Shown here one piece after another: positions 1 through 64,000 of a DNA stretch of 64,000 nt. Every line of letters begins with the position of its first letter. Position 1 is the first letter of the stretch. The stretch covers positions 732,001 to 796,000 of the forward strand of contig NZ_AP024601.1 in NCBI RefSeq assembly GCF_018326425.1, read 5' to 3'. The notes beneath the pieces were generated by a model that did no database searches, was not told the origin of the DNA, and was given only the letters and a program-made list of their open reading frames with translations. Both the position numbers and the translations under genes were made by a program. This stretch comes from Polycladomyces abyssicola. GTDB lineage: Bacteria; Bacillota; Bacilli; Thermoactinomycetales; JIR-001.

Positions 1-536
1 ATTGGACCGTTTCGTACTACCTGCTGCTCACCTACATGCCCACCTATCTGTCTGAAGTGTTGAAACTGCCTTTTTCCACCAGTTTGATCGTGAACTCGGT
101 CATGTTGGCCTTCTTCAGCCTGTTGATTCCGCTGGTGGGTTGGCTGTCTGACCGATACGGACGCAAACCGCTGTTGCTCGGGTCGTCCATTGGATTGGCG
201 GTGACGGTGTATTCACTGTTTCACCTGATGGATGACGGTATGATCATGCTATTGGTCTCGCAACTGTTGTTGGCCATCTTTTGCGCGTTGTACAACGGAC
301 CCGCCCCGACCACACTGGCGGAGTTGTTTCCGACGCAGGTACGCGCCAGTGCGTTATCGGTGGGCTACAACGTGGCTGTTGCCACTTTTGGCGGTACAGC
401 ACCGTTTATCGCCACTTATCTTGTTTCGCTCACCCATAACCCATTGGCACCCACCTTTTACGTCATCGGTTCCGCCCTGGTGACGACGCTGGTTTTGTTG
501 CGGATCAAAGAAACCTATCAGACAGAGTTGGAATAA
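1..536 (+). CDS. MFS transporter, MHS (ProP-like) type, 5' truncated by window
   Basis: C-terminal part of a 12-TM major facilitator. The frame is open from the first bases of the window (WTVSYYLLLTYMPTYL...), so the real start lies outside. It shows about six membrane segments, the cytoplasmic loop signature GWLSDRYGRKPLLLG, and LAELFPTQVRASALS, which is typical of the metabolite:H+ symporter branch (proline/betaine, citrate, alpha-ketoglutarate transporters). It ends with a charged tail KETYQTELE. The substrate cannot be told from this half. No terminator is obvious right after the stop. Confidence 0.85.
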   Translation, partial: WTVSYYLLLTYMPTYLSEVLKLPFSTSLIVNSVMLAFFSLLIPLVGWLSDRYGRKPLLLGSSIGLAVTVYSLFHLMDDGMIMLLVSQLLLAIFCALYNGPAPTTLAELFPTQVRASALSVGYNVAVATFGGTAPFIATYLVSLTHNPLAPTFYVIGSALVTTLVLLRIKETYQTELE

Positions 537-656
537 CGATTGACCATATACGGGATCCGGTTTCCGGTTTGCAGTCGGTCGGGAGCAGCTTCCAGATAAA
601 ATACAAAGCCTCTTTTCACCTCTTTCTCTCCCCATTATGATGAGAGGGGAGGTGAA

Positions 657-956
657 ATGATGGCACAAGGACAATCCATTCGATCCCTGCAAATCTTTTC
701 GGCCCAACAGGAAGAACCGATTACAGTAGCGTTTCGTCAAGGACTTATACTCATCGCTGATGATCAATGGCGTGTGGAGCTGGAGCAAATCAGCAATATG
801 GATGAGATCCGGTACCTGGTAGAGAAAAAGGAAACCAACTTGTCGATTACGATCGTAGCCGAGGATGAAAAAGAATATGCAGGACTGGTCAATATCGAAA
901 ATGCCATCGACAACCGGGCGGTTTTGGTGGGAACCGGCGGTCTGTTGGAGATGTGA
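657..956 (+). CDS. hypothetical protein, 99 aa
   Basis: Small acidic, soluble protein I do not recognise. It has no signal peptide, membrane segment or cysteine motif; alternating hydrophobic residues suggest a small beta-rich fold. A strong ribosome binding site (GGAGGTGAA) sits just before ATGATG, so translation may start at 657 or at the adjacent ATG at 660. It is followed closely by an intrinsic terminator at 966-987, so it appears to be expressed as a short unit. Function unknown. Confidence 0.7.
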   Translation: MMAQGQSIRSLQIFSAQQEEPITVAFRQGLILIADDQWRVELEQISNMDEIRYLVEKKETNLSITIVAEDEKEYAGLVNIENAIDNRAVLVGTGGLLEM

Positions 957-965
957 AAGAATTGT

Positions 966-987
966 ACCCGGCAACTCAGTGCCGGGT
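966..987 (+). terminator. intrinsic terminator after the 99-aa ORF
   Basis: Perfect 8-bp stem ACCCGGCA / TGCCGGGT with a 6-nt loop, followed by CATTATTTTT. Confidence 0.75.
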
Positions 988-1121
988 CATTATTTTTGAT
1001 AAAGGAGAAGAACACGAAGTGCATAAGTAATAATGACGATGATTCGATCCGATGGGGAACATCAATCAACGAGGATGTGGGAATTGTGCGGTGGTGAATC
1101 GTATTACTCGTACTGGCGGCT

Positions 1122-1697
1122 ATGATTGGCGTGACGGGGTGGGTGCAAGAAACGATCAGCACTCCTCAGGAGATGGTGATGTATCTGGATGTTGTCGTCA
1201 CCGATGATTGGAAGACGTTGATCCGTGATTTACCAGTTATCGTCGTGGGTTCGTATACGGACGTGACCGGTCGTCGGGATGCGAATACCACACGCTTGTA
1301 TCCGTTTCAAGTAGAGCGTGTCCTCAAGGGGCGGGTGCAAGGGAAGCGTATCCATATTGCCAAACAAGATCGCATATATTTTAAAAGCATTCGAGATGAT
1401 CGTGGCAAACCGGTTTACGTGAAGTATCCTCTGTATGTAAAACCCCGCCCGCATCAACGGATGCTGCTGTTTCTGCGAGAGGACTCTTCCGGTATCTACA
1501 GCACCAGATTTGCCAATGGGGAGTGGACCATCCGGCCGAACGGATCGTTGGATATGCCGGTTTCATCCGCTTCTGGCAAGGAAAAGCTGCTGACGACGAA
1601 CAAAGGAAAGCGGATCAGGGTCCGGGTGGAGGGTGCCAGTTATCCCCGGCTTCCCAAAAAACAGTTACAGGATCTAATTGAGATCATCGGACGTTAG
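1122..1697 (+). CDS. hypothetical exported/anchored protein; N-terminus disrupted
   Basis: 191 aa from ATG1122, family not recognised. The body is a soluble basic beta-rich domain with VERVLKGRV and HQRMLLFLRED, reminiscent of extracytoplasmic Bacillus proteins of unknown role. The codons just upstream (1098-1121) continue in frame as a hydrophobic run IVLLVLAA, which would complete a signal anchor. That run is preceded by an in-frame TGA at 1095-1097. In-frame GTG codons at 1077 and 1086 lie behind a GAGG box. Either translation starts at ATG1122, leaving a crippled signal, or the gene carries a nonsense mutation or sequence error (TGG to TGA). Treat as CDS of uncertain integrity. Confidence 0.5.
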   Translation: MIGVTGWVQETISTPQEMVMYLDVVVTDDWKTLIRDLPVIVVGSYTDVTGRRDANTTRLYPFQVERVLKGRVQGKRIHIAKQDRIYFKSIRDDRGKPVYVKYPLYVKPRPHQRMLLFLREDSSGIYSTRFANGEWTIRPNGSLDMPVSSASGKEKLLTTNKGKRIRVRVEGASYPRLPKKQLQDLIEIIGR

Positions 1698-1758
1698 GAT
1701 GTGTCCGTTGATGAAAAGAGGCGGCACCTCACGTCATGAGAAGAAAGGGGAATGTAAG

Positions 1759-2187
1759 ATGACGGTGGTGACAGTTTTTCGATGGCTGCTGGGATTGATT
1801 TTCCTGTCCGCCGCTCTGAACGGGTGGGCAGTCATTCTGGGGTGGGGTGCGTTTTTGCCAACCAGTCCCGCTGCGGAAGCGTTTCTAGGGAATGGATATC
1901 TGCTGGTACTGGTCAAAGGGACAGAATTGGTCTCTGCCCTGTTGCTTCTCATAAACCGCTTCGTCCCTTTTGCGCTGGTCGTTCTGGCTCCACTCGTCGT
2001 CAACATCTTCTGTTTTCACTGGTTTGTTGATCCGGGCATGTTGCCATTGGCGGTGTTCCTCTCACTTCTTTGGGGACACCTTTTCTGGTCGTACCGTCAG
2101 TACTTCCTTCCATTGGTAACGGAAAAAACGGTGTTGCCGGCACAAAAGAAGGCCTCCAAATCGAAACCGTCGATGGGTCAGGAATGA
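1759..2187 (+). CDS. DoxX-like four-helix membrane protein
   Basis: 142 aa with four predicted membrane helices: residues near 4-22, 46-64 (LLVLVKGTELVSALLLLINR), 68-88 and 92-112. The glycine and Glu-rich second helix is like DoxX/DoxD family proteins, whose exact role is unclear. It ends in a basic tail, KKASKSKP. The start at 1759 is chosen because AGAAAGGGGA lies 8-10 nt upstream; the open frame extends further but without signals. Its last 10 bp overlap convergently with the gene on the minus strand. Confidence 0.7.
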   Translation: MTVVTVFRWLLGLIFLSAALNGWAVILGWGAFLPTSPAAEAFLGNGYLLVLVKGTELVSALLLLINRFVPFALVVLAPLVVNIFCFHWFVDPGMLPLAVFLSLLWGHLFWSYRQYFLPLVTEKTVLPAQKKASKSKPSMGQE

Positions 2188-3269
2188 AAGGGAATTTTGT
2201 TCTGATTCAACTGACGTTGTGAGAGACGGGAGCGCATTATTCGATGCAGGAAAAACACAACAGCCAATAGGAATGCATAGCATAGCGGGAGCATGATGGG
2301 GTCCAACGGATACCCCATGATTTTACGGATTTGCCAAGGTCCCAGCGACAAGGGAACCAGATAGGCGAGATACGGGAGGGCCCGATGACTTCGCATCCCC
2401 CATCGCAGGATCAGCCACGCTATTCCCCAGATGACGGTGATCCATATGACATTGTTCAGCCATAATCGGTTGGTGCCCCACCACAATCCTTCGGGTTTAG
2501 CGTAGGACAATACCCATTCCTTTTCCGGCAAACGGTTCAATTTCGCTTCGTATCGGCCGCTCCCGGTCTGTTTCAGCGGAATGTTGGAGTGGAGGACATA
2601 GTGGGACGGCATGGTCACACGCAAGTGGACCGACGGTTCACCAGACCAGAAGGCCGCCGGGGTGAGCATGTACCATTGCGAAAAGACAGGGTAAACGACA
2701 TCCCGGTTGTAATATCCGCCGAAAGGCGTGTAACGGAAATGGACGGTGAGGGCTTCACCCTGTCGGATCTGTAGTGGGATTTTGATGCCGTTCAGCGCCG
2801 TTTGGGTTCCGGCATTTCCGGACAGGGGCCGGTTGTCGATGGGATCGCGAACCGGATCGACGATCTTTGCCCGCCAGTTACGAATCATCACGGCCATCGC
2901 CGGTTGTAGAGACAGAGGTTGTCCGTTCACTGTCACCTCGAAATGATGCATGGCCTGAAGACGTTTCACGATGTCCTGCGGCTCAAAACTGATCTTGGGT
3001 GTGACGAACAAAATCGTGAACCGTTTTGCTTGACCGCTTTCATTCAGCAGTTGGTACCGCACTTCTACCTCTGACGGTTTCTTCTCATGCATAGTATAAT
3101 GGACTTGTTCGGAAACAAGGCGGATGTTGGAATCCGGATCAAACTGTAAACCACCGTTTTGCTGGGGGAAAGTGATGGTGGGACCACCGTTTGCATCGGC
3201 GACGGGTAAGGGAAAAAGGATGGCCCAAACGGAACAACAAAGGAAGATGAGCATCACATACGTTCGCAT
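2178..3269 (-). CDS. exported membrane-anchored protein, unknown function
   Basis: 363 aa. An N-terminal signal peptide (MRTYVMLIFLCCSVWAILFPLPVADA) precedes an extracytoplasmic domain of about 230 residues rich in beta strands and aromatic residues. Three or four C-terminal membrane helices follow (NVIWITVIWGIAWLILRW, YLAYLVPLSLG, PLCYAFLLAVVFFLHRI). I do not recognise a named family. The start is placed at the ATG preceded by GAGGTGTCTC; another in-frame ATG lies four codons upstream at 3281. It converges with the DoxX-like gene, overlapping by 10 bp. Confidence 0.65.
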   Translation of the reverse strand: MRTYVMLIFLCCSVWAILFPLPVADANGGPTITFPQQNGGLQFDPDSNIRLVSEQVHYTMHEKKPSEVEVRYQLLNESGQAKRFTILFVTPKISFEPQDIVKRLQAMHHFEVTVNGQPLSLQPAMAVMIRNWRAKIVDPVRDPIDNRPLSGNAGTQTALNGIKIPLQIRQGEALTVHFRYTPFGGYYNRDVVYPVFSQWYMLTPAAFWSGEPSVHLRVTMPSHYVLHSNIPLKQTGSGRYEAKLNRLPEKEWVLSYAKPEGLWWGTNRLWLNNVIWITVIWGIAWLILRWGMRSHRALPYLAYLVPLSLGPWQIRKIMGYPLDPIMLPLCYAFLLAVVFFLHRIMRSRLSQRQLNQNKIPFHS

Positions 3270-3438
3270 GAGACACCTCATAAGAATCGGATTCCCACTG
3301 TGAGGTTGGGTATGGGATATTTGGGATATCGATGTAGAGGGGAATCATTGTTTGAAAATTCACAGTAGGTATCTTTACTATACAGATCGGAGGCAAAAAA
3401 GAAAACCCACTTTTTCCGATGCAAGAGGGGGATCACGC

Positions 3439-3846
3439 ATGCATAGATTGCCTTTCTTTGTGTACGGTTCTCTACGTCCGGGAAATATCCATTATGACCG
3501 GTTGTTGAAAGGGAAAACAGTGAATGAAACACCGGCCCGTGTACGAGGTTTCCTCTATACACATGTTTCGCTTCCCTGGCCCTGCCTGGTACCGGGAGAC
3601 GGCGAGGTGAAGGGAGAGTTGATCCACATCGCACCGGATGTATACGACAGTGTGATGGTTGCGCTGGATGATTGGGAGGATTATGATCCTCGCGACGAGG
3701 CCGGCAGTCTGTATCTGCGAAAAGTCGTTACCGCTATAACGGCTGATGGTAGAGAGGAACAGGCGTGGTGCTATTTTTGGAACGGAAGCGAGAGGGAGTT
3801 GGGGGAACGAGTGGAAGACGGTGATTGGTCCAAACGATATGTTTGA
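3439..3846 (+). CDS. gamma-glutamylcyclotransferase-like (AIG2/GGCT) protein
   Basis: 135 aa. The N-terminal FFVYGSLRPGNIHYDRL is the hallmark substrate-binding loop of the GGCT/AIG2 fold. Downstream, VKGELIHIAPDVYDSV and LDDWEDYDP supply the conserved Asp/Glu region in which one Glu acts as the general acid/base in true cyclotransferases. The length fits the family. Members release 5-oxoproline from gamma-glutamyl amines or remain uncharacterised. The start is set by AGAGGGGG about 7 nt before ATG3439; the longer open frame upstream lacks a binding site. Confidence 0.75.
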   Translation: MHRLPFFVYGSLRPGNIHYDRLLKGKTVNETPARVRGFLYTHVSLPWPCLVPGDGEVKGELIHIAPDVYDSVMVALDDWEDYDPRDEAGSLYLRKVVTAITADGREEQAWCYFWNGSERELGERVEDGDWSKRYV

Positions 3847-3886
3847 CACGGATGTGTTGCATAGAATCGCCATAAGAAAAAGAAAA

Positions 3887-3911
3887 GCCTCACTACATAA
3901 AATGTGAGGCG
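3887..3911 (-). terminator. intrinsic terminator for the RNPP cassette
   Basis: GCCTCAC / GTGAGGC stem. On the minus strand it is followed by TTTTCTTTTTC, so it would end the leftward transcript of the HTH-TPR gene and its small peptide ORF. Confidence 0.6.
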
Positions 3912-3999
3912 CTTTACAGGAGGGCGTGTGACTTGCTTCACACAGCTAAAGTACCAGAGGAACGGGCTGGGTTTTCCCGCTTGCTCATAATTGTCTGTA

Positions 4000-4146
4000 T
4001 CAACCAATCAATGACTTGGGATCACCACTGTTAGGGAATACATCGGCCGTGACTGTAGAATGCCAAACATTGATGTCGACAAGGTGTGAAATTGACAATG
4101 TTACTACGATGAAGGCTACCAACATAATGAGTCTAGAGTATGTCAC
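4000..4146 (-). CDS. candidate secreted signalling pre-peptide (Phr-like), 48 aa
   Basis: Starts with GTG at 4146, 9 nt after an AGGAGG box that lies inside the 3' end of the regulator gene, and overlaps that gene by 14 bp. The product has a short basic start (TYSR), a hydrophobic core LIMLVAFIVVTLSISHLV and a polar C-terminal tail ending NSGDPKSLIG. A Sec signal followed by a short exported tail, translationally coupled behind an HTH-TPR receptor, is the standard arrangement of RNPP signal genes (phr, nprX, papR). An ATG at 4182 in the same frame would give 60 aa, but it lacks the positioned binding site. The mature signal is inferred to come from the C-terminal 5-10 residues. No homologue is recognised by sequence. 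Confidence 0.6.
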   Translation of the reverse strand: MTYSRLIMLVAFIVVTLSISHLVDINVWHSTVTADVFPNSGDPKSLIG

Positions 4147-5461
4147 TGTAATCTCCCTCCTCACCCATTTTCTCCAAAGCAACTGCTACTTCAAACATAT
4201 TTTCCAAGTAGGCCGCAAATTCCTCTTTATTTTCGTTTCTTTTTAGTTGGGCGAGACGGAAAAGTGCTTTATGTTCCAATCTTGTGTGATGGTATCTACG
4301 TGCTAAATCCAGTGCTTTTTGGTAGAAATGAATGGCTTGATGAGATCGTCCCTTTTTTTTGTAAAAATCGCCAATAACGGTGTAAGCAAAAAATGAAGAA
4401 AGAGCATCGGTTTGTTCTGCGAGAGTTTCGGTTTTGTTCAGTATGTTTTGAGCTTCTTCCCAACGTTCTTGTTCCATATAGACAATAGACAATTTGGAAT
4501 AAGCTTGAACCAGTACATTTTTGGAATCCGTGTTGCCAAACGATAGAGCAGTCGTCAGACAGACTTCGGCTTCTTCGAAGTTCTTCATTGCCAGATAGGT
4601 ACTCCCCAATGCCGTCCATAGATAAAACAATGAAAGCTTGTCCCCATTCAGACTGGCCAAGTATATTCCTTCTTTGGCATACTGGATCGCTTCTTCATAC
4701 ATTTTGTTTCGTTTGAATAGATAAACACGGATTTCATAAAGATGAAGAGCGGTATTATCGTCCATCTCATCGATATGATTCCACAACTCATTCACGACTT
4801 TCAATGCATCTCCCAATCTTCCCAATTTTTCGAGATAACGAGCCTTATTACAATTAATAATATACTTATAATGTTTATATCCGCCTTCATCGACAAATGC
4901 ATCTTCAGCGTTTTCCGTATATTGAAGTGCTTGAATTAAATCATTTTGATAATAATAACAGATACCGAGATCGCTGAAGCTACGAGCCTCTATATTGTCT
5001 TTTTGACTGTAGCGACTTGTAGCGGATAGACGAATCGCATTCAAAAAACATTTCTCCGCTTTTTTCCAATCGGACTTTTTGCTGTGGCATTTTCCTTTTA
5101 GGTAATGAACATGGGCGGCGTATTGATGATCGTCACCCAGTTGAAGGGCGTTCAGAAGGTTGATTAATTCGTTGGGATCTCCGTAGTCTAACATTGATTC
5201 AATCGACAGCAAGCGCAACTTCAACCGATCCAGTTCATACTCTTCATTCTCAATGATCTGGGGGATATCATCCATGGTGAGACCCAATTTCTCAAGAAGG
5301 TACATTACCTTATCCATGCTGACGTGGGGAACGCCGCGTTCGATATTGCTGACTGTGGCGGGGGAGATGTTTTCATCTGCTATATCTTCCAAACGGAGAC
5401 CACGATCTTTCCGAACTTTCCGAATCAGGGAGCCAATTTGAAGAATATCAAATTCGCTCAT
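4133..5461 (-). CDS. RNPP-type regulator: XRE HTH plus TPR repeats
   Basis: 442 aa. Residues about 5-65 form an XRE-type helix-turn-helix (IGSLIRKVRKDRGLRLEDIA, SPATVSNIERG). The rest is a superhelix of about nine TPR repeats (for example AKEGIYLASLNGDKLSLFYLWTALGSTYLA). This is the architecture of PlcR/NprR-like transcription factors that bind imported oligopeptides with the TPR domain. It starts at ATG5461 behind AAGGGG, with a GTG three codons upstream. A secreted-peptide ORF overlaps its 3' end. It is divergent from the kynurenine operon, with about 300 bp between, so it may control itself, kynU or distant targets. Confidence 0.85.
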   Translation of the reverse strand: MSEFDILQIGSLIRKVRKDRGLRLEDIADENISPATVSNIERGVPHVSMDKVMYLLEKLGLTMDDIPQIIENEEYELDRLKLRLLSIESMLDYGDPNELINLLNALQLGDDHQYAAHVHYLKGKCHSKKSDWKKAEKCFLNAIRLSATSRYSQKDNIEARSFSDLGICYYYQNDLIQALQYTENAEDAFVDEGGYKHYKYIINCNKARYLEKLGRLGDALKVVNELWNHIDEMDDNTALHLYEIRVYLFKRNKMYEEAIQYAKEGIYLASLNGDKLSLFYLWTALGSTYLAMKNFEEAEVCLTTALSFGNTDSKNVLVQAYSKLSIVYMEQERWEEAQNILNKTETLAEQTDALSSFFAYTVIGDFYKKKGRSHQAIHFYQKALDLARRYHHTRLEHKALFRLAQLKRNENKEEFAAYLENMFEVAVALEKMGEEGDYSDIL

Positions 5462-5768
5462 GCGGGACACCCCTTTTTATTCCATTCTCTAATTACTCCT
5501 ATCATACATGAACTTTCACTATTTGGAAATAGGGTGAGTTAAAAAAAAGTGATTGAGAGATATATTTTTGATGAGGAACGGGAGAGAGAGGGGAACACGA
5601 TTAAATGATCTTCTCTCGTTCAAACAAGCATGAAAAAGTTTCAGAGTGGAATTGATTCAATATCTACACGGTGAACACGAAAAAAAGGAATGGGGCCCGC
5701 TTCGGCATGACACGTTGTCGGGTTCATCGTATACTGGACATAGAAATTGTCAGAAAGGGCTGTATACA

Positions 5769-7055
5769 ATGGATGTTTCCTCTTTTGACCCGACGTATGA
5801 ATGCGCCCTGCGTTTGGATCGCCAGGATGAGCTGTCTTCATTTCGCGATGACTTTTACATCCCGGAGGGGACGATTTATTTGGATGGCAACTCACTAGGT
5901 TTACTGTCCAAGCGGGCTGAACAATCACTACTGGAGATGTTGGAGTCGTGGAAGAAACTGGGGATTGAAGGCTGGACCCAGGGACGGTATCCGTGGTTTG
6001 ATCTGTCGGAACGATTGGGGGAAATGTCCGCTCCCTTGATCGGAGCTTCTCCCGAGGAAGTGATTGTAACCGGTTCTACGACGGTCAATCTGCATCAGGC
6101 GGTGGCCACTTTTTATCAACCCCGGGGTGGAAGAACAAAGATTTTAGCGGATGAACTGGCCTTCCCCACCGATATTTATGTTTTGCAAAGCCAAATCAAA
6201 TGGAAGGGGTATGATCCTGAGACACATTTGGTCAAAGTAAAAAGTCGCGACGGCCGTTTCATCGAGGAAGAAGATGTTGTTGCCGCCATGACCGACGAGA
6301 TCGCGTTGATCGTGCTGCCCAGTGTGTTGTACCGGAGCGGACAAATTCTCGACATGAAACGGCTGACGGAGGAAGCGCACCGACGGGAAATTCTCATCGG
6401 TTTCGATTGCTGCCATTCCATCGGTGCGATCCCGCATGCGTTGAGTGAGTGGGGCGTTGATTTTGCCGTTTGGTGTAACTACAAGTACCTGAATGCCGGC
6501 CCGGGAGGAGTGGCTGGACTGTATGTCCATCGCCGGCATTTTGATCGCACACCCGGCTTGACGGGATGGTTCGGTTCGCGTAAGGATCAACAGTTCGACA
6601 TGGCCCATACGCTGACCCTTGCCGAACACGCCGGCGCTTACCAGCTGGGAACACCGCACATTTTGAGCGCCGCCCCCCTGATCGGTTCATTGGAAATGTT
6701 TGCGGAAGCGGGCATTGACCGGGTACGCCGAAAATCACTGCAACTGACACATTATCTGATTTTCCTCATCGAACGGGAACTCATCGGATATGGATTTATG
6801 ATCGGAAGCCCGCTGGAGTATCACCGTCGCGGCGGACACGTCTATCTGGAACACCCCGAGGCGGCGCGTATCTGTAAAGCATTGAAAGCCAACGGTGTCA
6901 TCCCCGATTTTCGCGCGCCGAACGGAATTCGTTTCGCTCCGGTTGCGCTCTACACAACCTTTGAGGAGATTTGGAAGTGTGTTCAAATCCTCAAGGAGAT
7001 CATGGAGACGGGACTATACAAGCAGTATGAAAATACACGGGATGTGGTGGCTTAG
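5769..7055 (+). CDS. kynU: kynureninase
   Basis: 428 aa PLP enzyme cleaving L-kynurenine (or 3-hydroxykynurenine) to anthranilate (or 3-hydroxyanthranilate) and alanine. The PLP lysine is K239 in [11 protein letters not shown]. Other family landmarks are [13 protein letters not shown] at the N-terminus, GFDCCHSIG with the cofactor-binding Asp, and [15 protein letters not shown]. Length is normal. ATG5769 is chosen because AGAAAGGG precedes it; the frame is open to 5646 but that stretch is not family-like. First gene of a three-gene kynurenine operon. Confidence 0.95.
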
Positions 7056-7097
7056 GGCGCGTTTGGTCATCCATATTCCGACGAGAGGAGAATCAGC

Positions 7098-7718
7098 ATG
7101 AAATGGTTGGATATCTCACAACCGTTGAGCAATGACATCGCGGGATGGCCGGGAGATACGCCGTTTTCGTTTGCGTTGTCGTGGACCATGGAGTATGGTT
7201 CCGTCAATGTCGGCAAGTTGACGATGAGCACGCATACGGGAACACATGTCGATGCGCCGTTTCATTTTGATGATACGGGCTACAGAGTGATGGAGCTGGA
7301 TATCGAGGTGTTTGTGGGGCCTGCACGCGTGATCGACGTCTCTTCCCATGAAAGTGTCGGTGCCGAAGAGTTGTCCGCCTATGATCTGGAGGGGGTCAAG
7401 CGATTGTTGTTGCGGACACGTCCCGTATCTGACCCGACGGTGTTCCCCGGTACCATTACCTATGTGCGGCCGGATGCCGCCGCCTATTTGCATGAAAAAG
7501 GGGTGCGGTTGCTCGGAGTGGACGTGCCTTCCGTAGACCCATTGGACAGTAAGGAGTTGGCGGCGCATCACGCCCTGTTTCGATACGGGATTTGCATTTT
7601 GGAAAACGTGGTGTTGGATCGAGTCCAACCGGGTGATTACGAGTTGATCGCCGTGCCGCTCGCGCTCCGAGATGCAGATGCCAGCCCGGTCCGTGCGCTG
7701 TTGCGTCCGTATGAATAA
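7098..7718 (+). CDS. kynB: kynurenine formamidase (arylformamidase)
   Basis: 206 aa cyclase-family metal hydrolase that converts N-formylkynurenine to kynurenine and formate. The family motif [12 protein letters not shown] (residues about 49-60) supplies metal ligands, and further acidic and histidine residues lie in [23 protein letters not shown] binding site lies 7 nt before the ATG. It sits 42 bp after kynU and 13 bp before kynA, so the three steps tryptophan to anthranilate plus alanine are encoded in one operon. Confidence 0.95.
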
Positions 7719-7731
7719 GGGGGTGTATGTG

Positions 7732-8553
7732 ATGCATGACGAAAAAGGGATTCACACCGATTTTCGCGATCAGATGACCTACGGGGAGTACCTGCAGTTG
7801 GACCGTATTCTGTCCGGGCAGCAACGCTTGTCCGGCCATCATGACGAGATGCTGTTTATTGTCATTCACCAGGTGAGCGAACTCTGGATGAAATTGATGT
7901 TGCACGAGATTCAAGCGGCAATCCAATGTATCCAAAACAGGGAGCTGTCCCGCGCGTTCAAGATGTTGGCCCGTGTTTCCAAAATTCAGTCCCAGATTAT
8001 CCAGTCATGGGATGTCCTCTCCACCCTGACTCCCGCCGAATATCTGGAGTTCCGTGACCAATTGGGCCGGGCTTCCGGTTTTCAATCGTATCAACACCGG
8101 ATGATCGAGTTTGCCCTCGGGTATAAAACCCGGCACATTTTGGATATCTATCGAAAAGATGCGGAACTGTACCGACAGTTGCATGAAGCACTGCATGCCC
8201 CGAGCCTCTACGATGTCGCCATCCAGGCGTTGGCCCGAGCGGGTTTGGCCATTCCCCCTGATGTGCTCAACCGGGACTATACCCAGCCTTACCAAGCGCA
8301 CCCCAGTGTGGAAGCGGCTTGGCTGGCGGTATATCGCGATGTGGAATCCTATTGGGACCTCTACCAACTGGCCGAAAAGCTGGTCGACCTCGAAGACTGG
8401 GTGCGGCAATGGCGCTTCCGCCATGTGACTACAGTGGAGCGCATCATCGGCAATAAGACGGGAACGGGCGGTTCTTCCGGCGTCCAATACCTGAAAAAGA
8501 CGCTGGATCACCGGTTCTTTCCCGAGCTGTGGGGTCTTCGAACAAAGTTGTGA
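7732..8553 (+). CDS. kynA: tryptophan 2,3-dioxygenase
   Basis: 273 aa heme enzyme that opens the indole ring of L-tryptophan to N-formylkynurenine. Recognised by [52 protein letters not shown] (substrate and heme pocket) and the C-terminal [15 protein letters not shown]. The start is ATG7732 behind AAGGGGGTG. Last gene of the kyn operon, followed by a strong terminator at 8595-8629. The operon may serve tryptophan catabolism; genes for anthranilate processing are not in the window. Confidence 0.95.
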
Positions 8554-8594
8554 ATGAGAGGGCTTTGGTGGGAAGGGAGAGTTTTGGGCACGAA

Positions 8595-8629
8595 ACGCAC
8601 CAGAATCGATCCGTTCGCTTCTGGTGCGT
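8595..8629 (+). terminator. terminator of the kyn operon
   Basis: Perfect 11-bp stem ACGCACCAGAA / TTCTGGTGCGT followed by TCTTTTCTGTT. Confidence 0.85.
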
Positions 8630-8685
8630 TCTTTTCTGTTAGCCACACACTTTCCTCTACGGCAATAGCTTATGTTAAGGCAAAA

Positions 8686-8709
8686 GAAAAAGACGCGGAT
8701 CGCTCCGCG
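8686..8709 (-). terminator. hairpin with minus-strand U-run
   Basis: CGCGGA TCGC TCCGCG stem. On the minus strand it is followed by TCTTTTTCTTTT, so it could stop leftward transcripts coming from the Bcr/CflA gene or the structured element. Confidence 0.5.
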
Positions 8710-8851
8710 ATTTAGCCCTCATTTAAACTCATCCGGCACTGAGGATGGTTATGATCAGCTGATTATGTCACGAAGGGAGATATAACAACAGTCGTGTATT
8801 CGCAGCTGTTAATGATTTTCTCCGTATAGCAGAAGCTTTATTTACAGAAAC

Positions 8852-9289
8852 TGCCGCCTAAAAGCCCACGGTTTTAATCGTGGGATGAAAGGCGGCGTTG
8901 CCAATCCCCCTTGTGGGGATGTCAAGAGCAACTTGTCTATAGTATAATCGAACGTATGAGCGGTGCTCATCCCACTGGTAGGGGTTCTGTTCCTTGAAAA
9001 CGTTATGGTATGGGGTTCCAGCGGCGAACCAGTCTCTCCCGCTGGGTAAAACCATAAGAGTGAAAAAAGGAACTAGGACACTGGTAATACCACGGGCACT
9101 TCCGTTGGTCGCTGGTGTCCCGCCCATGCGGGTACATACAGCCCGGCTGTAGAACGGCATGGGATGGGCTGATGAGACAGCCCTGAACTTGGGAGTTGTC
9201 CGAAACAGAAATGGACTGAGGACGTGAACTACCCAAGAATCCCACTGCGACCATAGGGAGTGCCTGTGGTACTTCAGCCGTGTGGAGTC
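8852..9289 (+). mobile_element. noncoding structured relic, IS200/IS605-like
   Basis: About 440 bp without a credible ORF but with dense secondary structure. The left end is a nested hairpin: GCCGCCT/AGGCGGC at 8853-8859 and 8890-8896 encloses CCCACG/CGTGGG. A TATAAT-like box follows near 8940. The right half holds GGACAC/GTGTCC (9076-9081, 9115-9120), GGGCTG/CAGCCC (9166-9183) and CTTGGGAGTT/AACTACCCAAG (9188-9237). It ends in a degenerate CCCACT...GGGAGTG hairpin and GGAGTCTCAA. This resembles an IS605-group element whose tnpB has been deleted, leaving the left end and an omega-RNA-like right end. It abuts the stop codon of the Bcr/CflA gene. The family assignment is inference. Confidence 0.4.
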
Positions 9290-10495
9290 TCAACGTCTCA
9301 CCAATACGAAGTAACTAAGCAGAGCCCCGATGTTGCAGGAAGCGATGACGATCCCCATCGGAATCGCGGTGTCACTTCCACCGACCCCGACCAAAGGTGC
9401 AACCATCGCCCCCATCACAAAGGGAATCACCCCCAGCAGAGCCGAGGCACTGCCGGCCGATTGAGCCTGACTCTGCATGGCCAGTGAAAAGCAGGTGGTC
9501 ACGACAATCCCGACGCTCGACACGACTATGAACAGGGACGGTATGATACCGACAAGTCCTACTCCCAGCAGAATTGCGGTAAGAAGGGCGGTTCCTCCGA
9601 TTGCGGCGTATACAATCCCGACAGTGAGCAGTTTGGTCTTACTGATCCGACCTACCAATCGGCCGGTAATTTGACTGGCCAAGATGAGCCCGATCGCGTT
9701 GACGGCAAAAAACAGACTGAACCCTTGTGGAGAGACACCAAAGATATTTTGTAGTACAAACGGTGATCCCGATATATACGCAAACATAGCGGCCATCACC
9801 AGTCCTTGGGACCACGCAAATCCCATAAATTCACGGTCTTTGATCAGGCCGCGGAAGGTGGAAAACGTCTGTTTTAAGCTTCCCTCCGAACGATATTGGC
9901 TGGGCAGAGTTTCAGGCAATTTGAAGGCGACTGTCAGAAGAATGGCGATACTCAAAATCCCCAGTACCAGAAACACCCCGTGCCAGGAAGTGATGCGCAA
10001 CAATTGCCCACCGATCACAGGGGCCAGGATGGGTGCCAACCCGTTAACCAGCATCAAAAGGGAGAAAAACCTCGCGATCTCAGAACCCGAGTAGAGATCA
10101 CGCACGATGGCACGGGCGATCACGATTCCTCCGGATCCTGCCATTCCTTGGGCGAAACGCAGGAGAATGAGTGCCCAGATCGAGGGAACCAAGGCGCACA
10201 GGATGGAAGCGGAAGCGTAGACAACCAGTGATGTGATCAATGGGGTTCGGCGACCGCGGATATCACTGATCGGTCCCACCAACAATTGTCCAAAAGCCAA
10301 ACCCAATAAGCAAGCCGTCAAACTGAGCTGGGCAAGGGAGGTACTGGTGTGCAAATCATTGGCGAGAGCGGGCAGAGCGGGCAAGTACATATCAATAGAC
10401 AGGGGTCCAAGTGCAGTCAACATGCCAAGGAGAGCAGCTATCCCAAATCGATGTGAGGGTGTCATTGTCTGTGGTTTGGTATTGACGGCATCCAT
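9290..10495 (-). CDS. Bcr/CflA-family multidrug efflux MFS transporter
   Basis: 401 aa, 12 TM helices. The segment LGPLSIDMYLPALPALANDL and the loop GPISDIRGRRTPL are diagnostic of the Bcr/CflA drug:H+ antiporter subfamily (bicyclomycin and chloramphenicol exporters). Motif C-like GLAPILAPVIGGQLL is present in TM5, as in exporters. The C-terminus ends LVRR, and its TGA overlaps the right boundary of the structured relic, so the last codons may have been altered by that insertion. The actual drug is unknown. Confidence 0.9.
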   Translation of the reverse strand: MDAVNTKPQTMTPSHRFGIAALLGMLTALGPLSIDMYLPALPALANDLHTSTSLAQLSLTACLLGLAFGQLLVGPISDIRGRRTPLITSLVVYASASILCALVPSIWALILLRFAQGMAGSGGIVIARAIVRDLYSGSEIARFFSLLMLVNGLAPILAPVIGGQLLRITSWHGVFLVLGILSIAILLTVAFKLPETLPSQYRSEGSLKQTFSTFRGLIKDREFMGFAWSQGLVMAAMFAYISGSPFVLQNIFGVSPQGFSLFFAVNAIGLILASQITGRLVGRISKTKLLTVGIVYAAIGGTALLTAILLGVGLVGIIPSLFIVVSSVGIVVTTCFSLAMQSQAQSAGSASALLGVIPFVMGAMVAPLVGVGGSDTAIPMGIVIASCNIGALLSYFVLVRR

Positions 10496-10961
10496 GTGAA
10501 GTGTGGAAACCCCTTTCTATATGTGGTTTGATATCCTAACCCAATAGCAACGCTCATCCTGCACAACATACATATCATAAGCCGATTATTAATTGTAAGT
10601 CAATACTCCGGCCTAGGCGCTTGGCGCTCATGTTAATTTATGAATAGCGAGAGAGAATCCTGCATTTCAATCGGAATCGAGTGTCGCTCGGTATCCTTCT
10701 TGTGGGGATACTTAGGGCAACGATATAATATGGGCATGAAGTGCGGAATCACTTCAAACGATCATTTGAGCGAAAAATCGGGAAACTGTCGGACATGGAT
10801 CATCCACAAAATGATTCCTGTCTGACGGATCGTATTATGTTCACATCTAAGGCGTGGCACAGTATCTATAAAATATTAAATTTTATGAATAATAGTTTTT
10901 GTATGTAGAACATCAACATATAACGGTGGATTCAGAAATCACTATCCTGGAGGGATGGCAT
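10496..10961. other. intergenic region with an IS-leader-like fragment
   Basis: No convincing gene in this 466-bp stretch. At 10697-10738 it repeats elements of the relic's leader at 8908-8945: the 11-mer CTTGTGGGGAT, then GCAAC, then TATAAT, then ATGA. This suggests a second fragment of the same left end. The rest is AT-rich and presumably holds promoters for the flanking genes. Confidence 0.35.
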
Positions 10962-12149
10962 TTGAATAAAAAGAACCGCAGCTTACTGTTGGGCGCCGCA
11001 TTTTTGATGGCAACCTCTGCGATCGGACCGGGCTTTTTAACCCAAACTACTTATTTTACAGAATCGTTGGGTGCCAATTTTGGGTTTGTGATATTGATTT
11101 CCATATTGATCGACATCGGTGCCCAGATCAATATTTGGCGTATTATAGCCGTTTCTGAGAGACGAACTCAGGATATAGCCAACATGGTGTTGCCGGGTAT
11201 GGGATTTTTGCTTGCAGTCTTGGTTGTGATCGGGGGATTGGCATTTAATATTGGAAATATCGCGGGAACCGGCCTGGGGATGAATGTGATGTTTGGAATG
11301 TCACCAGAGTTGGGAGCTGTGATCAGCGGAGTCATCGCGATCGGGATTTTTCTGATACGAGAAGCGGGTAAAGCGATGGACAAGTTTGCACAGATCATGG
11401 GATCAGTCATGATCGTACTCACATTGTATGTGATGTTCACCGCTTCCCCTCCATACGGAGAGGCTGCTGTCAAAAGCATTGTTCCCGATTCGATTGACAT
11501 GTTGGCGATTGTTACCCTTGTCGGAGGAACAGTGGGTGGATACATTACATTTGCCGGGGGTCACCGGTTACTGGATGGCGGTGTCAAAGGAGTTGAGGCG
11601 TTGTCTGAAGTGACAAAGAGCTCGGTTTCAGCCATTGGGATCGCTTCCATCATGCGCATCCTTCTTTTCCTGGCTGCGTTGGGAGTGGTGGCAAAAGGAC
11701 TCTCCCTAGATCCGAAGAACCCGGCCGCTTCGGTCTTTCAACTGGCAGCAGGGAATATTGGATACAAAATGTTCGGCGTCATTATGTGGGCGGCAGCCAT
11801 TACATCCGTTATCGGATCGGCCTACACGTCAGTATCATTTATCCGTACTTTTGGTTCCGTCCTGGAGAAATATCATAGGAGAATGATTGTCGCATTTATC
11901 GTTGTTTCCACGCTTGTCTTCGTCATCGTGGGCAAACCGGTGAAAGTGTTGATTTTGGCAGGAGCGCTCAATGGGTTGATCCTTCCCGTTTCACTGGGCG
12001 TGATGTTGGTTGCGGCCCATAAAAAGAACATTGTCGGTGACTACAGGCATCCGGTCTGGCTCACGATTTCCGGGGCCGTTATCGTGGTCATCATGGCTTA
12101 TCTCGGGATTGATACGATGGCAGAGGAGATTCCTAAATTATTGAAGTAG
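10962..12149 (+). CDS. NRAMP-family transporter (YcsG-like)
   Basis: 395 aa, about 11 membrane helices, related to divalent-metal NRAMP transporters. TM1 reads TSAIGPGFLTQTTYF rather than the canonical DPGN metal site, so the Asp and Asn ligands are absent. This is typical of the divergent YcsG branch, whose substrate is probably not a metal. Translation most likely starts with TTG10962, 7 nt after GGAGGG; an ATG at 10899 lacks a binding site. It is 18 bp ahead of a YcsI-type hydro-lyase, matching the ycsG-ycsI pairing in Bacillus subtilis (beside 5-oxoprolinase genes there), so a link to organic-acid or oxoproline metabolism is possible. Confidence 0.8.
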   Translation: MNKKNRSLLLGAAFLMATSAIGPGFLTQTTYFTESLGANFGFVILISILIDIGAQINIWRIIAVSERRTQDIANMVLPGMGFLLAVLVVIGGLAFNIGNIAGTGLGMNVMFGMSPELGAVISGVIAIGIFLIREAGKAMDKFAQIMGSVMIVLTLYVMFTASPPYGEAAVKSIVPDSIDMLAIVTLVGGTVGGYITFAGGHRLLDGGVKGVEALSEVTKSSVSAIGIASIMRILLFLAALGVVAKGLSLDPKNPAASVFQLAAGNIGYKMFGVIMWAAAITSVIGSAYTSVSFIRTFGSVLEKYHRRMIVAFIVVSTLVFVIVGKPVKVLILAGALNGLILPVSLGVMLVAAHKKNIVGDYRHPVWLTISGAVIVVIMAYLGIDTMAEEIPKLLK

Positions 12150-12167
12150 AGAGGAAGGGAAGAAAAA

Positions 12168-12986
12168 ATGAACAGTTTGGAGGAAATCCGTCGTGCGATC
12201 CGATCGGGGGAATGGACTCGTCCGACAGCGGGACTGGCTCCGGGTATCCTGCAAGCCAATTTGGTCGTCCTTCCAAAAAGGTATGCGTATGATTTCCTGC
12301 TTTTTTGCGTGCGCAATCCCAAGCCCTGTCCTCTCATCGAAGTGACCGATCCCGGATCGCCAGTCCCGGTAAAGACGGCACCGAAGGCGGACTTGCGTAC
12401 CGATGTGCCGCGTTACCGTATCTACCGGAATGGGGAGCTCGCACGAGAAGCGTTCGATATCACTGAAGAATGGACAGAAGATGCCGTCTCCTTTTTGATC
12501 GGGTGCAGTTTTACTTTTGACGCGCTGTTGTTGAATGCGGGAATTCCGGTCCGCCATGTAGAGGAAGGAGTAAACGTGCCCATGTATCGCACCCCGATCC
12601 CCTGTGAGCCGGCGGGAATGTTCCGTGGTCCTCTCGTTGTCAGCATGCGCCCTTTGTCACCGGCAAACCTGATCCGGGCGACGGAGATCACCTCCCGCTA
12701 CCCGGAGATTCACGGTGGGCCTGTTCATGTAGGGGATCCGGCGGCGATCGGGATTCGCGATTTGGACCAACCAGACTACGGCGATCCCGTCCCGATTCGG
12801 GAAGGGGAGATTCCCGTCTTCTGGGCTTGTGGAGTCACACCTCAAGCAGTAGCTATGGAAAGTCGCCCCGATTGGATGATTACCCATGCTCCGGGACACA
12901 TGTTGATAACGGATACGCCGCTGTTTTGGGAGCAAGGGGGTGCAGATTCCCATGCTTTTTCCCTGACCGATAAAAACGGGCCATAA
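12168..12986 (+). CDS. YcsI/DUF1445 putative hydro-lyase
   Basis: 272 aa, full length for the DUF1445 (D-glutamate cyclase-like / putative hydro-lyase) family. Landmarks are the N-terminal [15 protein letters not shown], the [20 protein letters not shown] strand, [14 protein letters not shown] with the conserved Cys, [14 protein letters not shown], and the C-terminal [22 protein letters not shown] precedes the ATG. It forms an operon with the NRAMP-like gene. Members are thought to interconvert small 2-oxo or amino acids; the true substrate here is unknown. Confidence 0.85.
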
Positions 12987-13459
12987 AGGCCCGCTAGACA
13001 GGTAATATGGTGGTTGTATCTCTCGCAAATTACGGGGAGCGGATCCGAATTTCCCGTCGAACGACGTAGCTGTTGATAAGGAGCAGAGACGGCGTTTCGG
13101 AGCCCACGGACTTTGACATCCAGCCGGAAGCGGCGTTGGCCCTCAGTTTGGGCTTTTTCCTAAATTAAAACCGTAAGTAAAGCGGCATCTTTACTTACGG
13201 CAACAGGCCCACGGTGGGGCAACCCTACACATTTTCTCTTGCCTATATTATATGTTATCTATTTTCAGAAAATCAATACACGGATGTAACTCTGGTAATG
13301 TAGAAGCATATGTTGGGTCTACGTCATCAGAAATGCTTATGAAGGTTGCATTAGACTAGACTAATTTTTCTGGGATAAAATTCACAAAACACAAAAATTA
13401 AAATAATTTACCACTTTTGCTATAATAATCATGGGTAACATAAATTGGAGGGCTAATCA
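12987..13459. other. intergenic region: dispersed stem-loop repeat plus IS-like leader
   Basis: No gene seen. 13034-13122 is a copy of dispersed repeat family A. Further on, a perfect 12-bp stem CCGTAAGTAAAG / CTTTACTTACGG (about 13171-13200) is followed by GGTGGGGCAAC and TTGCCTATATTATATG, similar in order to the IS-relic leader at 8850-8945. Probably mobile-element debris. Confidence 0.35.
13034..13122 (+). repeat. dispersed stem-loop repeat family A, copy 1
   Basis: Begins GGGGAGCGGATCCGAATTTC, with CCCGTC closing on GACGG...TCGGAG. The tail is ACTTTGACATCCA. It aligns with copies at 16344-16430 and 31360-31437. Confidence 0.5.
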
Positions 13460-13642
13460 TTGGTTATATTGCGTTTTATAACGCTCTTTATTATAACTGG
13501 CGTTTTTCTCGCTTTTGTTTACCAATATTCCCCCAAAGCACTAAACGTTATTTGGTGGCTTATGGTCATTTCCGTTCCTATACTCATTATTTGGGTAACC
13601 AAATTAGAGGTAGATCGATGGAAAAGAGAAAAAAAAGGTTGA
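13460..13642 (+). CDS. small two-TM membrane protein, 60 aa
   Basis: Starts with TTG13460, 8 nt after a GGAGG box. Two hydrophobic helices (FITLFIITGVFLAFVYQY and VIWWLMVISVPILIIWV) are followed by a charged tail KLEVDRWKREKKG. No family recognised. It is followed by a strong terminator, supporting expression as a single gene. Its base composition is more AT-rich than the surroundings, consistent with the accessory character of this stretch. Confidence 0.55.
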   Translation: MVILRFITLFIITGVFLAFVYQYSPKALNVIWWLMVISVPILIIWVTKLEVDRWKREKKG

Positions 13643-13700
13643 TGTAAAGACTATGTGGTGCTGTGTTGTGAGATAGTTTAACATGGCCAGCATCATACTC

Positions 13701-13724
13701 CCCCCATTTTATGGGGGATTTTTT
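13701..13724 (+). terminator. terminator after the 60-aa membrane protein
   Basis: CCCCCAT TTT ATGGGGG stem followed by ATTTTTTTT. Confidence 0.8.
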
Positions 13725-13819
13725 TGCTATTATGGGTGCTACCAGTCACTTGATCATGCTATGGTTGAGGAAGTAGAACCGCCCCACTCCGAAGGAGAGC
13801 GGGGCGGTCATGGTTTAAC

Positions 13820-13900
13820 TCATTTGTTTTTATATTCAAGATACCCTTCGATAGCCGCCACCTGAGTATCTCCATCCATTAGGTAGTAAATGTTCTTCAT
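13820..13900 (-). CDS. tiny ORF, 26 aa, in gene debris
   Basis: MKNIYYLMDGDTQVAAIEGY... ends in LEYKNK. The ATG overlaps the TGA of the upstream 44-codon ORF (ATGA). There is no strong binding site of its own. Could be a fragment of a larger lost gene. Confidence 0.3.
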   Translation of the reverse strand: MKNIYYLMDGDTQVAAIEGYLEYKNK

Positions 13901-14088
13901 ATCAAATCATCAATCACTTTTTCTTCAAATCTTACAAATAGCGTTCTGTTGCCAACAGCATAAGTAACACTATTAACAACATAGTCTTCATTAAACAGAA
14001 ATCTCATCCCTGCATAAGGAACAAAATCCATCTGAAATGCGTTCAAGATGTAAAGTCCCAAAAATCTGACGCAGAACTCAACCCATGT
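13897..14088 (-). pseudogene. 5'-truncated gene remnant
   Basis: An open minus-strand frame after a TAG reads WVEFCVRFLGLYILNAFQ, then MDFVPYAGMRFLFNEDYVV and on to FEEKVIDDLI. It has a natural protein-like composition but no start with a binding site. ATG14031 would give 44 aa. Unrecognised; probably the surviving 3' end of a gene. Confidence 0.3.
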
Positions 14089-14097
14089 CTATAATTC

Positions 14098-14176
14098 GGT
14101 TATTGATCATATTGTTTGGAAGCGTACAACAGCGGATACAATTGAAGTGACTATCCATTTTTATGTAAGGGGCTAA
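14098..14176 (+). pseudogene. possible 3' fragment of a serine recombinase
   Basis: The plus frame ending at TAA14176 reads VIDHIVWKRTTADTIEVTI then HFYVRG. The pattern 'VIDxIxW...DTIEVxIHFYV' is like the extreme C-terminus of large serine recombinases. No upstream part is present. Very tentative. Confidence 0.25.
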
Positions 14177-14233
14177 TGTGTATAAAACCTGTGACCCGCA
14201 GGTTAGTCATCCATATGAAGGGTGGATTAAACA

Positions 14234-16291
14234 TTGACTAAGACTCAACGCAAACCGAATCGCCTTATCCACGAAAAATCCCCTTATCTCCTCCAACACG
14301 CATACAACCCGGTCGATTGGTATCCGTGGGGGGAGGAAGCGTTTGAGAAGGCCAAACGGGAGGACAAGCCGATCTTTTTGTCGATTGGTTACAGCACCTG
14401 CCATTGGTGTCATGTGATGGAGCGGGAATCGTTCGAAGACCCGGAAGTGGCGGAGGTGCTCAACCGTGATTTTGTCTCGATCAAGGTGGATCGGGAGGAG
14501 CGGCCCGACGTGGATCACATCTACATGACCGTGTGTCAGGCCATCACCGGTCATGGAGGGTGGCCGCTGACGATTATCATGACGCCGGACAAGAAGCCGT
14601 TTTTTGCTGGGACGTATTTCCCAAAAGAGTCCCGTTATGGTCGCCGCGGTCTGATGGAGATTTTGCAACGGATCGCCGTGGTGTGGAAACAGGACCGATC
14701 CAATATGTTACGGGCAGGGGATAAGATTACGGAATTGCTGGAGAAGAATCTGGACCCCGTTGCGGAAGGCGAGTTGACCGCTGAAGTGTTGGACCGGGCA
14801 TTTGAACAGTTTCGTTCTCAATTCGATCCGCGTTGGGGCGGGTTCGGCGATGCCCCCAAGTTTCCGCGTCCGCACGATTTCCTTTTTTTGTTGCGTTACT
14901 GGAAACGGACGGGAAACCAGCATGCCTTGGAGATGGTAGAACGGACGTTGACAATGATGCACCGGGGTGGCATCTACGACCACCTCGGGTATGGGTTTGC
15001 CCGGTATTCAGTCGACGAACGGTGGCTGGTCCCGCATTTTGAGAAGATGCTGTACGACAACGCCTTGCTGGCACTGGCCTATCTGGAGGCGTACCAAGCG
15101 ACGGGCAAGGAAATCTACGCTCAGGTGGCGCGGGAGATTTTCACCTATGTCTTACGGGACATGACCGATCCCGAAGGCGGCTTCTATTCTGCGGAGGATG
15201 CCGACTCTGAAGGAGAGGAAGGCAAATTTTACGTCTGGACGCCGGAGGAAATCCAGGACGTATTGGGTGAAGCGGACGGAGAATTGTTTGTCGAGTGCTA
15301 TGGGGTGACACCGGAAGGAAACTTCGAGGGCAAAAACATTCTCAACCTACTGGATGTCTCTTGGGAAACAATTGCTACACGCAAAGGGATGACGCTGCAT
15401 GAATTGGAACGGAAAATGAGCGAAGCGCGGGAAAAGCTGTTTGAGGTGCGGGAGAAGCGGGTTCATCCGCACAAGGACGACAAGGTCCTCACGTCGTGGA
15501 ACGGTCTGATGATCGCGGCACTGGCCCGTGGCGGCCGCGTGTTGGGAGACGAGCGCTACACTGCTGCGGCGGAAAAGGCGGTGTCGTTCATCTGGCGGTA
15601 TCTCCGCCGGGAAGACGGCCGTTTGTTGGCCCGTTACCGCGACGGTGAAGCGGCTTATCTCGCATATGTGGACGATTATGCTTATCTGGCATGGGGCTTG
15701 CTGGAGCTGTATGAGGCCGGATTTGACGTGTCTCACTTGGAAAAAGCGATCGAGCTGACCCATCAGATGCTGGATTTGTTTGCGGATGAGGAGAAAGGCG
15801 GGTTGTTCTTCTACGGACGGGACGCGGAACAGCTGCTCACCCGTCCCAAAGAGGTTTATGACGGAGCGCTGCCGTCAGGCAATTCGGTGGCCGCCTGCAA
15901 CCTGATCCGATTAGCCCGGATGACGGGGGACCCTGAATGGGAAAGCCAAGCAGAACGCCAATTGCGAGCTTTTGGGGAAACCGTAAAACATTCGCCGATC
16001 GCGCACTCCTTCTTCCTGACGGCTGCACAATGGGCCCTCGGTCCCACCAAGGAGATCGTGATTGTGGGCAAAAAAGATGCCGAAGATACCCGCCAAATGA
16101 TCCAGCAAGCACACCGGACATATCTGCCGGATGCGGTGCTGTTGTTCAAGCCGGAAGGAGAACCGACGGAGACACTGGATACGATCGCGCCTTTTACCAA
16201 GGAACAACATACATTGGACGGACGGGCCACCGTGTACGTTTGCGAGAATCATGCGTGTCATGCGCCCGCTACGAAATGGCCGTTGTCTTAA
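14234..16291 (+). CDS. thioredoxin-domain YyaL/SPATA20-like protein (DUF255)
   Basis: 685 aa, full length. The N-terminal thioredoxin-like domain begins [20 protein letters not shown] and carries the CHWCHVM active-site motif (about residues 56-62) in place of the usual CxxC. The remainder is an (alpha/alpha)6 barrel like N-acyl-glucosamine epimerases, with [31 protein letters not shown] and [16 protein letters not shown]. The start is TTG14234 behind GAAGGGTGG. Function is uncertain; the family is conserved from bacteria to man and may act in protein or sugar modification. Confidence 0.9.
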
Positions 16292-16343
16292 GGAAAAAGT
16301 GGGAGAGTCTGCTGACAGCAGTGTAAACCTGATGCAAGTGTAC

Positions 16344-16430
16344 GGGCGACTCCTATTTCCCATCAACCGACTCTGGCTGTCACGACGGAGTGGGAGACGG
16401 GAGATAGGAGTCGCGTGACTTTGTCAGCAA
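16344..16430 (+). repeat. dispersed stem-loop repeat family A, copy 2
   Basis: The left arm GCGACTCCTATTTCCC pairs with GGGAGATAGGAGTCGC. The tail is GTGACTTTGTCAGCAA. Located between the YyaL-like gene and the GH25 gene, which converge here; it may also act as a terminator. Confidence 0.5.
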
Positions 16431-16479
16431 CTTGGGGGCCTTCTTCTTTTTAAAACGGAGAAAGGTATTCCAGATTTTC

Positions 16480-17184
16480 TCATCTTGCCATTTCCCGTCG
16501 GAATGCTTTGATATCTCCGCAGAAGGCGTTGATATCCACATAGGTGGGGATCCCGTCGACTCGGCCACGGTTGGAATACTGCCACAGGGACCAAGACCGT
16601 TCATCCAGCGAAGGCGGTTTGAAAATATCCCGAATCCAGATGCGATATTCTTGGAAATCATCCTTGATATAGGTGTTGTAAGTATCATAGGTGACATAGA
16701 GGATCGGTTGCTTGCCGTAATGCTGTTGCAGTCGGATGGCCATGGCTCGCAGTTCCCTTCTGACGCGTTCCCGATTGTGACCGAGATGGATTTCCACATC
16801 GATGACTGGCGGCAAGCTGTCTTTCTCTTTCGGAACGATCCGGATGTAATGAAGTGCTTGTGTTTCCCCTGAACTTCTCATCGAAAAAAAATGATAAGCA
16901 CCGACCATGATTCCTTGGCGCTTCGCTTCGTTCCAATTGTAGCGGAGTCGGTCATCGACGAAATCTTTTCCTTCAGTCGCTTTGATGTAAACAAAATCAT
17001 ATTCTTTTTCCTCTTTCACCTTTCGCCAATCGATCTTTCCTTGATGATGAGAGACGTCCAGCCCTTTTACTTCATATGGTCTTGCAAACCATTCGTTGTG
17101 CCAAATGATTCCCGTATATTCCAAAATGGCCAAGATGAAGATGACTACGATGCCCAAGCCTGCATATGTGAGCTTTCGTTTCAT
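16480..17184 (-). CDS. GH25 lysozyme-type muramidase, membrane anchored
   Basis: 234 aa. One N-terminal membrane anchor or signal (LTYAGLGIVVIFILAILEYT) precedes a GH25 catalytic domain. GLDVSHHQGKIDW carries the first catalytic Asp region, FVYIKATEG the strand motif, GAYHFF the typical loop, and PPVIDVEI the catalytic Asp-x-Glu pair; SLWQYSNRGRVDGI closes the barrel. It would cut the beta-1,4 MurNAc-GlcNAc bond outside the cell, in cell-wall turnover. It stands alone between convergent and divergent neighbours. Confidence 0.9.
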   Translation of the reverse strand: MKRKLTYAGLGIVVIFILAILEYTGIIWHNEWFARPYEVKGLDVSHHQGKIDWRKVKEEKEYDFVYIKATEGKDFVDDRLRYNWNEAKRQGIMVGAYHFFSMRSSGETQALHYIRIVPKEKDSLPPVIDVEIHLGHNRERVRRELRAMAIRLQQHYGKQPILYVTYDTYNTYIKDDFQEYRIWIRDIFKPPSLDERSWSLWQYSNRGRVDGIPTYVDINAFCGDIKAFRREMAR

Positions 17185-17297
17185 GCAGATCCCTTACCTT
17201 TTCAAGTTTTTTCAGCTTAGGTAGGCAATGATGATTTCAATGCTATGTTATCATTCCTTTTCTAGTAGAGAAACAAGTATCAATTTGCTCAAAAAAA

Positions 17298-17315
17298 AAC
17301 CGCTGATCCGCGGTT
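17298..17315 (-). terminator. terminator of the YhzD-like gene
   Basis: AACCGC GGATCA GCGGTT on the minus strand followed by TTTTTTTG. Confidence 0.8.
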
Positions 17316-17333
17316 TATCAAGATTCTGCCGGT

Positions 17334-17534
17334 TTATCCGGTGATTTTTCCCTTGTGACTTTGAAATGCGATCAGTCGCCCGGACGTGTGAAAGATCCGG
17401 TAAGGGCATTCTTCATAGTGATGCTGCTTAAGCCATTCCATTCCTTTGATCCGTGCTTCCAAATCATGATCGGCTTCGAGCGGGGCATCGTGCAGTTTGT
17501 TTCCGTCTTGATCGTAAACTGTCAGATGGTACAT
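17334..17534 (-). CDS. YhzD-like small protein
   Basis: 66 aa soluble protein: YHLTVYDQDGNKLHDAPLEA at the N-terminus, then ECPYRIFHTSGRLIAFQSH. The pattern matches the small YhzD family of Bacillales, of unknown function. The start at 17534 is chosen because GGGGGGATCC precedes that ATG; an ATG five codons upstream overlaps the binding site. Monocistronic, followed by a U-run terminator. Confidence 0.65.
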   Translation of the reverse strand: MYHLTVYDQDGNKLHDAPLEADHDLEARIKGMEWLKQHHYEECPYRIFHTSGRLIAFQSHKGKITG

Positions 17535-17658
17535 ACCGGATCCCCCCATCTATGAATGTCAACTATATTATACCGATTTCTACACACAAGTGTTGAGTAT
17601 GGAAATGGAAAGCATCCCGGACAGTAGTAGGAAGCAATAATTTGGAAGGGAAATTGGG

Positions 17659-17687
17659 TTGACATGAGAATGATTATCAATTACGAT
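17659..17687 (+). promoter_or_regulatory. sigma-A promoter with embedded Fur box
   Basis: TTGACA (17659-17664) and TACGAT (17682-17687) are 17 bp apart. Between them lies TGAGAATGATTATCA (17665-17679), which matches the Bacillus Fur 7-1-7 consensus TGATAATNATTATCA at all but one defined base. It drives the multicopper oxidase 40 bp downstream. Confidence 0.8.
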
Positions 17688-17728
17688 TAATAACAGTATC
17701 ATGAGGTGGTACGGAGGGAACGCGGAAT

Positions 17729-19036
17729 ATGTGGTGGAAGCGAACGGCAATGATGATCGCCCTGCTCGCTTGGATGGTGACAGGGTGTTCTGCAGGTGCA
17801 TCAACGGCACCTGATAATCACGAGAAAAAAACGACCAAGGTGTTTCATCTATATGCCGCGGATGTCAATCAGGAATTGGCTCCCGGCAAAACGCTTTATT
17901 CCTGGGGTTTTGGGTTGTGGGACCCCAAAAAGAATCAACCCGCTTCACCTGCCACCATTCCCGGTCCTGAATTACGGGTGACAGAAGGGGATCATGTCAA
18001 AGTCATTTTCCACAACCGGCAAAAAGAACCGCATACGATTCATTTTCACGGTGTGGACAACAGCTTCCAAGGTGACGGCACACCGGGCGTAAGCCAAAAA
18101 GAAGTGGAGCAAAACGGCACTTATACGTATGAGTTTGATGCCCCGGCACCGGGAACGTATTTCTACCATTGTCATGTGGAGCCGGATCGCCATCCGGAAA
18201 TGGGTTTGTACGGAGCCTTCATCGTGGAACCGAAAAAGAAACCGCATTATGACGGAGAATTCGTCTGGATGTTGGGTGAGCGCGATCCCAAATTGAGCTT
18301 GGCGGAAGGAACGGAAGCGGGCAAATACGTCGGAACGGAAGCGGAACACGAACATTTGGACGGCGATTACGATACAGTGGATCGCAAACCGAAGTTCTTC
18401 ACCATCAACGGCAAAATCGATCCGGCCATCCCGCCGGTACAGGTGAAAAAGGGTGGAAAATACCTGATCCGCTTGATCAATGCCGGTTCGGACGTGCATA
18501 CAATTCATACACACGGGCATCATTTCCAAGTCATCGCCAGTGATGGGCGGCCGTTGCCGAAACCCGTGACGAAAGACTCCATCACGATCGGTCCCGGGGA
18601 GCGGTATGACTTGGTTTTGACCGCCAACAACCCCGGTATCTGGCCGATACATTGTCACATCGGCCCGCACTCCACACACGGCATGCACATGTTGATGGTG
18701 TATAAAGGGTATGAAAACCGTCTCCAAATGCATGAAAGCCATCTGAGCACGATCTTGCATGAGCTGGCGGAGATCAAAGAATTCTATCATGAGAAAAACG
18801 TGGACAAAATCAAGGTGGAATTGAGTGAGCTCTCTACCCATTATGACCAAGTGCGCGGCATCCTGGCCCAAAAGGATGCACAGCTGGCTAAAGGCATCCA
18901 GCAGACCGGTCAGGCGATTGCCCAGCAATTGACATCTTCAAGCCCCAACTTTGAACAGTTGGGCAAACTGATCACTCAGCTGGAAAATCAATTGAACCAA
19001 GCGCAGGAAAAGTTGGGCGAAGAAGCAGCCCACTGA
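17729..19036 (+). CDS. two-domain multicopper oxidase lipoprotein, Fur-regulated
   Basis: 435 aa. The lipoprotein signal ends LAWMVTGCSAG, with the lipobox Cys at residue 20. Two cupredoxin domains follow. The first has HTIHFHGVD and YFYHCHVEPDRHPEMGLYG; the second has HTIHTHGHHFQVI and WPIHCHIGPHSTHGMHMLMV. The layout is that of small two-domain laccases and copper nitrite reductases. A C-terminal extension of about 110 residues is predicted coiled coil (LSELSTHYDQVRGILAQKDA...). It probably oxidises Fe(II), Cu(I) or phenolics at the cell surface; the Fur box points to iron. GGAGGG lies 10 nt before the ATG. Confidence 0.88.
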   Translation: MWWKRTAMMIALLAWMVTGCSAGASTAPDNHEKKTTKVFHLYAADVNQELAPGKTLYSWGFGLWDPKKNQPASPATIPGPELRVTEGDHVKVIFHNRQKEPHTIHFHGVDNSFQGDGTPGVSQKEVEQNGTYTYEFDAPAPGTYFYHCHVEPDRHPEMGLYGAFIVEPKKKPHYDGEFVWMLGERDPKLSLAEGTEAGKYVGTEAEHEHLDGDYDTVDRKPKFFTINGKIDPAIPPVQVKKGGKYLIRLINAGSDVHTIHTHGHHFQVIASDGRPLPKPVTKDSITIGPGERYDLVLTANNPGIWPIHCHIGPHSTHGMHMLMVYKGYENRLQMHESHLSTILHELAEIKEFYHEKNVDKIKVELSELSTHYDQVRGILAQKDAQLAKGIQQTGQAIAQQLTSSSPNFEQLGKLITQLENQLNQAQEKLGEEAAH

Positions 19037-19071
19037 ACCTGATCAATCTCCTCCCAATAGAACCTGAAGGT

Positions 19072-19099
19072 CGCATTTCCGCAAAACAGCGGAGATGCG
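19072..19099 (+). terminator. terminator of the multicopper oxidase gene
   Basis: CGCATTTCCGC / GCGGAGATGCG stem (one mismatch) followed by GCTTTTTTTAT. Confidence 0.85.
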
Positions 19100-19171
19100 G
19101 CTTTTTTTATAAAGAGCGAGTGGGAAAGGGAGTGCTTCTGGTGCTTCATCCGTGTGGGGCAAGTCACAATA

Positions 19172-19206
19172 AAAACACTCGATCCGGTATTCGGATCGAG
19201 TGTTTT
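19172..19206. terminator. bidirectional hairpin terminator
   Basis: AAAACACTCGATCCG / CGGATCGAGTGTTTT perfect stem with T-runs readable in both directions. It would insulate the oxidase gene from leftward transcription of the 29-aa ORF. Confidence 0.75.
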
Positions 19207-19318
19207 TTTGGGGGTTGGATTGGATCGGATCGAGCAAAGGTTGAAAAGGTTGAATCGAGCAAAAGGTTGAAGAGAAGGGTAAAAAATCTAAATCTATTTC
19301 ATCACCATAGGGTGTTGT

Positions 19319-19408
19319 TTACAGGAACATTCGCAAAGAGAGGATCAATAACATCCACAGTGGCAAACTGATCGCAGTCGCATTCATGATTCCGATAACA
19401 CCGTTCAT
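19319..19408 (-). CDS. hydrophobic 29-aa peptide
   Basis: MNGVIGIMNATAISLPLWML followed by LILSLRMFL. A very strong GGAGGTG box lies 7 nt before the ATG. It consists of a single membrane segment with almost no flanking charge. Too short for ordinary gene finders; no family recognised. It could be a membrane peptide, toxin or small regulator, expressed leftward toward the bidirectional terminator at 19172-19206. Confidence 0.5.
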   Translation of the reverse strand: MNGVIGIMNATAISLPLWMLLILSLRMFL

Positions 19409-19676
19409 GGTGAAACACCTCCGAATGAGATCGTATTTTCCGTTCCGCATCGTTGGTTTCATTATAGCGCAGGAGAAAAAGATTTTGTTGAAATCAGGCG
19501 ATTTGTAACCCACTTGTAAGGTAGGGTTCATCTTTGTAACAATCGTGTAACGGAAGATGCTGCGAGGGTGTCGATTTTCCGATCATTGTCACAATTAACT
19601 TCAATATGACGAAAAAAGAGGTTTTTTCCATTCGGGCATTGGGAACAAGTATAGATGGAAAAAGGAGGCGTTCTGG

Positions 19677-19877
19677 ATGCAGATCGTTAAAGATGATCTG
19701 GCAAACCATACCGCAGAAGAGTTGAAGGATATGCTGAGCGATTTAAAGGAAGCCATGATGAAGGCGACAGAAGAAGAGTTGCCGGCATTGGAAGAAAAAT
19801 ATGATTTGGTGGTGGAGTTGTATTACGAGAAGGTCATCGAACAAGCCGCCAGTAAACTGTATCAAAGGGGAGCGTAA
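19677..19877 (+). CDS. hypothetical protein, 66 aa, acidic helical
   Basis: Soluble, strongly acidic and predicted all-helical: HTAEELKDMLSDLKEAMM then KATEEELPALEEKYDLV. No known motif. AAAAAGGAGG sits 8 nt before the ATG, and a strong terminator follows at 19919-19940, so it is a well-expressed single-gene unit. Function unknown; a small adaptor or spore protein is conceivable. Confidence 0.7.
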   Translation: MQIVKDDLANHTAEELKDMLSDLKEAMMKATEEELPALEEKYDLVVELYYEKVIEQAASKLYQRGA

Positions 19878-19918
19878 ACGATGGGCTCCCGCATGATCAG
19901 AGTGAAAACATTGTTTTT

Positions 19919-19940
19919 GGCCCATAATGAAAAATGGGCC
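19919..19940 (+). terminator. terminator after the 66-aa gene
   Basis: GGCCCAT / ATGGGCC stem followed by TTTTTTATT. Confidence 0.85.
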
Positions 19941-20039
19941 TTTTTTATTGTTGTGATTTCTTGCCTTCAGCAAAAAAACCGATTATTATAGTTATTGTTG
20001 GTATTAATGTTCGTTTTTTACGTTATCAGGAGGTGTATT

Positions 20040-21344
20040 ATGGACCAATTTTTCGGTTTCAGCGAAAAGGGAACCAATGTCCGAACGGAAATCCTCGCGG
20101 GTTTCACCACTTTTTTGACGATGGTGTATATTGTGGTGGTCAACCCGGCGATTCTGCAAAAAGCCGGAATGGATTTTGGTGCCGTGTTTGTGGCTACGGT
20201 GCTGTCGACGGTGCTGAGTACATTGATTATGGGTATTTTCGCCAATTATCCGATCGCGATCGCGCCGGGAATGGGGATGAATGCCTATTTTGCCTTCAGC
20301 GTGGTGGGACATCACGGTGTCAGCTGGCAGGTGGGATTGGGAGCGATTTTGGTTGCGGGCATTTTGTTCCTGCTGTTGAGCCTCACTCCGTTCCGTGAAG
20401 GGTTGATCCGGGCTATTCCTGACGGTCTGAAGCATGGCATCACTGCCGGAATCGGTCTGTTTATCGCGTTTATCGGGCTGAAATCGGCAGGCATTATCGT
20501 CAATAATGAAGTCAATTTGGTTGGTCTGGGTGATTTCCGACATCCTCTGACAATCCTGAGTTTGTTTGGACTGTTTGCGACATTGGTCCTGATGACACTG
20601 CGCGTCAAAGGGGCCCTGTTTATCGGCATGGTGTTGACTGCGGCCGCCGGCTGGGCGTTCGGCTTGATGAAAATGCCGGCACAATGGGTTTCCGCTCCGC
20701 CCAGCATGGCACCGACATTCGGACAGGCGGTCGCTACGTTGCCTGAGGTCTTCCAACATGGACTGTATGCGGTGATCTTCGCATTCTTGTTGGTAACGTT
20801 GTTTGACACAACGGGTACGATGATCGGCGTGGCTGAACAGGCGGGATTGATGAAGAATGGTACATTTCCCCGTATGAAGCAAGCGCTGTTGGCGGATGCG
20901 ATCGGGATGTCCGCCGGTGCAGTGATGGGCACCACACCGACCAGCGCCTATATCGAATCCTCCACGGGTGTTGCCACGGGCGGTCGTACCGGGTTCACCG
21001 CCGTGGTGGTCAGTTTCTTGATGCTGGGGACGCTCTTTTTTGAACCGTTGGTGGAAGCGGTCGCAGGTTTGCCGGCGATCACCGCACCGTCACTGATTAT
21101 CGTCGGATGCTTTATGATGGCCGGATTGGCCAAAGTTCGCTGGGATCAATTTGACGAGGCGTTTCCCGCCTTTATCGTCATGTTGAGCATGCCTTTGACG
21201 TTCAGCATCGCGACGGGAATCGCGTTCGGGTTCATTACGTATCCGTTGCTGAAGATCGTCCGTGGGCAATTCCGGGAAGTTCACCCGTTGATGTACGTGT
21301 TTATGGTGCTGTTCATTCTGCAATTGGTATTCGTGCCCGCGTAA
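20040..21344 (+). CDS. AzgA-type purine (hypoxanthine/guanine) permease
   Basis: 434 aa, about 12-14 TM. Matches the AzgA/PbuG group of NCS2 permeases: FLTMVYIVVVNPAIL, APGMGMNAYFAF, LFDTTGTMIGVAEQAGL, and TPTSAYIESSTGVATGGRTG, which lines the substrate pocket. It is expected to import hypoxanthine, guanine or adenine by proton symport. ATG20040 follows AGGAGGTG. I see no purine riboswitch in the roughly 100 bp leader. It ends at a large hairpin terminator. Confidence 0.92.
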   Translation: MDQFFGFSEKGTNVRTEILAGFTTFLTMVYIVVVNPAILQKAGMDFGAVFVATVLSTVLSTLIMGIFANYPIAIAPGMGMNAYFAFSVVGHHGVSWQVGLGAILVAGILFLLLSLTPFREGLIRAIPDGLKHGITAGIGLFIAFIGLKSAGIIVNNEVNLVGLGDFRHPLTILSLFGLFATLVLMTLRVKGALFIGMVLTAAAGWAFGLMKMPAQWVSAPPSMAPTFGQAVATLPEVFQHGLYAVIFAFLLVTLFDTTGTMIGVAEQAGLMKNGTFPRMKQALLADAIGMSAGAVMGTTPTSAYIESSTGVATGGRTGFTAVVVSFLMLGTLFFEPLVEAVAGLPAITAPSLIIVGCFMMAGLAKVRWDQFDEAFPAFIVMLSMPLTFSIATGIAFGFITYPLLKIVRGQFREVHPLMYVFMVLFILQLVFVPA

Positions 21345-21353
21345 TTTGATCAG

Positions 21354-21415
21354 GGCGTGACTGGTGATTCGTCGATCCAGGAGCGGATCGATGGTGATTT
21401 GACCAGACACGCCCT
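21354..21415 (+). terminator. long hairpin terminator (repeat family B-like arms)
   Basis: GGGCGTG / CACGCCC outer stem with an inner TCGATCC / GGATCGA stem, followed by TTTTTC. The minus-strand reading GGGCGTGTCTGGTCA is shared with repeat family B. Confidence 0.75.
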
Positions 21416-21552
21416 TTTTCTGCCCATGTACAGTCAACATCTCTGCGGTTTCCTACCGTATTGCTCCTTTAACGCAGTCGCTTGAAGCCCTGTTTTTCTG
21501 TACGCTATACTCTCCAATAAATGAAAAGAAAATGAGATGGAGTGGGAGAGTC

Positions 21553-22734
21553 ATGGTGGAGTCGTGGTCGGAAAAACGGTTTCGCATCCTGGTGGCCATC
21601 GTGATGGCCGCCGGATTCACGCAAGGGTTGCTCATCCCGCTGTTGTCGACACTGTTGGAGCAGCAAGGGGTGAGTTCCAGCATCAACGGGTTGAATACAG
21701 CAGCGCTTTATTTGGGAATCCTGTTGTTTGCCCCGATCAGCGGTTGGTTGGTGCCCCGATGGGGGTACCGCAAAGTGATTGTGACGGGTATAGCGATGAC
21801 GACGGTGGCATTTTTTCTGTTTCCTTTGACGACGAGTATGGTGGCTTGGGTGTTTCTTCGTTTTATGGTCGGTTCCGGTGACAGTATGTTACATTACGCG
21901 ACCGGATTGTGGATCACCTCCACTTGCCCGTCCCGGATTCGCGGTCGACGGATCTCTCAGTACGGTTTGTCCTACGGTCTCGGGTTCGGATTGGGGCCGT
22001 TGGGGATGAATTTATTGTCGTTTGGCCAATGGGTGCCGTTTGTCGTGATGGGTGTGTTGCTCGCTGGTGTGTTGGCATTGACCATGATGCTGGACGCGGG
22101 TGCTCCTCCGACGGAGAAAAAGGAACAACGGGACCGGGCACAATTGGGAGAAATTTATCGGTTGGGCCTGGTTGCTTTATGTCCTGCTATTTTATACGGT
22201 TTTTTGGAAGCGTGTCTCGCTGGAAGTTTTCCGGTGTACGGTTTACGTGAAGGACTCTCCACGGCATGGATTTCCGCATTGTTGAGCGCGTTCGTTTGGG
22301 GAAGTTTGTTGTTTCAAATTCCGCTCGGTATTTTGAGTGACCGGTTTGGTCGCAAGCAGGTTTTGATGACCGTTTGTACACTGGGTGCTGTCGGAATGAG
22401 CCTCGTCCCCTTTTTTATGGGTCGGCCAACCATACTATTGGTATTGTTCGCGCTGACCGGAGGGCTGATCGGGTCGCTCTTTACACTGGGACTGGCCTTT
22501 TTATCCGATATCTTGCCGGCCTCCTATCTGCCGCAGGCCAATGCGATCGCAACGGCGCACTTCAGTGTTGGCAGCATGGTGGGACCGTATATTGGCGGAA
22601 CCCTGATCCAATATTGGGGTGGCGGCAGTATGTTTTATTTCCTCACCTTTTCTCTGCTCGGTTTTGTTCTGTTGGCCTTGTTTTACCGTCCGAGTGGCAA
22701 GACGGATTCACCAGTCACCTCTAAAGCCGCCTGA
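21553..22734 (+). CDS. MFS transporter
   Basis: 393 aa, 12 TM. Both halves carry the MFS loop signature (GWLVPRWGYRKVIVTG in the first, GILSDRFGRKQVLM in the second). The N-terminal region GFTQGLLIPLLSTLLEQQGV is like YfkF/multidrug-type members. A basic DxR-like segment CPSRIRGRRISQYG follows TM4. The substrate is unknown. ATG21553 is preferred for the nearby GGGAGAG; another ATG lies at 21532. A second, unrelated MFS gene follows in the same direction. Confidence 0.82.
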   Translation: MVESWSEKRFRILVAIVMAAGFTQGLLIPLLSTLLEQQGVSSSINGLNTAALYLGILLFAPISGWLVPRWGYRKVIVTGIAMTTVAFFLFPLTTSMVAWVFLRFMVGSGDSMLHYATGLWITSTCPSRIRGRRISQYGLSYGLGFGLGPLGMNLLSFGQWVPFVVMGVLLAGVLALTMMLDAGAPPTEKKEQRDRAQLGEIYRLGLVALCPAILYGFLEACLAGSFPVYGLREGLSTAWISALLSAFVWGSLLFQIPLGILSDRFGRKQVLMTVCTLGAVGMSLVPFFMGRPTILLVLFALTGGLIGSLFTLGLAFLSDILPASYLPQANAIATAHFSVGSMVGPYIGGTLIQYWGGGSMFYFLTFSLLGFVLLALFYRPSGKTDSPVTSKAA

Positions 22735-22937
22735 TAGATCATCTTTCCAGGAAGGTTGCAAAAACCGATTGATCGGCCTCAGACTGTAGAGAAAATCTGT
22801 GAAACCGCCGTCTTCCGCCATGGCCGGGGGGCGGCATTCTTTTTTCCGCACTGGTAATCATTCCTTTTTTCCGTTTCTCATCACGTGATACAATATGGCC
22901 ATTGGTGATCTACTGCAAAATAGAGAAAGGGATGACG

Positions 22938-24149
22938 ATGATGCCGGTCCGTTCGGGAACGGTGACCCCCTGTCAGCGAAAAACGCTGCCCGATGTACCG
23001 ATTCGGCTGTTTTTTGTCTGCTTGTATGCAGGTTTCGGCATTTTGTTTCCGTTGTTAAGTGTATATTTGCAGCAGGAAGTAAGATTGTCCGGTACGCAGA
23101 TCGGATTGTTGATGTCAATCGGTCCCATCGTCATGATCATCGCCCAGCCGTTGTGGGGAGTGGTATGCGATGTGTCGCAACGATCCAAAGTTGTCCTCAT
23201 CACGGCGATGATGTTGACGGGTCTAACTGCCGTCGGCTTTGTCCTCACCCGCGATTATCCTTTCATGTTGGGGATTATGGCGCTGCTATCGTTTTTTCAG
23301 GCTGCCCTGGTTCCGATCTCTGACAGTTTGACCATGAGTTACGTGCGAAGGACGGATGGCGACTATGGCCGATTTCGTCTGTGGGGCGCGGTTGGTTTCG
23401 CGGTGGCGGCCTATGTGATGGGCATGGCGGCACAATGGTGGGGCGTATCAGTGATTTTTGTCGCTTTCACTTTGACGATGGGAATCGGCGCCTGGATGGC
23501 GGGATATATGCCAGACGAACGCGTATCTTTGAAGTTGAATCTGCGCGAGGGCTTGTCCCGGTTGTTGCGCAACCGGCGCTATGTACTCTTTTTATTGGCT
23601 GCTTTTTGTATCATGGGTCCCATTCAAGCCAATAACGCGTATTTCTCATTGCTGATCCAGTCATTGGGTGGCACGGTGGCGGCCAGCGGTTTGGGATTTT
23701 TGTTGGCCGCCGGTAGTGAAGTACCTTTTATGCTCCGGGCGCAGGCATGGATTAAACGTCATGGGATATTGGCAGTGGTATTGCTGTCGGCGCTGGTGGC
23801 GGGAATGCGGTGGGGATTGTATTTCATGGAACCGCCGCTATGGCTGGTCTACGTGTCCACTCTTCTTCAGGGCGTTTCCACCGGTTTGTTCATCCCCGCC
23901 GCATTGGCATATGTTGTTGATATTACCCCTCGGGATGTGCGTTTGACGGGAGTGGCTCTGTACACCAGCATGGGCAACGGTTTGGGCAATTGGTTCTTCA
24001 CTTTCTTGGGTGGTGTGATGATCGACCGGTTCAGCGTCTTTACTGCTTATTTGTTTTTCGGTTTGTTAACGATGTTCGGTGCGGGTGTGATCTGGACCCT
24101 GCGAATTGGCGAGCGACGGGAGATCAAGGGAGATTCAGCCCGTGGATGA
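22938..24149 (+). CDS. MFS_1-like transporter
   Basis: 403 aa, 12 TM. FVCLYAGFGILFPLLSVYL and RRTDGDYGRFRLWGAVGFA are characteristic of the MFS_1_like / PPP family (nucleoside- and phenylpropionate-type transporters such as HcaT, and Bacillus YwbF). The conserved 'DYGRFRLWGAVGF' segment is the family hallmark. Three ATGs at 22932, 22938 and 22941 compete behind GAAAGGG; spacing favours the second or third. Its last 15 bp overlap the convergent kinase gene. Confidence 0.8.
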   Translation: MMPVRSGTVTPCQRKTLPDVPIRLFFVCLYAGFGILFPLLSVYLQQEVRLSGTQIGLLMSIGPIVMIIAQPLWGVVCDVSQRSKVVLITAMMLTGLTAVGFVLTRDYPFMLGIMALLSFFQAALVPISDSLTMSYVRRTDGDYGRFRLWGAVGFAVAAYVMGMAAQWWGVSVIFVAFTLTMGIGAWMAGYMPDERVSLKLNLREGLSRLLRNRRYVLFLLAAFCIMGPIQANNAYFSLLIQSLGGTVAASGLGFLLAAGSEVPFMLRAQAWIKRHGILAVVLLSALVAGMRWGLYFMEPPLWLVYVSTLLQGVSTGLFIPAALAYVVDITPRDVRLTGVALYTSMGNGLGNWFFTFLGGVMIDRFSVFTAYLFFGLLTMFGAGVIWTLRIGERREIKGDSARG

Positions 24150-25367
24150 AGGGATTTGTACAGGCAACACAATATCTACGCGTGTTCCCTGACCGGGTTG
24201 GCTGGTGATGGTGAGTTTGCCCCGATGGTTTTCCACGATGCGGTGGCTGACGACCAACCCCAACCCGGTACCTTTTTCTTTGGTTGAAAAAAAGGGTTCG
24301 TTGATTTTTTGCAACTGTTCCTCAGGGATACCGCATCCCTGATCGGTGATGCGAATCAGGACGGAACGTTCACGGATCATACGACACCGGATGTCGATAG
24401 TTCCCCCGTTGGGCATTGCCTCGATTGCGTTTTTCAGCAAGTTGATCAACAGTTGCTTCAGTTGGTTCTCTTCTCCCATCATGGTCGGGATCTTTGAATC
24501 AAACTCGGAGATGACGATTTCCACATTGTTCATGATCGCCTGCGTATTGATCAGTATGATCACCTGTTCCAGCAAACGAAACAAATCCACCGGTGAAAAT
24601 TGAACCGTTTGCGGCTTGGCCAAGACCAGCAGCTCGCTGACGATTTGGTCAATGCGCTCCAACTCCGCCAACATGATGGACAGGTGTTCATCTGATTGGT
24701 TGGAGTTGTGACGTTGCAATTGCAGAAACCCTTTCAACGCCGTGAGCGGATTGCGGATTTCGTGGGCTACACCCGCCGCCAATTGGCCGACGGCTGAAAG
24801 CTTTTCGGATCGCTGCAAGAGTTCGTCTGTTTTTTTATATTCGGTGATGTCTTTGGCGATTCCGTAAATGCCCGTGATGCGATTTTCCTTGATCATGGGT
24901 AGGTAGGAAATCTTCGCTTGGACGATTTCTCCATTCTTGCGGACAATGGCCGTTTCAAAATGTTGGGGTTCCCCCTTCAATGCCCGCCGGACATGGTTCT
25001 TCACCCTTTCATAGTCTTCGGGGAGTACCCAATCTGACAACGTCATTTGCATCATTTCGTTTACGGAATATCCGGTTAGTTTTTCACATGCGGGGTTGAA
25101 GCTGGTGTAGCGACCCATGATGTCCTTGCAGTAAATAGCATCCGGGATGTATTCGAAAAGAGTTTTGTATTGTTGTACGCTTTCGCTCAGAGTTTTGGTT
25201 TGGTAATGAAGGAAGCTGTCGATGATGCATCCGATAACCAAAAATGTGATAACCATGAAATAGAGTAGTCCAGTGGGATGAGGACAAACGGAAAAAAAGG
25301 AGACGGTGCTCGCTAACGCAAAAATGGTGACCACCGGAATGCGATACGCGCGAATATTGGAGTCCAT
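24135..25367 (-). CDS. PAS-domain sensor histidine kinase, sporulation-kinase-like
   Basis: 410 aa. Two N-terminal TM helices (VVTIFALASTVSFFSV, GLLYFMVITFLVIGCII) are followed by a PAS domain (LFEYIPDAIYCKDIMGRY), a HisKA domain with the phosphorylated His in GVAHEIRNPLTALKGFLQL, and a HATPase with N box LLINLLKNAIEAMPNGG and G boxes TDQGCGIPEE and GTGLGLVVSHRIVENH. No response regulator is adjacent, as for the orphan kinases KinA-KinE that feed the Spo0A phosphorelay, so a role in sporulation signalling is plausible. ATG25367 follows GGTGAGG. Confidence 0.9.
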   Translation of the reverse strand: MDSNIRAYRIPVVTIFALASTVSFFSVCPHPTGLLYFMVITFLVIGCIIDSFLHYQTKTLSESVQQYKTLFEYIPDAIYCKDIMGRYTSFNPACEKLTGYSVNEMMQMTLSDWVLPEDYERVKNHVRRALKGEPQHFETAIVRKNGEIVQAKISYLPMIKENRITGIYGIAKDITEYKKTDELLQRSEKLSAVGQLAAGVAHEIRNPLTALKGFLQLQRHNSNQSDEHLSIMLAELERIDQIVSELLVLAKPQTVQFSPVDLFRLLEQVIILINTQAIMNNVEIVISEFDSKIPTMMGEENQLKQLLINLLKNAIEAMPNGGTIDIRCRMIRERSVLIRITDQGCGIPEEQLQKINEPFFSTKEKGTGLGLVVSHRIVENHRGKLTITSQPGQGTRVDIVLPVQIPSSTG

Positions 25368-25836
25368 GTGACTTCCCTCACCTTTTCCATCCTTCATTTC
25401 AAAGATAACAATATAATTCTACCAGAAATTTGCTATTCTTAACACCTTTTTTCGACATGGTCTTTGTGAAATTGCGAATCGTGTCGATTGTCGTTTGTCG
25501 TATGCCATTGGGAGGCGTGATATTTTTTATTATTTAGATGTATTAAAAATATTGCGTAGATGAACGCTTTCTGTTCAGAAAGGGAGGGCTGACAGTGCAA
25601 ATCCGACAAGTGTTGTTTCGGTTATATGTAAAACCAGATGATTTGGGATGAAGAACAGATAGTCTTTGTTTTCATTATACCCACTTGCGATTGGATTTGG
25701 CCGAAGTCGGATCGGTTCTGTTTTCATCCGAACGGAACGGTTGTCGAATATGTTCAATGGCATTGAAGAGAAATATCTTCGTCATGCATATTTGTCCACT
25801 GACCATCCCACAATACCTTTCAGAGGAGGGATGGTC
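25368..25836. other. intergenic region before sspH
   Basis: No large gene. A palindrome CTTTCTG TT CAGAAAG (25567-25582) precedes a GGAGGG-led GTG (25595) that opens only 18 codons, which could be a leader peptide. Near 25785-25815, TGCATA and CACAATA are 18 bp apart and loosely resemble a sigma-G promoter, but this leaves almost no leader ahead of the sspH binding site. Confidence 0.3.
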
Positions 25837-26013
25837 ATGGATGTCAACCGAACCAAACAGATCGTGGAATCTCCCAAGACGATTGAAGTCCGGTATCGCG
25901 GCAAGCCGGTTTGGATTCAGCATGTAAATGATGACGGGACTGCCCGTGTGTATGAACAACAAGATCCCGAACGAGAGATGACCGTTTCGGTTGGAGAATT
26001 GCAGGAACGCTGA
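25837..26013 (+). CDS. sspH: small acid-soluble spore protein, SspH family
   Basis: 58 aa. MDVNRTKQIVESPKTIEVRY and VWIQHVNDDGTARVY match the minor SASP SspH (59 aa in Bacillus subtilis), with the ending MTVSVGELQER. SspH is made in the forespore under sigma G and is packed in the spore core. AGAGGAGGG lies just before the ATG. A perfect 12-bp terminator follows. The gene is good evidence that the host makes endospores. Confidence 0.9.
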   Translation: MDVNRTKQIVESPKTIEVRYRGKPVWIQHVNDDGTARVYEQQDPEREMTVSVGELQER

Positions 26014-26029
26014 TACAGCCTCAACCAGT

Positions 26030-26059
26030 CAAAACCGGTTCCTTTGAGAACCGGTTTTG
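26030..26059. terminator. terminator after sspH
   Basis: CAAAACCGGTTC / GAACCGGTTTTG perfect stem with T-rich right arm and TTGTTG tail. Confidence 0.8.
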
Positions 26060-26122
26060 TTGTTGATACTGATAGATCTAAGCGGTAGGAAAGATCAAAG
26101 TTGTTATAATACAGAGGTTTAC

Positions 26123-26152
26123 AAAATGGTATCTGTTATATTATAATACACT
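26123..26152 (+). promoter_or_regulatory. promoter of the 48-aa Cys-rich ORF
   Basis: TTTACA, 18-bp spacer, TATAAT, with a further ATAATAC overlap. It lies about 20 bp before the ribosome binding site of the ORF at 26170. Confidence 0.55.
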
Positions 26153-26169
26153 CAACAGGAGGGATTCAG

Positions 26170-26316
26170 ATGAATCAAAAAATAGAGGAAATGACCGACA
26201 TGATGGTGGTTTGTCAAGTGTGCGGGGAAACGATTGATGATGCGGGTGAACAAGCGCTGGGCAACTGTTGCTCGGATCAATGGGTGAACGCGCGGATCAA
26301 CGATAGCTACTTCTGA
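26170..26316 (+). CDS. small Cys-rich protein, 48 aa
   Basis: Reads MNQKIEEMTDMMVVCQVCGE, then TIDDAGEQALGNCCSDQW and VNARINDSYF. A CxxC pair (VCQVCG) and a CC pair (NCCSDQ) suggest a minimal zinc ribbon or Fe-S-like site. CAGGAGGGATT lies 3-8 nt before the ATG; a consensus promoter precedes it and a strong terminator follows at 26337-26357, so it looks like a real monocistronic gene despite its length. No family name recalled. Confidence 0.6.
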   Translation: MNQKIEEMTDMMVVCQVCGETIDDAGEQALGNCCSDQWVNARINDSYF

Positions 26317-26336
26317 TGAAACATGGTTCAGTAGTT

Positions 26337-26357
26337 CTCACCCCCATTCAGGGTGAG
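26337..26357 (+). terminator. terminator of the 48-aa gene
   Basis: CTCACCC / GGGTGAG stem followed by GTTTTTTTT. Confidence 0.85.
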
Positions 26358-26436
26358 GTTTTTTTTGCCCTTCATATCCTCATTTTCTATTTTCCTACTC
26401 TTGACAAGATTTCAGCATGCGCGGTAAGCTAATAAC

Positions 26437-26452
26437 AAGCAAGCGCTTGCTT
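26437..26452 (+). promoter_or_regulatory. probable operator of the TetR regulator
   Basis: Perfect 16-bp palindrome AAGCAAGCGCTTGCTT, 22 bp before the tetR start and immediately downstream of a TTGACA (26401) / TAAGCT (26425) promoter. Position and symmetry fit autorepression of tetR-paaABCD. Confidence 0.65.
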
Positions 26453-26474
26453 TAAGTGGAAAGGAAGAATCGTC

Positions 26475-27068
26475 ATGCCCAAAGTAGGACGAAAAGAGGA
26501 AATTTTGGCTCATGCCCGCAAGCTGTTCAGCGTTAAAGGATACCACGGCACGACCATACGGGACATATCCGAGCGGAGCGGCATTTTGTCCGGCAGCCTG
26601 TATGCACATATCCGTTCCAAGGAAGATTTGCTGTTCGACATCACCAACCGCGGAGCAGATGCTTTTTTGGAAGCGCTTACTCCAATTGTGGAAGGGGAAG
26701 ATTCCGCGATCGAAAAATTGCGCAAAGCATTGATCGCCCACATTCGGGTTGTGGCCAATCATTTGGATGCAGCGACGGTTTTTTTTCATGAATGGAAAGC
26801 GCTTTCAAATGATCGCCGGGCGATCATTCAATCCAAGCGGGACACATATGAATCGATGTGGAACCGGTTATTGGAAGAAGGTGTTCGTCAGGGCGAATTG
26901 TCCTGTCGTGATCTCAAATTTACACGCTTGTTGATCTTGTCCGCGGGCAACTGGCTGTATCAATGGTATCGACCTGACGGCGGGCTGCACCCGGAAGAGA
27001 TTGCCGAACGTTTTATGGAAGTGATCTTGCAAGGTATCGCCGCAAAGGGAGGAGGGGACGAGGGATGA
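26475..27068 (+). CDS. TetR-family regulator of the paa genes
   Basis: 197 aa. An N-terminal TetR HTH (residues about 7-53) reads ILAHARKLFSVKGYHGTTIRDI then SGSLYAHIRSKEDLL. A helical ligand domain ends in a C-terminal region like FadR/PaaR-type acyl-CoA sensors (LLILSAGNWLYQWYRPDGGL). Its TGA overlaps the paaA start (ATGA), so it is co-transcribed with paaABCD. By analogy with other paa clusters the inducer would be phenylacetyl-CoA. The palindrome at 26437-26452 is the likely binding site. Confidence 0.85.
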   Translation: MPKVGRKEEILAHARKLFSVKGYHGTTIRDISERSGILSGSLYAHIRSKEDLLFDITNRGADAFLEALTPIVEGEDSAIEKLRKALIAHIRVVANHLDAATVFFHEWKALSNDRRAIIQSKRDTYESMWNRLLEEGVRQGELSCRDLKFTRLLILSAGNWLYQWYRPDGGLHPEEIAERFMEVILQGIAAKGGGDEG

Positions 27069-28006
27069 CCGGGTCAGATGAACGGTATGCACGCTTTATG
27101 GAGCGTATTCAACGCGGAGAAAAAATTGAGGCAACGGATTGGATGCCGGACGAATACCGACAATTGCTGATCAAACTGATTCATATGCACGGTGTCAGCG
27201 AAATCATGGGGGCTTATCCTGAGAAGGAATGGGTTCCGAAAGCTCCCACCCTGCGCCGGAAGTTAGCGATCATGGCCAAGGTGCAGGATGAGATGGGGCA
27301 CGGACAACTGCTGTTGCGCGTGGTGGAGGATCTGGCCGCCCCGCTTGGTAAAACACGGGAGGATCTGATCACGGATATTTTTTTGAGTCGAGTCAAATTT
27401 CACAATGTGTTCCATATGCCAGCGGAGACTTGGGCAGATGCCGGGGTGATCGGTTGGCTGGTGGACGGTGCGGCCATCATCAATCAAGCGGCATTGCTGG
27501 ATACATCATACGCGCCTTATGCCCGGGTGCTGAAGAGAATCTGTGCCGAGGAGAGTTTCCATATGCAGCACGGGGAGAACATCATTTTAGCTCTGGCACA
27601 GGGGACGAGACAACAGCGGGACATGTTGCAGGATGCGCTGAACCGATGGTGGGAGTCGCTCTTGTTTTTCTTCGGACCGGTGGATGTGACACCTGCCGCC
27701 CAACGCATGATGGACTACCGGATCCGGACCAAGACCAATGAAGAATTGCGTCAAAAATTCTTCGATAAGTACATCCCGCGGATTCGCTCCATCGGGTTGA
27801 CCATTCCCGACCCGAAATTACACTACGACGAGAAGCGGGGTCGTTGGGTGTATACGGAGCCGGACTGGGACAAATTTGCCAAGATCGTGAAAAACAACGA
27901 AGGGCCGAAATCGCGGGAGCGTATCAGCTTGCGCAAGATGGCGCATGAAGAACAGCGATGGGTGCGGGAAGCGATGGTGAGATCCCAGCAAATGGCGGCG
28001 GTTTGA
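27065..28006 (+). CDS. paaA: phenylacetyl-CoA 1,2-epoxidase subunit PaaA
   Basis: 313 aa catalytic diiron subunit of the PaaABC(E) monooxygenase that epoxidises the ring of phenylacetyl-CoA. Metal ligands sit in two ExxH pairs: KVQDEMGHGQLL and CAEESFHMQHGENI. Family landmarks are MHGVSEIMGAYPEKEW and WWESLLFFFGPVD. Length matches PaaA proteins (about 310). The start overlaps the tetR stop by 4 bp. paaB follows after 42 bp. Confidence 0.95.
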   Translation: MTGSDERYARFMERIQRGEKIEATDWMPDEYRQLLIKLIHMHGVSEIMGAYPEKEWVPKAPTLRRKLAIMAKVQDEMGHGQLLLRVVEDLAAPLGKTREDLITDIFLSRVKFHNVFHMPAETWADAGVIGWLVDGAAIINQAALLDTSYAPYARVLKRICAEESFHMQHGENIILALAQGTRQQRDMLQDALNRWWESLLFFFGPVDVTPAAQRMMDYRIRTKTNEELRQKFFDKYIPRIRSIGLTIPDPKLHYDEKRGRWVYTEPDWDKFAKIVKNNEGPKSRERISLRKMAHEEQRWVREAMVRSQQMAAV

Positions 28007-28048
28007 CACTCCTCACGGTTTAAGCACCATAGGGGGGATTTCATAACA

Positions 28049-28417
28049 GTGCAAAAGACACGTACAGAATACGGGGTATATGAAGTGTTCGTGCAAAAGT
28101 CGCAGATGGATCATCACGTGCATGTGGGTAGCGTGTTAGCTCCGTCGCCCGAGATGGCTCTGCAGACGGCACGGGAAAATTTCCTTCGGCGGGATCGCGC
28201 GGTCAATTTGTGGATTGTGCCGAGGGAGCACGTGTATGCAACGCCGTATGAAGGAGATTTTTTCGCCCGGGAAATGGATCGCAAGTATCGTGAAGTGTCC
28301 GGTTATACGGAAAACGGACGACTGTGGCGCATGTTTAAGGAACGAGCGCTCTATTTGGAAGACATCGTACATCACGTGGGGGTAGAGGAAGCCAAAACGG
28401 AGCAATCCAAGCGTTGA
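28049..28417 (+). CDS. paaB: phenylacetyl-CoA epoxidase subunit PaaB
   Basis: 122 aa small structural subunit bridging PaaA-PaaC dimers. The motifs YEVFVQKSQMDHHVHVGSVL, ALQTARENFLRRDRAVNLW and REHVYATPYEGDFF are typical. GTG start behind GGGGGG with about 11-nt spacing. The C-terminal helix (about 25 residues) is slightly longer than in E. coli. In operon with paaA and paaC. Confidence 0.92.
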   Translation: MQKTRTEYGVYEVFVQKSQMDHHVHVGSVLAPSPEMALQTARENFLRRDRAVNLWIVPREHVYATPYEGDFFAREMDRKYREVSGYTENGRLWRMFKERALYLEDIVHHVGVEEAKTEQSKR

Positions 28418-28432
28418 CTGGGGTTGAAGAAG

Positions 28433-29227
28433 ATGCGAGTGGAAAACGCGGAACAAGCTAAACAATCGGAAGCATATCGTGCCGCGCTGGTCGACTTTTT
28501 GTATCAGCTGGCCGATGATGAGCTTTGTCTCGGCCATCGGGATTCGGAGTGGTTGGGATTGGCGCCGGATATCGAAGAGGATGTGGCGTTCAGTTCCGTT
28601 GCACAGGATGAAGTGGGCCATGCCACCTATTGTTTCAGTCTGTTGCATGATTTGGGTGAGGAGGACCCCGACCGAATCGCTTTCGCCCGGGAGGTGAAAA
28701 GGTGGCGAAATGCCGTGTTGTTGGAACGCCCCAACGGAGATTGGGCGTACAGCATCGCCCGCCACTTTCTGTACGACGTCTTTGACGACATTCGGTTGGA
28801 AGCGCTCACAAAATCCAGTTACCGTCCACTGAGGGAAGGTGCCCGTAAAATCCGCCGGGAGGAGACGTACCATTTGCAGCATTTCCGTCTGTGGTTCGCC
28901 CGCCTCGGACAAGCCGGTGGGGAAGCGCAGGAACGGTTGGCACAGGCAGTGAACCGGTTGTGGTCGGATGTGGGGGGATTGTTCTCTCTCGGCCGTTTTG
29001 AAGCCGCTCTGATTGAAAACGGCATCGTCCCCATAAGTGGCGAGGAAATGAGACAGCGGTGGGAGGAACGGATTCGCCCGGTGATGGATGAGGCGGGCAT
29101 CCCTTGGCCGGGTGAAATATTCATCCCCAGCGTCGACGGACGCCAAGGAGAACACACTGACGATTTGTCCGCATTGCTCGACACCATGGGCGAAGTGTAC
29201 CGGTTGGACCCCAACGCTGTGTGGTAA
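28433..29227 (+). CDS. paaC: phenylacetyl-CoA epoxidase subunit PaaC
   Basis: 264 aa ferritin-like partner of PaaA. ExxH pairs are visible in SVAQDEVGHATYCFSLLHDL and RREETYHLQHFRLWFARLG, and the family signature LADDELCLGHRDSEWLG is at the N-terminus. PaaC stabilises the complex and helps form the substrate pocket. ATG28433 is preferred (GGGG 9 nt upstream); a TTG at 28424 also opens the frame. Ends 14 bp before paaD. Confidence 0.92.
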   Translation: MRVENAEQAKQSEAYRAALVDFLYQLADDELCLGHRDSEWLGLAPDIEEDVAFSSVAQDEVGHATYCFSLLHDLGEEDPDRIAFAREVKRWRNAVLLERPNGDWAYSIARHFLYDVFDDIRLEALTKSSYRPLREGARKIRREETYHLQHFRLWFARLGQAGGEAQERLAQAVNRLWSDVGGLFSLGRFEAALIENGIVPISGEEMRQRWEERIRPVMDEAGIPWPGEIFIPSVDGRQGEHTDDLSALLDTMGEVYRLDPNAVW

Positions 29228-29241
29228 AGGAGGGGTGCGTC

Positions 29242-29712
29242 ATGCCGACGACGGAACAGATGCTGTGGTCCGCTTTGGACGAAGTGAAAGATCCGGAGAT
29301 TCCCTCGATCAGTATCGTGGAGTTGGGTATGGTCAACCGGGTACGGCTGGATGATGGTTGCGTCAGGGTGGAGATGACGCCAACATTTGTCGGGTGTCCG
29401 GCGATCGGCATGATCCGGCAAGCGGTGCAGGAACAATTGACCGCTCTGGACGGGATACGGGAAGTGGAAGTCGTGATCACGATGGACCAGCCTTGGACGA
29501 CGGATCGGATCACACCGGAAGGCAGAGAGAAGCTGCGGCAATTCGGCATTGCTCCCCCCGTTAAAGGCAGTTCGGGTTCGCTGGTGCCCGAATGCCCCTA
29601 TTGCGGTGCGGGCAACGGTGAGGTGCACAATTGGTTCGGACCCACCGCCTGCCGGGCCATTTTCTACTGCAAACGATGCCGTCAGCCCTTTGAAGGATTG
29701 AAACCCGTCTAG
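29242..29712 (+). CDS. paaD: PaaD, metal-cluster maturation protein
   Basis: 156 aa. N-terminal MIP18/DUF59 domain (VKDPEIPSISIVELGMVNRV, PTFVGCPAIGMI with the conserved Cys) plus a C-terminal four-Cys zinc-ribbon-like motif: CPYCG, then TACRAIFYCKRC. PaaD-type proteins help assemble the iron site or Fe-S cluster of the epoxidase system. AAAGGAGGGG precedes ATG29242. It is the last gene before a 266-bp gap filled by an inverted-repeat element; paaK resumes in the same direction. Confidence 0.92.
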   Translation: MPTTEQMLWSALDEVKDPEIPSISIVELGMVNRVRLDDGCVRVEMTPTFVGCPAIGMIRQAVQEQLTALDGIREVEVVITMDQPWTTDRITPEGREKLRQFGIAPPVKGSSGSLVPECPYCGAGNGEVHNWFGPTACRAIFYCKRCRQPFEGLKPV

Positions 29713-29937
29713 GGCGTGTCTGGCAATACTGTCCACATTGCTTTTCCGGTTCACTCCATCTGCGCCTTGAAGGAAGCAGACCGCTCCTATCCGACGCGCA
29801 GGACGCAGGTAAGTACGCTTCGCCTATAGGTAATTGCCCGAGATTCCATTCTGCGCTTTTCGGGTCTTCACTCGGTCGGGATTGGTCAGTCGCTCACTCG
29901 GAAAAACATTGCCCCCTTACGGAAATAACCAGACACG
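29712..29937. repeat. 226-bp element with inverted family B ends, inside the paa cluster
   Basis: The left end (29712-29749) contains CGTGTCTGG...TTTTCCGG. The right end, read on the minus strand (29937 back to 29899), contains CGTGTCTGGTTATTTCCG...GGGCAATGTTTTTCCG. The latter aligns with 58731-58772. No ORF. MITE-like or large-hairpin repeat separating paaD from paaK. Confidence 0.5.
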
Positions 29938-29978
29938 GTCCAGTATGCGCCCCAACGAGGGGGGAGGGAGGAAGTCCG

Positions 29979-31307
29979 ATGTTTCAACCGGAATGGGAAG
30001 CGATGCCGCGTGATGAGTTGCTCCGTCTACAGTTGGAACGACTTCGCCAAACGGTGGAACGCGTATATTACCGGGTACCGTATTACCGGCATCGGCTGGA
30101 CGAGCATGGTATCAAGCCGGAGCAGATTGGTAGTGTAGAGGATATCATCCGGTTGCCGTTTACACGCAAACAGGATCTGCGGGATCAATATCCGTTTGGA
30201 TTGTTTGCTGTTGATTTGTCGGAAGTCAAACGGCTCCACGCTTCTTCCGGAACCAAAGGAAAACCGACGGTGGTGGGGTATACCCGCAGAGATTTGGACA
30301 ATTGGGCTGATTTGTGCGCACGTACCATCGTCGCTGCAGGTGGCCGTCCCGGTGACGTGTTTCACAATGCGTACGGCTATGGTTTGTTTACAGGCGGATT
30401 GGGCGTGCATGCAGGAGCGGAGCGACTCGGTGTGACGCTGGTGCCGGCTTCCGGCGGCAACCGTACCCGCCAAGTGACGTTGATCGAAGATTTCAAGCCG
30501 CGCGGCATTGCTGGAACCCCTTCGTTCATCCTCAGTTTGGCGGAAACGATGGAGGAGATGGGCAAGGACCCGGCGAGCTCTTCTCTGGTGTACGGCATTT
30601 TCGGCGCGGAACCGTGGTCCGAGGGGATGCGACGCACGCTGGAAGAAAAATGGGGCATCCATGCAGTGGATATTTACGGTTTGTCCGAAGTGCTGGGACC
30701 GGGGGTCTCCATCGAATGCTGGCAAGCCAAAAACGGGTTGCATATCGCGGAGGACCACTTCTTGGTCGAGGTGATCGATCCTGACACGGGGGAGCCTTTG
30801 CCCGACGGTGAGACGGGAGAGTTGGTTTTTACCACTCTGACCAAGGAGGCGATCCCGGTGATCCGCTACCGGACGGGAGACATCGCCGCCGTGTACCGCG
30901 AGCCGTGTGTTTGCGGCCGTACCCATGCGCGGATGTCCCGGATCAAGGGACGGGTGGACGACATGTTGATTATTCGCGGTGTAAACGTCTTCCCGTCCGA
31001 GTTGGAACATGTTCTCTTGCAAGTGAAGGAGGTGACGCCGCATTACCAAATCATCATCACACGGGAAGGGACATTGGACCACTTTACAGTGGAAGTGGAA
31101 GTATCGGAATCTTTCAAAGAGCGGATCGGTGACTGCCCGTTGTCGGAACACGCGGACGGGGCACGGCTGACCGACCGGCTGTGCCGCTTGTTCAAAGACA
31201 ATTTGGGTGTGACGACGCAGGTGGTCCTGCGCAGACCTCATGAAATTCCCCGCAGTGAAGGGAAAGCGGTTCGTGTGATCGATCGCAGAGTGCCGCAGCC
31301 CAGATGA
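29979..31307 (+). CDS. paaK: phenylacetate-CoA ligase
   Basis: 442 aa ANL-superfamily adenylating enzyme: phenylacetate + ATP + CoA to phenylacetyl-CoA, the entry step. The phosphate loop is LHASSGTKGKPTVVGYT; other motifs are YGYGLFTGGLG, DIYGLSEVLGPGVSIEC, VIRYRTGDIA (A8-type Asp) and RIKGRVDDMLIIRGVNVFPS before the C-terminal lid. Length is normal. A GGGGGGAGGGAGGAA box precedes the ATG. Confidence 0.95.
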   Translation: MFQPEWEAMPRDELLRLQLERLRQTVERVYYRVPYYRHRLDEHGIKPEQIGSVEDIIRLPFTRKQDLRDQYPFGLFAVDLSEVKRLHASSGTKGKPTVVGYTRRDLDNWADLCARTIVAAGGRPGDVFHNAYGYGLFTGGLGVHAGAERLGVTLVPASGGNRTRQVTLIEDFKPRGIAGTPSFILSLAETMEEMGKDPASSSLVYGIFGAEPWSEGMRRTLEEKWGIHAVDIYGLSEVLGPGVSIECWQAKNGLHIAEDHFLVEVIDPDTGEPLPDGETGELVFTTLTKEAIPVIRYRTGDIAAVYREPCVCGRTHARMSRIKGRVDDMLIIRGVNVFPSELEHVLLQVKEVTPHYQIIITREGTLDHFTVEVEVSESFKERIGDCPLSEHADGARLTDRLCRLFKDNLGVTTQVVLRRPHEIPRSEGKAVRVIDRRVPQPR

Positions 31308-31359
31308 GTGAGGCGGAAATTGGAGACTGCGATGAAGCTATGAAGCTGCTATTGGTTTC

Positions 31360-31437
31360 GGGAGCGGGTCCGAATTCCCCGTTGCGGTGCTTAAGACGGG
31401 AAATCGGAGTCCGCGAACTTGACATCAACTGGAAATT
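31360..31437 (+). repeat. dispersed stem-loop repeat family A, copy 3
   Basis: GGTCCGAATTCCCCGT pairs with ACGGGAAATCGGAGTCC. The tail is GCGAACTTGACATCA. Lies between paaK and the EthD gene. Confidence 0.55.
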
Positions 31438-31457
31438 CTTCTGAGAGAGGGATCCAC

Positions 31458-31775
31458 ATGACCAAATTGATCGCCATTTACCGTCAACCGGAGGACCAAC
31501 AAGCATTTGACGAGCATTATTTTCAGGTGCATGCGCCGCTGGCAAAAAAAATGCCGGGATTAAAGAAGATCGAGGTGACCCGGTTTGTCGGCACACCAAT
31601 GGGAGGGGAGTCTCCGTATTATCTGATGGCGGAAATGGTGTTTGAGGATCGGAAAACATTGGACGAAGCAATGGCTTCTGAGGAGGGGCGTGCTGCGGCG
31701 AAAGATTTGATGGGCTTCGCTGGCAAACTGGTGACGATGATGATTGGTGAGACAGCCAGCGGTGATGAAAAGTGA
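31458..31775 (+). CDS. EthD-family protein
   Basis: 105 aa ferredoxin-like dimeric alpha/beta-barrel protein: KLIAIYRQPEDQQAFDEHYF and HAPLAKKMPGLKKIEVTRFV are the EthD signature, including the HxPL motif. EthD-type proteins accompany many catabolic gene clusters, including paa clusters, but their exact role is unclear. ATG31458 follows GAGAGAGGGA. Its TGA overlaps the GTG of the next gene (GTGA), which indicates translational coupling. Confidence 0.88.
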   Translation: MTKLIAIYRQPEDQQAFDEHYFQVHAPLAKKMPGLKKIEVTRFVGTPMGGESPYYLMAEMVFEDRKTLDEAMASEEGRAAAKDLMGFAGKLVTMMIGETASGDEK

Positions 31776-32632
31776 CTGTTGATCCGATTGTGCGGACGGC
31801 CGTGGTAGGCGCCGGTACGATGGGGAACGGGATTGCAGAAGTGCTGGCGACCGCGGGGAAACGGGTCGTTTTGGTCGACGTCTCCCCGGCAGCTCTTGAA
31901 CGCGGCATGCAGGTGATCCGTGACCGCTTGCGCCGACGGGTGCAGAAAAAGCGGATGACGGCGGAGGAGATGAAGCAGGTGCTGGACCGGATCGAGTCGT
32001 CTGTCGACCTGTCCGCTGTCGCCGAAGCTCAGTTGGTAATCGAAGCGGTGGTGGAACGGCTGGACGTGAAAAAGTCGTTGTTTTCCCAATTGGATGAGAT
32101 CACCGACCTGGAAGCGATCTTAGCCACCAACACCTCCTCTTTATCGGTGACGGCGATCGCCTCGGCCACGAAGCACCCCGAACGGGTGATCGGACTTCAC
32201 TTCTTCAATCCGGCTCCCGTCATGCCGTTGGTAGAAGTGGTCCACGGGCCAATGTCAGAACGGGAAGTGGTCGATCAGGCGATGGCGTTTGTCAAGGAGA
32301 TTGGCAAGGACCCCGTGAAGGTGACCGACACCCCCGGGTTTTTGGTCAATCGTGTGGCGCGGTCGTTTCACAGCGAGGCATACCGACTTGTCGGGGACCA
32401 TGTGGCGGAGAAACGACAGGTGGATCGCATCCTACGCGCGGCCGGTTTTCCGATGGGACCGTTTGAATTGCAGGACCTGATTGGCCTCGATATCAACTAT
32501 GCCGCCTCATGCTCCGTCTACGAAGGGTATTTCCACGATCCGCGTTTCCGTCCCCATCCGCACCAGCGGCAACTGGTGGACAGCGGTTCGCTCGGTAAAA
32601 AGGCGGGAAGGGGGCATTACCGCTATGAATGA
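31772..32632 (+). CDS. paaH: 3-hydroxyacyl-CoA dehydrogenase
   Basis: 286 aa. N-terminal Rossmann fold with intact dinucleotide motif VVGAGTMGNGIAEVLA. The catalytic His sits in GLHFFNPAPVMPLVEVV, together with the partnering Glu of that segment. C-terminal 3HCDH domain: GFLVNRVARSFHSEAYRL and FPMGPFELQDLIGLDI. Within this cluster it would oxidise 3-hydroxyadipyl-CoA to 3-oxoadipyl-CoA. GTG start overlaps the EthD stop. A divergent paralogue follows with an 8-bp overlap. Confidence 0.93.
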   Translation: MTVDPIVRTAVVGAGTMGNGIAEVLATAGKRVVLVDVSPAALERGMQVIRDRLRRRVQKKRMTAEEMKQVLDRIESSVDLSAVAEAQLVIEAVVERLDVKKSLFSQLDEITDLEAILATNTSSLSVTAIASATKHPERVIGLHFFNPAPVMPLVEVVHGPMSEREVVDQAMAFVKEIGKDPVKVTDTPGFLVNRVARSFHSEAYRLVGDHVAEKRQVDRILRAAGFPMGPFELQDLIGLDINYAASCSVYEGYFHDPRFRPHPHQRQLVDSGSLGKKAGRGHYRYE

Positions 32633-33392
32633 CATCGTGTTGATCGGTGACGGACCCTTGGCAAAAGAAACGTCGGATGTGTTTACTGAACGGGGTTGGA
32701 ACGTATGGGCAATGGACCAATTGGATCAACCGTTGTCATCGTCTTGTGCGGTGGTGGACACGGTCACTGGACCTGTGGAAGAGAAAAAGCGGTTGCTGCG
32801 CCGAGCGGTGGAACTCGTGCCGAACGATGCTCCGATCTGGACGAACACACTTCATGTAACAGCGACACAGGTCGCTTCCTGGGTCCCACACCCCGAGCGG
32901 GTCGGCGGTTTTTCCCCGTTAATGATCAAGCAGATGCCATTGGTGGAAGTTGGCCGCCCGCTTCAGGCGGAGGATGATGACGTGTGGGCCCGGGCCGTGC
33001 AACTGTGGCGGTATGTAGACAAACAAGTGGAAGTGGTCGGTGACGAACCGGGTCTGGTCTTCCCCCGAACGTGGGCGATGCTGGTCAACGAAGCGGCATT
33101 TGCGCTGACAGAAGGCGTAGCGGAAGCGGACGCCATTGATCTGGCGATGAAAAAAGGGACACGTTTTCCGATGGGACCGTTGGAATGGGCTGACACGATC
33201 GGGGTCGACCAGGTGGTGTGGATTTTATCCGGCTTGGTGCGCGAGCTGGGAGAGGATCGCTATCGTCCGGCTCCCCTCTTGCGCAAAATGGTGTATGCCG
33301 GTTACACCGGACGTGCAGCCGGACGTGGTTTTTATCGGTACGACGTAGATGGGAAGCGGCAATCCTCTGAAATTAGCAAGGTCAGTATATAG
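32625..33392 (+). CDS. divergent 3-hydroxyacyl-CoA dehydrogenase paralogue
   Basis: 255 aa. The C-terminal 3HCDH domain is clear (FPMGPLEWADTIGVDQV, LLRKMVYAGYTGRAAGRGFY). The Rossmann motif is degraded to LIGDGPLAKETSD. The segment aligning with the catalytic His reads RVGGFSPLMIKQMPLVEV, one residue shorter and without the His of LHFFNP. It overlaps paaH by 8 bp, so the pair is made together. It may be a non-catalytic partner forming a heterodimer with PaaH, or an enzyme with changed chemistry. A tandem duplication followed by divergence is the likely origin. Confidence 0.85.
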   Translation: MNDIVLIGDGPLAKETSDVFTERGWNVWAMDQLDQPLSSSCAVVDTVTGPVEEKKRLLRRAVELVPNDAPIWTNTLHVTATQVASWVPHPERVGGFSPLMIKQMPLVEVGRPLQAEDDDVWARAVQLWRYVDKQVEVVGDEPGLVFPRTWAMLVNEAAFALTEGVAEADAIDLAMKKGTRFPMGPLEWADTIGVDQVVWILSGLVRELGEDRYRPAPLLRKMVYAGYTGRAAGRGFYRYDVDGKRQSSEISKVSI

Positions 33393-33538
33393 GTCATCTG
33401 TAGGAGGGTGGCCGCGATTCTGTCGCACAATCTTTTCAGGGCGAAGACGGAGCGAAACGGGAAAGCGAAGCGGACCTATACATCAAGCACGCCCTGAGAG
33501 AAAGAACGGACATCTGTGTAAGCAAAGGGGGGCAAACC

Positions 33539-34744
33539 GTGCGCGAAGCCGTCATTGTGGATGCGGTCCGGACACCGTTTGGACGGTATAAAGGAACACT
33601 GAGCTGCGTACGCCCCGATGATCTGGCCGCCCATGTTATCCGCGCCTTGTTGGCAAGAAATCCGGTGGTCGACGCCGAGTGCATCGAAGACGTCATATTC
33701 GGTTGTGCCAACCAAGCCGGGGAAGACAATCGCAATGTGGCCCGCATGGCTGCTCTGTTGGCGGGATTGCCCGAGGAGACGGGCGGTGTGACGGTCAACC
33801 GCTTGTGCGGGTCTGGACTGGAAGCGGTCAATCAGGCGGCAGCGGCCATCGCGTCTGGTTGCGGCGACATTTTCATCGCCGGTGGCGTGGAGAGTATGTC
33901 AAGAGCCCCGATGGTGATGTTGAAGCCGGAGGAACCGTTTCCCCGCGGCAATCAGACGTTGGTGGACACCACGTTGGGCTGGCGGTTCGTCAACCCGAAA
34001 ATTGCGGAGATGTTCCCGCCGCTCAGCATGGGGGAAACCGCTGAAAACGTCGCCGAACGATACGGTGTGTCCCGTGAGGACCAGGATGCTTTCGCCCTGC
34101 GCAGTCAACAGCGGGCCGCCCGTGCATGGGAAGAAAGCCGTTTTGCTGACGAGATCGTACCCGTGACCATCCCAGTCAAACGCGGAGAACCAAAGGTGTT
34201 CAATAAGGATGAACACATGCGTCCTGACACCACATTACAAAAATTGGCATCTCTCCGTCCGGCATTTCGCAAAGACGGCACTGTAACCGCCGGTAACTCG
34301 TCAGGGATCAACGATGGGGCGGCTGCGCTCCTGATCATGGAACGGGGCGTCGCCCAATCGCTGGGACTGAAACCGCTGGCCCGCATCGTCACCTTTGCCG
34401 TATGTGGCACCCATCCCAACTACATGGGCATTGGACCGGTCGGGGCAACGAAAAAGGCGCTGACCCGAGCAGGGCTGTCCGTCGCTGATCTGGATCTCAT
34501 CGAATTGAACGAGGCGTTTGCCGCTCAGGCGATTGCTTGCATTCGTGAACTCGGATTGGATGAGGAGAAGGTGAATGTCAACGGGGGCGCGATCGCGTTG
34601 GGCCATCCGCTGGGTGCCAGCGGTGCGCGGATTATTGGCACATTGGCCTATGAATTGCGAAGACGAGGTGGCCGGTATGGTCTGGCCACGATGTGCATCG
34701 GCGTGGGACAAGGCATCGCCACCATCGTGGAACGGGTGGAATGA
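33539..34744 (+). CDS. paaJ: thiolase, 3-oxoadipyl-CoA / acetyl-CoA acetyltransferase
   Basis: 401 aa. N-terminal [15 protein letters not shown], active-site Cys in [24 protein letters not shown], then [18 protein letters not shown] with the catalytic His and CIGVGQGIA with the second Cys. Length and [13 protein letters not shown] resemble the PcaF/PaaJ group, which splits 3-oxoadipyl-CoA to succinyl-CoA and acetyl-CoA. GTG start behind AAGGGGGGC. A 146-bp gap before it contains no clear gene. Confidence 0.93.
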
Positions 34745-34788
34745 GTTTGGCGAAGCGAAACACCATACGAATCAAGGGAGGAGAACCG

Positions 34789-36288
34789 ATGCTGAAAGAG
34801 AAGATCGCGTTGTTGCAGGATGAATATCATTTGTTGATCAACGGGGAAAAAGTGCCGAGCAGTTCCGGGGAATGGTTTGAAACGTTCAACCCGGCCACGG
34901 GGGAAGTGATCGCGCGGGTGGCCAAAGCGTCCCGAGCCGATGTGGACAAAGCGGTGGAAGCGGCCCACCAAGCGCTGGAGAAGGGAAAATGGGCGAAATG
35001 GCCGGCCTCTCGACGCGGGCAGATCCTCAATCGGATTGCCCAGATTATGCGTGAACGCTTCAACGACTTGGTGGAACTGGAGGTACTCAACAGCGGGAAA
35101 GCCATCTCCGCCGCCCAGGGTCAAGTGCATCAGGCGATTGAGGATTTCGAGCTGTACGCGGGTGCAGTAACGACCATTTCCGGCAGTACCAAACCGGTAC
35201 CCAACGGTTTTTTCCACTACACAGTCAAGGAGCCGGTCGGGGTTTGCGCACAAATCGTGCCTTGGAACTACCCGTTGATGATGGCGGCCTGGAAAATCGC
35301 CCCGGCTTTGGCTGCAGGATGCACCATCGTATTGAAACCTGCCTCGCTCACCCCGCTGACCGCACTCGTATTGGCTGATATTTGTCACGAAGCGGGTGTT
35401 CCGGCCGGTGTGATCAACGTCATTACCGGCAGCGGTTCCGATGTGGGCGCTTACCTGATCGAACATCCCGGTGTGGACAAAGTGGCCTTTACTGGTGAAA
35501 CCACGACGGGCAAAGATATCATGGCTAGAGCTTCCGACACCCTGAAGCGGGTGACGTTGGAGCTGGGCGGAAAATCGGCCAATATCATTTTTCCGGATGC
35601 CGATTTGGATGCGGCGGTGAACGGCTCCGTTTTCGGCATTTACTACAATACCGGACAATCCTGCGAAGCGCGATCCCGTCTGCTGGTGCACGAATCGATC
35701 TATGATGCATTTTTGGAGAAGTTCGTAGAGAAAACGAAGAAACTGAAATTGGGTGATCCGTTCAGCAAGGAGACGCATGTCGGGGCCGTCATATCCCGGG
35801 AACAATGGAATGTGATCGACTCCTACGTCAAATTGGCGCAGGAAGAGGGAGCGCGCGTCATCTGCGGCGGAAAACGGCCGGAAGGAGCGGAATTTGAGAA
35901 AGGGTATTGGTACGAACCGACGGTCATTGTGGATGTAACCAACGACATGCGCGTGGCTCAGGAAGAAATCTTCGGACCGGTCGTCGTGGTCATCAAATTT
36001 AGCGACGAACAGGAAGCGGTCCGCCTGGCCAACGACACCATCTACGGACTGGCCGCTGCACTGTGGACCCAGGATTTCTCCCGCGCACACCGTGTGGCCG
36101 GACAACTGAAAGCGGGTGTTATCATGATCAACAATCCGTTCTCCACCTTCCCCGGATTGCCGTTCGGTGGTTACAAACAATCTGGATTCGGTCGGGAGCT
36201 TGCCATCGAGTCGATTGATCTGTATACGGAAACGAAGAGCGTCCTCTCCTATATCGGAACCAAACCGCTGAATCCCTTCGGCGTGTGA
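34789..36288 (+). CDS. aldehyde dehydrogenase of the paa cluster
   Basis: 499 aa NAD(P)-dependent ALDH. IVPWNYPLMMAAWKIAPALA, catalytic Glu in VTLELGGKSANI, catalytic Cys in NTGQSCEARSRLLV, and EEIFGPVVVVIKF. It could be a phenylacetaldehyde dehydrogenase feeding phenylacetate into PaaK, or could replace the ALDH half of PaaZ by oxidising the ring-opened semialdehyde; no paaZ is in the window. ATG34789 follows AGGGAGGAG. It overlaps nothing and is 12 bp from the thioesterase gene. Confidence 0.92.
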   Translation: MLKEKIALLQDEYHLLINGEKVPSSSGEWFETFNPATGEVIARVAKASRADVDKAVEAAHQALEKGKWAKWPASRRGQILNRIAQIMRERFNDLVELEVLNSGKAISAAQGQVHQAIEDFELYAGAVTTISGSTKPVPNGFFHYTVKEPVGVCAQIVPWNYPLMMAAWKIAPALAAGCTIVLKPASLTPLTALVLADICHEAGVPAGVINVITGSGSDVGAYLIEHPGVDKVAFTGETTTGKDIMARASDTLKRVTLELGGKSANIIFPDADLDAAVNGSVFGIYYNTGQSCEARSRLLVHESIYDAFLEKFVEKTKKLKLGDPFSKETHVGAVISREQWNVIDSYVKLAQEEGARVICGGKRPEGAEFEKGYWYEPTVIVDVTNDMRVAQEEIFGPVVVVIKFSDEQEAVRLANDTIYGLAAALWTQDFSRAHRVAGQLKAGVIMINNPFSTFPGLPFGGYKQSGFGRELAIESIDLYTETKSVLSYIGTKPLNPFGV

Positions 36289-36299
36289 GGTGTTTGCCG

Positions 36300-36692
36300 G
36301 TGAAACCGGGATTGCATCCGGGTCACCAGGAGACGATGACCGTCACGGTCACGGAGGAAATGGCGGCTTCCTTCGGCGGAGAGATGATTCATCCGACACT
36401 CTCCACCGTCACCATGGTGTACTACATGGAATGGATAGGTAGGAAAGTGATCTTGCCCTTCCTGGATGACCACGAAGAAGGAGTGGGGGCGGCGATTGAG
36501 GTTAAGCATCGCGCCCCCGCCCCGATCGGCAAAAAGGTCACATTTACCGCCGAAGCGATGGAAGTAAGGTTCAACAAAGTAGTGTGTCGCGTAACGGCAA
36601 AACACGATAAGGCATTGGTCGGGGAGGGAACGTTTATACAGGCGATTCTCCCGCGTCAACAAATCCGAGAGCGGCTCGAAGCAATGCGGTGA
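36300..36692 (+). CDS. hotdog thioesterase (FlK-like)
   Basis: 130 aa. VKPGLHPGHQETMTVTVTEE, MAASFGGEMIHPTLSTVTMV, EEGVGAAIEVKHRAPAPIGK and VEVRFNKVVCRVTAKHD match the fluoroacetyl-CoA thioesterase-like hotdog family. In this cluster it may hydrolyse dead-end CoA esters, the job of PaaI elsewhere. GTG36300 is chosen because GTGAGGTG lies 7 nt upstream. Last gene of the cluster, followed by a terminator. Confidence 0.85.
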   Translation: MKPGLHPGHQETMTVTVTEEMAASFGGEMIHPTLSTVTMVYYMEWIGRKVILPFLDDHEEGVGAAIEVKHRAPAPIGKKVTFTAEAMEVRFNKVVCRVTAKHDKALVGEGTFIQAILPRQQIRERLEAMR

Positions 36693-36702
36693 ATCAAATT
36701 CG

Positions 36703-36724
36703 CCCCGGTGGGTGACCATCGGGG
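36703..36724 (+). terminator. terminator of the paa cluster
   Basis: CCCCGGTGG GTGA CCATCGGGG stem (one G-T pair) followed by TTTTTG. Confidence 0.85.
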
Positions 36725-36846
36725 TTTTTGTTGTTACAACAAAAATCACAACTTGGTCCGCTGATGCGTGGTTTCAAGGGTGAGCAACATGCATATATTA
36801 CAGCAATGTTACAAACACATGCCAAACGAAAGGCAAGGGATGTGCC

Positions 36847-37671
36847 ATGCGCGGAAAATGGCTGGTGCTGTGGTTGAGTTTCGTGTTGCTGGCGGGGTGT
36901 TTTCAAGCGACCTCACCGAGCCAGCCAACGTCGACCAACGACGTTCAGTTGGGTCAGATATTGGTGATCGCGGAGAAAAACGGAACCGTCAAGTTTGATT
37001 TGAAGTTAAGGAACAAAGGAAAGAAGGATGTTCGGCTCACGTTTTCAGATGAACCCGTCTCTTTTGTCATTCTCCAAAAAGGAACCGAGATCGCTCATGT
37101 GGAAGTAGACAGTGTTCCAAAAGAGACGCGCGAAGTCATGCTGGCTCCGTCGGAACAGGTTCAATGGCGAGGTGTGTGGGATCTTCAAGCAAAAGGCAGA
37201 CATGTTCCGGCGGGAACTTATGAGGTGGAGGTGAAGTTGTTGCCGGAGAAGATAAACGGAGAAGCCCCGCGTTCGCATCAATTCCTGGCCAAGGGCACGT
37301 TTGAAGTACATGCGGCACCGACACTGGACAGGAAACCGGTGAAGCCGGGGCCCAAGCTTGAAAATGCCGCGTTTCGTCAATTGCGTGTCGTCGGAGGCGA
37401 AGGAACGTATCGCGTGACAGGGGAAGCGCGTGTGTTGGAAGGGGTTTTCAACTACGCAGTTACCGATGGCCACCGATATCTGAAAAGGGGACCTGTACAG
37501 GTGAAGGGCGGAGCACCCAGTTGGACACCGTTCACCCTGGAGATCTCGATTCCTCGCGATCAACTGCCATCCAACGGGACACTGGTCCTTGAACTGTACG
37601 AGGAAAGTCCCAAAGACGGCTCACGCATCCATCAAATCGAGATCATGCTGGGTGTATTCCGTCCGCAATGA
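36847..37671 (+). CDS. lipoprotein with BsuPI and Gmad2 domains
   Basis: 274 aa. Lipobox LLAGC at residues 16-20. Residues about 35-150 resemble the BsuPI intracellular proteinase-inhibitor fold (KFDLKLRNKGKKDVRLTFSD, VWDLQAKGRHVPAGTYEVEV). The C-terminal part (GEGTYRVTGEARVLEGVFNY then LVLELYEESPKDGSRIHQI) is a Gmad2 immunoglobulin-like domain. Expected on the outer face of the membrane; inhibitor or sporulation/germination-related roles are both possible. Single gene. Confidence 0.8.
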   Translation: MRGKWLVLWLSFVLLAGCFQATSPSQPTSTNDVQLGQILVIAEKNGTVKFDLKLRNKGKKDVRLTFSDEPVSFVILQKGTEIAHVEVDSVPKETREVMLAPSEQVQWRGVWDLQAKGRHVPAGTYEVEVKLLPEKINGEAPRSHQFLAKGTFEVHAAPTLDRKPVKPGPKLENAAFRQLRVVGGEGTYRVTGEARVLEGVFNYAVTDGHRYLKRGPVQVKGGAPSWTPFTLEISIPRDQLPSNGTLVLELYEESPKDGSRIHQIEIMLGVFRPQ

Positions 37672-37747
37672 GATCGCTCCAAATGACAGCCGCGGCTCAT
37701 CTCCGCGGCTGTTCCACATGTTTGAGAGAAAAGGAGGATCCCCGTTG

Positions 37748-38509
37748 ATGATACCCGTTTGTTTGCAAAGCATGCCCAATCAGATCCGCGTACGGGTTCT
37801 GCCGGATCCTGTCGAACTCCCGGCCACTTTGAGACGGGACATCTCAGTGCATTGGGAGCGGTTGAAACGGGAAGGAAAAACATTTAAAAACGGCACCATC
37901 TTTACCATCCGGGATTGGCACCATGAGCCCGACCGACTTGATGTCACCCTGATGCGCACCCGATATGACCATTATCTATATACCGTGCACCATCAAATGA
38001 CCAATCCTTGGGCCTGCCGCGTCATGTACGCTTGCGCCCTGACGGAGACGTCTGATGGTTATTGGGTGATCGGAGAAATGGCAGATCACACTTCATTCCC
38101 GAGGCGATTGCAGTTGGCGGGTGGCGGGATTGACGAATCGGATGTGAAAGAGGATCAGGTGGATTTTCTCCACAGTATGTTTCGGGAGGTAGAGGAAGAG
38201 CTGGGGATCGACCTGTCGCAGATGGCGGACGATGTCCAAGTCCAACCTTTGTATCTGAAAACAGGGGGAGAACGTCATTCCGCAACGCTCATCTATCGTT
38301 TGGGTCTGCCGATGACAGTAGAAGACATGCGACATCATTACGCCGCATTCCTGCATCGTCTGCAGAAAAAAGGAATAAAGCCGGAATTTGCTTCTCTCAT
38401 CTGGCTCAAAAAGGAGAAGTCGGAGATCACCCGTTTTTTGCATCACGATCGGCGTCTCCGCGTCGATTATCTCGCACCGTTGTTGACCAAGCTGGTTGAG
38501 AGCGAATAA
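37748..38509 (+). CDS. NUDIX-domain hydrolase
   Basis: 253 aa. The Nudix core REVEEELGI is preceded by GGGIDESDVKEDQVDFLHSM, in which the usual G-x5-E-x7 spacing is stretched by about five residues; the metal-binding EVEEE is kept. The flanking domains are like larger eukaryotic-type NUDIX proteins of unknown substrate. ATG37748 (or the TTG just before it) follows AAGGAGG; the longer frame upstream overlaps the lipoprotein gene and is not used. Followed by a bidirectional terminator. Confidence 0.75.
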   Translation: MIPVCLQSMPNQIRVRVLPDPVELPATLRRDISVHWERLKREGKTFKNGTIFTIRDWHHEPDRLDVTLMRTRYDHYLYTVHHQMTNPWACRVMYACALTETSDGYWVIGEMADHTSFPRRLQLAGGGIDESDVKEDQVDFLHSMFREVEEELGIDLSQMADDVQVQPLYLKTGGERHSATLIYRLGLPMTVEDMRHHYAAFLHRLQKKGIKPEFASLIWLKKEKSEITRFLHHDRRLRVDYLAPLLTKLVESE

Positions 38510-38518
38510 ACCATACAA

Positions 38519-38551
38519 AACCGCAGGCATACGGGATGAGTGCCTGCGGTT
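38519..38551. terminator. bidirectional terminator between NUDIX gene and corA
   Basis: AACCGCAGGCA / TGCCTGCGGTT perfect stem with T-rich flank (GATTTTT) on the plus side. It serves convergent genes. Confidence 0.8.
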
Positions 38552-38562
38552 GATTTTTGGAT

Positions 38563-39594
38563 TCACTCCAGCCACCCTTTCTTTTTGAACCAGATAAACA
38601 TGGAGACGCCGACGGTTGCCATCAATCCCAAAACTGCAAAGTAGCCGTAACGCCATTTCAGTTCGGGCATGTATTCAAAGTTCATCCCGTAGATCCCGGC
38701 GATGAATGTCAATGGCATAAAAATGACCGTGAACACTGTCAATGTCAGCATGATGGAGTTCATCCGGTCAGTCTTGATTGACATGTAATGATCGCGCATG
38801 TCGGACGTGAGCTCACGATTGGATTCGATCATCGCCGTCAATTTTAACAGATGGTCGTAGATATCGGTGAAATACAGCTTATAGCGCTTGCTTTCCTTGA
38901 GAAAATCCATATTGAGCATGCGATACAGCATTTCACTTGTTGGTACGATGGTTTTTCTGAGCGCGAGCATGTCACTGCGGATGCGGAATAAACGGCGCGT
39001 GATCACACGATGGGGTCGGTTGGTACCGTCGTCCAATTCGTTGATACGATCCTCCAGATTGTACATCGCGGGGAAATATTGGTCTACGATCCGATCCATT
39101 ACCAAGTACAGCACTTGCATCGGCCCCAATTGGATCGATTGGGCGTCGGCGGACACCGCCTCCCAGGCGGAATCAATTTCGTTCAGACGGGAAAAATGAA
39201 ACGAGACCACATACCGGTCACCGACAAACAGATCCAGCTCTTCGGTTTTCAAGGTGTCCGGATTCAGCGAATGCAGGACATAAAATTGATATCCTTCATA
39301 TAAGTCCAGTTTGGGGCGTTGTAGAAAGTGAAGGCAATCTTCGATAGCCAAGGGATGAAAATGAAAATGATTGTGTAACAGCGCGGCTTCGTCTTCGCTG
39401 GGTGCTTCAAAATCGACCCAATACCATGAAATGTCCGCACGATCCAGTTGTTCCAACGGCAAGTCCCGTTCCAGCGTGCCGTCTGCTTTGACAGCCAATG
39501 TGCGAATCAACCGTATGCCTCCCTTGCTCCCACTGTAGTGTTTCATGTCGGACAACAGTTTATTCGGCTTTTGATTGGTTGATCCTCTTTTCAT
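38563..39594 (-). CDS. corA: CorA-type magnesium/cobalt transporter
   Basis: 343 aa. A large N-terminal cytoplasmic funnel domain (ISWYWVDFEAPSEDEAALL, HPLAIEDCLH) is followed by the long stalk helix and two C-terminal TM helices. The signature YGMNFEYMPEL lies between them. It mediates Mg2+ (or Co2+/Ni2+) uptake as a pentamer. The start is uncertain: ATG39594 or an in-frame GTG at 39609, with AAGGGG just ahead of the GTG. Transcribed leftward into the shared terminator. Confidence 0.92.
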   Translation of the reverse strand: MKRGSTNQKPNKLLSDMKHYSGSKGGIRLIRTLAVKADGTLERDLPLEQLDRADISWYWVDFEAPSEDEAALLHNHFHFHPLAIEDCLHFLQRPKLDLYEGYQFYVLHSLNPDTLKTEELDLFVGDRYVVSFHFSRLNEIDSAWEAVSADAQSIQLGPMQVLYLVMDRIVDQYFPAMYNLEDRINELDDGTNRPHRVITRRLFRIRSDMLALRKTIVPTSEMLYRMLNMDFLKESKRYKLYFTDIYDHLLKLTAMIESNRELTSDMRDHYMSIKTDRMNSIMLTLTVFTVIFMPLTFIAGIYGMNFEYMPELKWRYGYFAVLGLMATVGVSMFIWFKKKGWLE

Positions 39595-39732
39595 TTCAAT
39601 GAAAATCACCCCTTAAATGTCGGAAAAATAAAACATCAAAAAGGCTGTTGACAGTTTGTCCGATCCGTTATAGAATTAAATTCGTCACGACGCAATGGAA
39701 AATGCGAGAGACAAACGAAATCAAAGCATCAT

Positions 39733-39818
39733 GCCGAAGTGGCGGAATTGGCAGACGCGCACGACTCAAAATCGTGTGGTCTCTGACCATGTGGGTTCGA
39801 CTCCCACCTTCGGCACCA
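39733..39818 (+). tRNA. tRNA-Leu (CAA)
   Basis: Acceptor arms GCCGAAG / CTTCGGC pair perfectly. Anticodon stem CACGA/TCGTG holds loop CTCAAAA (anticodon CAA). A long class II variable arm and T-arm GGGTTCGACTCCC follow. CCA is encoded (39816-39818). Confidence 0.95.
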
Positions 39819-40052
39819 AACGAAAACGCAGGCTCTAATGGGAAGCCTGCGTTTTTTCATGGTAAAAGTCATTTATTTATCACGTAGCTCTGGCAATCTT
39901 TTTTTTCAGGTGTCCCCTTTACGGGAAATCGCACGTTTGGTATATGAGAAAATATGGATCGGAAAAAAACAGGTTGACTTTTGCTTACGTTCCGCTTATA
40001 ATGTCTTTTGCCATGTTTCACTATCTTTTTCATGAGAATAATGAATCATTGT

Positions 40053-40129
40053 CGGGGCGTGGCTCAGCTTGGTAGAGCACCTGGTTTGGGACCAGGGGGT
40101 CGCAGGTTCAAATCCTGTCGCCCCGACCA
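40053..40129 (+). tRNA. tRNA-Pro (TGG), integration target
   Basis: CGGGGCG / CGCCCCG acceptor stem. Anticodon stem CCTGG/CCAGG holds loop TTTGGGA (anticodon TGG). T-arm CAGGTTCAAATCCTG; CCA encoded. Its 3' half from 40085 is duplicated at 51731, which marks it as the attB of the island. Confidence 0.95.
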
Positions 40130-40169
40130 GTACGGACGGGCTTTTCACAGCCCGTCTTTTTGATTTCTT
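40085..40169 (+). repeat. attL: 85-bp direct repeat, tRNA-Pro side
   Basis: Identical over all 85 bp to 51731-51815. Covers tRNA-Pro from the anticodon loop to CCA plus the following GACGGGCTTTTCACAGCCCG terminator hairpin. Two GCAAAC arm-type sites follow at 40179 and 40190. Confidence 0.9.
40134..40160 (+). terminator. tRNA-Pro terminator
   Basis: GACGGGCT / AGCCCGTC stem followed by TTTTTG, duplicated in the second att copy. Confidence 0.8.
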
Positions 40170-40197
40170 GGCAGGATTGCAAACGGATTGCAAACCT

Positions 40198-40845
40198 TTA
40201 TCTCGATAAAGTGTTCCGGTCCTTTTGAAGCACTTGGTCAATTGCTACTGCTGCTTCTCTTTGCATGGACGGAATCACATGGGAATATATATCCAGGGTG
40301 ATTCCGATCGATGAGTGCCCTAACCGTTCAGAAACGATTTTCGGGTGAATCCCTTGTTTCAGGAGCATCGTGGCGTGGGTGTGTCGGAGATCGTGGAAGC
40401 GGATCTTGGGAATCCCGGCTTTCCCTATGATTCGGTCGAATATATGATTGACTTTTCTAGGCTCCATCAAGTTCCCTACAGTATTTGTAAAAATGAACTC
40501 AATATCCCGTAGACCAAACTTGAGCATTTCCTCTGCCTGTCTTTTTTGATGCTGTCTTAGAACGTCCACTGTGGCTGGGGAAATATTGACCAATCGCCGA
40601 CTGTTATCGGTTTTGGGTTGCTCTTTGACAATGAGTCCATTGACAGTACGTTGTACCGTCCTTCTTACAACGAGTATCCCACGATCAAAATCCACGTCTC
40701 CCCATTTCAATCCCAACAACTCTCCACGGCGCAAGCCGGTGCTGATGGCCAGAAAAAATAATGCAAATAGACGGTCATCTTGAGCAGAGCTTAAAAACCT
40801 CGTCACACTTCTTCAAGGGGTAATACCAGCGAAGCTGTCACAGTA
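40198..40845 (-). pseudogene. int: tyrosine-recombinase integrase, 5' truncated and frameshifted
   Basis: The catalytic half is intact from GTG40806: ISTGLRRGELLGLKW (Arg), FHDLRHTHATMLLKQG (His-x-x-Arg), SERLGHSSIG (His) and DIYSHV (nucleophile Tyr). Just upstream the frame VTASLVLPLEEV runs into TGA and resumes one frame over as TRFLSS, consistent with an extra TG dinucleotide. The N-terminal arm-binding and core-binding domains are missing. It lies 28 bp from the duplicated tRNA end, the standard place for an integrase. The island probably can no longer move by itself. Confidence 0.85.
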
Positions 40846-40984
40846 GAGTCTCAAAAACGGTCTTTTTGAGACTGGAAAAGTCATCTGCTTAGCGCACTTT
40901 CTTGTGAAAATACTGGTAAGAAGTGAGTAAAGTTAAAGCGCGAAGTATCCGGGATTAGTTCCAAAGGATAGAAGTACAAAAATA

Positions 40985-41593
40985 TCAATCTTTCCGAAGT
41001 TCGATAATCCGGTATTTCCCACGAAATAGCGAGGGTTCATCCTTCACGACATAAACCGGCATCCCGTCGGCAATCCTTTCAAAGGAACGGTTCACATCAG
41101 TTCCAAGTCGTCGGGTGAGTATGTTTAGCGTTTGGCTGACCCAGGAAGGCGATGCTTCTGAATGCCGGAACTTATCAAAAATCAGGATGCGTCCACTTCC
41201 TTTTAACACCCTGATTCCTTCCATCAGCGCTTTACGTGGATCTTCGACGACACTTAGAATCAGGTTGAAAAAAACAGCATCAAAGGTTTCGTCAGGAAAC
41301 GCCAATGCTTCCGCGTTCATCTGTTGCAGGTGAATGACATGACGACTGGCTTTTTTTCGGGCTTGTTCCAACATTTCGGGAGAAAGATCAATCCCAGTTA
41401 CCCGCACACTCTCAGGAAGATAGGCAAAATCCAGCCCAGTTCCGACTCCCACCAGCAATACATTCTCCCCAGGTTGGAGGTGAGCCTGTTCCACCACTTT
41501 CCGGCGGGCCGATCTAAACCACCGATTCTGTAATACCCAATCATAGAATGGTGCCCACATTCGGTATATTTGCCGATTTTTCTCGTTGTTCAT
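40985..41593 (-). CDS. class I SAM-dependent methyltransferase (island copy 1)
   Basis: 202 aa. SAM motif I ENVLLVGVGTGLDF, acidic motif TGIDLSPEMLEQARKK, motif II region PDETFDAVFFNLILSVVEDP. Related to UbiE/PmtA-like methyltransferases with an N-terminal YRMWAPFYDWVLQNRWF helix, a form seen in phospholipid methylases. Substrate unknown. AAAGGGG precedes the ATG. One of three methyltransferases in the island; the one at 42275 is of similar size and layout. Confidence 0.85.
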   Translation of the reverse strand: MNNEKNRQIYRMWAPFYDWVLQNRWFRSARRKVVEQAHLQPGENVLLVGVGTGLDFAYLPESVRVTGIDLSPEMLEQARKKASRHVIHLQQMNAEALAFPDETFDAVFFNLILSVVEDPRKALMEGIRVLKGSGRILIFDKFRHSEASPSWVSQTLNILTRRLGTDVNRSFERIADGMPVYVVKDEPSLFRGKYRIIELRKD

Positions 41594-41683
41594 CCGTTGT
41601 TACCCCTTTTATCCAGTTTCGTCCCTTAGGATTTGGGCATTGGGGTGGGCGTGGGTCTGGCATACCCATCTTGATGCTTTTGA

Positions 41684-42079
41684 TCAATATAGCGGCGAAG
41701 GGACGTTTTCACTTGTTTTTTTCAAGGCAATCGCTTCTGAGGCAATATTTAAACAAGTGCCGCAGTTCATACCGTGCGAATCCAATACAATGGAGCCGTC
41801 AGATTTTGTTTCTTTGACAAAGCAGTTTAGATTGTTTTTATGTCCCACACTTTCCCCACACCCACAATAACACGGAATATATTGGAGCAAATCTCCGTTT
41901 TTTGCTGCTGATCGGTAGATCTTCAAGACATTCGCATCCTTTCCATTCAAAAAACGAGGAAGTTGATTGGGACTTGAAGTCATTTCGGTCACGTCGCCCA
42001 TTGGTCACGCGTCGGTCACCGGCAACCCAATAAGTACGCTGGTAAATATGAAGCCAAAGAGTATGTGGAATCTAATCAT
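41684..42079 (-). pseudogene. PCYCGC-motif protein interrupted by an in-frame TGA
   Basis: From ATG42001 an uninterrupted 105-aa frame holds PCYCGCG and GMNCGTCLNIASEA, the metal-binding Cys pattern of the PCYCGC family. Family members are normally exported. Upstream in the same frame from ATG42079 lies a good signal sequence, IRFHILFGFIFTSVLIGLPV then TDA, followed by TGA (42005-42007) and then the 105-aa body. The nonsense codon separates signal from domain, so the protein is either dead or cytoplasmic, unless this is a sequencing error. Function of the family is unknown; its cysteines suggest metal binding. Confidence 0.7.
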
Positions 42080-42274
42080 AGGGATATTACCATAGAACAA
42101 AGGGTGTTTGGAAGGAGTATGCCAAAAAGCTGGTTATAAGAAGAAATGAAAAGAGCCCCGCCCTGGGAGCTTTACCCTCGTTTCCCATTTCACGATTACA
42201 CACGAACGGCAGGGGGTCTTTGTATTTATCGCACCGATGTTGGCACATCAATCCGTCAACCTTAAAGGCGACAG

Positions 42275-42880
42275 TTATTTACCAGGCTTTTCCCAGATTA
42301 AATGAACCATGTCTGTCCAATAAGATTCTGTCTTTTCTATTACAATCTTTGATGATTGGATGATATGCATTATGTCCCGATTCTGATGGCATCCTACCAG
42401 ACGGTAGGCAAGAGGATCCAATGCTTTTTGAAGGGAAGCAAGAACAAAGTTGGAGCTAATACCGTGCTCCATCAACAATATGCGGCCGTCTTTTTTGCAC
42501 CACCGGTTAAATTGATTTAGTATTTGGATGGGATCTTGATATCCGCACAGAGACAAGGTGGAGACCACGGTATCGAATGAATCGGAAGCAAATGAAAGGT
42601 TTTCTATATCAGCTTGGATAAACTCAGCTTCGATTCCGTATTCCTGAGCGGCTTCCTTTGCTTTTTTTAACATTTCCGGGCTGAAATCCACAGCCGTTAT
42701 TTTCACATCAGGGCCATAGAAGGGAAAATTGGCTCCAGCCCCCACCGCCACCTCAAGCACTTTCCCCTTGGCTGAACGAATAAGCTTTTGCCTCCACTTT
42801 TTTTGTGCTTGTTTTTTTCGCTTTTTTTCGTACAAACGGGCCTGTTTCTCGAACTTTCTCACCAAATCCGATCGATTCAA
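42275..42880 (-). CDS. class I SAM-dependent methyltransferase (island copy 2)
   Basis: 201 aa from TTG42880, which has AAGGGGG about 10 nt upstream; the frame is open to ATG42955 without signals. Motif I VLEVAVGAGANFPFY, acidic motif VDFSPEMLKKAKEAA, DSFDTVVSTLSLCGY, and a C-terminal region HGISSNFVLASLQKALDPLA. Similar in layout to the copy at 40985 and to methyltransferases often found beside multicopper oxidase genes. The multicopper oxidase gene lies upstream on the same strand. Confidence 0.82.
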   Translation of the reverse strand: MNRSDLVRKFEKQARLYEKKRKKQAQKKWRQKLIRSAKGKVLEVAVGAGANFPFYGPDVKITAVDFSPEMLKKAKEAAQEYGIEAEFIQADIENLSFASDSFDTVVSTLSLCGYQDPIQILNQFNRWCKKDGRILLMEHGISSNFVLASLQKALDPLAYRLVGCHQNRDIMHIIQSSKIVIEKTESYWTDMVHLIWEKPGK

Positions 42881-43051
42881 TTTTTCATCCCCCTTGTCAA
42901 CTTTTGTGTGTGTATTTTCATCCATCATCAAAATGGTAGGAACGGCTTTTTCCATTTATTCTGGGAGCGGCTATATATACCTTTTTATCTCTATTGCTGT
43001 TTTCACTCCAACTGTTCAACATCTTCGCAAAAAAACTCAGGCTAGATCCTA

Positions 43052-43130
43052 GATGGTGGATTATACACTCCGTCGCATCCACACCCATAATAGTGTGTGC
43101 ATACGGCGGAGTGCATGAATAATCCACAAA
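43052..43130. repeat. long imperfect hairpin between methyltransferase and oxidase genes
   Basis: Outer arms GTGGATTATACACTCCGTCG and CGGCGGAGTG...ATAATCCAC pair, with an inner GCACAC/GTGTGG stem. It lies downstream of the oxidase stop and may be a processing or attenuation structure between the two leftward genes. Confidence 0.5.
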
Positions 43131-43186
43131 TGGTGATAAACCGGTGTGATGTGTTTATCAAATATAAATAACCTTGGCTGTAACCA

Positions 43187-44770
43187 TCATTCGTGTACCG
43201 TGTTCATCTTTACCGAATAATCGCTTTTGTAATCTTGATACTTAACGACCGTCATCATACCGGCAGCAGCATGGTGTAAATCATGACAGTGTAACATCCA
43301 ATTACCCGGGTTATCTGCCGTAAACTCGATCTCGTATTTTTCTCCGGGCCGCACGAGAAGTGTGTCTTTTTCAAGCGGAACGGACAATCGGACGTCGTTT
43401 CGGCTGATCACTTTGAACACGTGACCGTGCAAATGCATCGGATGATCCGAGCGTCCCTCATTGATGAAGGTAATCTTCACCCGTTCCCCTTTTTTCACTA
43501 CGATGGGATCGGTATTCGGCCAGGTTTTGCCGTTGATTGTATAAACTTCTGCCCCGTTTTGCATGGACTGATTCAAACGAAAGACGTAAGACGAAGCGGA
43601 TGGTTCGACGTTTTCTGTCCGGCTGTTCGTCGCATATTTTCTCATGTCCAATTCTGGTAGGGACAATTGATCCGCTTTTGCCGGTGTTTTTTCTCCTCCG
43701 ATGACTCGTACGGGGATGACCAACGTTTTCGCACCGGGCGTACCGTCGTGCATATCAATGGCAAAGTCTTTTCCGGCCACGAAACTCACATCGACACGTT
43801 CTCCTGCTCCAATTACAACGAGCTTGTCCTTTACCACAGGCGGATCTGAAATTTCATGGCCATCCATGGCGACAATTTGAAAGGGTTGCCCTTGGAAGTG
43901 AATCTTGTGCGTCATATATCCGGCATTGATCAAACGTAATCGAACACGTTCGCCTTTTTTCACCGTTAACGGTTGGACGAGTGATCCCGATTTTCCATTG
44001 ACCGAATAAAGGTTGTACATTTGTTTCATCATCTCGTCATGATCCATCTGCGGCATGGAAGATTCTTGGCCGCTTCCCATCATCATGGAATGATCCATGT
44101 TCATTCCGGAGCCGCCCATATTCATTTCGCCATGCTCCATATGGCTTCCGGATTGACCCATATTCCCATGATGATTCATCCATTCGTCCAACATCAACAC
44201 ATAGTCCCGATCATATTGAGTTCGTTTCTCCTTGGGCAAGACGATAAATGCACCATACAATCCTCTGTCCACTTGATCGGAGCTTTGGAAGTGAGAGTGG
44301 TAAAAATAGGTGCCGGGTATTGTCGCCACAAAATCGTAGGTATACGTTTTCCCCGGAGCAACTTCATCTTGCGTTAGTCCTGGAACACCGTCCATCTTGT
44401 TGGGAACGGGATAGCCGTGCCAGTGAATCGTAACCGGGACTTTCATTTTATTTATCAAGCGTACCTTGACATGATCCCCTTGTTCCACCTGAATGGTTTT
44501 ACCAGGTACTGTCCCGTCATACGTCAGTGCACGAACAGAATAATCGGGAGACACTTGCCAATCTGCCTCCTTGGCCACCACGGTGAATTCCTTAACGACG
44601 CGCCCTTGTGAATCCTTGGAAATGGTGGGCTTGCTCAATTGACCTCCTACCGCTTTCGTGTGACTAGGCATTTCTGCCGAGTGTTGCGCGTGTGGATTGG
44701 CACAGCCTGCAACAACCAATGCAACCACAACAACCGCTCCCAGGAAAAACCAATGCTTGGAACGTCTCAT
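43187..44770 (-). CDS. multicopper oxidase, CopA/laccase-like lipoprotein with Met-rich loop
   Basis: 527 aa. Lipobox VVAGCAN after a hydrophobic signal. Three-domain oxidase with copper ligands in TIHWHGYPVP, YFYHSHFQ, HPMHLHGHVFKVI and MLHCHDLHHAAAGMM. Residues around 205-260 form a Met/His-rich insert (MGQSGSHMEHGEMNMGGSGM and following), a typical Cu(I)-binding region of CopA/CueO proteins. Probably oxidises Cu(I) outside the cell. ATG44770 follows AGGAGGG. Divergent from the two-component system, which likely controls it. Confidence 0.9.
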   Translation of the reverse strand: MRRSKHWFFLGAVVVVALVVAGCANPHAQHSAEMPSHTKAVGGQLSKPTISKDSQGRVVKEFTVVAKEADWQVSPDYSVRALTYDGTVPGKTIQVEQGDHVKVRLINKMKVPVTIHWHGYPVPNKMDGVPGLTQDEVAPGKTYTYDFVATIPGTYFYHSHFQSSDQVDRGLYGAFIVLPKEKRTQYDRDYVLMLDEWMNHHGNMGQSGSHMEHGEMNMGGSGMNMDHSMMMGSGQESSMPQMDHDEMMKQMYNLYSVNGKSGSLVQPLTVKKGERVRLRLINAGYMTHKIHFQGQPFQIVAMDGHEISDPPVVKDKLVVIGAGERVDVSFVAGKDFAIDMHDGTPGAKTLVIPVRVIGGEKTPAKADQLSLPELDMRKYATNSRTENVEPSASSYVFRLNQSMQNGAEVYTINGKTWPNTDPIVVKKGERVKITFINEGRSDHPMHLHGHVFKVISRNDVRLSVPLEKDTLLVRPGEKYEIEFTADNPGNWMLHCHDLHHAAAGMMTVVKYQDYKSDYSVKMNTVHE

Positions 44771-44907
44771 CAGAATCCCTCCTGAGACCAATCTCTCACT
44801 AAACTTACCGGAAAGTTATGTAGTTCTTATGAAGCCGAACCGGTTTTGGGTTATGATAAATAAAGTCATCTCCACATCACGGTTCACTGAAAGGAAAGGG
44901 AAGGGAC

Positions 44908-45594
44908 ATGAAAAATGTTCTCATTGTGGACGATGAAGAGAAAATCAGAGAAGTCATTGCTTCCTATTTGAATAAAGAGGGTTACCACACCCGGGAAGCC
45001 GCAACAGGAACCGAAGCATTGGAAATTTTGCGGTCTGAACCGGTTCACCTCATCATCCTCGACTTAATGCTTCCAGACTTGCCTGGTGAAGAAGTCTGTC
45101 AACAAATTCGCCGTTTTTCAGCCGTCCCGATTTTGATGCTCACAGCGAAATCAGCAGAGGATGAACGTGTTCAGGGCCTTTTAATGGGTGCTGACGACTA
45201 TGTGGTTAAACCGTTCAGTCCGCGTGAAGTTGTCGCCCGTGTGAAAGCCATCTTGCGCCGTACCGAACAAGATTTGCTGGCGGAGCGCCTGACTTTCGGA
45301 GAGCTGTTGATCGACACCGGACAACGCAAAGTCTTTCGTCACGGACAAATGGTGAACTTGACGCCGATGGAATACAAATTGTTGCTCATTCTGGCAAGGC
45401 ATCCCCATCGCGCTTTTTCTCGTGAAGAGTTGGTTGAGAAACTCTTTGGTTTTGACTATGAGGGTGACCTTCGAACGATCGATCAACATGTGAAGAACCT
45501 GAGGCATAAAATCGAACCCATTCCGTCCGATCCGATGTATATTCAAACCGTTTACGGCTTTGGGTACCGTTTCGTGGGAGATGATTCCCGATGA
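44908..45594 (+). CDS. OmpR-family response regulator
   Basis: 228 aa. Receiver domain with acidic pair VDDEE, phospho-acceptor Asp in HLIILDLMLPDLPGEE, and Lys in DDYVVKPFSPREV. A C-terminal winged helix ends LRHKIEPIPSDPMYIQTVYG. AGGAAAGGG precedes the ATG. The sensor gene overlaps by 4 bp (ATGA). Divergent, with 137 bp between, from the multicopper oxidase, suggesting a copper-responsive CopRS/CusRS-like pair. Confidence 0.93.
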   Translation: MKNVLIVDDEEKIREVIASYLNKEGYHTREAATGTEALEILRSEPVHLIILDLMLPDLPGEEVCQQIRRFSAVPILMLTAKSAEDERVQGLLMGADDYVVKPFSPREVVARVKAILRRTEQDLLAERLTFGELLIDTGQRKVFRHGQMVNLTPMEYKLLLILARHPHRAFSREELVEKLFGFDYEGDLRTIDQHVKNLRHKIEPIPSDPMYIQTVYGFGYRFVGDDSR

Positions 45595-46670
45595 AAGGTT
45601 TACGCAAACGATTGGCCGTCGCGTTTATCTCCATCGCGTCCGGCACTGTGATCCTTTCCGTTACCTTTCTCGTTATGGCCACCGTTTACCATTATCACTT
45701 GTACCGTATCCAAACACCTGGGATGGATAAACACACGGTCAGTTTGGATGTACACTTTGGGCAGGCCATGATCCAATCCACGACATTGGCTGTGATCGGT
45801 GCTGTCACATTGGCCGTCTTCACCAGCCTGTATGTCAGCAAACGGATTACAAAGCCCTTGATCCAGATGCGTCAAGCGGCAGAAAAGATGATTCAAGGTG
45901 ATTTAACTACGCGGATTCCGGTGAGGGGAGACGACGAGCTGTCGGATTTGGCGCAAGCGCTCAACCATTTGACGGAGGAGTTGCAAAAGCAAGAGGCCCT
46001 GCGAAAAAACCTGACGTCCGATGTGGCTCACGAACTCCGTACGCCTCTTGCCACCTTGAAAAGTCATATGGAAGCGTTGATGGACGGGGTTTGGGAGCCG
46101 ACAAACGAACGCATCCGCTCCTGTTATGAAGAAATTGAGCGCCTGACGTGTCTTGTGGGTGATCTGGAAAAATTGACTGCGTTGGAAGCACCGGGATTTA
46201 AACTTAACCGAAAAAGAGAGAATCTCCAGGATATCGCCGAACAAGCCGTCAAGTCGGCACAAGCCTCTTTTTTGCAAAAAGGCGTCACACTTCGGTTTCA
46301 TGCTCCCGACTCCGTATTGGCCATGGTCGACCGAACACGCATACTGCAAATTTTGGCCAATTTGCTGTCCAACGCGCTGAAGTTTACCCCGAAAGGAGGG
46401 GAAGTAAAAGTGGAGGTGCGGAACGATGGAACTGATTTATTGCTAATCGTCCAAGATAACGGGATTGGCATCCCACCGTCAGAGGTGCCCAAAGTGTTTG
46501 AACGCTTTTACCGCGTGGAAAAATCGCGTAACCGTAAACTTGGGGGGAGCGGTATCGGTTTGACTATCGTGAAAAAACTGACACAGGCACACGGGGGAGA
46601 TGTGGAAATCGAAAGTGAAGAGGGGAAAGGGACGACCGTTTATGTCCGAATCCCAAAATCTAATCGTTAA
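45591..46670 (+). CDS. sensor histidine kinase
   Basis: 359 aa. TM1 near residues 8-30, a short extracytoplasmic loop (HYHLYRIQTPGMDKHTVSLD), TM2 near 60-82, HAMP (SKRITKPLIQMRQAAEKMIQ), HisKA with DVAHELRTPLATLKSHMEAL, and HATPase with N box LLSNALKFTPKGG and GIGIPPSEV / GSGIGLTIVKKL. The loop has two His and one Met that could sense metal, but the assignment comes mainly from the adjacent oxidase. Translationally coupled to the regulator. Confidence 0.93.
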   Translation: MKGLRKRLAVAFISIASGTVILSVTFLVMATVYHYHLYRIQTPGMDKHTVSLDVHFGQAMIQSTTLAVIGAVTLAVFTSLYVSKRITKPLIQMRQAAEKMIQGDLTTRIPVRGDDELSDLAQALNHLTEELQKQEALRKNLTSDVAHELRTPLATLKSHMEALMDGVWEPTNERIRSCYEEIERLTCLVGDLEKLTALEAPGFKLNRKRENLQDIAEQAVKSAQASFLQKGVTLRFHAPDSVLAMVDRTRILQILANLLSNALKFTPKGGEVKVEVRNDGTDLLLIVQDNGIGIPPSEVPKVFERFYRVEKSRNRKLGGSGIGLTIVKKLTQAHGGDVEIESEEGKGTTVYVRIPKSNR

Positions 46671-46778
46671 CGGCAGGGCATAGTTTTTATAAGCTTTACC
46701 AAACTCAAATATGATTACTTGGAATAACTCCCCCTTTCTGTACATGAGATAAACAAGGGATTAAAAAGGGGGGATCGT

Positions 46779-47432
46779 TTGGTGCTGGTTTACGTTAGCA
46801 GTGTTTTCTCCGTTTTAGGCTTTACCACTTACCTCTTTATTTTGGTTTATCGTCATCGAAATATCTTGTCACGTATGATTGGGATGATGGTCTCTATGGG
46901 ATCTGCCATGATGGCCAGTCTCCTCATAGGAACGGTCTTAGGTGTACTTGTTCAACAGTTGACGGTACCGATTATCTATTCCGTGCTCATAGGGATGGTT
47001 GTGGGGAATTTAACAGGAAAGCCTATTCATCTCGTCGCCTCGTTGGATGGCCTGCTTGCCGGTATCATGGGGGGCATGATGGGGGTGATGCTGGGGGTGA
47101 TGGTCGCCCCGGAGAATCCGGTACTTATGGTGGGATTCATGAATATTGTCTTTGTCGTGATCATGCTCTTCCTCCTTCGGCTCATCCGACAAGAAAGCTT
47201 ACGCTCAGCCTCTCGATGGCCCGAATGGAACGGACCCGGTAGCCTTCCATGGAGAAAGCACCCCTCATCCATTGAAAAAACACTTCATTCGTCCAGCGAT
47301 GCCGTTAATAAGCGAGTAAAGTCTTGTCCTTCAGAGAGACATCCAAGCTTAAAAAACACCGCATCGATTAGGTTTTACCCAGCTGGCCGCGGGGCCAACA
47401 AAACAACACCACGCCATTTTCGAGACCGTTGA
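46779..47432 (+). CDS. Met-rich integral membrane protein
   Basis: 217 aa. TTG46779 (or GTG at 46782) behind AAAGGGGGG. About five TM helices in residues 1-135, notably rich in Gly and Met (MIGMMVSMGSAMMASLLIG; GIMGGMMGVMLGVMV), followed by a basic, disordered-looking tail of about 70 residues. No family recognised. The methionine-dense helices and the position right after the two-component system suggest a membrane function in metal handling; this is inference. Confidence 0.6.
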   Translation: MVLVYVSSVFSVLGFTTYLFILVYRHRNILSRMIGMMVSMGSAMMASLLIGTVLGVLVQQLTVPIIYSVLIGMVVGNLTGKPIHLVASLDGLLAGIMGGMMGVMLGVMVAPENPVLMVGFMNIVFVVIMLFLLRLIRQESLRSASRWPEWNGPGSLPWRKHPSSIEKTLHSSSDAVNKRVKSCPSERHPSLKNTASIRFYPAGRGANKTTPRHFRDR

Positions 47433-47525
47433 GCGATCTTCATAGCAGTATACATGGTAAGAAGCTCTCTCACGTCGGTAAGGCAGGTTTCGGGGCCATT
47501 CTCGTTCTCCTTAGCTGTTAAGCAT

Positions 47526-47556
47526 TCATAAAAAAACCACCCTCTTCTAGAGTGGT
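47526..47556 (-). terminator. terminator of the third methyltransferase gene
   Basis: On the minus strand AACCACTCT AGAAG AGGGTGGTT is followed by TTTTTATG. Confidence 0.7.
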
Positions 47557-47604
47557 TACATATATCTTTTGCTTGCCGTACCTCATTAATGTTTTCTAAC
47601 AGCA

Positions 47605-48207
47605 TCAAGGTTTATCCGCGAGCACACAAACGGCGGGTGCAGGTTTGAAGTGTCTGGTCTTTCGCCGGATTCGGATAAAGCCGGCCTGTTTCAGCTCTTC
47701 AGTCAATTGTTTGGTGAAAGCATCCAAATTGGGAGCATGTTTTCCTATCGGTTGGTAAGTCGTGGCGATCATTCCACCAGTCTTAAGCCATTGATAAAGT
47801 TTCTTAAACACGTGGGTTCGATCAGGCCAGAACATTACGGAATTAACGGAAAAAATTTTGTCAAACGGCCGTTCAAAATCTGGGCATTCCTCAATCGTCC
47901 CGGTTATCAAGCGGACTTTTCCCTGCAAGATAGCCTTTTTGTTGCGCCGTTCCGCCTGTTTCCGCATCGCATCGGACGGATCAATGCCAACTACCTTACC
48001 GTTCTGAATCATAAGGCTCGCTTTAGAAATTCCTACTCCCGGACCGTAACCGATCTCCAGTACGCGGTCATTTGGTTGAATATCCAGTAGAGACAAGGTC
48101 CATTCATTTCGTTCACCAGTGGTCATGGCCATAAGTTTTCCGGCAATGTGTCCCCAGAAACCAATTGGATGTCGAAATTGTTTAGAAAGATTTTCGATAA
48201 ATCCCAT
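47605..48207 (-). CDS. class I SAM-dependent methyltransferase (island copy 3)
   Basis: 200 aa. N-terminal FRHPIGFWGHIAGKLMAMTT, motif I RVLEIGYGPGVGISKASL, acidic motif GIDPSDAMRKQAERRN, motif IV FDKIFSVNSVMFWPD. It belongs to a different branch from the other two copies (Cys/As-type UbiE relatives). GGTGGTGAAG precedes the ATG. Substrate unknown. Reads leftward into its own terminator. Confidence 0.85.
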   Translation of the reverse strand: MGFIENLSKQFRHPIGFWGHIAGKLMAMTTGERNEWTLSLLDIQPNDRVLEIGYGPGVGISKASLMIQNGKVVGIDPSDAMRKQAERRNKKAILQGKVRLITGTIEECPDFERPFDKIFSVNSVMFWPDRTHVFKKLYQWLKTGGMIATTYQPIGKHAPNLDAFTKQLTEELKQAGFIRIRRKTRHFKPAPAVCVLADKP

Positions 48208-48469
48208 GTCTTCACCACCTCAATGGAGCGGTATTAAGAGCCACGGTTGTAGTTTTGTCCCCGACGTATCGTCTTGTTCAACCTCGAGGCAGTTGATGTT
48301 ATCTTCTTATTTCGACAAAAAAGACTGCTGACCTGCTACCTTTGTCAACAATCTCGGCCAGGATTAACCTGGCATTAAGTGTGTATCAATATCAGAAACA
48401 GACGGGGCATTCAAAGAGGCCAGCGGTAGCGTGCTTATCGAATGGGAATTGAAAAGAAAATCGGACGGG

Positions 48470-48556
48470 AGTCTCCCGGCCCAGCTCACCTACTACGGAG
48501 CTCACGTAGGGACGCAAGCCTTCGGATGGATAGAGCCCTAGTCACCTTCCGGGACG
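48470..48556 (+). ncRNA. candidate structured leader RNA, c-di-GMP-I-like
   Basis: Upstream of the DUF1259 gene. A three-way junction can be drawn: P1 TCCCGG (48474-48479) with CCGGGA (48549-48554), P2 CCTAC (48489-48493) with GTAGG (48506-48510), then GGGACGCAAGCC (48509-48520), the nearly invariant junction string of GEMM riboswitches, and GGATAGAGCCC. The P2 loop is not a GNRA tetraloop, so the class is doubtful. Confidence 0.3.
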
Positions 48557-48676
48557 ATGAGAAGTAAAACTTCGAAGTTCCATCACCAAAAAAAAATTCG
48601 GTTCTTTCGACTAGAGCTTCTCTCCGTGTAACCCAGGATGAAGAAGAGAATCCTAAGTTTGAAGGAGGATGGTAAC

Positions 48677-49594
48677 GTGAAAGGAACCCGCTTCATCCTG
48701 GGAATTGTATGCTTGATTGTCTGGTTGGGAAGTGTCGGCACCCTTGCGGAGTATGTTACTACGATCCAAGCAGCCCGGGTTGAAAATTATTGGAAGGAGG
48801 TTGACCAGGTCTTCGGAAAAACGGGGGTGAGGCACCCCGATGGGGTTTTAAAGTTCGGTTTCCCACGCCGGGATCTCCGAGTAACCCTCCGGGGCGTGAT
48901 CATTCGCCCAACGCTGGCGCTTGGATCCTGGGTGGCCTTCAAGCGGATCAATTCTACTGCCATGGTCATGGGGGACATGGTCTTGACGGAAAACGAGGTT
49001 AATCCAGTCATGGATCGGTTGTTCCAGAGAGGAATTAGTATCACGGCAATCCATAACCACCTGCTCCACGAATCACCGCGAGTGATGTACCTGCATATCG
49101 AAGGACACGGCGATCCTGTCCAGATGGCCCGCACCCTCCGCTCCGCGTTGGAGATAACCAAGACCCCGCTTAAGGCAAGAGAGTCCACTTCGTACACCTG
49201 GCTTTCGTTGGATACGAAGAAGATCGACCAAATTCTCGGCCATTCCGGGCAATGGAGTGATGGGGTTTATCAAATGAATATCCCCCGAGCGGAACCCATC
49301 ATGGAAAACGGTATGGAAATCCCCCCATCCATGGGGACCGCCACTGCGATCAACTTCCAACCCACCGGGGGGCATCGAGCCGCGATCACGGGGGATTTTG
49401 TCTTGACGGCCCAGGAAGTAAACACCGTTGCCCAGGCACTACGCAAACATGGTATCGAAGTGACAGCCTTGCACAATCACATGCTGAACGAACAACCGCG
49501 TCTTTTCTTCATGCACTTCTGGGCGAACGGCGATGTACCCAAACTAGCTAAGGGGCTTCGGGTGGCCCTAGACCAAACACATAGCCAAAGATAA
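48677..49594 (+). CDS. DUF1259 (LppY/LpqO-like) exported protein
   Basis: 305 aa. N-terminal signal anchor (RFILGIVCLIVWLGSVGTLA) then two tandem DUF1259 repeats. The first has KFGFPRRDLRVTLRGVIIRP, VLTENEVNPVMDRLFQRGI and ITAIHNHLLHESPRVMYLHI. The second has FVLTAQEVNTVAQALRKHGI and VTALHNHMLNEQPRLFFMHF. The repeated HNHxLxExPR motif supplies possible metal-binding His residues. Starts at GTG48677 behind AAGGAGGAT. Function unknown; a U-run terminator follows. Confidence 0.85.
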   Translation: MKGTRFILGIVCLIVWLGSVGTLAEYVTTIQAARVENYWKEVDQVFGKTGVRHPDGVLKFGFPRRDLRVTLRGVIIRPTLALGSWVAFKRINSTAMVMGDMVLTENEVNPVMDRLFQRGISITAIHNHLLHESPRVMYLHIEGHGDPVQMARTLRSALEITKTPLKARESTSYTWLSLDTKKIDQILGHSGQWSDGVYQMNIPRAEPIMENGMEIPPSMGTATAINFQPTGGHRAAITGDFVLTAQEVNTVAQALRKHGIEVTALHNHMLNEQPRLFFMHFWANGDVPKLAKGLRVALDQTHSQR

Positions 49595-49611
49595 AATGAT
49601 TTTATAAAGAA

Positions 49612-49643
49612 AGCCGATTCCTTATCTGGGAACCGGCTTTTTT
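49612..49643 (+). terminator. terminator of the DUF1259 gene
   Basis: AAGCCGATTCC / GGGAACCGGCTT stem (imperfect) followed by TTTTTAT. Confidence 0.75.
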
Positions 49644-49653
49644 TATATGGTAT

Positions 49654-49688
49654 ACTGTTCATATCCCCCCGGGGGGGATATGAACAGT
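49654..49688 (+). promoter_or_regulatory. CsoR-type operator palindrome
   Basis: Arms ACTGTTCATAT and ATATGAACAGT flank a C6G7 core. The TATACT just left (49651-49656) is a plausible -10 box, so bound repressor would block the promoter. GC-core palindromes with AT flanks are typical CsoR targets. Confidence 0.8.
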
Positions 49689-49700
49689 AGGAGGGATTCC

Positions 49701-49970
49701 ATGTCTCATCATAAACATCGTCGTTCCATCGTGAATCGGTTGGCTCGCATTGAAGGGCATGTCAGGTCGATCAAGGAAATGGCTCAGCAAGATCGGGACT
49801 GCGGGGACTTGTTGATTCAAATCGCTGCGGTCCGAAAAGCTTTGGATAACACAGGAAAGTTAATCCTACGAGATCACTTGGAGGGATGCGTGGTCGAGGC
49901 CATCCGTTCGGGGAATCAAGAAAAAGTATTGGGGGATTTGAAGGATGCCTTGGATAAATTCATCCGATAA
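49701..49970 (+). CDS. csoR: CsoR-family metal-sensing repressor
   Basis: 89 aa all-helical DUF156 protein. NRLARIEGHVRSIKEMAQQD is the family N-terminal helix. The Cu(I)-site residues C34, H59 and C63 (DRDCGDLL, RDHLEGCV) keep the C-x24-H-x3-C spacing of CsoR proteins. AGGAGGGATT precedes ATG49701. The operator covers the promoter immediately upstream, and the MATE gene overlaps its 3' end by 26 bp, so it probably represses its own operon until metal binds. Confidence 0.88.
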   Translation: MSHHKHRRSIVNRLARIEGHVRSIKEMAQQDRDCGDLLIQIAAVRKALDNTGKLILRDHLEGCVVEAIRSGNQEKVLGDLKDALDKFIR

Positions 49971-51333
49971 GGCAAAATCGGTGGTCTCAGATACCATCAC
50001 GATCCGGGAGAAAATCTCAACTGTCATGACCTTGGCATGGCCAGCCATTGTGGAGAATACTTTACAAACCCTTGTAGGTTTTGTCGATACGCTATTCGTT
50101 TCTAAGCTTGGTCTAGCTGAAGTATCCGCTGTGGGTATTACGCAAAGGATTTTAGAGCTATATTTTGCGGTCTTCATGGCCATTGGGGTGGGAAGTACAG
50201 CCCTGATCGCTCGTTATATCGGGGCAAACCAAATCGAGCAAGCCCGCCGGGTGGCCAAACAATCCATCTTGTTGGCGAGCTGGGTGGGGATCGTTTTCGG
50301 GATTGCCACCTTATTCTTTGCAGAGCCGATCTTACAAATGATGGGGGCGGAACCCGCAGTGTTGCACCAAGGGACGATTTACTTCCGAGTGGTGGCTGTC
50401 CCCTCTCTTTTCATTTCGCTGACGTTTATCCTGGGGAGCTTGCTCCGCGGGACCGGAGACACCGTGTCCCCCATGAAGGCCGGTCTCTGGATGAATGGAG
50501 TCCATATTGCCTTAGATTATCTCCTTATTTTCGGGTTGGGTCCGCTCCCCGGTTTCGGGATTGCAGGTGCCGCAGCGGCGACGGTGTTGGCCCGGGTATT
50601 CGGGTTGTGGTTGTTGATTCGTTCTCTCCGACGGACCCGTTTGGGAAAGGAGTGGCCCCAGGGATGGAAACCAGACCGTCAAGTTCTTCGTTCCATTACC
50701 GGGATCGGTACCCCTGCCGCGATTGAACGTCTCATCATGCGCTTTGGTCAGGTTTTATATTTTGGCTTGATCCTTGCGCTGGGAACCTATACCTTTGCGG
50801 CTCACCAGATTGCCGGGAACATCGAGACCTTCTCTTATCTCCCCGGGTACGGATTTGCGGTGGCGGCGACTACGCTGGTCGGGCAGCAACTAGGGGCCAA
50901 ACGAATCAAAGAAGCCCTGACCTACGGGTATATCTCGGTCCTGTTGGCCATCGCTTTCATGGGAGCCATCGGGATTTTCTTGTACTTTGGAGGAGAGTGG
51001 GCCGCCCATTACTTCACCAAGGAATCCACCGTCATTCACCAGGTTGGGGTTGCGCTGAAAATTGATGCTTTCACCCAAATCCCGCTGGCTGTAGTCCTCG
51101 TGTTGACAGGGGCTTTAAACGGTGCCGGAGATACGAAATGGCCCATGATTTCGACGGCCGTTGGCATCTGGGTAGTTCGTGTGGTTGGAGTCTATGGATT
51201 GGGAATTGCCTTAGGTTGGGGATTAGCCGGGGTGTGGCTTGCTATCTTACTGGATAATCTCTGGAGGGCACTGTTTCTGGGCTGGCGATTCTATTCATGT
51301 CGGTGGGCTGCCAAAAACGCCGATTCCCCATAG
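49945..51333 (+). CDS. MATE-family efflux transporter
   Basis: 462 aa, 12 TM. MTLAWPAIVENTLQTLVGFV, RYIGANQIEQARRVAKQSI and LLRGTGDTVSPMKAGLWMN are MATE signatures, repeated in the second half (FAAHQIAGNIETFSYLPGYG, GALNGAGDTKWPMI). It exports cations or drugs by Na+/H+ antiport. It overlaps csoR and is presumably under its control, an unusual pairing since CsoR usually controls CopZA. Two terminator hairpins follow. Confidence 0.9.
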   Translation: MPWINSSDKAKSVVSDTITIREKISTVMTLAWPAIVENTLQTLVGFVDTLFVSKLGLAEVSAVGITQRILELYFAVFMAIGVGSTALIARYIGANQIEQARRVAKQSILLASWVGIVFGIATLFFAEPILQMMGAEPAVLHQGTIYFRVVAVPSLFISLTFILGSLLRGTGDTVSPMKAGLWMNGVHIALDYLLIFGLGPLPGFGIAGAAAATVLARVFGLWLLIRSLRRTRLGKEWPQGWKPDRQVLRSITGIGTPAAIERLIMRFGQVLYFGLILALGTYTFAAHQIAGNIETFSYLPGYGFAVAATTLVGQQLGAKRIKEALTYGYISVLLAIAFMGAIGIFLYFGGEWAAHYFTKESTVIHQVGVALKIDAFTQIPLAVVLVLTGALNGAGDTKWPMISTAVGIWVVRVVGVYGLGIALGWGLAGVWLAILLDNLWRALFLGWRFYSCRWAAKNADSP

Positions 51334-51367
51334 AGGAATCGGCGTTTAGCTACCCTAACGGGTAGCT
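51317..51367 (+). terminator. double-hairpin terminator of the csoR-MATE operon
   Basis: AACGCCGATTCC / GGAATCGGCGTT overlapping the stop codon, then AGCTACCC TAAC GGGTAGCT followed by TTTTGTG. Confidence 0.8.
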
Positions 51368-51596
51368 TTTTGTGTGTTCCGGGGAAACAGAATGAGCAAG
51401 TTTTGATCAGACTCTAATGTCTTAATTCATGTCCGCTAATATACATGAGCAGACATATCATACCCAAATAAACTTCCCTCGAAAGTTTGGTTCAAGTGGG
51501 GACTCGTTGCATGATGGAACAAAAGACAAAGTTGAAGTGGGACTTGATCACCATGAAATCCGTTCATGGACAGGGTGTTATCGACACATCACCCTT

Positions 51597-51631
51597 GCAA
51601 ACAAATTGCAAACCAAACTGCAAACCAAAAG
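51597..51631 (+). repeat. triple 12-bp arm-type repeat near attR
   Basis: Three tandem copies of GCAAACNAAANT with 12-bp period, starting at 51597, 51608 and 51620. Similar GCAAAC units with 11-bp period lie at 40179 and 40190 beside the other att copy. Likely integrase arm-binding sites. Confidence 0.5.
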
Positions 51632-51730
51632 CGATTTTTGTCCTTTGTTTTCCGTCTTCCTGATTACTCATTGCCTTGTGTATTGTGTGTTTTTTCCCTT
51701 CGTTTTTCCGTGTTTTCTGTTCTCATCTAA

Positions 51731-51815
51731 TTTGGGACCAGGGGGTCGCAGGTTCAAATCCTGTCGCCCCGACCAGTACGGACGGGCTTTTCACAGCCCG
51801 TCTTTTTGATTTCTT
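51731..51815 (+). repeat. attR: second copy of the 85-bp tRNA-Pro repeat
   Basis: Identical to 40085-40169. It contains only the 3' half of the tRNA and so encodes no functional tRNA. Marks the right edge of the island. Confidence 0.9.
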
Positions 51816-51856
51816 ATCCCGATAAAGTGTTCTGGTCCTTTTAAGCACTTGGCCAT
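51816..51856 (-). pseudogene. second integrase 3'-end remnant
   Basis: Read on the minus strand, 41 bp match the last codons of the integrase at 40198 (GTGCTT...AAAAGGAC...AACACTTTATCG) with several changes and a 1-nt deletion. It shows that another int-bearing element once sat at this att site. Confidence 0.6.
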
Positions 51857-51865
51857 ACAAAAAAG

Positions 51866-51893
51866 GAAGGTGGTGTAGATTACCTGCCTTCCT
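51866..51893 (-). terminator. terminator of the peptide-binding protein gene
   Basis: On the minus strand GGAAGG...CCTTCC is followed by TTTTTTG. Confidence 0.65.
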
Positions 51894-51915
51894 GTCGAAA
51901 GTATGTCCTTAGTCG

Positions 51916-53547
51916 TTACTGTTTCGCTTTTCCTTTGATATATGCCCATTTCAGGGAGTATTCCGGACCAATCGGATGGCGCACCAGATTGTGGACATAC
52001 GTTTTTTGCACGAACGACTTCGACTCGTAGTACAACGGTGCGAGCGCGGCATCATTGATTAGCATTTTCTCCGCTTTGATCAAGTTCTCGTTCCGTTCTT
52101 GATAGTTGGTGGTCTTTTTGGACCGATCGATCAACCGATCGAAATCGGGGTTTTTCCAATCCCCGAAGTTGACCGCGCTGTCCGACTTCCAGACATCCAG
52201 GAACGTCATCGGATCGTTGTAATCCCCCACCCAACGACCGATCGACATTTCGAAATAACCCTTTTTTTCCAGGTTCAATTTTTGTTTGAACGGTTTCGGG
52301 TCGATTGCCACTTTCAAACCCAGATTGGTTTCTAACTGCTCCTGAATCGCCACGGCCACTTTTTTGCGGTCGTCATCATAGACCATGAGGGTGAGATTTG
52401 ACGGAGGAGCGGAAAGGCCCAGTTCCTTCAATCCTTTTTCAAAATATTGCTTGGCTAAGACCGGATCATAGTCCGGTTGTGCCGGTGCCTGGTCGCGGAA
52501 TGATTGGTTGTTGTAACCCATAATGGATGGCGGCACGACTCCGCCTGCAGGTTCTGATCCGTTTTTCAGTACGTCCTTCACAAGGTCGTCGCGATCGATC
52601 GCCAAGCTGATCGCCTTGCGGATATTTTTGTTGGCAAGGAACGCATCATCCGTGTTGAAAATGATGTAATAGGTGCTCCCGCGTGTCACGGGCAAGTACT
52701 CTTTGTTGTTTTTAAACACTTCCACCAGATTGTCGTCCAGCGGTGCCACATCCACTTGGCCTGATGTATATAAGCTCATCGCCTGCGTGGAGTCCGGGAC
52801 AATCTTGACGTTGACCTCGGTCAGATACACGTTGTTCTTATCCCAGTACTCGTCATTTTTCCGATACTGAAGACCCTGATCGTGCTCCCACCGCGACAGC
52901 ACAAAGGGGCCGTTATACACCATCTTGTCAGGGTCTTTGGCATATTGTTTCCCGTATTTCTTGATGATGTCCTCCCGTTGCGGAAAGTACGTAGCGAACG
53001 CTGTCAAGCTGAGGAAATACGGGATCGGCTCTTTCAACTTGACCTGCAGGGTGCTGTCATCGAGTGCCTTGACACCTACTTTGTTTGCACTGACTTTCCC
53101 CTGATTGTACTCCTCGGCATTTTTGATCGGGTACAAAATGTAGGCGTATTCCGATTTGGTCTTCGGATCAAGCGCCCGTTTCCACGCGTATTCAAAATCT
53201 TGTGCCTTCACCGGTTCCCCGTCAGACCATTTGGCATCCCGGATTTTGAATGTATAGGTTTTTTTGTCCGGGCTGATTTCGGGAAAATCCACCGCCATCG
53301 CGGGAACTGGTTTGTTGTCCTTATCCAGGCGCATCAATCCTTCCATCACATTGTTCAGTACCGTGATGGACGTTCCGTCGATCAAAGTGGCACTGTCCAA
53401 GTTGGGCGGTTCCGAATCCACAACGAGGTTCAACACTTGCGGTTCATTGGGGCCGCCTTGGGCTGTGTTGCCGGAGAGACTGCAAGCGGACAACAAGCAG
53501 CTGACCGTGAACAACACTGCTGCCAAGGCATATACCTTCCGTCTCAT
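51916..53547 (-). CDS. oligopeptide ABC transporter substrate-binding lipoprotein
   Basis: 543 aa SBP_bac_5 protein (OppA/DppE type). Lipobox LLSACSLSG near residue 20. Landmarks are LNLVVDSEPPNLDSATLIDG, KTYTFKIRDAKWSDGEPVKA, YAWKRALDPKTKSEYAYILY and KNIRKAISLAIDRDDLV. It captures oligopeptides outside the membrane for an Opp/Dpp permease, whose other genes are not adjacent. Opp systems import Phr-type signals, so it is a possible partner of the RNPP cassette. ATG53547 follows AAGGAGG. Confidence 0.93.
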   Translation of the reverse strand: MRRKVYALAAVLFTVSCLLSACSLSGNTAQGGPNEPQVLNLVVDSEPPNLDSATLIDGTSITVLNNVMEGLMRLDKDNKPVPAMAVDFPEISPDKKTYTFKIRDAKWSDGEPVKAQDFEYAWKRALDPKTKSEYAYILYPIKNAEEYNQGKVSANKVGVKALDDSTLQVKLKEPIPYFLSLTAFATYFPQREDIIKKYGKQYAKDPDKMVYNGPFVLSRWEHDQGLQYRKNDEYWDKNNVYLTEVNVKIVPDSTQAMSLYTSGQVDVAPLDDNLVEVFKNNKEYLPVTRGSTYYIIFNTDDAFLANKNIRKAISLAIDRDDLVKDVLKNGSEPAGGVVPPSIMGYNNQSFRDQAPAQPDYDPVLAKQYFEKGLKELGLSAPPSNLTLMVYDDDRKKVAVAIQEQLETNLGLKVAIDPKPFKQKLNLEKKGYFEMSIGRWVGDYNDPMTFLDVWKSDSAVNFGDWKNPDFDRLIDRSKKTTNYQERNENLIKAEKMLINDAALAPLYYESKSFVQKTYVHNLVRHPIGPEYSLKWAYIKGKAKQ

Positions 53548-54044
53548 CGGTAGACCTCCTTCACATCTCCTGGAACAAAGAGGGATAATGGCGGTTTTTA
53601 CAGATAATTTAAACAATAACTTCTGTCTGGATGGTTCAAACACGGCAAGAAACTCATTTATTATAATAAAAGAATTCAGCATATCAGAAAAGATACTAAA
53701 ATATGTTTTCTTTAATTTTCTATATTTTCATGGCTGATGAGAGCGTGCCTGATGCCCGTAAAACAGCCGCATTTCTCAAGAGGATCAGAATAATGCCCAT
53801 CAATATGCTCAATCTTCCAAACCAAGAGTGAGGATGAATGGAGAAGGCATGTAAAGAACAGCCCAATGCGATTCCGATAACACACGAAGACTGGCTCCTG
53901 ATGAAGGAACCAGTCTTCATTTGGATTGAGCAAGTTACCGATGTGCGCCATTGGGTTTCAACTGTACAGAAAGACTTGGGGTGATTCTCATAAGTATGTT
54001 TTTTTCGTCACGTACACAAACGGAGATATTGTATCCGTTATGCG
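53548..54044. other. intergenic region with a decayed small membrane ORF
   Basis: No sound gene. A minus frame near 53720-53875 reads CVIGIALGCSLHAFSIHPHS then WFGRLSILMGIILILLRN, resembling a two-TM small protein, but lacks a start with a binding site. A 9-bp perfect stem GAAGACTGG / CCAGTCTTC (53886-53919) is present. Confidence 0.3.
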
Positions 54045-54524
54045 TTATTGAAGCGGGTTGTCGTCCCGGATTTCAATCCGTCGGGGTGTTTTGGTTTGAT
54101 CTTTGGGAATACGGATGTAAAGGACACCGTTGCGGCTTTTTGCCGTAATTCCCTGGGGATCAGCGTTTTCCGGCAAGGTGAAGGAACGGTGGAAAGAGCC
54201 GTAGCTGCTCTCCATGACGTGAACATGCCCCTCTTTTTCCCGTTCGATTTTGCGTCGTTTTTCCCCTTTGATGACCAACGTGTTCCCACTAACCTCGATA
54301 TTCACATCCTTGATATCCATTCCCGGAAGCTCCGCTTCAACCATGTAGTGATCCTCATGCTCCTCAACATTGAAAGTGGGCATGAAAGTCCCGCACTCTG
54401 CGAGGAAACCGCCGCTTGTCAAGAAAGGCTGCCCGAAAAACCGTTGGAATGTACGATTTAACTCATCGCGAAAATGGGTGATCGGGTGTCTGTCAAAAGG
54501 ATCGAACCGTTGGGGCCAAGCCAT
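54045..54524 (-). CDS. Hsp20 small heat-shock protein
   Basis: 159 aa. An N-terminal arm rich in Phe (FRDELNRTFQRFFGQPF) precedes an alpha-crystallin domain (MPTFNVEEHEDHYMVEAELP, GMDIKDVNIEVSGNTLVIKG, GSFHRSFTLPENAD, AKSRNGVLYIRIPK). It is an ATP-independent holdase. ATG54524 follows AAAGGAGTGG. I see no CIRCE element upstream. Divergent from the coiled-coil / oxidoreductase pair. Confidence 0.93.
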   Translation of the reverse strand: MAWPQRFDPFDRHPITHFRDELNRTFQRFFGQPFLTSGGFLAECGTFMPTFNVEEHEDHYMVEAELPGMDIKDVNIEVSGNTLVIKGEKRRKIEREKEGHVHVMESSYGSFHRSFTLPENADPQGITAKSRNGVLYIRIPKDQTKTPRRIEIRDDNPLQ

Positions 54525-54695
54525 TGATACCACTCCTTTTTTCCCAATTGTAATCTTTTACACATTAGAGTCTGGCTTATCCCCAACCGTTTATTCACAG
54601 GTATATCGAACATTCTCCGCCCAACTGTGCTCCTCGTGAATGCGACTGATCCGATTGGGGGAAAGATAAGGAAAACATCTTGGAGTGATGATCCA

Positions 54696-54989
54696 ATGGA
54701 GAACGTGCAGAATCTCAAACACACACTTTCCTATATTCAATCCGAGCTGAATCGGATCGAGACAATGGCCGGGACATTGTCGTCCATTGAACGGGATCAC
54801 TTCAACAAATTGACGAAGTTTGATCATCGGGAATTGGGGGACATCGCGGTGGAAGAACAGCATGCTGCCCGTCAACTCGGAACGATCAAGCATATGTGTT
54901 TATCTATGGCCCAACAGATCGAGGACATCCGGAATACGATCGAGGGTGGCGGATCAGGGGAGCGGACTCACCATGATGAGGTTCATTGA
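54696..54989 (+). CDS. hypothetical coiled-coil protein, 97 aa
   Basis: All-helical, acidic protein without known motifs: VQNLKHTLSYIQSELNRIE, SSIERDHFNKLTKFDHREL, EEQHAARQLGTIKHMCLSMA. Heptad-like hydrophobics suggest a short coiled coil. TTGGAGTGAT precedes the ATG. It overlaps the following FMN oxidoreductase gene by 17 bp, so the two are probably made in fixed ratio and may interact. No function can be assigned. Confidence 0.65.
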   Translation: MENVQNLKHTLSYIQSELNRIETMAGTLSSIERDHFNKLTKFDHRELGDIAVEEQHAARQLGTIKHMCLSMAQQIEDIRNTIEGGGSGERTHHDEVH

Positions 54990-56397
54990 GAATCTGATAC
55001 GATCGGCCATCAATGATACGGTGGACAAAGCGATCACGAGAGCTATTCGCGACCAATACACGGAAAACCTGTTTGAAATGGTGCCCACTACCAATAAGGT
55101 CGGTGTGACCAATCTGATGGAGATCGCCATGCGGGCGAATCAGGGAACCCCCCTCTCACGGCCGCTGGGAAGTCCGATTCACATGTCTCCATGGGAAAAG
55201 GTTCTGTTCAATCCGTGTCACCTGTTTCGCTTCCCCACTCCGGAAAATGTGGGGATCGACACATCGATCACCATCGGACATCGTGCTAGGAAACCGTTGA
55301 CGATTTCCATTCCCATCATGATTGCGGCCATGTCTTTCGGCGGTGCATTGAGCAAGCGCACCAAAATCGCGTTGGCAAAAGCGGCGACCGCTGTCGGGAC
55401 GGCAACCAATTCCGGCGAGGCGGGGCTGTTGGAAGAGGAAAGGGACGCGGCACAACTATTTATCGGGCAGTACAATCGGGGCGGTTGGATGAATGACCCG
55501 GGCAAATACCGGCGTTTGGATGCGATTGAAATTCAGTTGGGTCAAGGGGCCCAAGGTTCTGCTCCACAACGAACGGCAGCCAAAAATATCGGTAAGGACT
55601 TCCGGGAGGTCTTCGGTTTAAAAAAAGGAGAAGACGCTTGGATTCATTCACGTCTTCCCGGAGTTCAAACCAAAGATGATTTTATTCGGTTGGTTCGGCA
55701 GCTTCGTGATGAAACCGGCGTACCTATCGGATTAAAAATCGCGGCAACACACCATCTGGAAAAGGAATTGGAAATTGCAGTGGAAGCCGAGGTGGATTTT
55801 GTAACGCTGGATGGCGCCGAAGGTGGTACACACGGTGGCTCTCCCACTCTCCAGGATGACGTTGGATTGCCCACTTTATTTGCCATCTCCAGGGCAGCGG
55901 AGTTTTTCACCAAAAAAGGTGTCATAGGTGACATCAACCTGATTGTTACAGGTGGACTGGTTACACCGGGCCAAATGCTCAAAGCGCTCGCCTTGGGTGC
56001 GGATGCCGTGTATATTGGTACGGCAGCGCTGATGGCGATGGTGGGGGATCAAATGGTCAAAACCATGCCATTTGAGCCGCCCACCAGTCTGCTCGTCTAC
56101 ACCGGAAAAATGACGGAGCGCTTGGACATCGATCAGTCGGTCATGAATTTGGTTCGGTATCTGAACGCTTGTGTCCATGAAATGGAGCAAGTGGCGATGA
56201 CACTGGGCAAAACGGCATTGGCGGACATCACGAAGTCCGATCTTTGCACACTGGATCCTTTCTTGGCAAAAGCCACCGGCATCCCGTTGGGAACCGTCTC
56301 ACCCGAACATCAGGATCGTTTTTTTGAGGAGGTAACACCGTGGTTTCAACCTGAACCAAATCCGGTACAGGAAAGTGAAGATCTACGTCTGCACTGA
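54973..56397 (+). CDS. FMN-binding glutamate-synthase-like oxidoreductase
   Basis: 474 aa, equal to the FMN/3Fe-4S central domain of glutamate synthase large subunit without the glutaminase part. IMIAAMSFGGALSKRTKIAL, ATNSGEAGLLEEERDAAQ, AIEIQLGQGAQGSAPQR, VTLDGAEGGTHGGSPT and INLIVTGGLVTPGQMLKALA map to FMN- and substrate-binding loops. Such stand-alone GltB-like proteins (archaeal/YerD type) have unclear reactions; ammonia-dependent glutamate synthesis is one suggestion. ATG54973 (or 54976) follows AGGGGAGCGG. Confidence 0.88.
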   Translation: MMRFIENLIRSAINDTVDKAITRAIRDQYTENLFEMVPTTNKVGVTNLMEIAMRANQGTPLSRPLGSPIHMSPWEKVLFNPCHLFRFPTPENVGIDTSITIGHRARKPLTISIPIMIAAMSFGGALSKRTKIALAKAATAVGTATNSGEAGLLEEERDAAQLFIGQYNRGGWMNDPGKYRRLDAIEIQLGQGAQGSAPQRTAAKNIGKDFREVFGLKKGEDAWIHSRLPGVQTKDDFIRLVRQLRDETGVPIGLKIAATHHLEKELEIAVEAEVDFVTLDGAEGGTHGGSPTLQDDVGLPTLFAISRAAEFFTKKGVIGDINLIVTGGLVTPGQMLKALALGADAVYIGTAALMAMVGDQMVKTMPFEPPTSLLVYTGKMTERLDIDQSVMNLVRYLNACVHEMEQVAMTLGKTALADITKSDLCTLDPFLAKATGIPLGTVSPEHQDRFFEEVTPWFQPEPNPVQESEDLRLH

Positions 56398-56489
56398 GGA
56401 CAAAAACGTGTCCGATGGGCTGGAGTATGGTTTCTTGCGTTTTGAATCCTGCTGAAAAGCTGGATATCGGGGATTGTAACTCAGCGGCT

Positions 56490-56548
56490 AAGACCCAAAA
56501 TGAGCAGAGTGTCTGCATGGTCAGTCTCTGTTTATTTTGGGTCTTTCC
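56490..56548 (+). terminator. long hairpin after the oxidoreductase gene
   Basis: AAGACCCAAAAT / ATTTTGGGTCTT outer stem with an inner CAGAG/CTCTG stem, followed by TCCGCG. Stable but without a strong U-run. Confidence 0.5.
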
Positions 56549-56600
56549 GCGTTTCTGGGGATTACCGAACCCGCGATGGATGGAGTAAACTAAAAATTGC

Positions 56601-56644
56601 GGAAATCAGCAATTTGATGTGGGAGTCGGAAATCGGCAATTTGA
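56601..56644 (+). repeat. pair of 17-bp direct repeats upstream of the sugar kinase
   Basis: GGAAATCAGCAATTTGA (56601-56617) and GGAAATCGGCAATTTGA (56628-56644), one mismatch, 27-bp period, ending about 50 bp before the ATG. Could be tandem regulator-binding sites. Confidence 0.5.
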
Positions 56645-56695
56645 CCTTGCACACCCAACTCATTTTGGAAAAACAGTGAGTACGGAGGAGAAGCC

Positions 56696-57646
56696 ATGCA
56701 AACAGGAATCGTTGCTTTGGGAGAGGCGCTGATCGACCTGATTCCGCTTGACGCGACCAATATGACATACCGAAAAAGTCCGGGAGGCGCACCGGCCAAC
56801 GTAGCAGTCGGTGTTGCCCGGCTGGGAGGGCGTTCGTCCTTTGTTGGCAAGGTGGGGAATGATGTGCTGGGGGCGTTTCTTAAGCAGACATTGAATGATT
56901 ACGGGGTGGATACCCGTCAGATGATCTTGACGGATGAGGCGCGAACGGGTTTGGTCTTCGTCGAACTGAACGCTGACGGAGAGCGGGATTTTACTTTTTT
57001 CGTGAAACCGAGCGCTGACTTTTTCTTGTATGAGCGCGAAATTGACGAGTATTTCATCGGGATGCACAAAATCCTGCATTTCGGATCGATCTCCTTGATT
57101 CGCGAACCGGCGAAAAGCGCGACAGTCAAAGCGGTTCACAATGCCAAAAAACATGGTCTGATCGTATCGTACGATCCCAATCTGCGTTTGGGATTGTGGG
57201 AAACACCTGCACAGGCACGAAACACCATCATCGAGATGCTGCCACAGGTGGACGTGTTAAAGGTGTCGGAGGAAGAGTTGGTGTTTCTGACCGGACAACA
57301 GTCAATCGAAGCCGGTGTGGATGCACTGAAAGTTTACGAGATTCCCCTCGTTTTCGTCACGCGTGGCGCGGAGGGAAGCGTCGCATTTTGTCGCAACGGC
57401 AAGGTTGCCGTACCGGCCATGAAGGTGGAAGCTGTTGATACAACCGGGGCAGGGGATGCCTACGTTTCCGGGATTCTGTTTTCTCTCGACCGATATGAGG
57501 GGAGTTTGGAGGAAGTAACAGTGTCCGAACTGGAGCGTTGGGTCCGTTTTGCCAGCATGTCGGGCGGATTGGCGGCATCGACACAGGGGGCGATGACGGC
57601 CTTGCCGACGCTGGAGCAGGTACAGAACATCTTGGGGGAAGGATGA
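56696..57646 (+). CDS. PfkB-family sugar kinase (fructokinase-like)
   Basis: 316 aa ribokinase-fold kinase. N-terminal VALGEALIDLIPLD and GGAPANVAVGVARLGG; C-terminal VEAVDTTGAGDAYVSGILFS contains the anion hole and the catalytic Asp. SYDPNLRLGLW is typical of fructokinases (ScrK type), suggesting fructose phosphorylation. GGAGGAGAAG precedes the ATG. Single gene followed by a GC-rich terminator at 57714-57733. Confidence 0.9.
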   Translation: MQTGIVALGEALIDLIPLDATNMTYRKSPGGAPANVAVGVARLGGRSSFVGKVGNDVLGAFLKQTLNDYGVDTRQMILTDEARTGLVFVELNADGERDFTFFVKPSADFFLYEREIDEYFIGMHKILHFGSISLIREPAKSATVKAVHNAKKHGLIVSYDPNLRLGLWETPAQARNTIIEMLPQVDVLKVSEEELVFLTGQQSIEAGVDALKVYEIPLVFVTRGAEGSVAFCRNGKVAVPAMKVEAVDTTGAGDAYVSGILFSLDRYEGSLEEVTVSELERWVRFASMSGGLAASTQGAMTALPTLEQVQNILGEG

Positions 57647-57713
57647 TCCGCTGGTACGCAGATGCGTCCACGTCGCGTGATACATGATCGGGAAGGATAA
57701 AATATATTAAGAT

Positions 57714-57733
57714 AAGGGGCGACATCGCCCCTT
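57714..57733 (+). terminator. terminator after the PfkB gene
   Basis: AAGGGGC GACATC GCCCCTT followed by GTTTTGTTT. It also lies ahead of the convergent HAD gene end. Confidence 0.75.
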
Positions 57734-57749
57734 GTTTTGTTTATTCTTA

Positions 57750-58583
57750 TCAAGTCGTTTGTGTACGTATGGCCATATCATTTAACAGATAATGGTGAAT
57801 CAGATAGGCCACGCCCCCTTCGTCATTGCTGGGGACCACGATATCCGTCGTTTGCATGACATGGGGATGGGCATTTGCAACAGCTGCCGACAAACCGGCC
57901 ATTCTCAACATCGAGAGATCATTGAGATGATCGCCGATCGTCGCAATTTGACGGCTTGGGATTCCCCGCTCCTTGGCGATGCGGGCCAAGGCCGCCCCTT
58001 TGGAAATATTGGGTGGCAGAATCTCGAAGTAATGATCGGAGGATTGGACAAACTCCAGATCATGGTTGACCGTTTTCGACCAGGCGTGGAGTTGTTTCAT
58101 TTCCTCATGATCGGCAACGACGACAAACTTGATCCACGGTACCTCCGTCAACAAGTCGAAACTCTCGATGATCTCCAGTTGGAAATCCTCGCTGTCCATC
58201 CCCGCTTGGGCCAATGGACCGATCTGGGTGGCGTAGACGGCGTCAGAGGTATAGACGAAAATGTCGATGTTCAAGCACAATCCCGTCAGTTTCTTTAAAA
58301 CGTCAACCGCCACATCCCGTTGCAAAACGGCAATCGGAGTCAACCGATCAGAAGATGGGTCATACAGCACAGCGCCGTTACAAAGAATAACGGGCAGATC
58401 CGGCTTTAAAAGATCGATAAATCGTTTTGCTTCGGCATAGCTGCGTCCGGTGGCTAACGTGAACTGTCCGCCCGATTGTCGATACAGGGAGATGGCACGG
58501 CGGTTGACATCCGCAATTTCTTTCGCGCTGTTGGCGATTGTACCGTCGATGTCCGATACCAAAAGTCGATAAGCCAGCGTCAA
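57750..58583 (-). CDS. Cof-type HAD-superfamily phosphatase
   Basis: 277 aa. Motif I LLVSDIDGTIANS with the nucleophile Asp, motif II TLATGRSYAEAKRFI, motif III ISKGAALARIAKERGI with Lys, and motif IV IATIGDHLNDLSMLRMAG. The Cof/IIB cap makes it a sugar-phosphate or FMN/PLP phosphatase; substrate unknown. TTG58583 is preferred since AAGGAG lies 8 nt upstream and this places the DxD motif at the usual position; in-frame ATGs occur at 58592 and 58589. Convergent with the PfkB gene. Confidence 0.88.
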   Translation of the reverse strand: MTLAYRLLVSDIDGTIANSAKEIADVNRRAISLYRQSGGQFTLATGRSYAEAKRFIDLLKPDLPVILCNGAVLYDPSSDRLTPIAVLQRDVAVDVLKKLTGLCLNIDIFVYTSDAVYATQIGPLAQAGMDSEDFQLEIIESFDLLTEVPWIKFVVVADHEEMKQLHAWSKTVNHDLEFVQSSDHYFEILPPNISKGAALARIAKERGIPSRQIATIGDHLNDLSMLRMAGLSAAVANAHPHVMQTTDIVVPSNDEGGVAYLIHHYLLNDMAIRTQTT

Positions 58584-58947
58584 ACGCATCATCTCCTTAT
58601 GGAGGCTACGATAACACAACTGCGTTAAGCGCATGTGGGGGCTTTATGAATCATGGGTAATGATTTCATCGATGATTTGACAGTATATTAGTCTATCATA
58701 TCATATATTCATGAGGGATGGGATAATCTGGGGCCTGTCTGGTCATTTGGTTAGGCGGCAACGTTTTCCCGGATGGAGGGAGCCGGGAAAACGTTGCGGG
58801 CGATAACGATCAGATATGCTTTCGTTTTCGATATAATGGTAAGGCGAGGTTGCACAGAGATCGTATATCGGTAATAGGCCAACGTTAGACAGGAAGCGGG
58901 ACATCACCAGATATACCCTGGGTAGTCCGTCTTGAACCTCATGCTGC
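58584..58947. other. intergenic region with repeat family B copy
   Basis: No gene. 58731-58797 holds a family B repeat ending in a perfect 15-bp stem (GCAACGTTTTCCCGG / CCGGGAAAACGTTGC). The rest is AT-rich. Confidence 0.5.
58731..58797 (+). repeat. dispersed repeat family B, copy with 15-bp perfect hairpin
   Basis: GTCTGGTCATTT...GGCAACGTTTTCCCGG aligns with the minus-strand reading of 29937-29899. The right part forms a 15-bp inverted repeat around a 10-nt loop. Confidence 0.6.
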
Positions 58948-59610
58948 TCACCGGATAACGGTTGTTTCTCGGATATCTCCCCCGTTTAGCTGGACAAACC
59001 AATGACTAACCTGTTTCGTGATGGTCAGGAGCCCATCGTCATCCATCTCATGGGCATAGATGATTTGCAAACAATCTCTTGTTTGCTCCGTCACACCGGT
59101 GCGGGTAGAGTCCACATATGGACTGCCGAACGCACCTTGCGCATCCCTGAGCAGGATTTTGCCGTCCATTCGGATTTCCCGACCGTTTAATCCTTGGTAC
59201 GCATCTTTCTCACCGCCGATGTCACAGACAATGTCACCGTCGATGGCGGACAGGTCATAGATGCCGAAGGGAAGGCAATATTTCAGGGAAAAGAAGTTGT
59301 TGGCATCCACCGCACTATTGACGGGGGAGAGGTTTTCCCCTTTCAACACCCGGCGAAGCAGGGCTTCGGCAGACGGCCGATACCGGGACGGGGAGGCACC
59401 GGCCCGTCGAAAGGCTTCCCGCATTGCCTGAATGGCGGGAATTTGTCCGATTGTGTCGGTATTGTGCTCCATGCGAAGATGTTCCTGAAACAATTGAAAA
59501 CGGCCGCGAAACGGTCCGGTTGAAGGGGCGACAGTGATCCCCTGGTAAACGATGGCACCCAGTCGGAACCGGGGCAGCATCGATTGGATTTGCGCGCTCA
59601 ATGTGATCAT
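58948..59610 (-). CDS. B3/4 (PheT-like) domain protein
   Basis: 220 aa stand-alone B3/B4 domain as found in the phenylalanyl-tRNA synthetase beta chain. FRRAGASPSRYRPSAEALLR and NSAVDANNFFSLKYCLPFGI with YDLSAIDGDI are the family core. Such free-standing proteins may edit or bind mischarged tRNAs or amino acids; this is not established. TTCGGAGGCG precedes the ATG. Divergent from the ABC-class ATPase gene. Confidence 0.88.
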   Translation of the reverse strand: MITLSAQIQSMLPRFRLGAIVYQGITVAPSTGPFRGRFQLFQEHLRMEHNTDTIGQIPAIQAMREAFRRAGASPSRYRPSAEALLRRVLKGENLSPVNSAVDANNFFSLKYCLPFGIYDLSAIDGDIVCDIGGEKDAYQGLNGREIRMDGKILLRDAQGAFGSPYVDSTRTGVTEQTRDCLQIIYAHEMDDDGLLTITKQVSHWFVQLNGGDIRETTVIR

Positions 59611-59720
59611 GTGATTCGCCTCCGAAGAGTTGCGATTTTCTTCAGGTGCGGGTTGGTTTTAAGTATAGCACTTGAAAGGCAATACCAAAAGTGTGATGAA
59701 ATCAACGCAGGAGGGATTCC

Positions 59721-61424
59721 ATGCAACGGTTGCAATCCATATTGAAACGAATCGACGGCAGAGGATACAAGGCCTACAAAGAGATTCAGGGAGAGTACCG
59801 ATTCCCGACGTTTACGCTGTTCATCGATTATGTCCAGGGAGATCCGTTTGCCTCTCCCTCGCGTATTCGGGTGCGGATGCCGATGGATGTGGCGCGTTAT
59901 CCGCACGAATGGTTCGCAGAACCACATCGGCGGATCGGATTGGAAGACTGGCTGACGAGGGAGTGGGCCAAGAACATCGGAAAATTTGCTTTCCGTGTCG
60001 GCGGAACAGGCAAAAGCGGGCTGATCGCCATCGACCGTCCCGGACAGGAAATTTTGCCGCGCACTTCTGTCGTGGTAAACGAACAATTCGTGGAAGTGCG
60101 GCTCAGTGTGGGTCTGCCGGCACGCGGGCGAACCGTTTTGGGGCAGAAGGCGGCCCAGATGTTGTGTGAAGACTTGCCGAAACTGGTTCAACGCGCTCTC
60201 CCCGTATCTTCGTTGGATCGCAGTCGAATCGAGGAACGGATGCAATTGGTGGATAACCAACTCGCCATCCGCCGCTATTTGCAGGAGCGGGGATGGATTT
60301 CCTTCGTTGCCAATGGCGCCATTCTGCCAAGGGAAAGCGGCGTAAGCGACCGGCCGTTGACCACCGGAAAAGTGATCCCGTTCCAATCGCCGTCATCGTT
60401 GGAGGTAGCCGTGGAAGTGCCGCACGGACCGGCGATTCGCGGCATGGTCATTCGAGACGGGATCACCCTGATCGTCGGTGGCGGATACCATGGCAAGAGC
60501 ACGTTGTTGAAAGCGTTGGAGCGCGGCGTGTACGATCACATCGAAGGAGACGGACGGGAATACGTCATCACCGATCGGAATGCGGTCAAAGTGCGTGCGG
60601 AAGATGGTCGGCGCGTGGAAAAGGTGAACATTTCTCCGTTTATCACCCATCTGCCGTTCGGCCGCGATACGGTTCGCTTTTCCACGGATGATGCCAGTGG
60701 AAGTACCTCGCAGGCGACCAACATCATGGAGAGCTTGGAGATCGGCACATCATGCCTGTTGATCGATGAGGACACCAGTGCCACCAACTTCATGATCCGT
60801 GACGGAAGGATGCAGGCGCTGGTGGCGAAAGGCAAGGAGCCGATCACGCCTTTCTTGGACAAGGTGCGCCAGTTGTATGAGGAGAAAGGTGTCTCCAGTG
60901 TGTTGGTGTTGGGGGGATCCGGTGACTATTTCGATGTGGCTGATACGGTGATCATGATGGACGAATACCAGCCGCGCGACGTAACCCGGGAGGCAAAGCA
61001 AATCGCCCAATCGAGAGCCAATGATCGAAAAAAGGAAGGCGGAGACTCCTTCGGAGAAGTAACCCCTCGCGTGCCGCTGCGCGACAGTTTCAACCCCAAG
61101 CGTGGCAAAAAAGAAAAGGTGGATGCCAAAGGGTTGCACACGATCGTGTTCGGCGAGACTTCCATCGATTTGTCGGCCCTGGAGCAATTAGTGGACCCCA
61201 GCCAGACCCGGGCTGTGGCGGAAATGATCCGGTATCTTGGTCGCCGGGTGAACGGACGGCAAACATTGGCACAGGCCATCGAACAATTGTATGATGAGAT
61301 CGAACAAAAGGGATTGGATATCATTTCGCCCTATGCCGGTCAACATCCGGGTGACTTGGCGTTACCGCGCAAACAGGAATTGGCCGGGGCAATCAACCGC
61401 ATGCGTACTTTGCGTGTCCAGTGA
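59721..61424 (+). CDS. predicted ATPase of the ABC class
   Basis: 567 aa, full length for the PF09818-type family. Walker A IVGGGYHGKSTLLKALERG near residue 255; Walker B-like TSCLLIDEDTSATNFMIRD; ABC-signature-like region DDASGSTSQATNIMESLEIG; a further VLVLGGSGDYFDVADTVIMM. The N- and C-terminal extensions are characteristic. Soluble, with no membrane partner nearby; cellular role unknown. GCAGGAGGGATT precedes the ATG. rnhA follows 15 bp downstream in the same direction. Confidence 0.9.
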   Translation: MQRLQSILKRIDGRGYKAYKEIQGEYRFPTFTLFIDYVQGDPFASPSRIRVRMPMDVARYPHEWFAEPHRRIGLEDWLTREWAKNIGKFAFRVGGTGKSGLIAIDRPGQEILPRTSVVVNEQFVEVRLSVGLPARGRTVLGQKAAQMLCEDLPKLVQRALPVSSLDRSRIEERMQLVDNQLAIRRYLQERGWISFVANGAILPRESGVSDRPLTTGKVIPFQSPSSLEVAVEVPHGPAIRGMVIRDGITLIVGGGYHGKSTLLKALERGVYDHIEGDGREYVITDRNAVKVRAEDGRRVEKVNISPFITHLPFGRDTVRFSTDDASGSTSQATNIMESLEIGTSCLLIDEDTSATNFMIRDGRMQALVAKGKEPITPFLDKVRQLYEEKGVSSVLVLGGSGDYFDVADTVIMMDEYQPRDVTREAKQIAQSRANDRKKEGGDSFGEVTPRVPLRDSFNPKRGKKEKVDAKGLHTIVFGETSIDLSALEQLVDPSQTRAVAEMIRYLGRRVNGRQTLAQAIEQLYDEIEQKGLDIISPYAGQHPGDLALPRKQELAGAINRMRTLRVQ

Positions 61425-61439
61425 CGGAGGAGGAAAACA

Positions 61440-61874
61440 GTGAAAGAAGTCGTGATTTACACGGACGGCGCGTGTTCCCACAATCCCGGTCCCGGGGGGT
61501 GGGCAGCGGTACTCATGTATGGCTCTCGTCGCAAGGAAATTTCGGGAGGGGAAAAAAACACGACCAACAATCGGATGGAATTGACGGCTGCAATCGAAGC
61601 GCTCCGTCGATTGAAGGAACCGTGTCGGGTAAAGCTGTATACGGACAGTGCGTATATGGTGAACTGTTTTCAACAGCGTTGGTATGAGAAATGGGAACGA
61701 AACGGGTGGATCAACAGCAAAAAAGAACCGGTAGAAAACAAAGATTTGTGGCAACGGTTGCTGGCGCTTACCCGGCATCATCAGGTGGAATTTCTCAAAG
61801 TGAAGGGACACAGCGACAACGAATGGAACAATCGCTGTGACGAATTGGCGCGCGCTGCGGTGCCGAGGGATTGA
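61440..61874 (+). CDS. rnhA: ribonuclease HI
   Basis: 144 aa, standard RNase HI length. Catalytic acidic residues appear in YTDGACSHNPGPGGW (Asp), NRMELTAAIEAL (Glu), LYTDSAYM (Asp) and SDNEWNNRCDELARAA (Asp), with KVKGHSDN carrying the active-site His. It removes RNA from RNA:DNA hybrids. GTG start behind GAGGAGGAA. It sits 15 bp after the ABC-class ATPase gene, probably in one transcript. Confidence 0.95.
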   Translation: MKEVVIYTDGACSHNPGPGGWAAVLMYGSRRKEISGGEKNTTNNRMELTAAIEALRRLKEPCRVKLYTDSAYMVNCFQQRWYEKWERNGWINSKKEPVENKDLWQRLLALTRHHQVEFLKVKGHSDNEWNNRCDELARAAVPRD

Positions 61875-62020
61875 AGTCTGAGCATTAACCAACCATTCCC
61901 ATTTCATGATCCGGTTGCACATGTTATGATGGCCTCCTGGGCAGATCCTGGGCTGATATGAGCGAAGTCGTCTTCCAGCCAAGCGAACAGTCGCATTCGG
62001 AAAAAAAGGAGGTGAGCGCG

Positions 62021-63160
62021 ATGACACCGGAGGAACTGAAGGAAAAGCTGATCGCCAGAGCGAAAGAACTGCACATCGACAAAATCGGCTTTGCTTCAGC
62101 CGATCCGTTTACGGAGCTGAGGGAGCGATTGATCCGGCACCGGGAGTTGGGCTATGAGTCCGGATTTGAAGAACCCGACATCGATAAACGCACCCACCCG
62201 GATCGAATTGTTCCCGAAGCCAAGACGATTATCGCCATCGCGCTCGCTTATCCGTCCAAGATGAACAACCCACCCCAATCCAAACCGGGCGCGTATCGCG
62301 GTATTTTTGCGCGGGCTTCCTGGGGAAGGGATTATCACGATGTGTTGCGGGAGAAATTGCGCCTACTGGAAGCGTCACTGTTGGAATGGGTGCCTCATGC
62401 GACGACCGAAATCATGGTGGACACCGGTGCATTGTCCGACCGTGCCGTCGCGGAACGGGCAGGAATCGGGTGGAGCGGCAAAAACACCGCAATCATCACA
62501 CCGGAGTTCGGGTCCTGGGTCTATCTGGGCGAAATGGTGACGGATGTTTACCTTCCACCCGATCAACCCATCACCGAGCAATGCGGAGAGTGTACCGCCT
62601 GTCTCGACGCGTGTCCGACAGGAGCATTGGTCCAGCCAGGTCAGCTCAACTCCCAGGCATGCTTGGCCTACTTGACGCAAACGAAGGGAATGTTGGAGGA
62701 AGCGTACCGCGAAAAGCTGGGCAACCGTCTGTACGGATGTGACACCTGTCAAGTGGTTTGTCCCCACAATCGTAAGCGGAATTTCACTCATCACGAGGCA
62801 TTTACGCCTGATCCCGAACAGGTGAAGCCATTGTTGAAACCTTTGCTTACGCTCAGTAATCGGGAGTTTCGCGAGCGGTTCGGTGACATGGCGGGTTCGT
62901 GGCGGGGTAAAAAGCCGATTCAGCGCAACGCGATTATCGCGTTGGCCCATTTTCGCGATCGGACGGCGGTACCGCTTTTAAGTCGTTTGCTGAAAGAAGA
63001 TCCGCGACCCGTGATCCGCGCCACGGCAGCGTGGGCACTTGGTAAAATAGGCGGGGACGAGGCGAAAAACGCGTTAATGCAAGCGGAACGGGAGGAAACA
63101 GAAGCAGAAGTGCGCAAAGAAGTCGAAAATGCGATTTCATTGCTCACAGCTGGCAAATAA
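62021..63160 (+). CDS. queG: epoxyqueuosine reductase
   Basis: 379 aa cobalamin- and two-[4Fe-4S]-dependent enzyme for the last step of queuosine synthesis in tRNA. IDKIGFASADPFTELRERL at the N-terminus, GRDYHDVLREKL, VDTGALSDRAVAERAG and GWSGKNTAII are family landmarks. Cluster ligands sit in CGECTACLDACPTGAL and YGCDTCQVVCPHN. The C-terminus adds a HEAT-like repeat (PRPVIRATAAWALGKIGG). ATG62021 follows AAAAAGGAGGTG; the 5' extension to 61958 is not needed. Confidence 0.95.
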   Translation: MTPEELKEKLIARAKELHIDKIGFASADPFTELRERLIRHRELGYESGFEEPDIDKRTHPDRIVPEAKTIIAIALAYPSKMNNPPQSKPGAYRGIFARASWGRDYHDVLREKLRLLEASLLEWVPHATTEIMVDTGALSDRAVAERAGIGWSGKNTAIITPEFGSWVYLGEMVTDVYLPPDQPITEQCGECTACLDACPTGALVQPGQLNSQACLAYLTQTKGMLEEAYREKLGNRLYGCDTCQVVCPHNRKRNFTHHEAFTPDPEQVKPLLKPLLTLSNREFRERFGDMAGSWRGKKPIQRNAIIALAHFRDRTAVPLLSRLLKEDPRPVIRATAAWALGKIGGDEAKNALMQAEREETEAEVRKEVENAISLLTAGK

Positions 63161-63228
63161 AACATTCGCACACCGATCGTGGAAAGTGTAAAATAAAGGG
63201 AAGAGAAGGATATGGGGAGGGCTCACTG

Positions 63229-63771
63229 ATGATCCCGGGATCGCGCACGGTTGTATGGAGTCAGATGGACAGCCCGGTCGGTCCATTGACCTTGGCCATG
63301 ACAGCCAAAGGTGTTTGTGCCATTGAATTTGGCAAAAGCGATCAAACATTGGTCGGCATCAAAGTATGGGCAGAACAATGGGGCCGTTCAGTGAAAATAG
63401 AGCGAAACGATCGGACTTGTGTTCCGGTGGTGGAGCAGTTGAAAGAGTATTTCGAGGGGAAAAGACAACAGTTTGATGTACCCGTAGAATTGTTCGGTAC
63501 CCCTTTTCAAAAGGCGGTATGGCGTCAGTTGCAGGCGATCCCTTATGGACAAGTGCGTTCTTACAAGGAAATCGCGAAAGCGATCGGTGCACCCAAAGCC
63601 GTCCGCGCGGTGGGAGGGGCCAATAACAAAAATCCCGTCCCCATCATTGTGCCCTGCCATCGTGTGATCGGTTCCAACGGCTCCCTTGTCGGATACGGCG
63701 GCGGATTGCATATCAAAGAAAAGCTTTTGGCATTGGAAGGCTACCTACCCCGGAAAAACGTTTCCCATTGA
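63229..63771 (+). CDS. ogt: methylated-DNA-[protein]-cysteine S-methyltransferase
   Basis: 180 aa O6-alkylguanine repair protein. Acceptor Cys in IIVPCHRVIGSNGSLVGYG. The DNA-binding HTH with arginine finger reads YKEIAKAIGAPKAVRAVGGA. The N-terminal domain begins WSQMDSPVGPLTLAMTAKGV. It removes methyl groups from O6-methylguanine in a single-turnover reaction. GGGGAGGG lies 6 nt before the ATG. It follows queG in the same direction with 68 bp between; a terminator comes after. Confidence 0.95.
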   Translation: MIPGSRTVVWSQMDSPVGPLTLAMTAKGVCAIEFGKSDQTLVGIKVWAEQWGRSVKIERNDRTCVPVVEQLKEYFEGKRQQFDVPVELFGTPFQKAVWRQLQAIPYGQVRSYKEIAKAIGAPKAVRAVGGANNKNPVPIIVPCHRVIGSNGSLVGYGGGLHIKEKLLALEGYLPRKNVSH

Positions 63772-63785
63772 TGAGTATTCACCTG

Positions 63786-63802
63786 GCCGAGATTTCTCGG
63801 TC
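63786..63802 (+). terminator. terminator after ogt
   Basis: CCGAGA TT TCTCGG followed by TCTTTTTTTG. Confidence 0.75.
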
Positions 63803-63882
63803 TTTTTTTGTCTGTTCGTCTGCACATACTGCTTGACCCGCTGACATAAAGATGAGGAAAAAAGTAAAGGAGTCGGGTCGTG

Positions 63883-64000
63883 ATGGAAAGACGACCATGG
63901 CATCAACCGATCGCGATATGGTTTCAAATTCAAAACCGTTTATGGGTGGAAGGGGAGCCGGACGATCTATACGAACCGTTATTGAAGGATGGAAATGAAG
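63883..64000 (+). CDS. unidentified gene, 3' truncated by window end
   Basis: An open frame of 39 codons runs off the window: MERRPWHQPIAIWFQIQNRL then WVEGEPDDLYEPLLKDGN. AAAGGAG with 8-11 nt spacing precedes either GTG63880 or ATG63883. Soluble so far, Trp-rich; I cannot name it from this fragment. Confidence 0.6.
   Translation, partial: MERRPWHQPIAIWFQIQNRLWVEGEPDDLYEPLLKDGNE

Follow-up and report, generated by a model that had tools for sequence, protein, structure and literature searches.

A very likely peptide quorum-sensing cassette of the RRNPPA kind, a TPR receptor gene overlapped by a pre-peptide ORF, in Polycladomyces abyssicola and its relatives

A gene for an XRE helix-turn-helix and TPR receptor and a small ORF overlapping its 3' end very likely constitute an RRNPPA-type cassette of two genes for peptide quorum sensing. 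The cassette is real and probably functional, and is best read as a member of a lineage-specific RRNPPA-type subfamily with many paralogues; we infer quorum sensing itself along with export, processing, binding and targets. The basic design is already known; the surprise is a lineage-wide proline-centred peptide pattern together with a near-constant DNA-reading head and promoter. The host is presumably a thermophile of the order Thermoactinomycetales, whose members are mostly thermophilic spore-formers. Its strain JIR-001T originates from deep-sea sediment (PMC8210696). The window, meaning the whole stretch of 64,000 nucleotides that was analysed, corresponds to positions 732001-796000 of the single-contig genome of 3,197,230 bases. 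Its features at this locus, in window positions, are:

3887 to 3910, minus strand: hairpin GCCTCAC...GTGAGGC followed by a T-rich stretch, a possible terminator after the pre-pheromone gene (z -3.16)
4000 to 4146, minus strand: putative pre-pheromone gene with GTG start, 48 aa, Sec-like core (ORF; same layout in 58 of 100 homologous loci)
4012 to 4029, minus strand: coding stretch for SGDPKS, inferred to be the mature signal's core, with LIG after it (comparison with relatives, [EDNQ]P rule)
4133 to 5461, minus strand: XRE-HTH and TPR receptor gene, 442 aa, stop codon included (ORF, domain matches, AlphaFold model)
4156 to 4161, minus strand: AGGAGG ribosome-binding site of the pre-pheromone, within the receptor gene (sequence; nine bases before the GTG)
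5501 to 5529, minus strand: promoter-like element of the receptor, with -35 TTTCCA (5524-5529), a 17-nt spacer and -10 TATGAT (5501-5506) (motif search)
5511 to 5540, no strand assigned: imperfect 30-bp dyad AACTCACCCTATTTCCAAATAGTGAAAGTT, a candidate operator overlapping the -35 (11 of 14 arm positions, by eye)

The receptor starts with an ATG at 5461, an alternative GTG upstream at 5470 giving 445 aa, and ends with a TAG at 4133-4135. Its HTH_3 domain scored 29.0 bits against a Pfam cut-off of 23.0 and several Pfam TPR families were above their cut-offs, with no NCBIfam family above cut-off. The small ORF runs from a GTG at 4144-4146 to a stop at 4000-4002, overlaps the receptor gene by 14 nt and encodes the 48-residue product MTYSRLIMLVAFIVVTLSISHLVDINVWHSTVTADVFPNSGDPKSLIG. 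An in-frame TTG at 4182 would extend it to 60 aa; the GTG is favoured because the ribosome-binding site precedes it. Both genes had been described in an earlier note, which claimed a 442-aa XRE helix-turn-helix and TPR receptor and a GTG-initiated 48-codon ORF behind an AGGAGG box inside it, and domain matches and coordinates bear this out. As judged by hydropathy only, the small product holds a stretch of 11 residues with a value of 3.2 and a basic residue near its start; no Pfam or NCBIfam family matched it. The RRNPPA definition applied here includes a receptor of 250-500 aa with a TPR superhelix, as the 442-aa protein has, and a neighbouring pre-peptide gene that encodes 10-100 aa and lies at -60 to 400 bp (limits from PMC10075063), within which the 48-aa ORF with its 14-nt overlap also falls. 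A simple terminator scan listed nothing after the pre-pheromone gene, the scan having a loop limit of 8 and the hairpin at 3887-3910 a loop of 10.

Conservation of the pair was evaluated in 108 of 497 receptor matches from the same order, of which 100 were distinct and usable. A fixed test of start position, ribosome-binding site, basic start and hydrophobic core that ignored the C-terminus was passed by 58 of these 100 loci and by 1 of 500 shuffled sequences (approximately dinucleotide-preserving shuffles). Among the 51 long ORFs of the window, 50 were testable, one lying too near the window end, and only the receptor locus 4133-5461 passed. The small ORF starts at -14 nt relative to the receptor stop in 26 and at -11 nt in 17 of the 58 passing loci, and all 58 carry at least five of the six AGGAGG bases, as the test's own rule has it. 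The 42 failures include three of the five receptor paralogues of the own genome; eight of the 42 (L016, L018, L019, L024, L025, L065, L093 and L101) carry a weaker candidate, a similar ORF whose ribosome-binding site is weaker and whose tail contains a proline.

Within the own genome, overlapping pre-peptides were found at two of the five receptor paralogues, namely the window receptor (L001) and L002, whose pre-peptide ends PNTGDPTSG; the small ORF is accordingly not the companion of every paralogue. L004 and L005 have no pre-peptide by the fixed test. L003 (G000:C1:1156381-1157712) keeps the promoter element and only a remnant pre-peptide frame, and is perhaps an orphan receptor. The nearest orthologue, L006 of a sister species, shares 73% receptor identity and carries a longer overlapping pre-peptide with a different tail, composed of two head-to-tail copies of IKLDSDPRPA. 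The comparison of the same locus in relatives, which had been proposed as a check, thus found the small ORF kept with a variable tail in L006 and present at 58 of 100 receptors, an outcome that favours the earlier interpretation. In the sister genome G001, three further loci (L013, L014 and L015) were partial receptor matches, two of which lie right at a contig start.

Across relatives the small ORF shows a coding pattern in which third-position changes are favoured. Differences at codon positions 1, 2 and 3 amounted to 999, 747 and 1286 over 2181 codons, counted for receptor pairs at least 60% alike that are not independent of one another and in protein-level alignments, so that frame retention is not separately gauged by these counts. 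For L001 and L006, the window's nearest pair, the small products are 28% identical and the corresponding differences are 26, 23 and 31, a slight third-position pattern.

The C-terminus, which had no part in the fixed test, proved to follow a common pattern. A proline lies within the last nine residues of all 58 passing pre-peptides. In 45 of them the residue before it is E, D, N or Q, in 45 exactly three residues come after it, and in 28 the residue that follows it is G. The dipeptide [DEN]P occurred in 40 of the 58 tails; when the last 20 residues were shuffled 1000 times, the mean was 10.1 and the highest count 21. The six residues around the proline give hexapeptide-like cores such as SEPGGL, SNPGSG, DDPAGG, GDPTLS and TEPRHG, and tails within the genus end GDPRSG (L007), GIPSHG (L008) and GEPSHG (L009). 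The window pre-peptide ends NSGDPKSLIG, with five residues after the proline, as is found in 2 of the 58. Compared with PNTGDPTSG (L002), PTMGDPRSG (L007) and the duplicated DSDPRPA (L006), the signal core of the window is probably SGDPKS(L) with LIG trailing, in which case the mature peptide may be internal.

Paralogous signals differ within one genome, with six different sampled signals each in G010 and G009 and five each in G008 and G013. Tandem copies of the signal were observed in L006, L017, L029, L030/L032, L037, L051, L064/L067, L073 and L084, among others; QSEPGGL is found four times in L037 and NPGEY four times in L017. The pre-peptides of L064 and L067 hold six or seven TSAFPGP-like units behind a leader. 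Such multi-copy precursors would fit a signal, by analogy with Rap systems that have duplicated pheromones. Peptide similarity weakly tracks similarity of the receptor TPR part, beyond what permutation gives: TPR identity correlated with hexapeptide similarity at rho 0.20 (0 of 500 permutations as high), and at rho 0.15 for pairs below 50% identity (9 of 500 permutations as high). In several genera a receptor with an [EQ]PGGL-type tail precedes two genes that we take to be dapH-like and acetylornithine-type aminotransferase-like. At these loci (L121, L123, L124, L125 and L126, and also L029, L031, L034 and L035) the tail is conserved and the leader changes fast; this channel is perhaps the most conserved of the family.

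These observations bear on three other readings of the small ORF. That it arose as an open frame by chance, or as an artefact of translation at the receptor 3' end, could be argued from its shortness and GTG start, and from the strong divergence between close receptors, as in the 28% identity and slight codon-position pattern of L001 and L006. The passing rate of homologous loci compared to shuffles, the third-position excess over all pairs, the common C-terminal pattern and the in-frame tandem signal copies all speak against it, and we consider it extremely unlikely. In some toxin-antitoxin pairs an XRE regulator adjoins a small hydrophobic ORF, a resemblance that would suit a membrane-active toxin or a small membrane partner under XRE control with no role as a signal. 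What recurs here, however, is the short polar tail and not the hydrophobic part, and the tails are tandemly repeated and vary with the TPR part of the receptor, which makes this reading highly improbable.

It could also be that the receptor mainly hears the peptides of other paralogues and that its own pre-peptide is losing function. Many homologues fail the pre-peptide test, L003 has no more than a remnant frame and the window tail departs from the usual length. The window locus nevertheless has its ribosome-binding site, reading frame, hydrophobic core and GDP core intact, and the sister-species orthologue also has an intact, albeit different, pre-peptide, and such decay seems to us very unlikely. 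The preferred reading is that of a receptor gene with its own signal precursor.

The fold of the receptor was evaluated with an AlphaFold model that had a mean pLDDT of 92.5 (alignment of 52 sequences) and showed helical hairpins between about residues 65 and 431, the repeats not being counted by program. The top VIA-align match was apo NprR (5dbk_A, Z 29.5, rmsd 4.3, 345 aligned residues, 15% identity), and further matches were NprR 4gpk_G (Z 27.0), Rap 4gyo_A and 8rsv_B (both Z 27.3) and AimR 6jg9_A (Z 20.8). The unrelated TPR protein 9gaw_O reached Z 27.1, which is 2.4 below NprR. Ordered by Foldseek E-value, LGN and other unrelated TPR proteins lead and apo NprR takes rank 38; it has the highest query TM-score, 0.62, among the best 50 rows. 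When solved structures were searched by sequence, engineered and eukaryotic TPR proteins led and Rgg structures matched through the HTH; Rap 6t3h_A matched the receptor profile through its TPRs (E 6.5e-9), and NprR was absent from the 29 rows of one search and from the best 60 of 190 in another. The modelled fold agrees with long-type RRNPPA receptors and would be closest to NprR and Rap; as TPR folds are common, such a fold is necessary and not sufficient for RRNPPA membership. Of the PlcR/NprR architecture assigned earlier, the long NprR/Rap-like type stands, given the 442 aa and the fold, and the short PlcR type does not. In RRNPP receptors a conserved Asn holds the peptide backbone (PMC6458997). 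Asn205 is kept in 58 of 58 receptors with a pre-peptide and in 34 of the 42 others, as divided by the fixed test; since three of the eight receptors in which it is replaced (L040-L042) are from one genus, fewer than eight events are involved.

The DNA-reading part of the receptors is far less variable than the remainder. In 31 chosen receptors mean pairwise identity was 0.74 in the HTH (0.84 in residues 32-48) compared to 0.41 in the rest. A common element consisting of a -35 TTYCCA, about 17 bases and a -10 TAnnAT was found in 99 receptor upstream regions. The motif log-likelihood was 613 at a width of 34, seeded by hand from an unseeded run (width 28, best 407), compared to 110-133 for three shuffled sets run from random seeds with fewer rounds. 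By in-sample site scores, 70 of the 99 upstream regions reached at least 12 bits, 68 of these with the site 60-111 bases ahead of the start codon, and none of the 99 reversed regions did. L001 and L006 share the 34-nt element without a difference, as part of an uninterrupted run of about 49 identical bases that also includes the dyad at 5511-5540; outside this run the two loci differ strongly on the far upstream side and little towards the start codon. Two further same-genus pairs conserve the element along with its flanks.

A pattern version of the element gave 21 matches in the own genome compared to 4 in a backward control. By ORF calls, 12 of the 21 are inside a long ORF and 7 have an ORF start at most 250 nt downstream. 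Four of these 7 are receptor paralogues at 28-39 nt, and three are other genes (L202, L208 and L214), none of which was judged convincing as a target of a wider regulon. The promoter of the fifth paralogue, L005, is unmatched by the genome pattern. A site at C1:270400 (L197) that resembles the one of the receptor was taken as chance; it lies inside a gene that we take to be alr-like, although the ORF script called it intergenic. No targets other than receptor promoters were recognised in this pattern scan of the own genome. The element is read as a putative autoregulatory site common to the paralogues; alternatively, it could be a conserved core promoter only.

Such receptors have multiplied in this lineage. 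Homologues at E<=1e-3 were found in all 42 searched genomes of the order, with 497 matches in total and up to 33 in one genome. Among 299 genomes sampled from the class, 27 had a match at E<=1e-25, all of them Thermoactinomycetales, and the other 272 gave none, at most five candidates being scored per genome. A profile search of genome contigs gave 58 loci plus MAGs called Bacillota or Thermoactinomycetaceae; a single-protein search of the same contigs gave no confirmed match. The named contigs with homologues, which we take to be Thermoactinomycetaceae, include those of Marinithermofilum, Paludifilum, Melghirimyces, Kroppenstedtia, Marininema, Lihuaxuella, Thermoactinomyces, Laceyella and Shimazuella. 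The receptor had no match in 50,697 phage records and none confirmed in viral contigs, and its seven plasmid matches are distant (22-26% identity); a mobile or phage origin was set aside on these grounds. One distant homologue (25% identity) is on a plasmid of Staphylospora marina.

The direct neighbours of the receptor are kynU, GGACT and DUF4424 genes. The divergent kynU (5769-7052, kynureninase by Pfam) is followed by two genes that are presumably kynB and tryptophan 2,3-dioxygenase. These tryptophan-degradation genes, at 5769-8553, lie divergently between the receptor and an MFS-like gene and are absent at this place in the sister genome (L188), which would reflect either an insertion here or a loss there. 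The divergent position of kynU had suggested the kynurenine operon as a dedicated target. This was rejected, as in L188 no kyn-like gene separates the receptor from a gene upstream of it that we assume to be MFS-like, and the receptor neighbourhood is thus not conserved.

In the proposed mechanism, a single transcript probably encodes both receptor and pre-peptide, and the pre-peptide would be translated from the AGGAGG within the receptor gene. It would then leave the cell by the Sec route, be trimmed to a short peptide around SGDPKS(L) and be re-imported by an oligopeptide permease; the own genome encodes seven SBP_bac_5 proteins. The peptide is predicted to sit in the TPR groove and alter the action of the N-terminal HTH on DNA, the first target probably being the cassette's own promoter, the -35 of which lies inside the dyad. 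Tentatively, and with the balance somewhat against it, the Thermoactinomycetales may have their own pheromone language, with cassettes that form a convergent network in which they sense different peptides while acting at each other's promoters. This reading rests on the many paralogous receptors, the different proline-centred peptides, the near-constant DNA-reading head and the common promoter element. If true, many channels would meet at one kind of operator in place of many insulated switches, and a shared operator, if real, would offer a naturally occurring example in which many signals converge on a single regulatory site. The results point to a bacterial order with a dense peptide-communication repertoire. 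It supplies dozens of candidate receptor-peptide pairs, whose pattern is simple to read, for specificity studies, and receptors from heat-loving species are offered for structural work.

In the literature on RRNPP systems and quorum sensing in Thermoactinomycetaceae and Polycladomyces, taken with the main text of PMC10075063, no study devoted to the subfamily was found. RRNPP_detector yielded 21 new candidate subfamilies, and its main text names Thermoactinomycetaceae once, for candidate systems beside biosynthetic clusters (n=4); its candidate clusters, e.g. cluster 8 of Paenibacillaceae, are likewise candidate RRNPP systems (PMC10075063), and the present subfamily may already be among them. 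A DPG motif has been noted for subfamily 08 and AimR peptides (PMC12700828). The PlcR subfamily has a short receptor with five TPRs (PMC12700828), unlike the 442-aa receptor described here with hairpins from about 65 to 431. The AimR-AimP arbitrium system is alike in its HTH-TPR receptor and hexapeptide, and in its signal GMPRGA three residues follow the proline (PMC6458997); it is, however, a phage system with a conserved RGA half (PMC6458997), and neither phage nor confirmed viral matches were found here. Rap-Phr of Bacillus and its phages shares the TPR fold, and its propeptides can hold several pheromones (PMC11343458), but Rap is without an HTH (PMC9765709), which the present receptor has. 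AloR-AloP of Paenibacillus polymyxa resembles the cassette in having HTH-TPR receptors, many paralogues per genome and C-terminal peptides; it belongs to another lineage and has a different signal core, the AloP13 signal being SHGRGG (PMC7425212). NprR-NprX of the Bacillus cereus group has the same combination of an HTH and a long TPR superhelix and gave the best structural match of the model. NprX is a short proline-containing peptide with the minimal active form SKPDIVG (PMC4970707), in contrast to the tail NSGDPKSLIG here, and the present receptors differ further from NprR by their many paralogues per genome and by an identity of 15% in the structural alignment.
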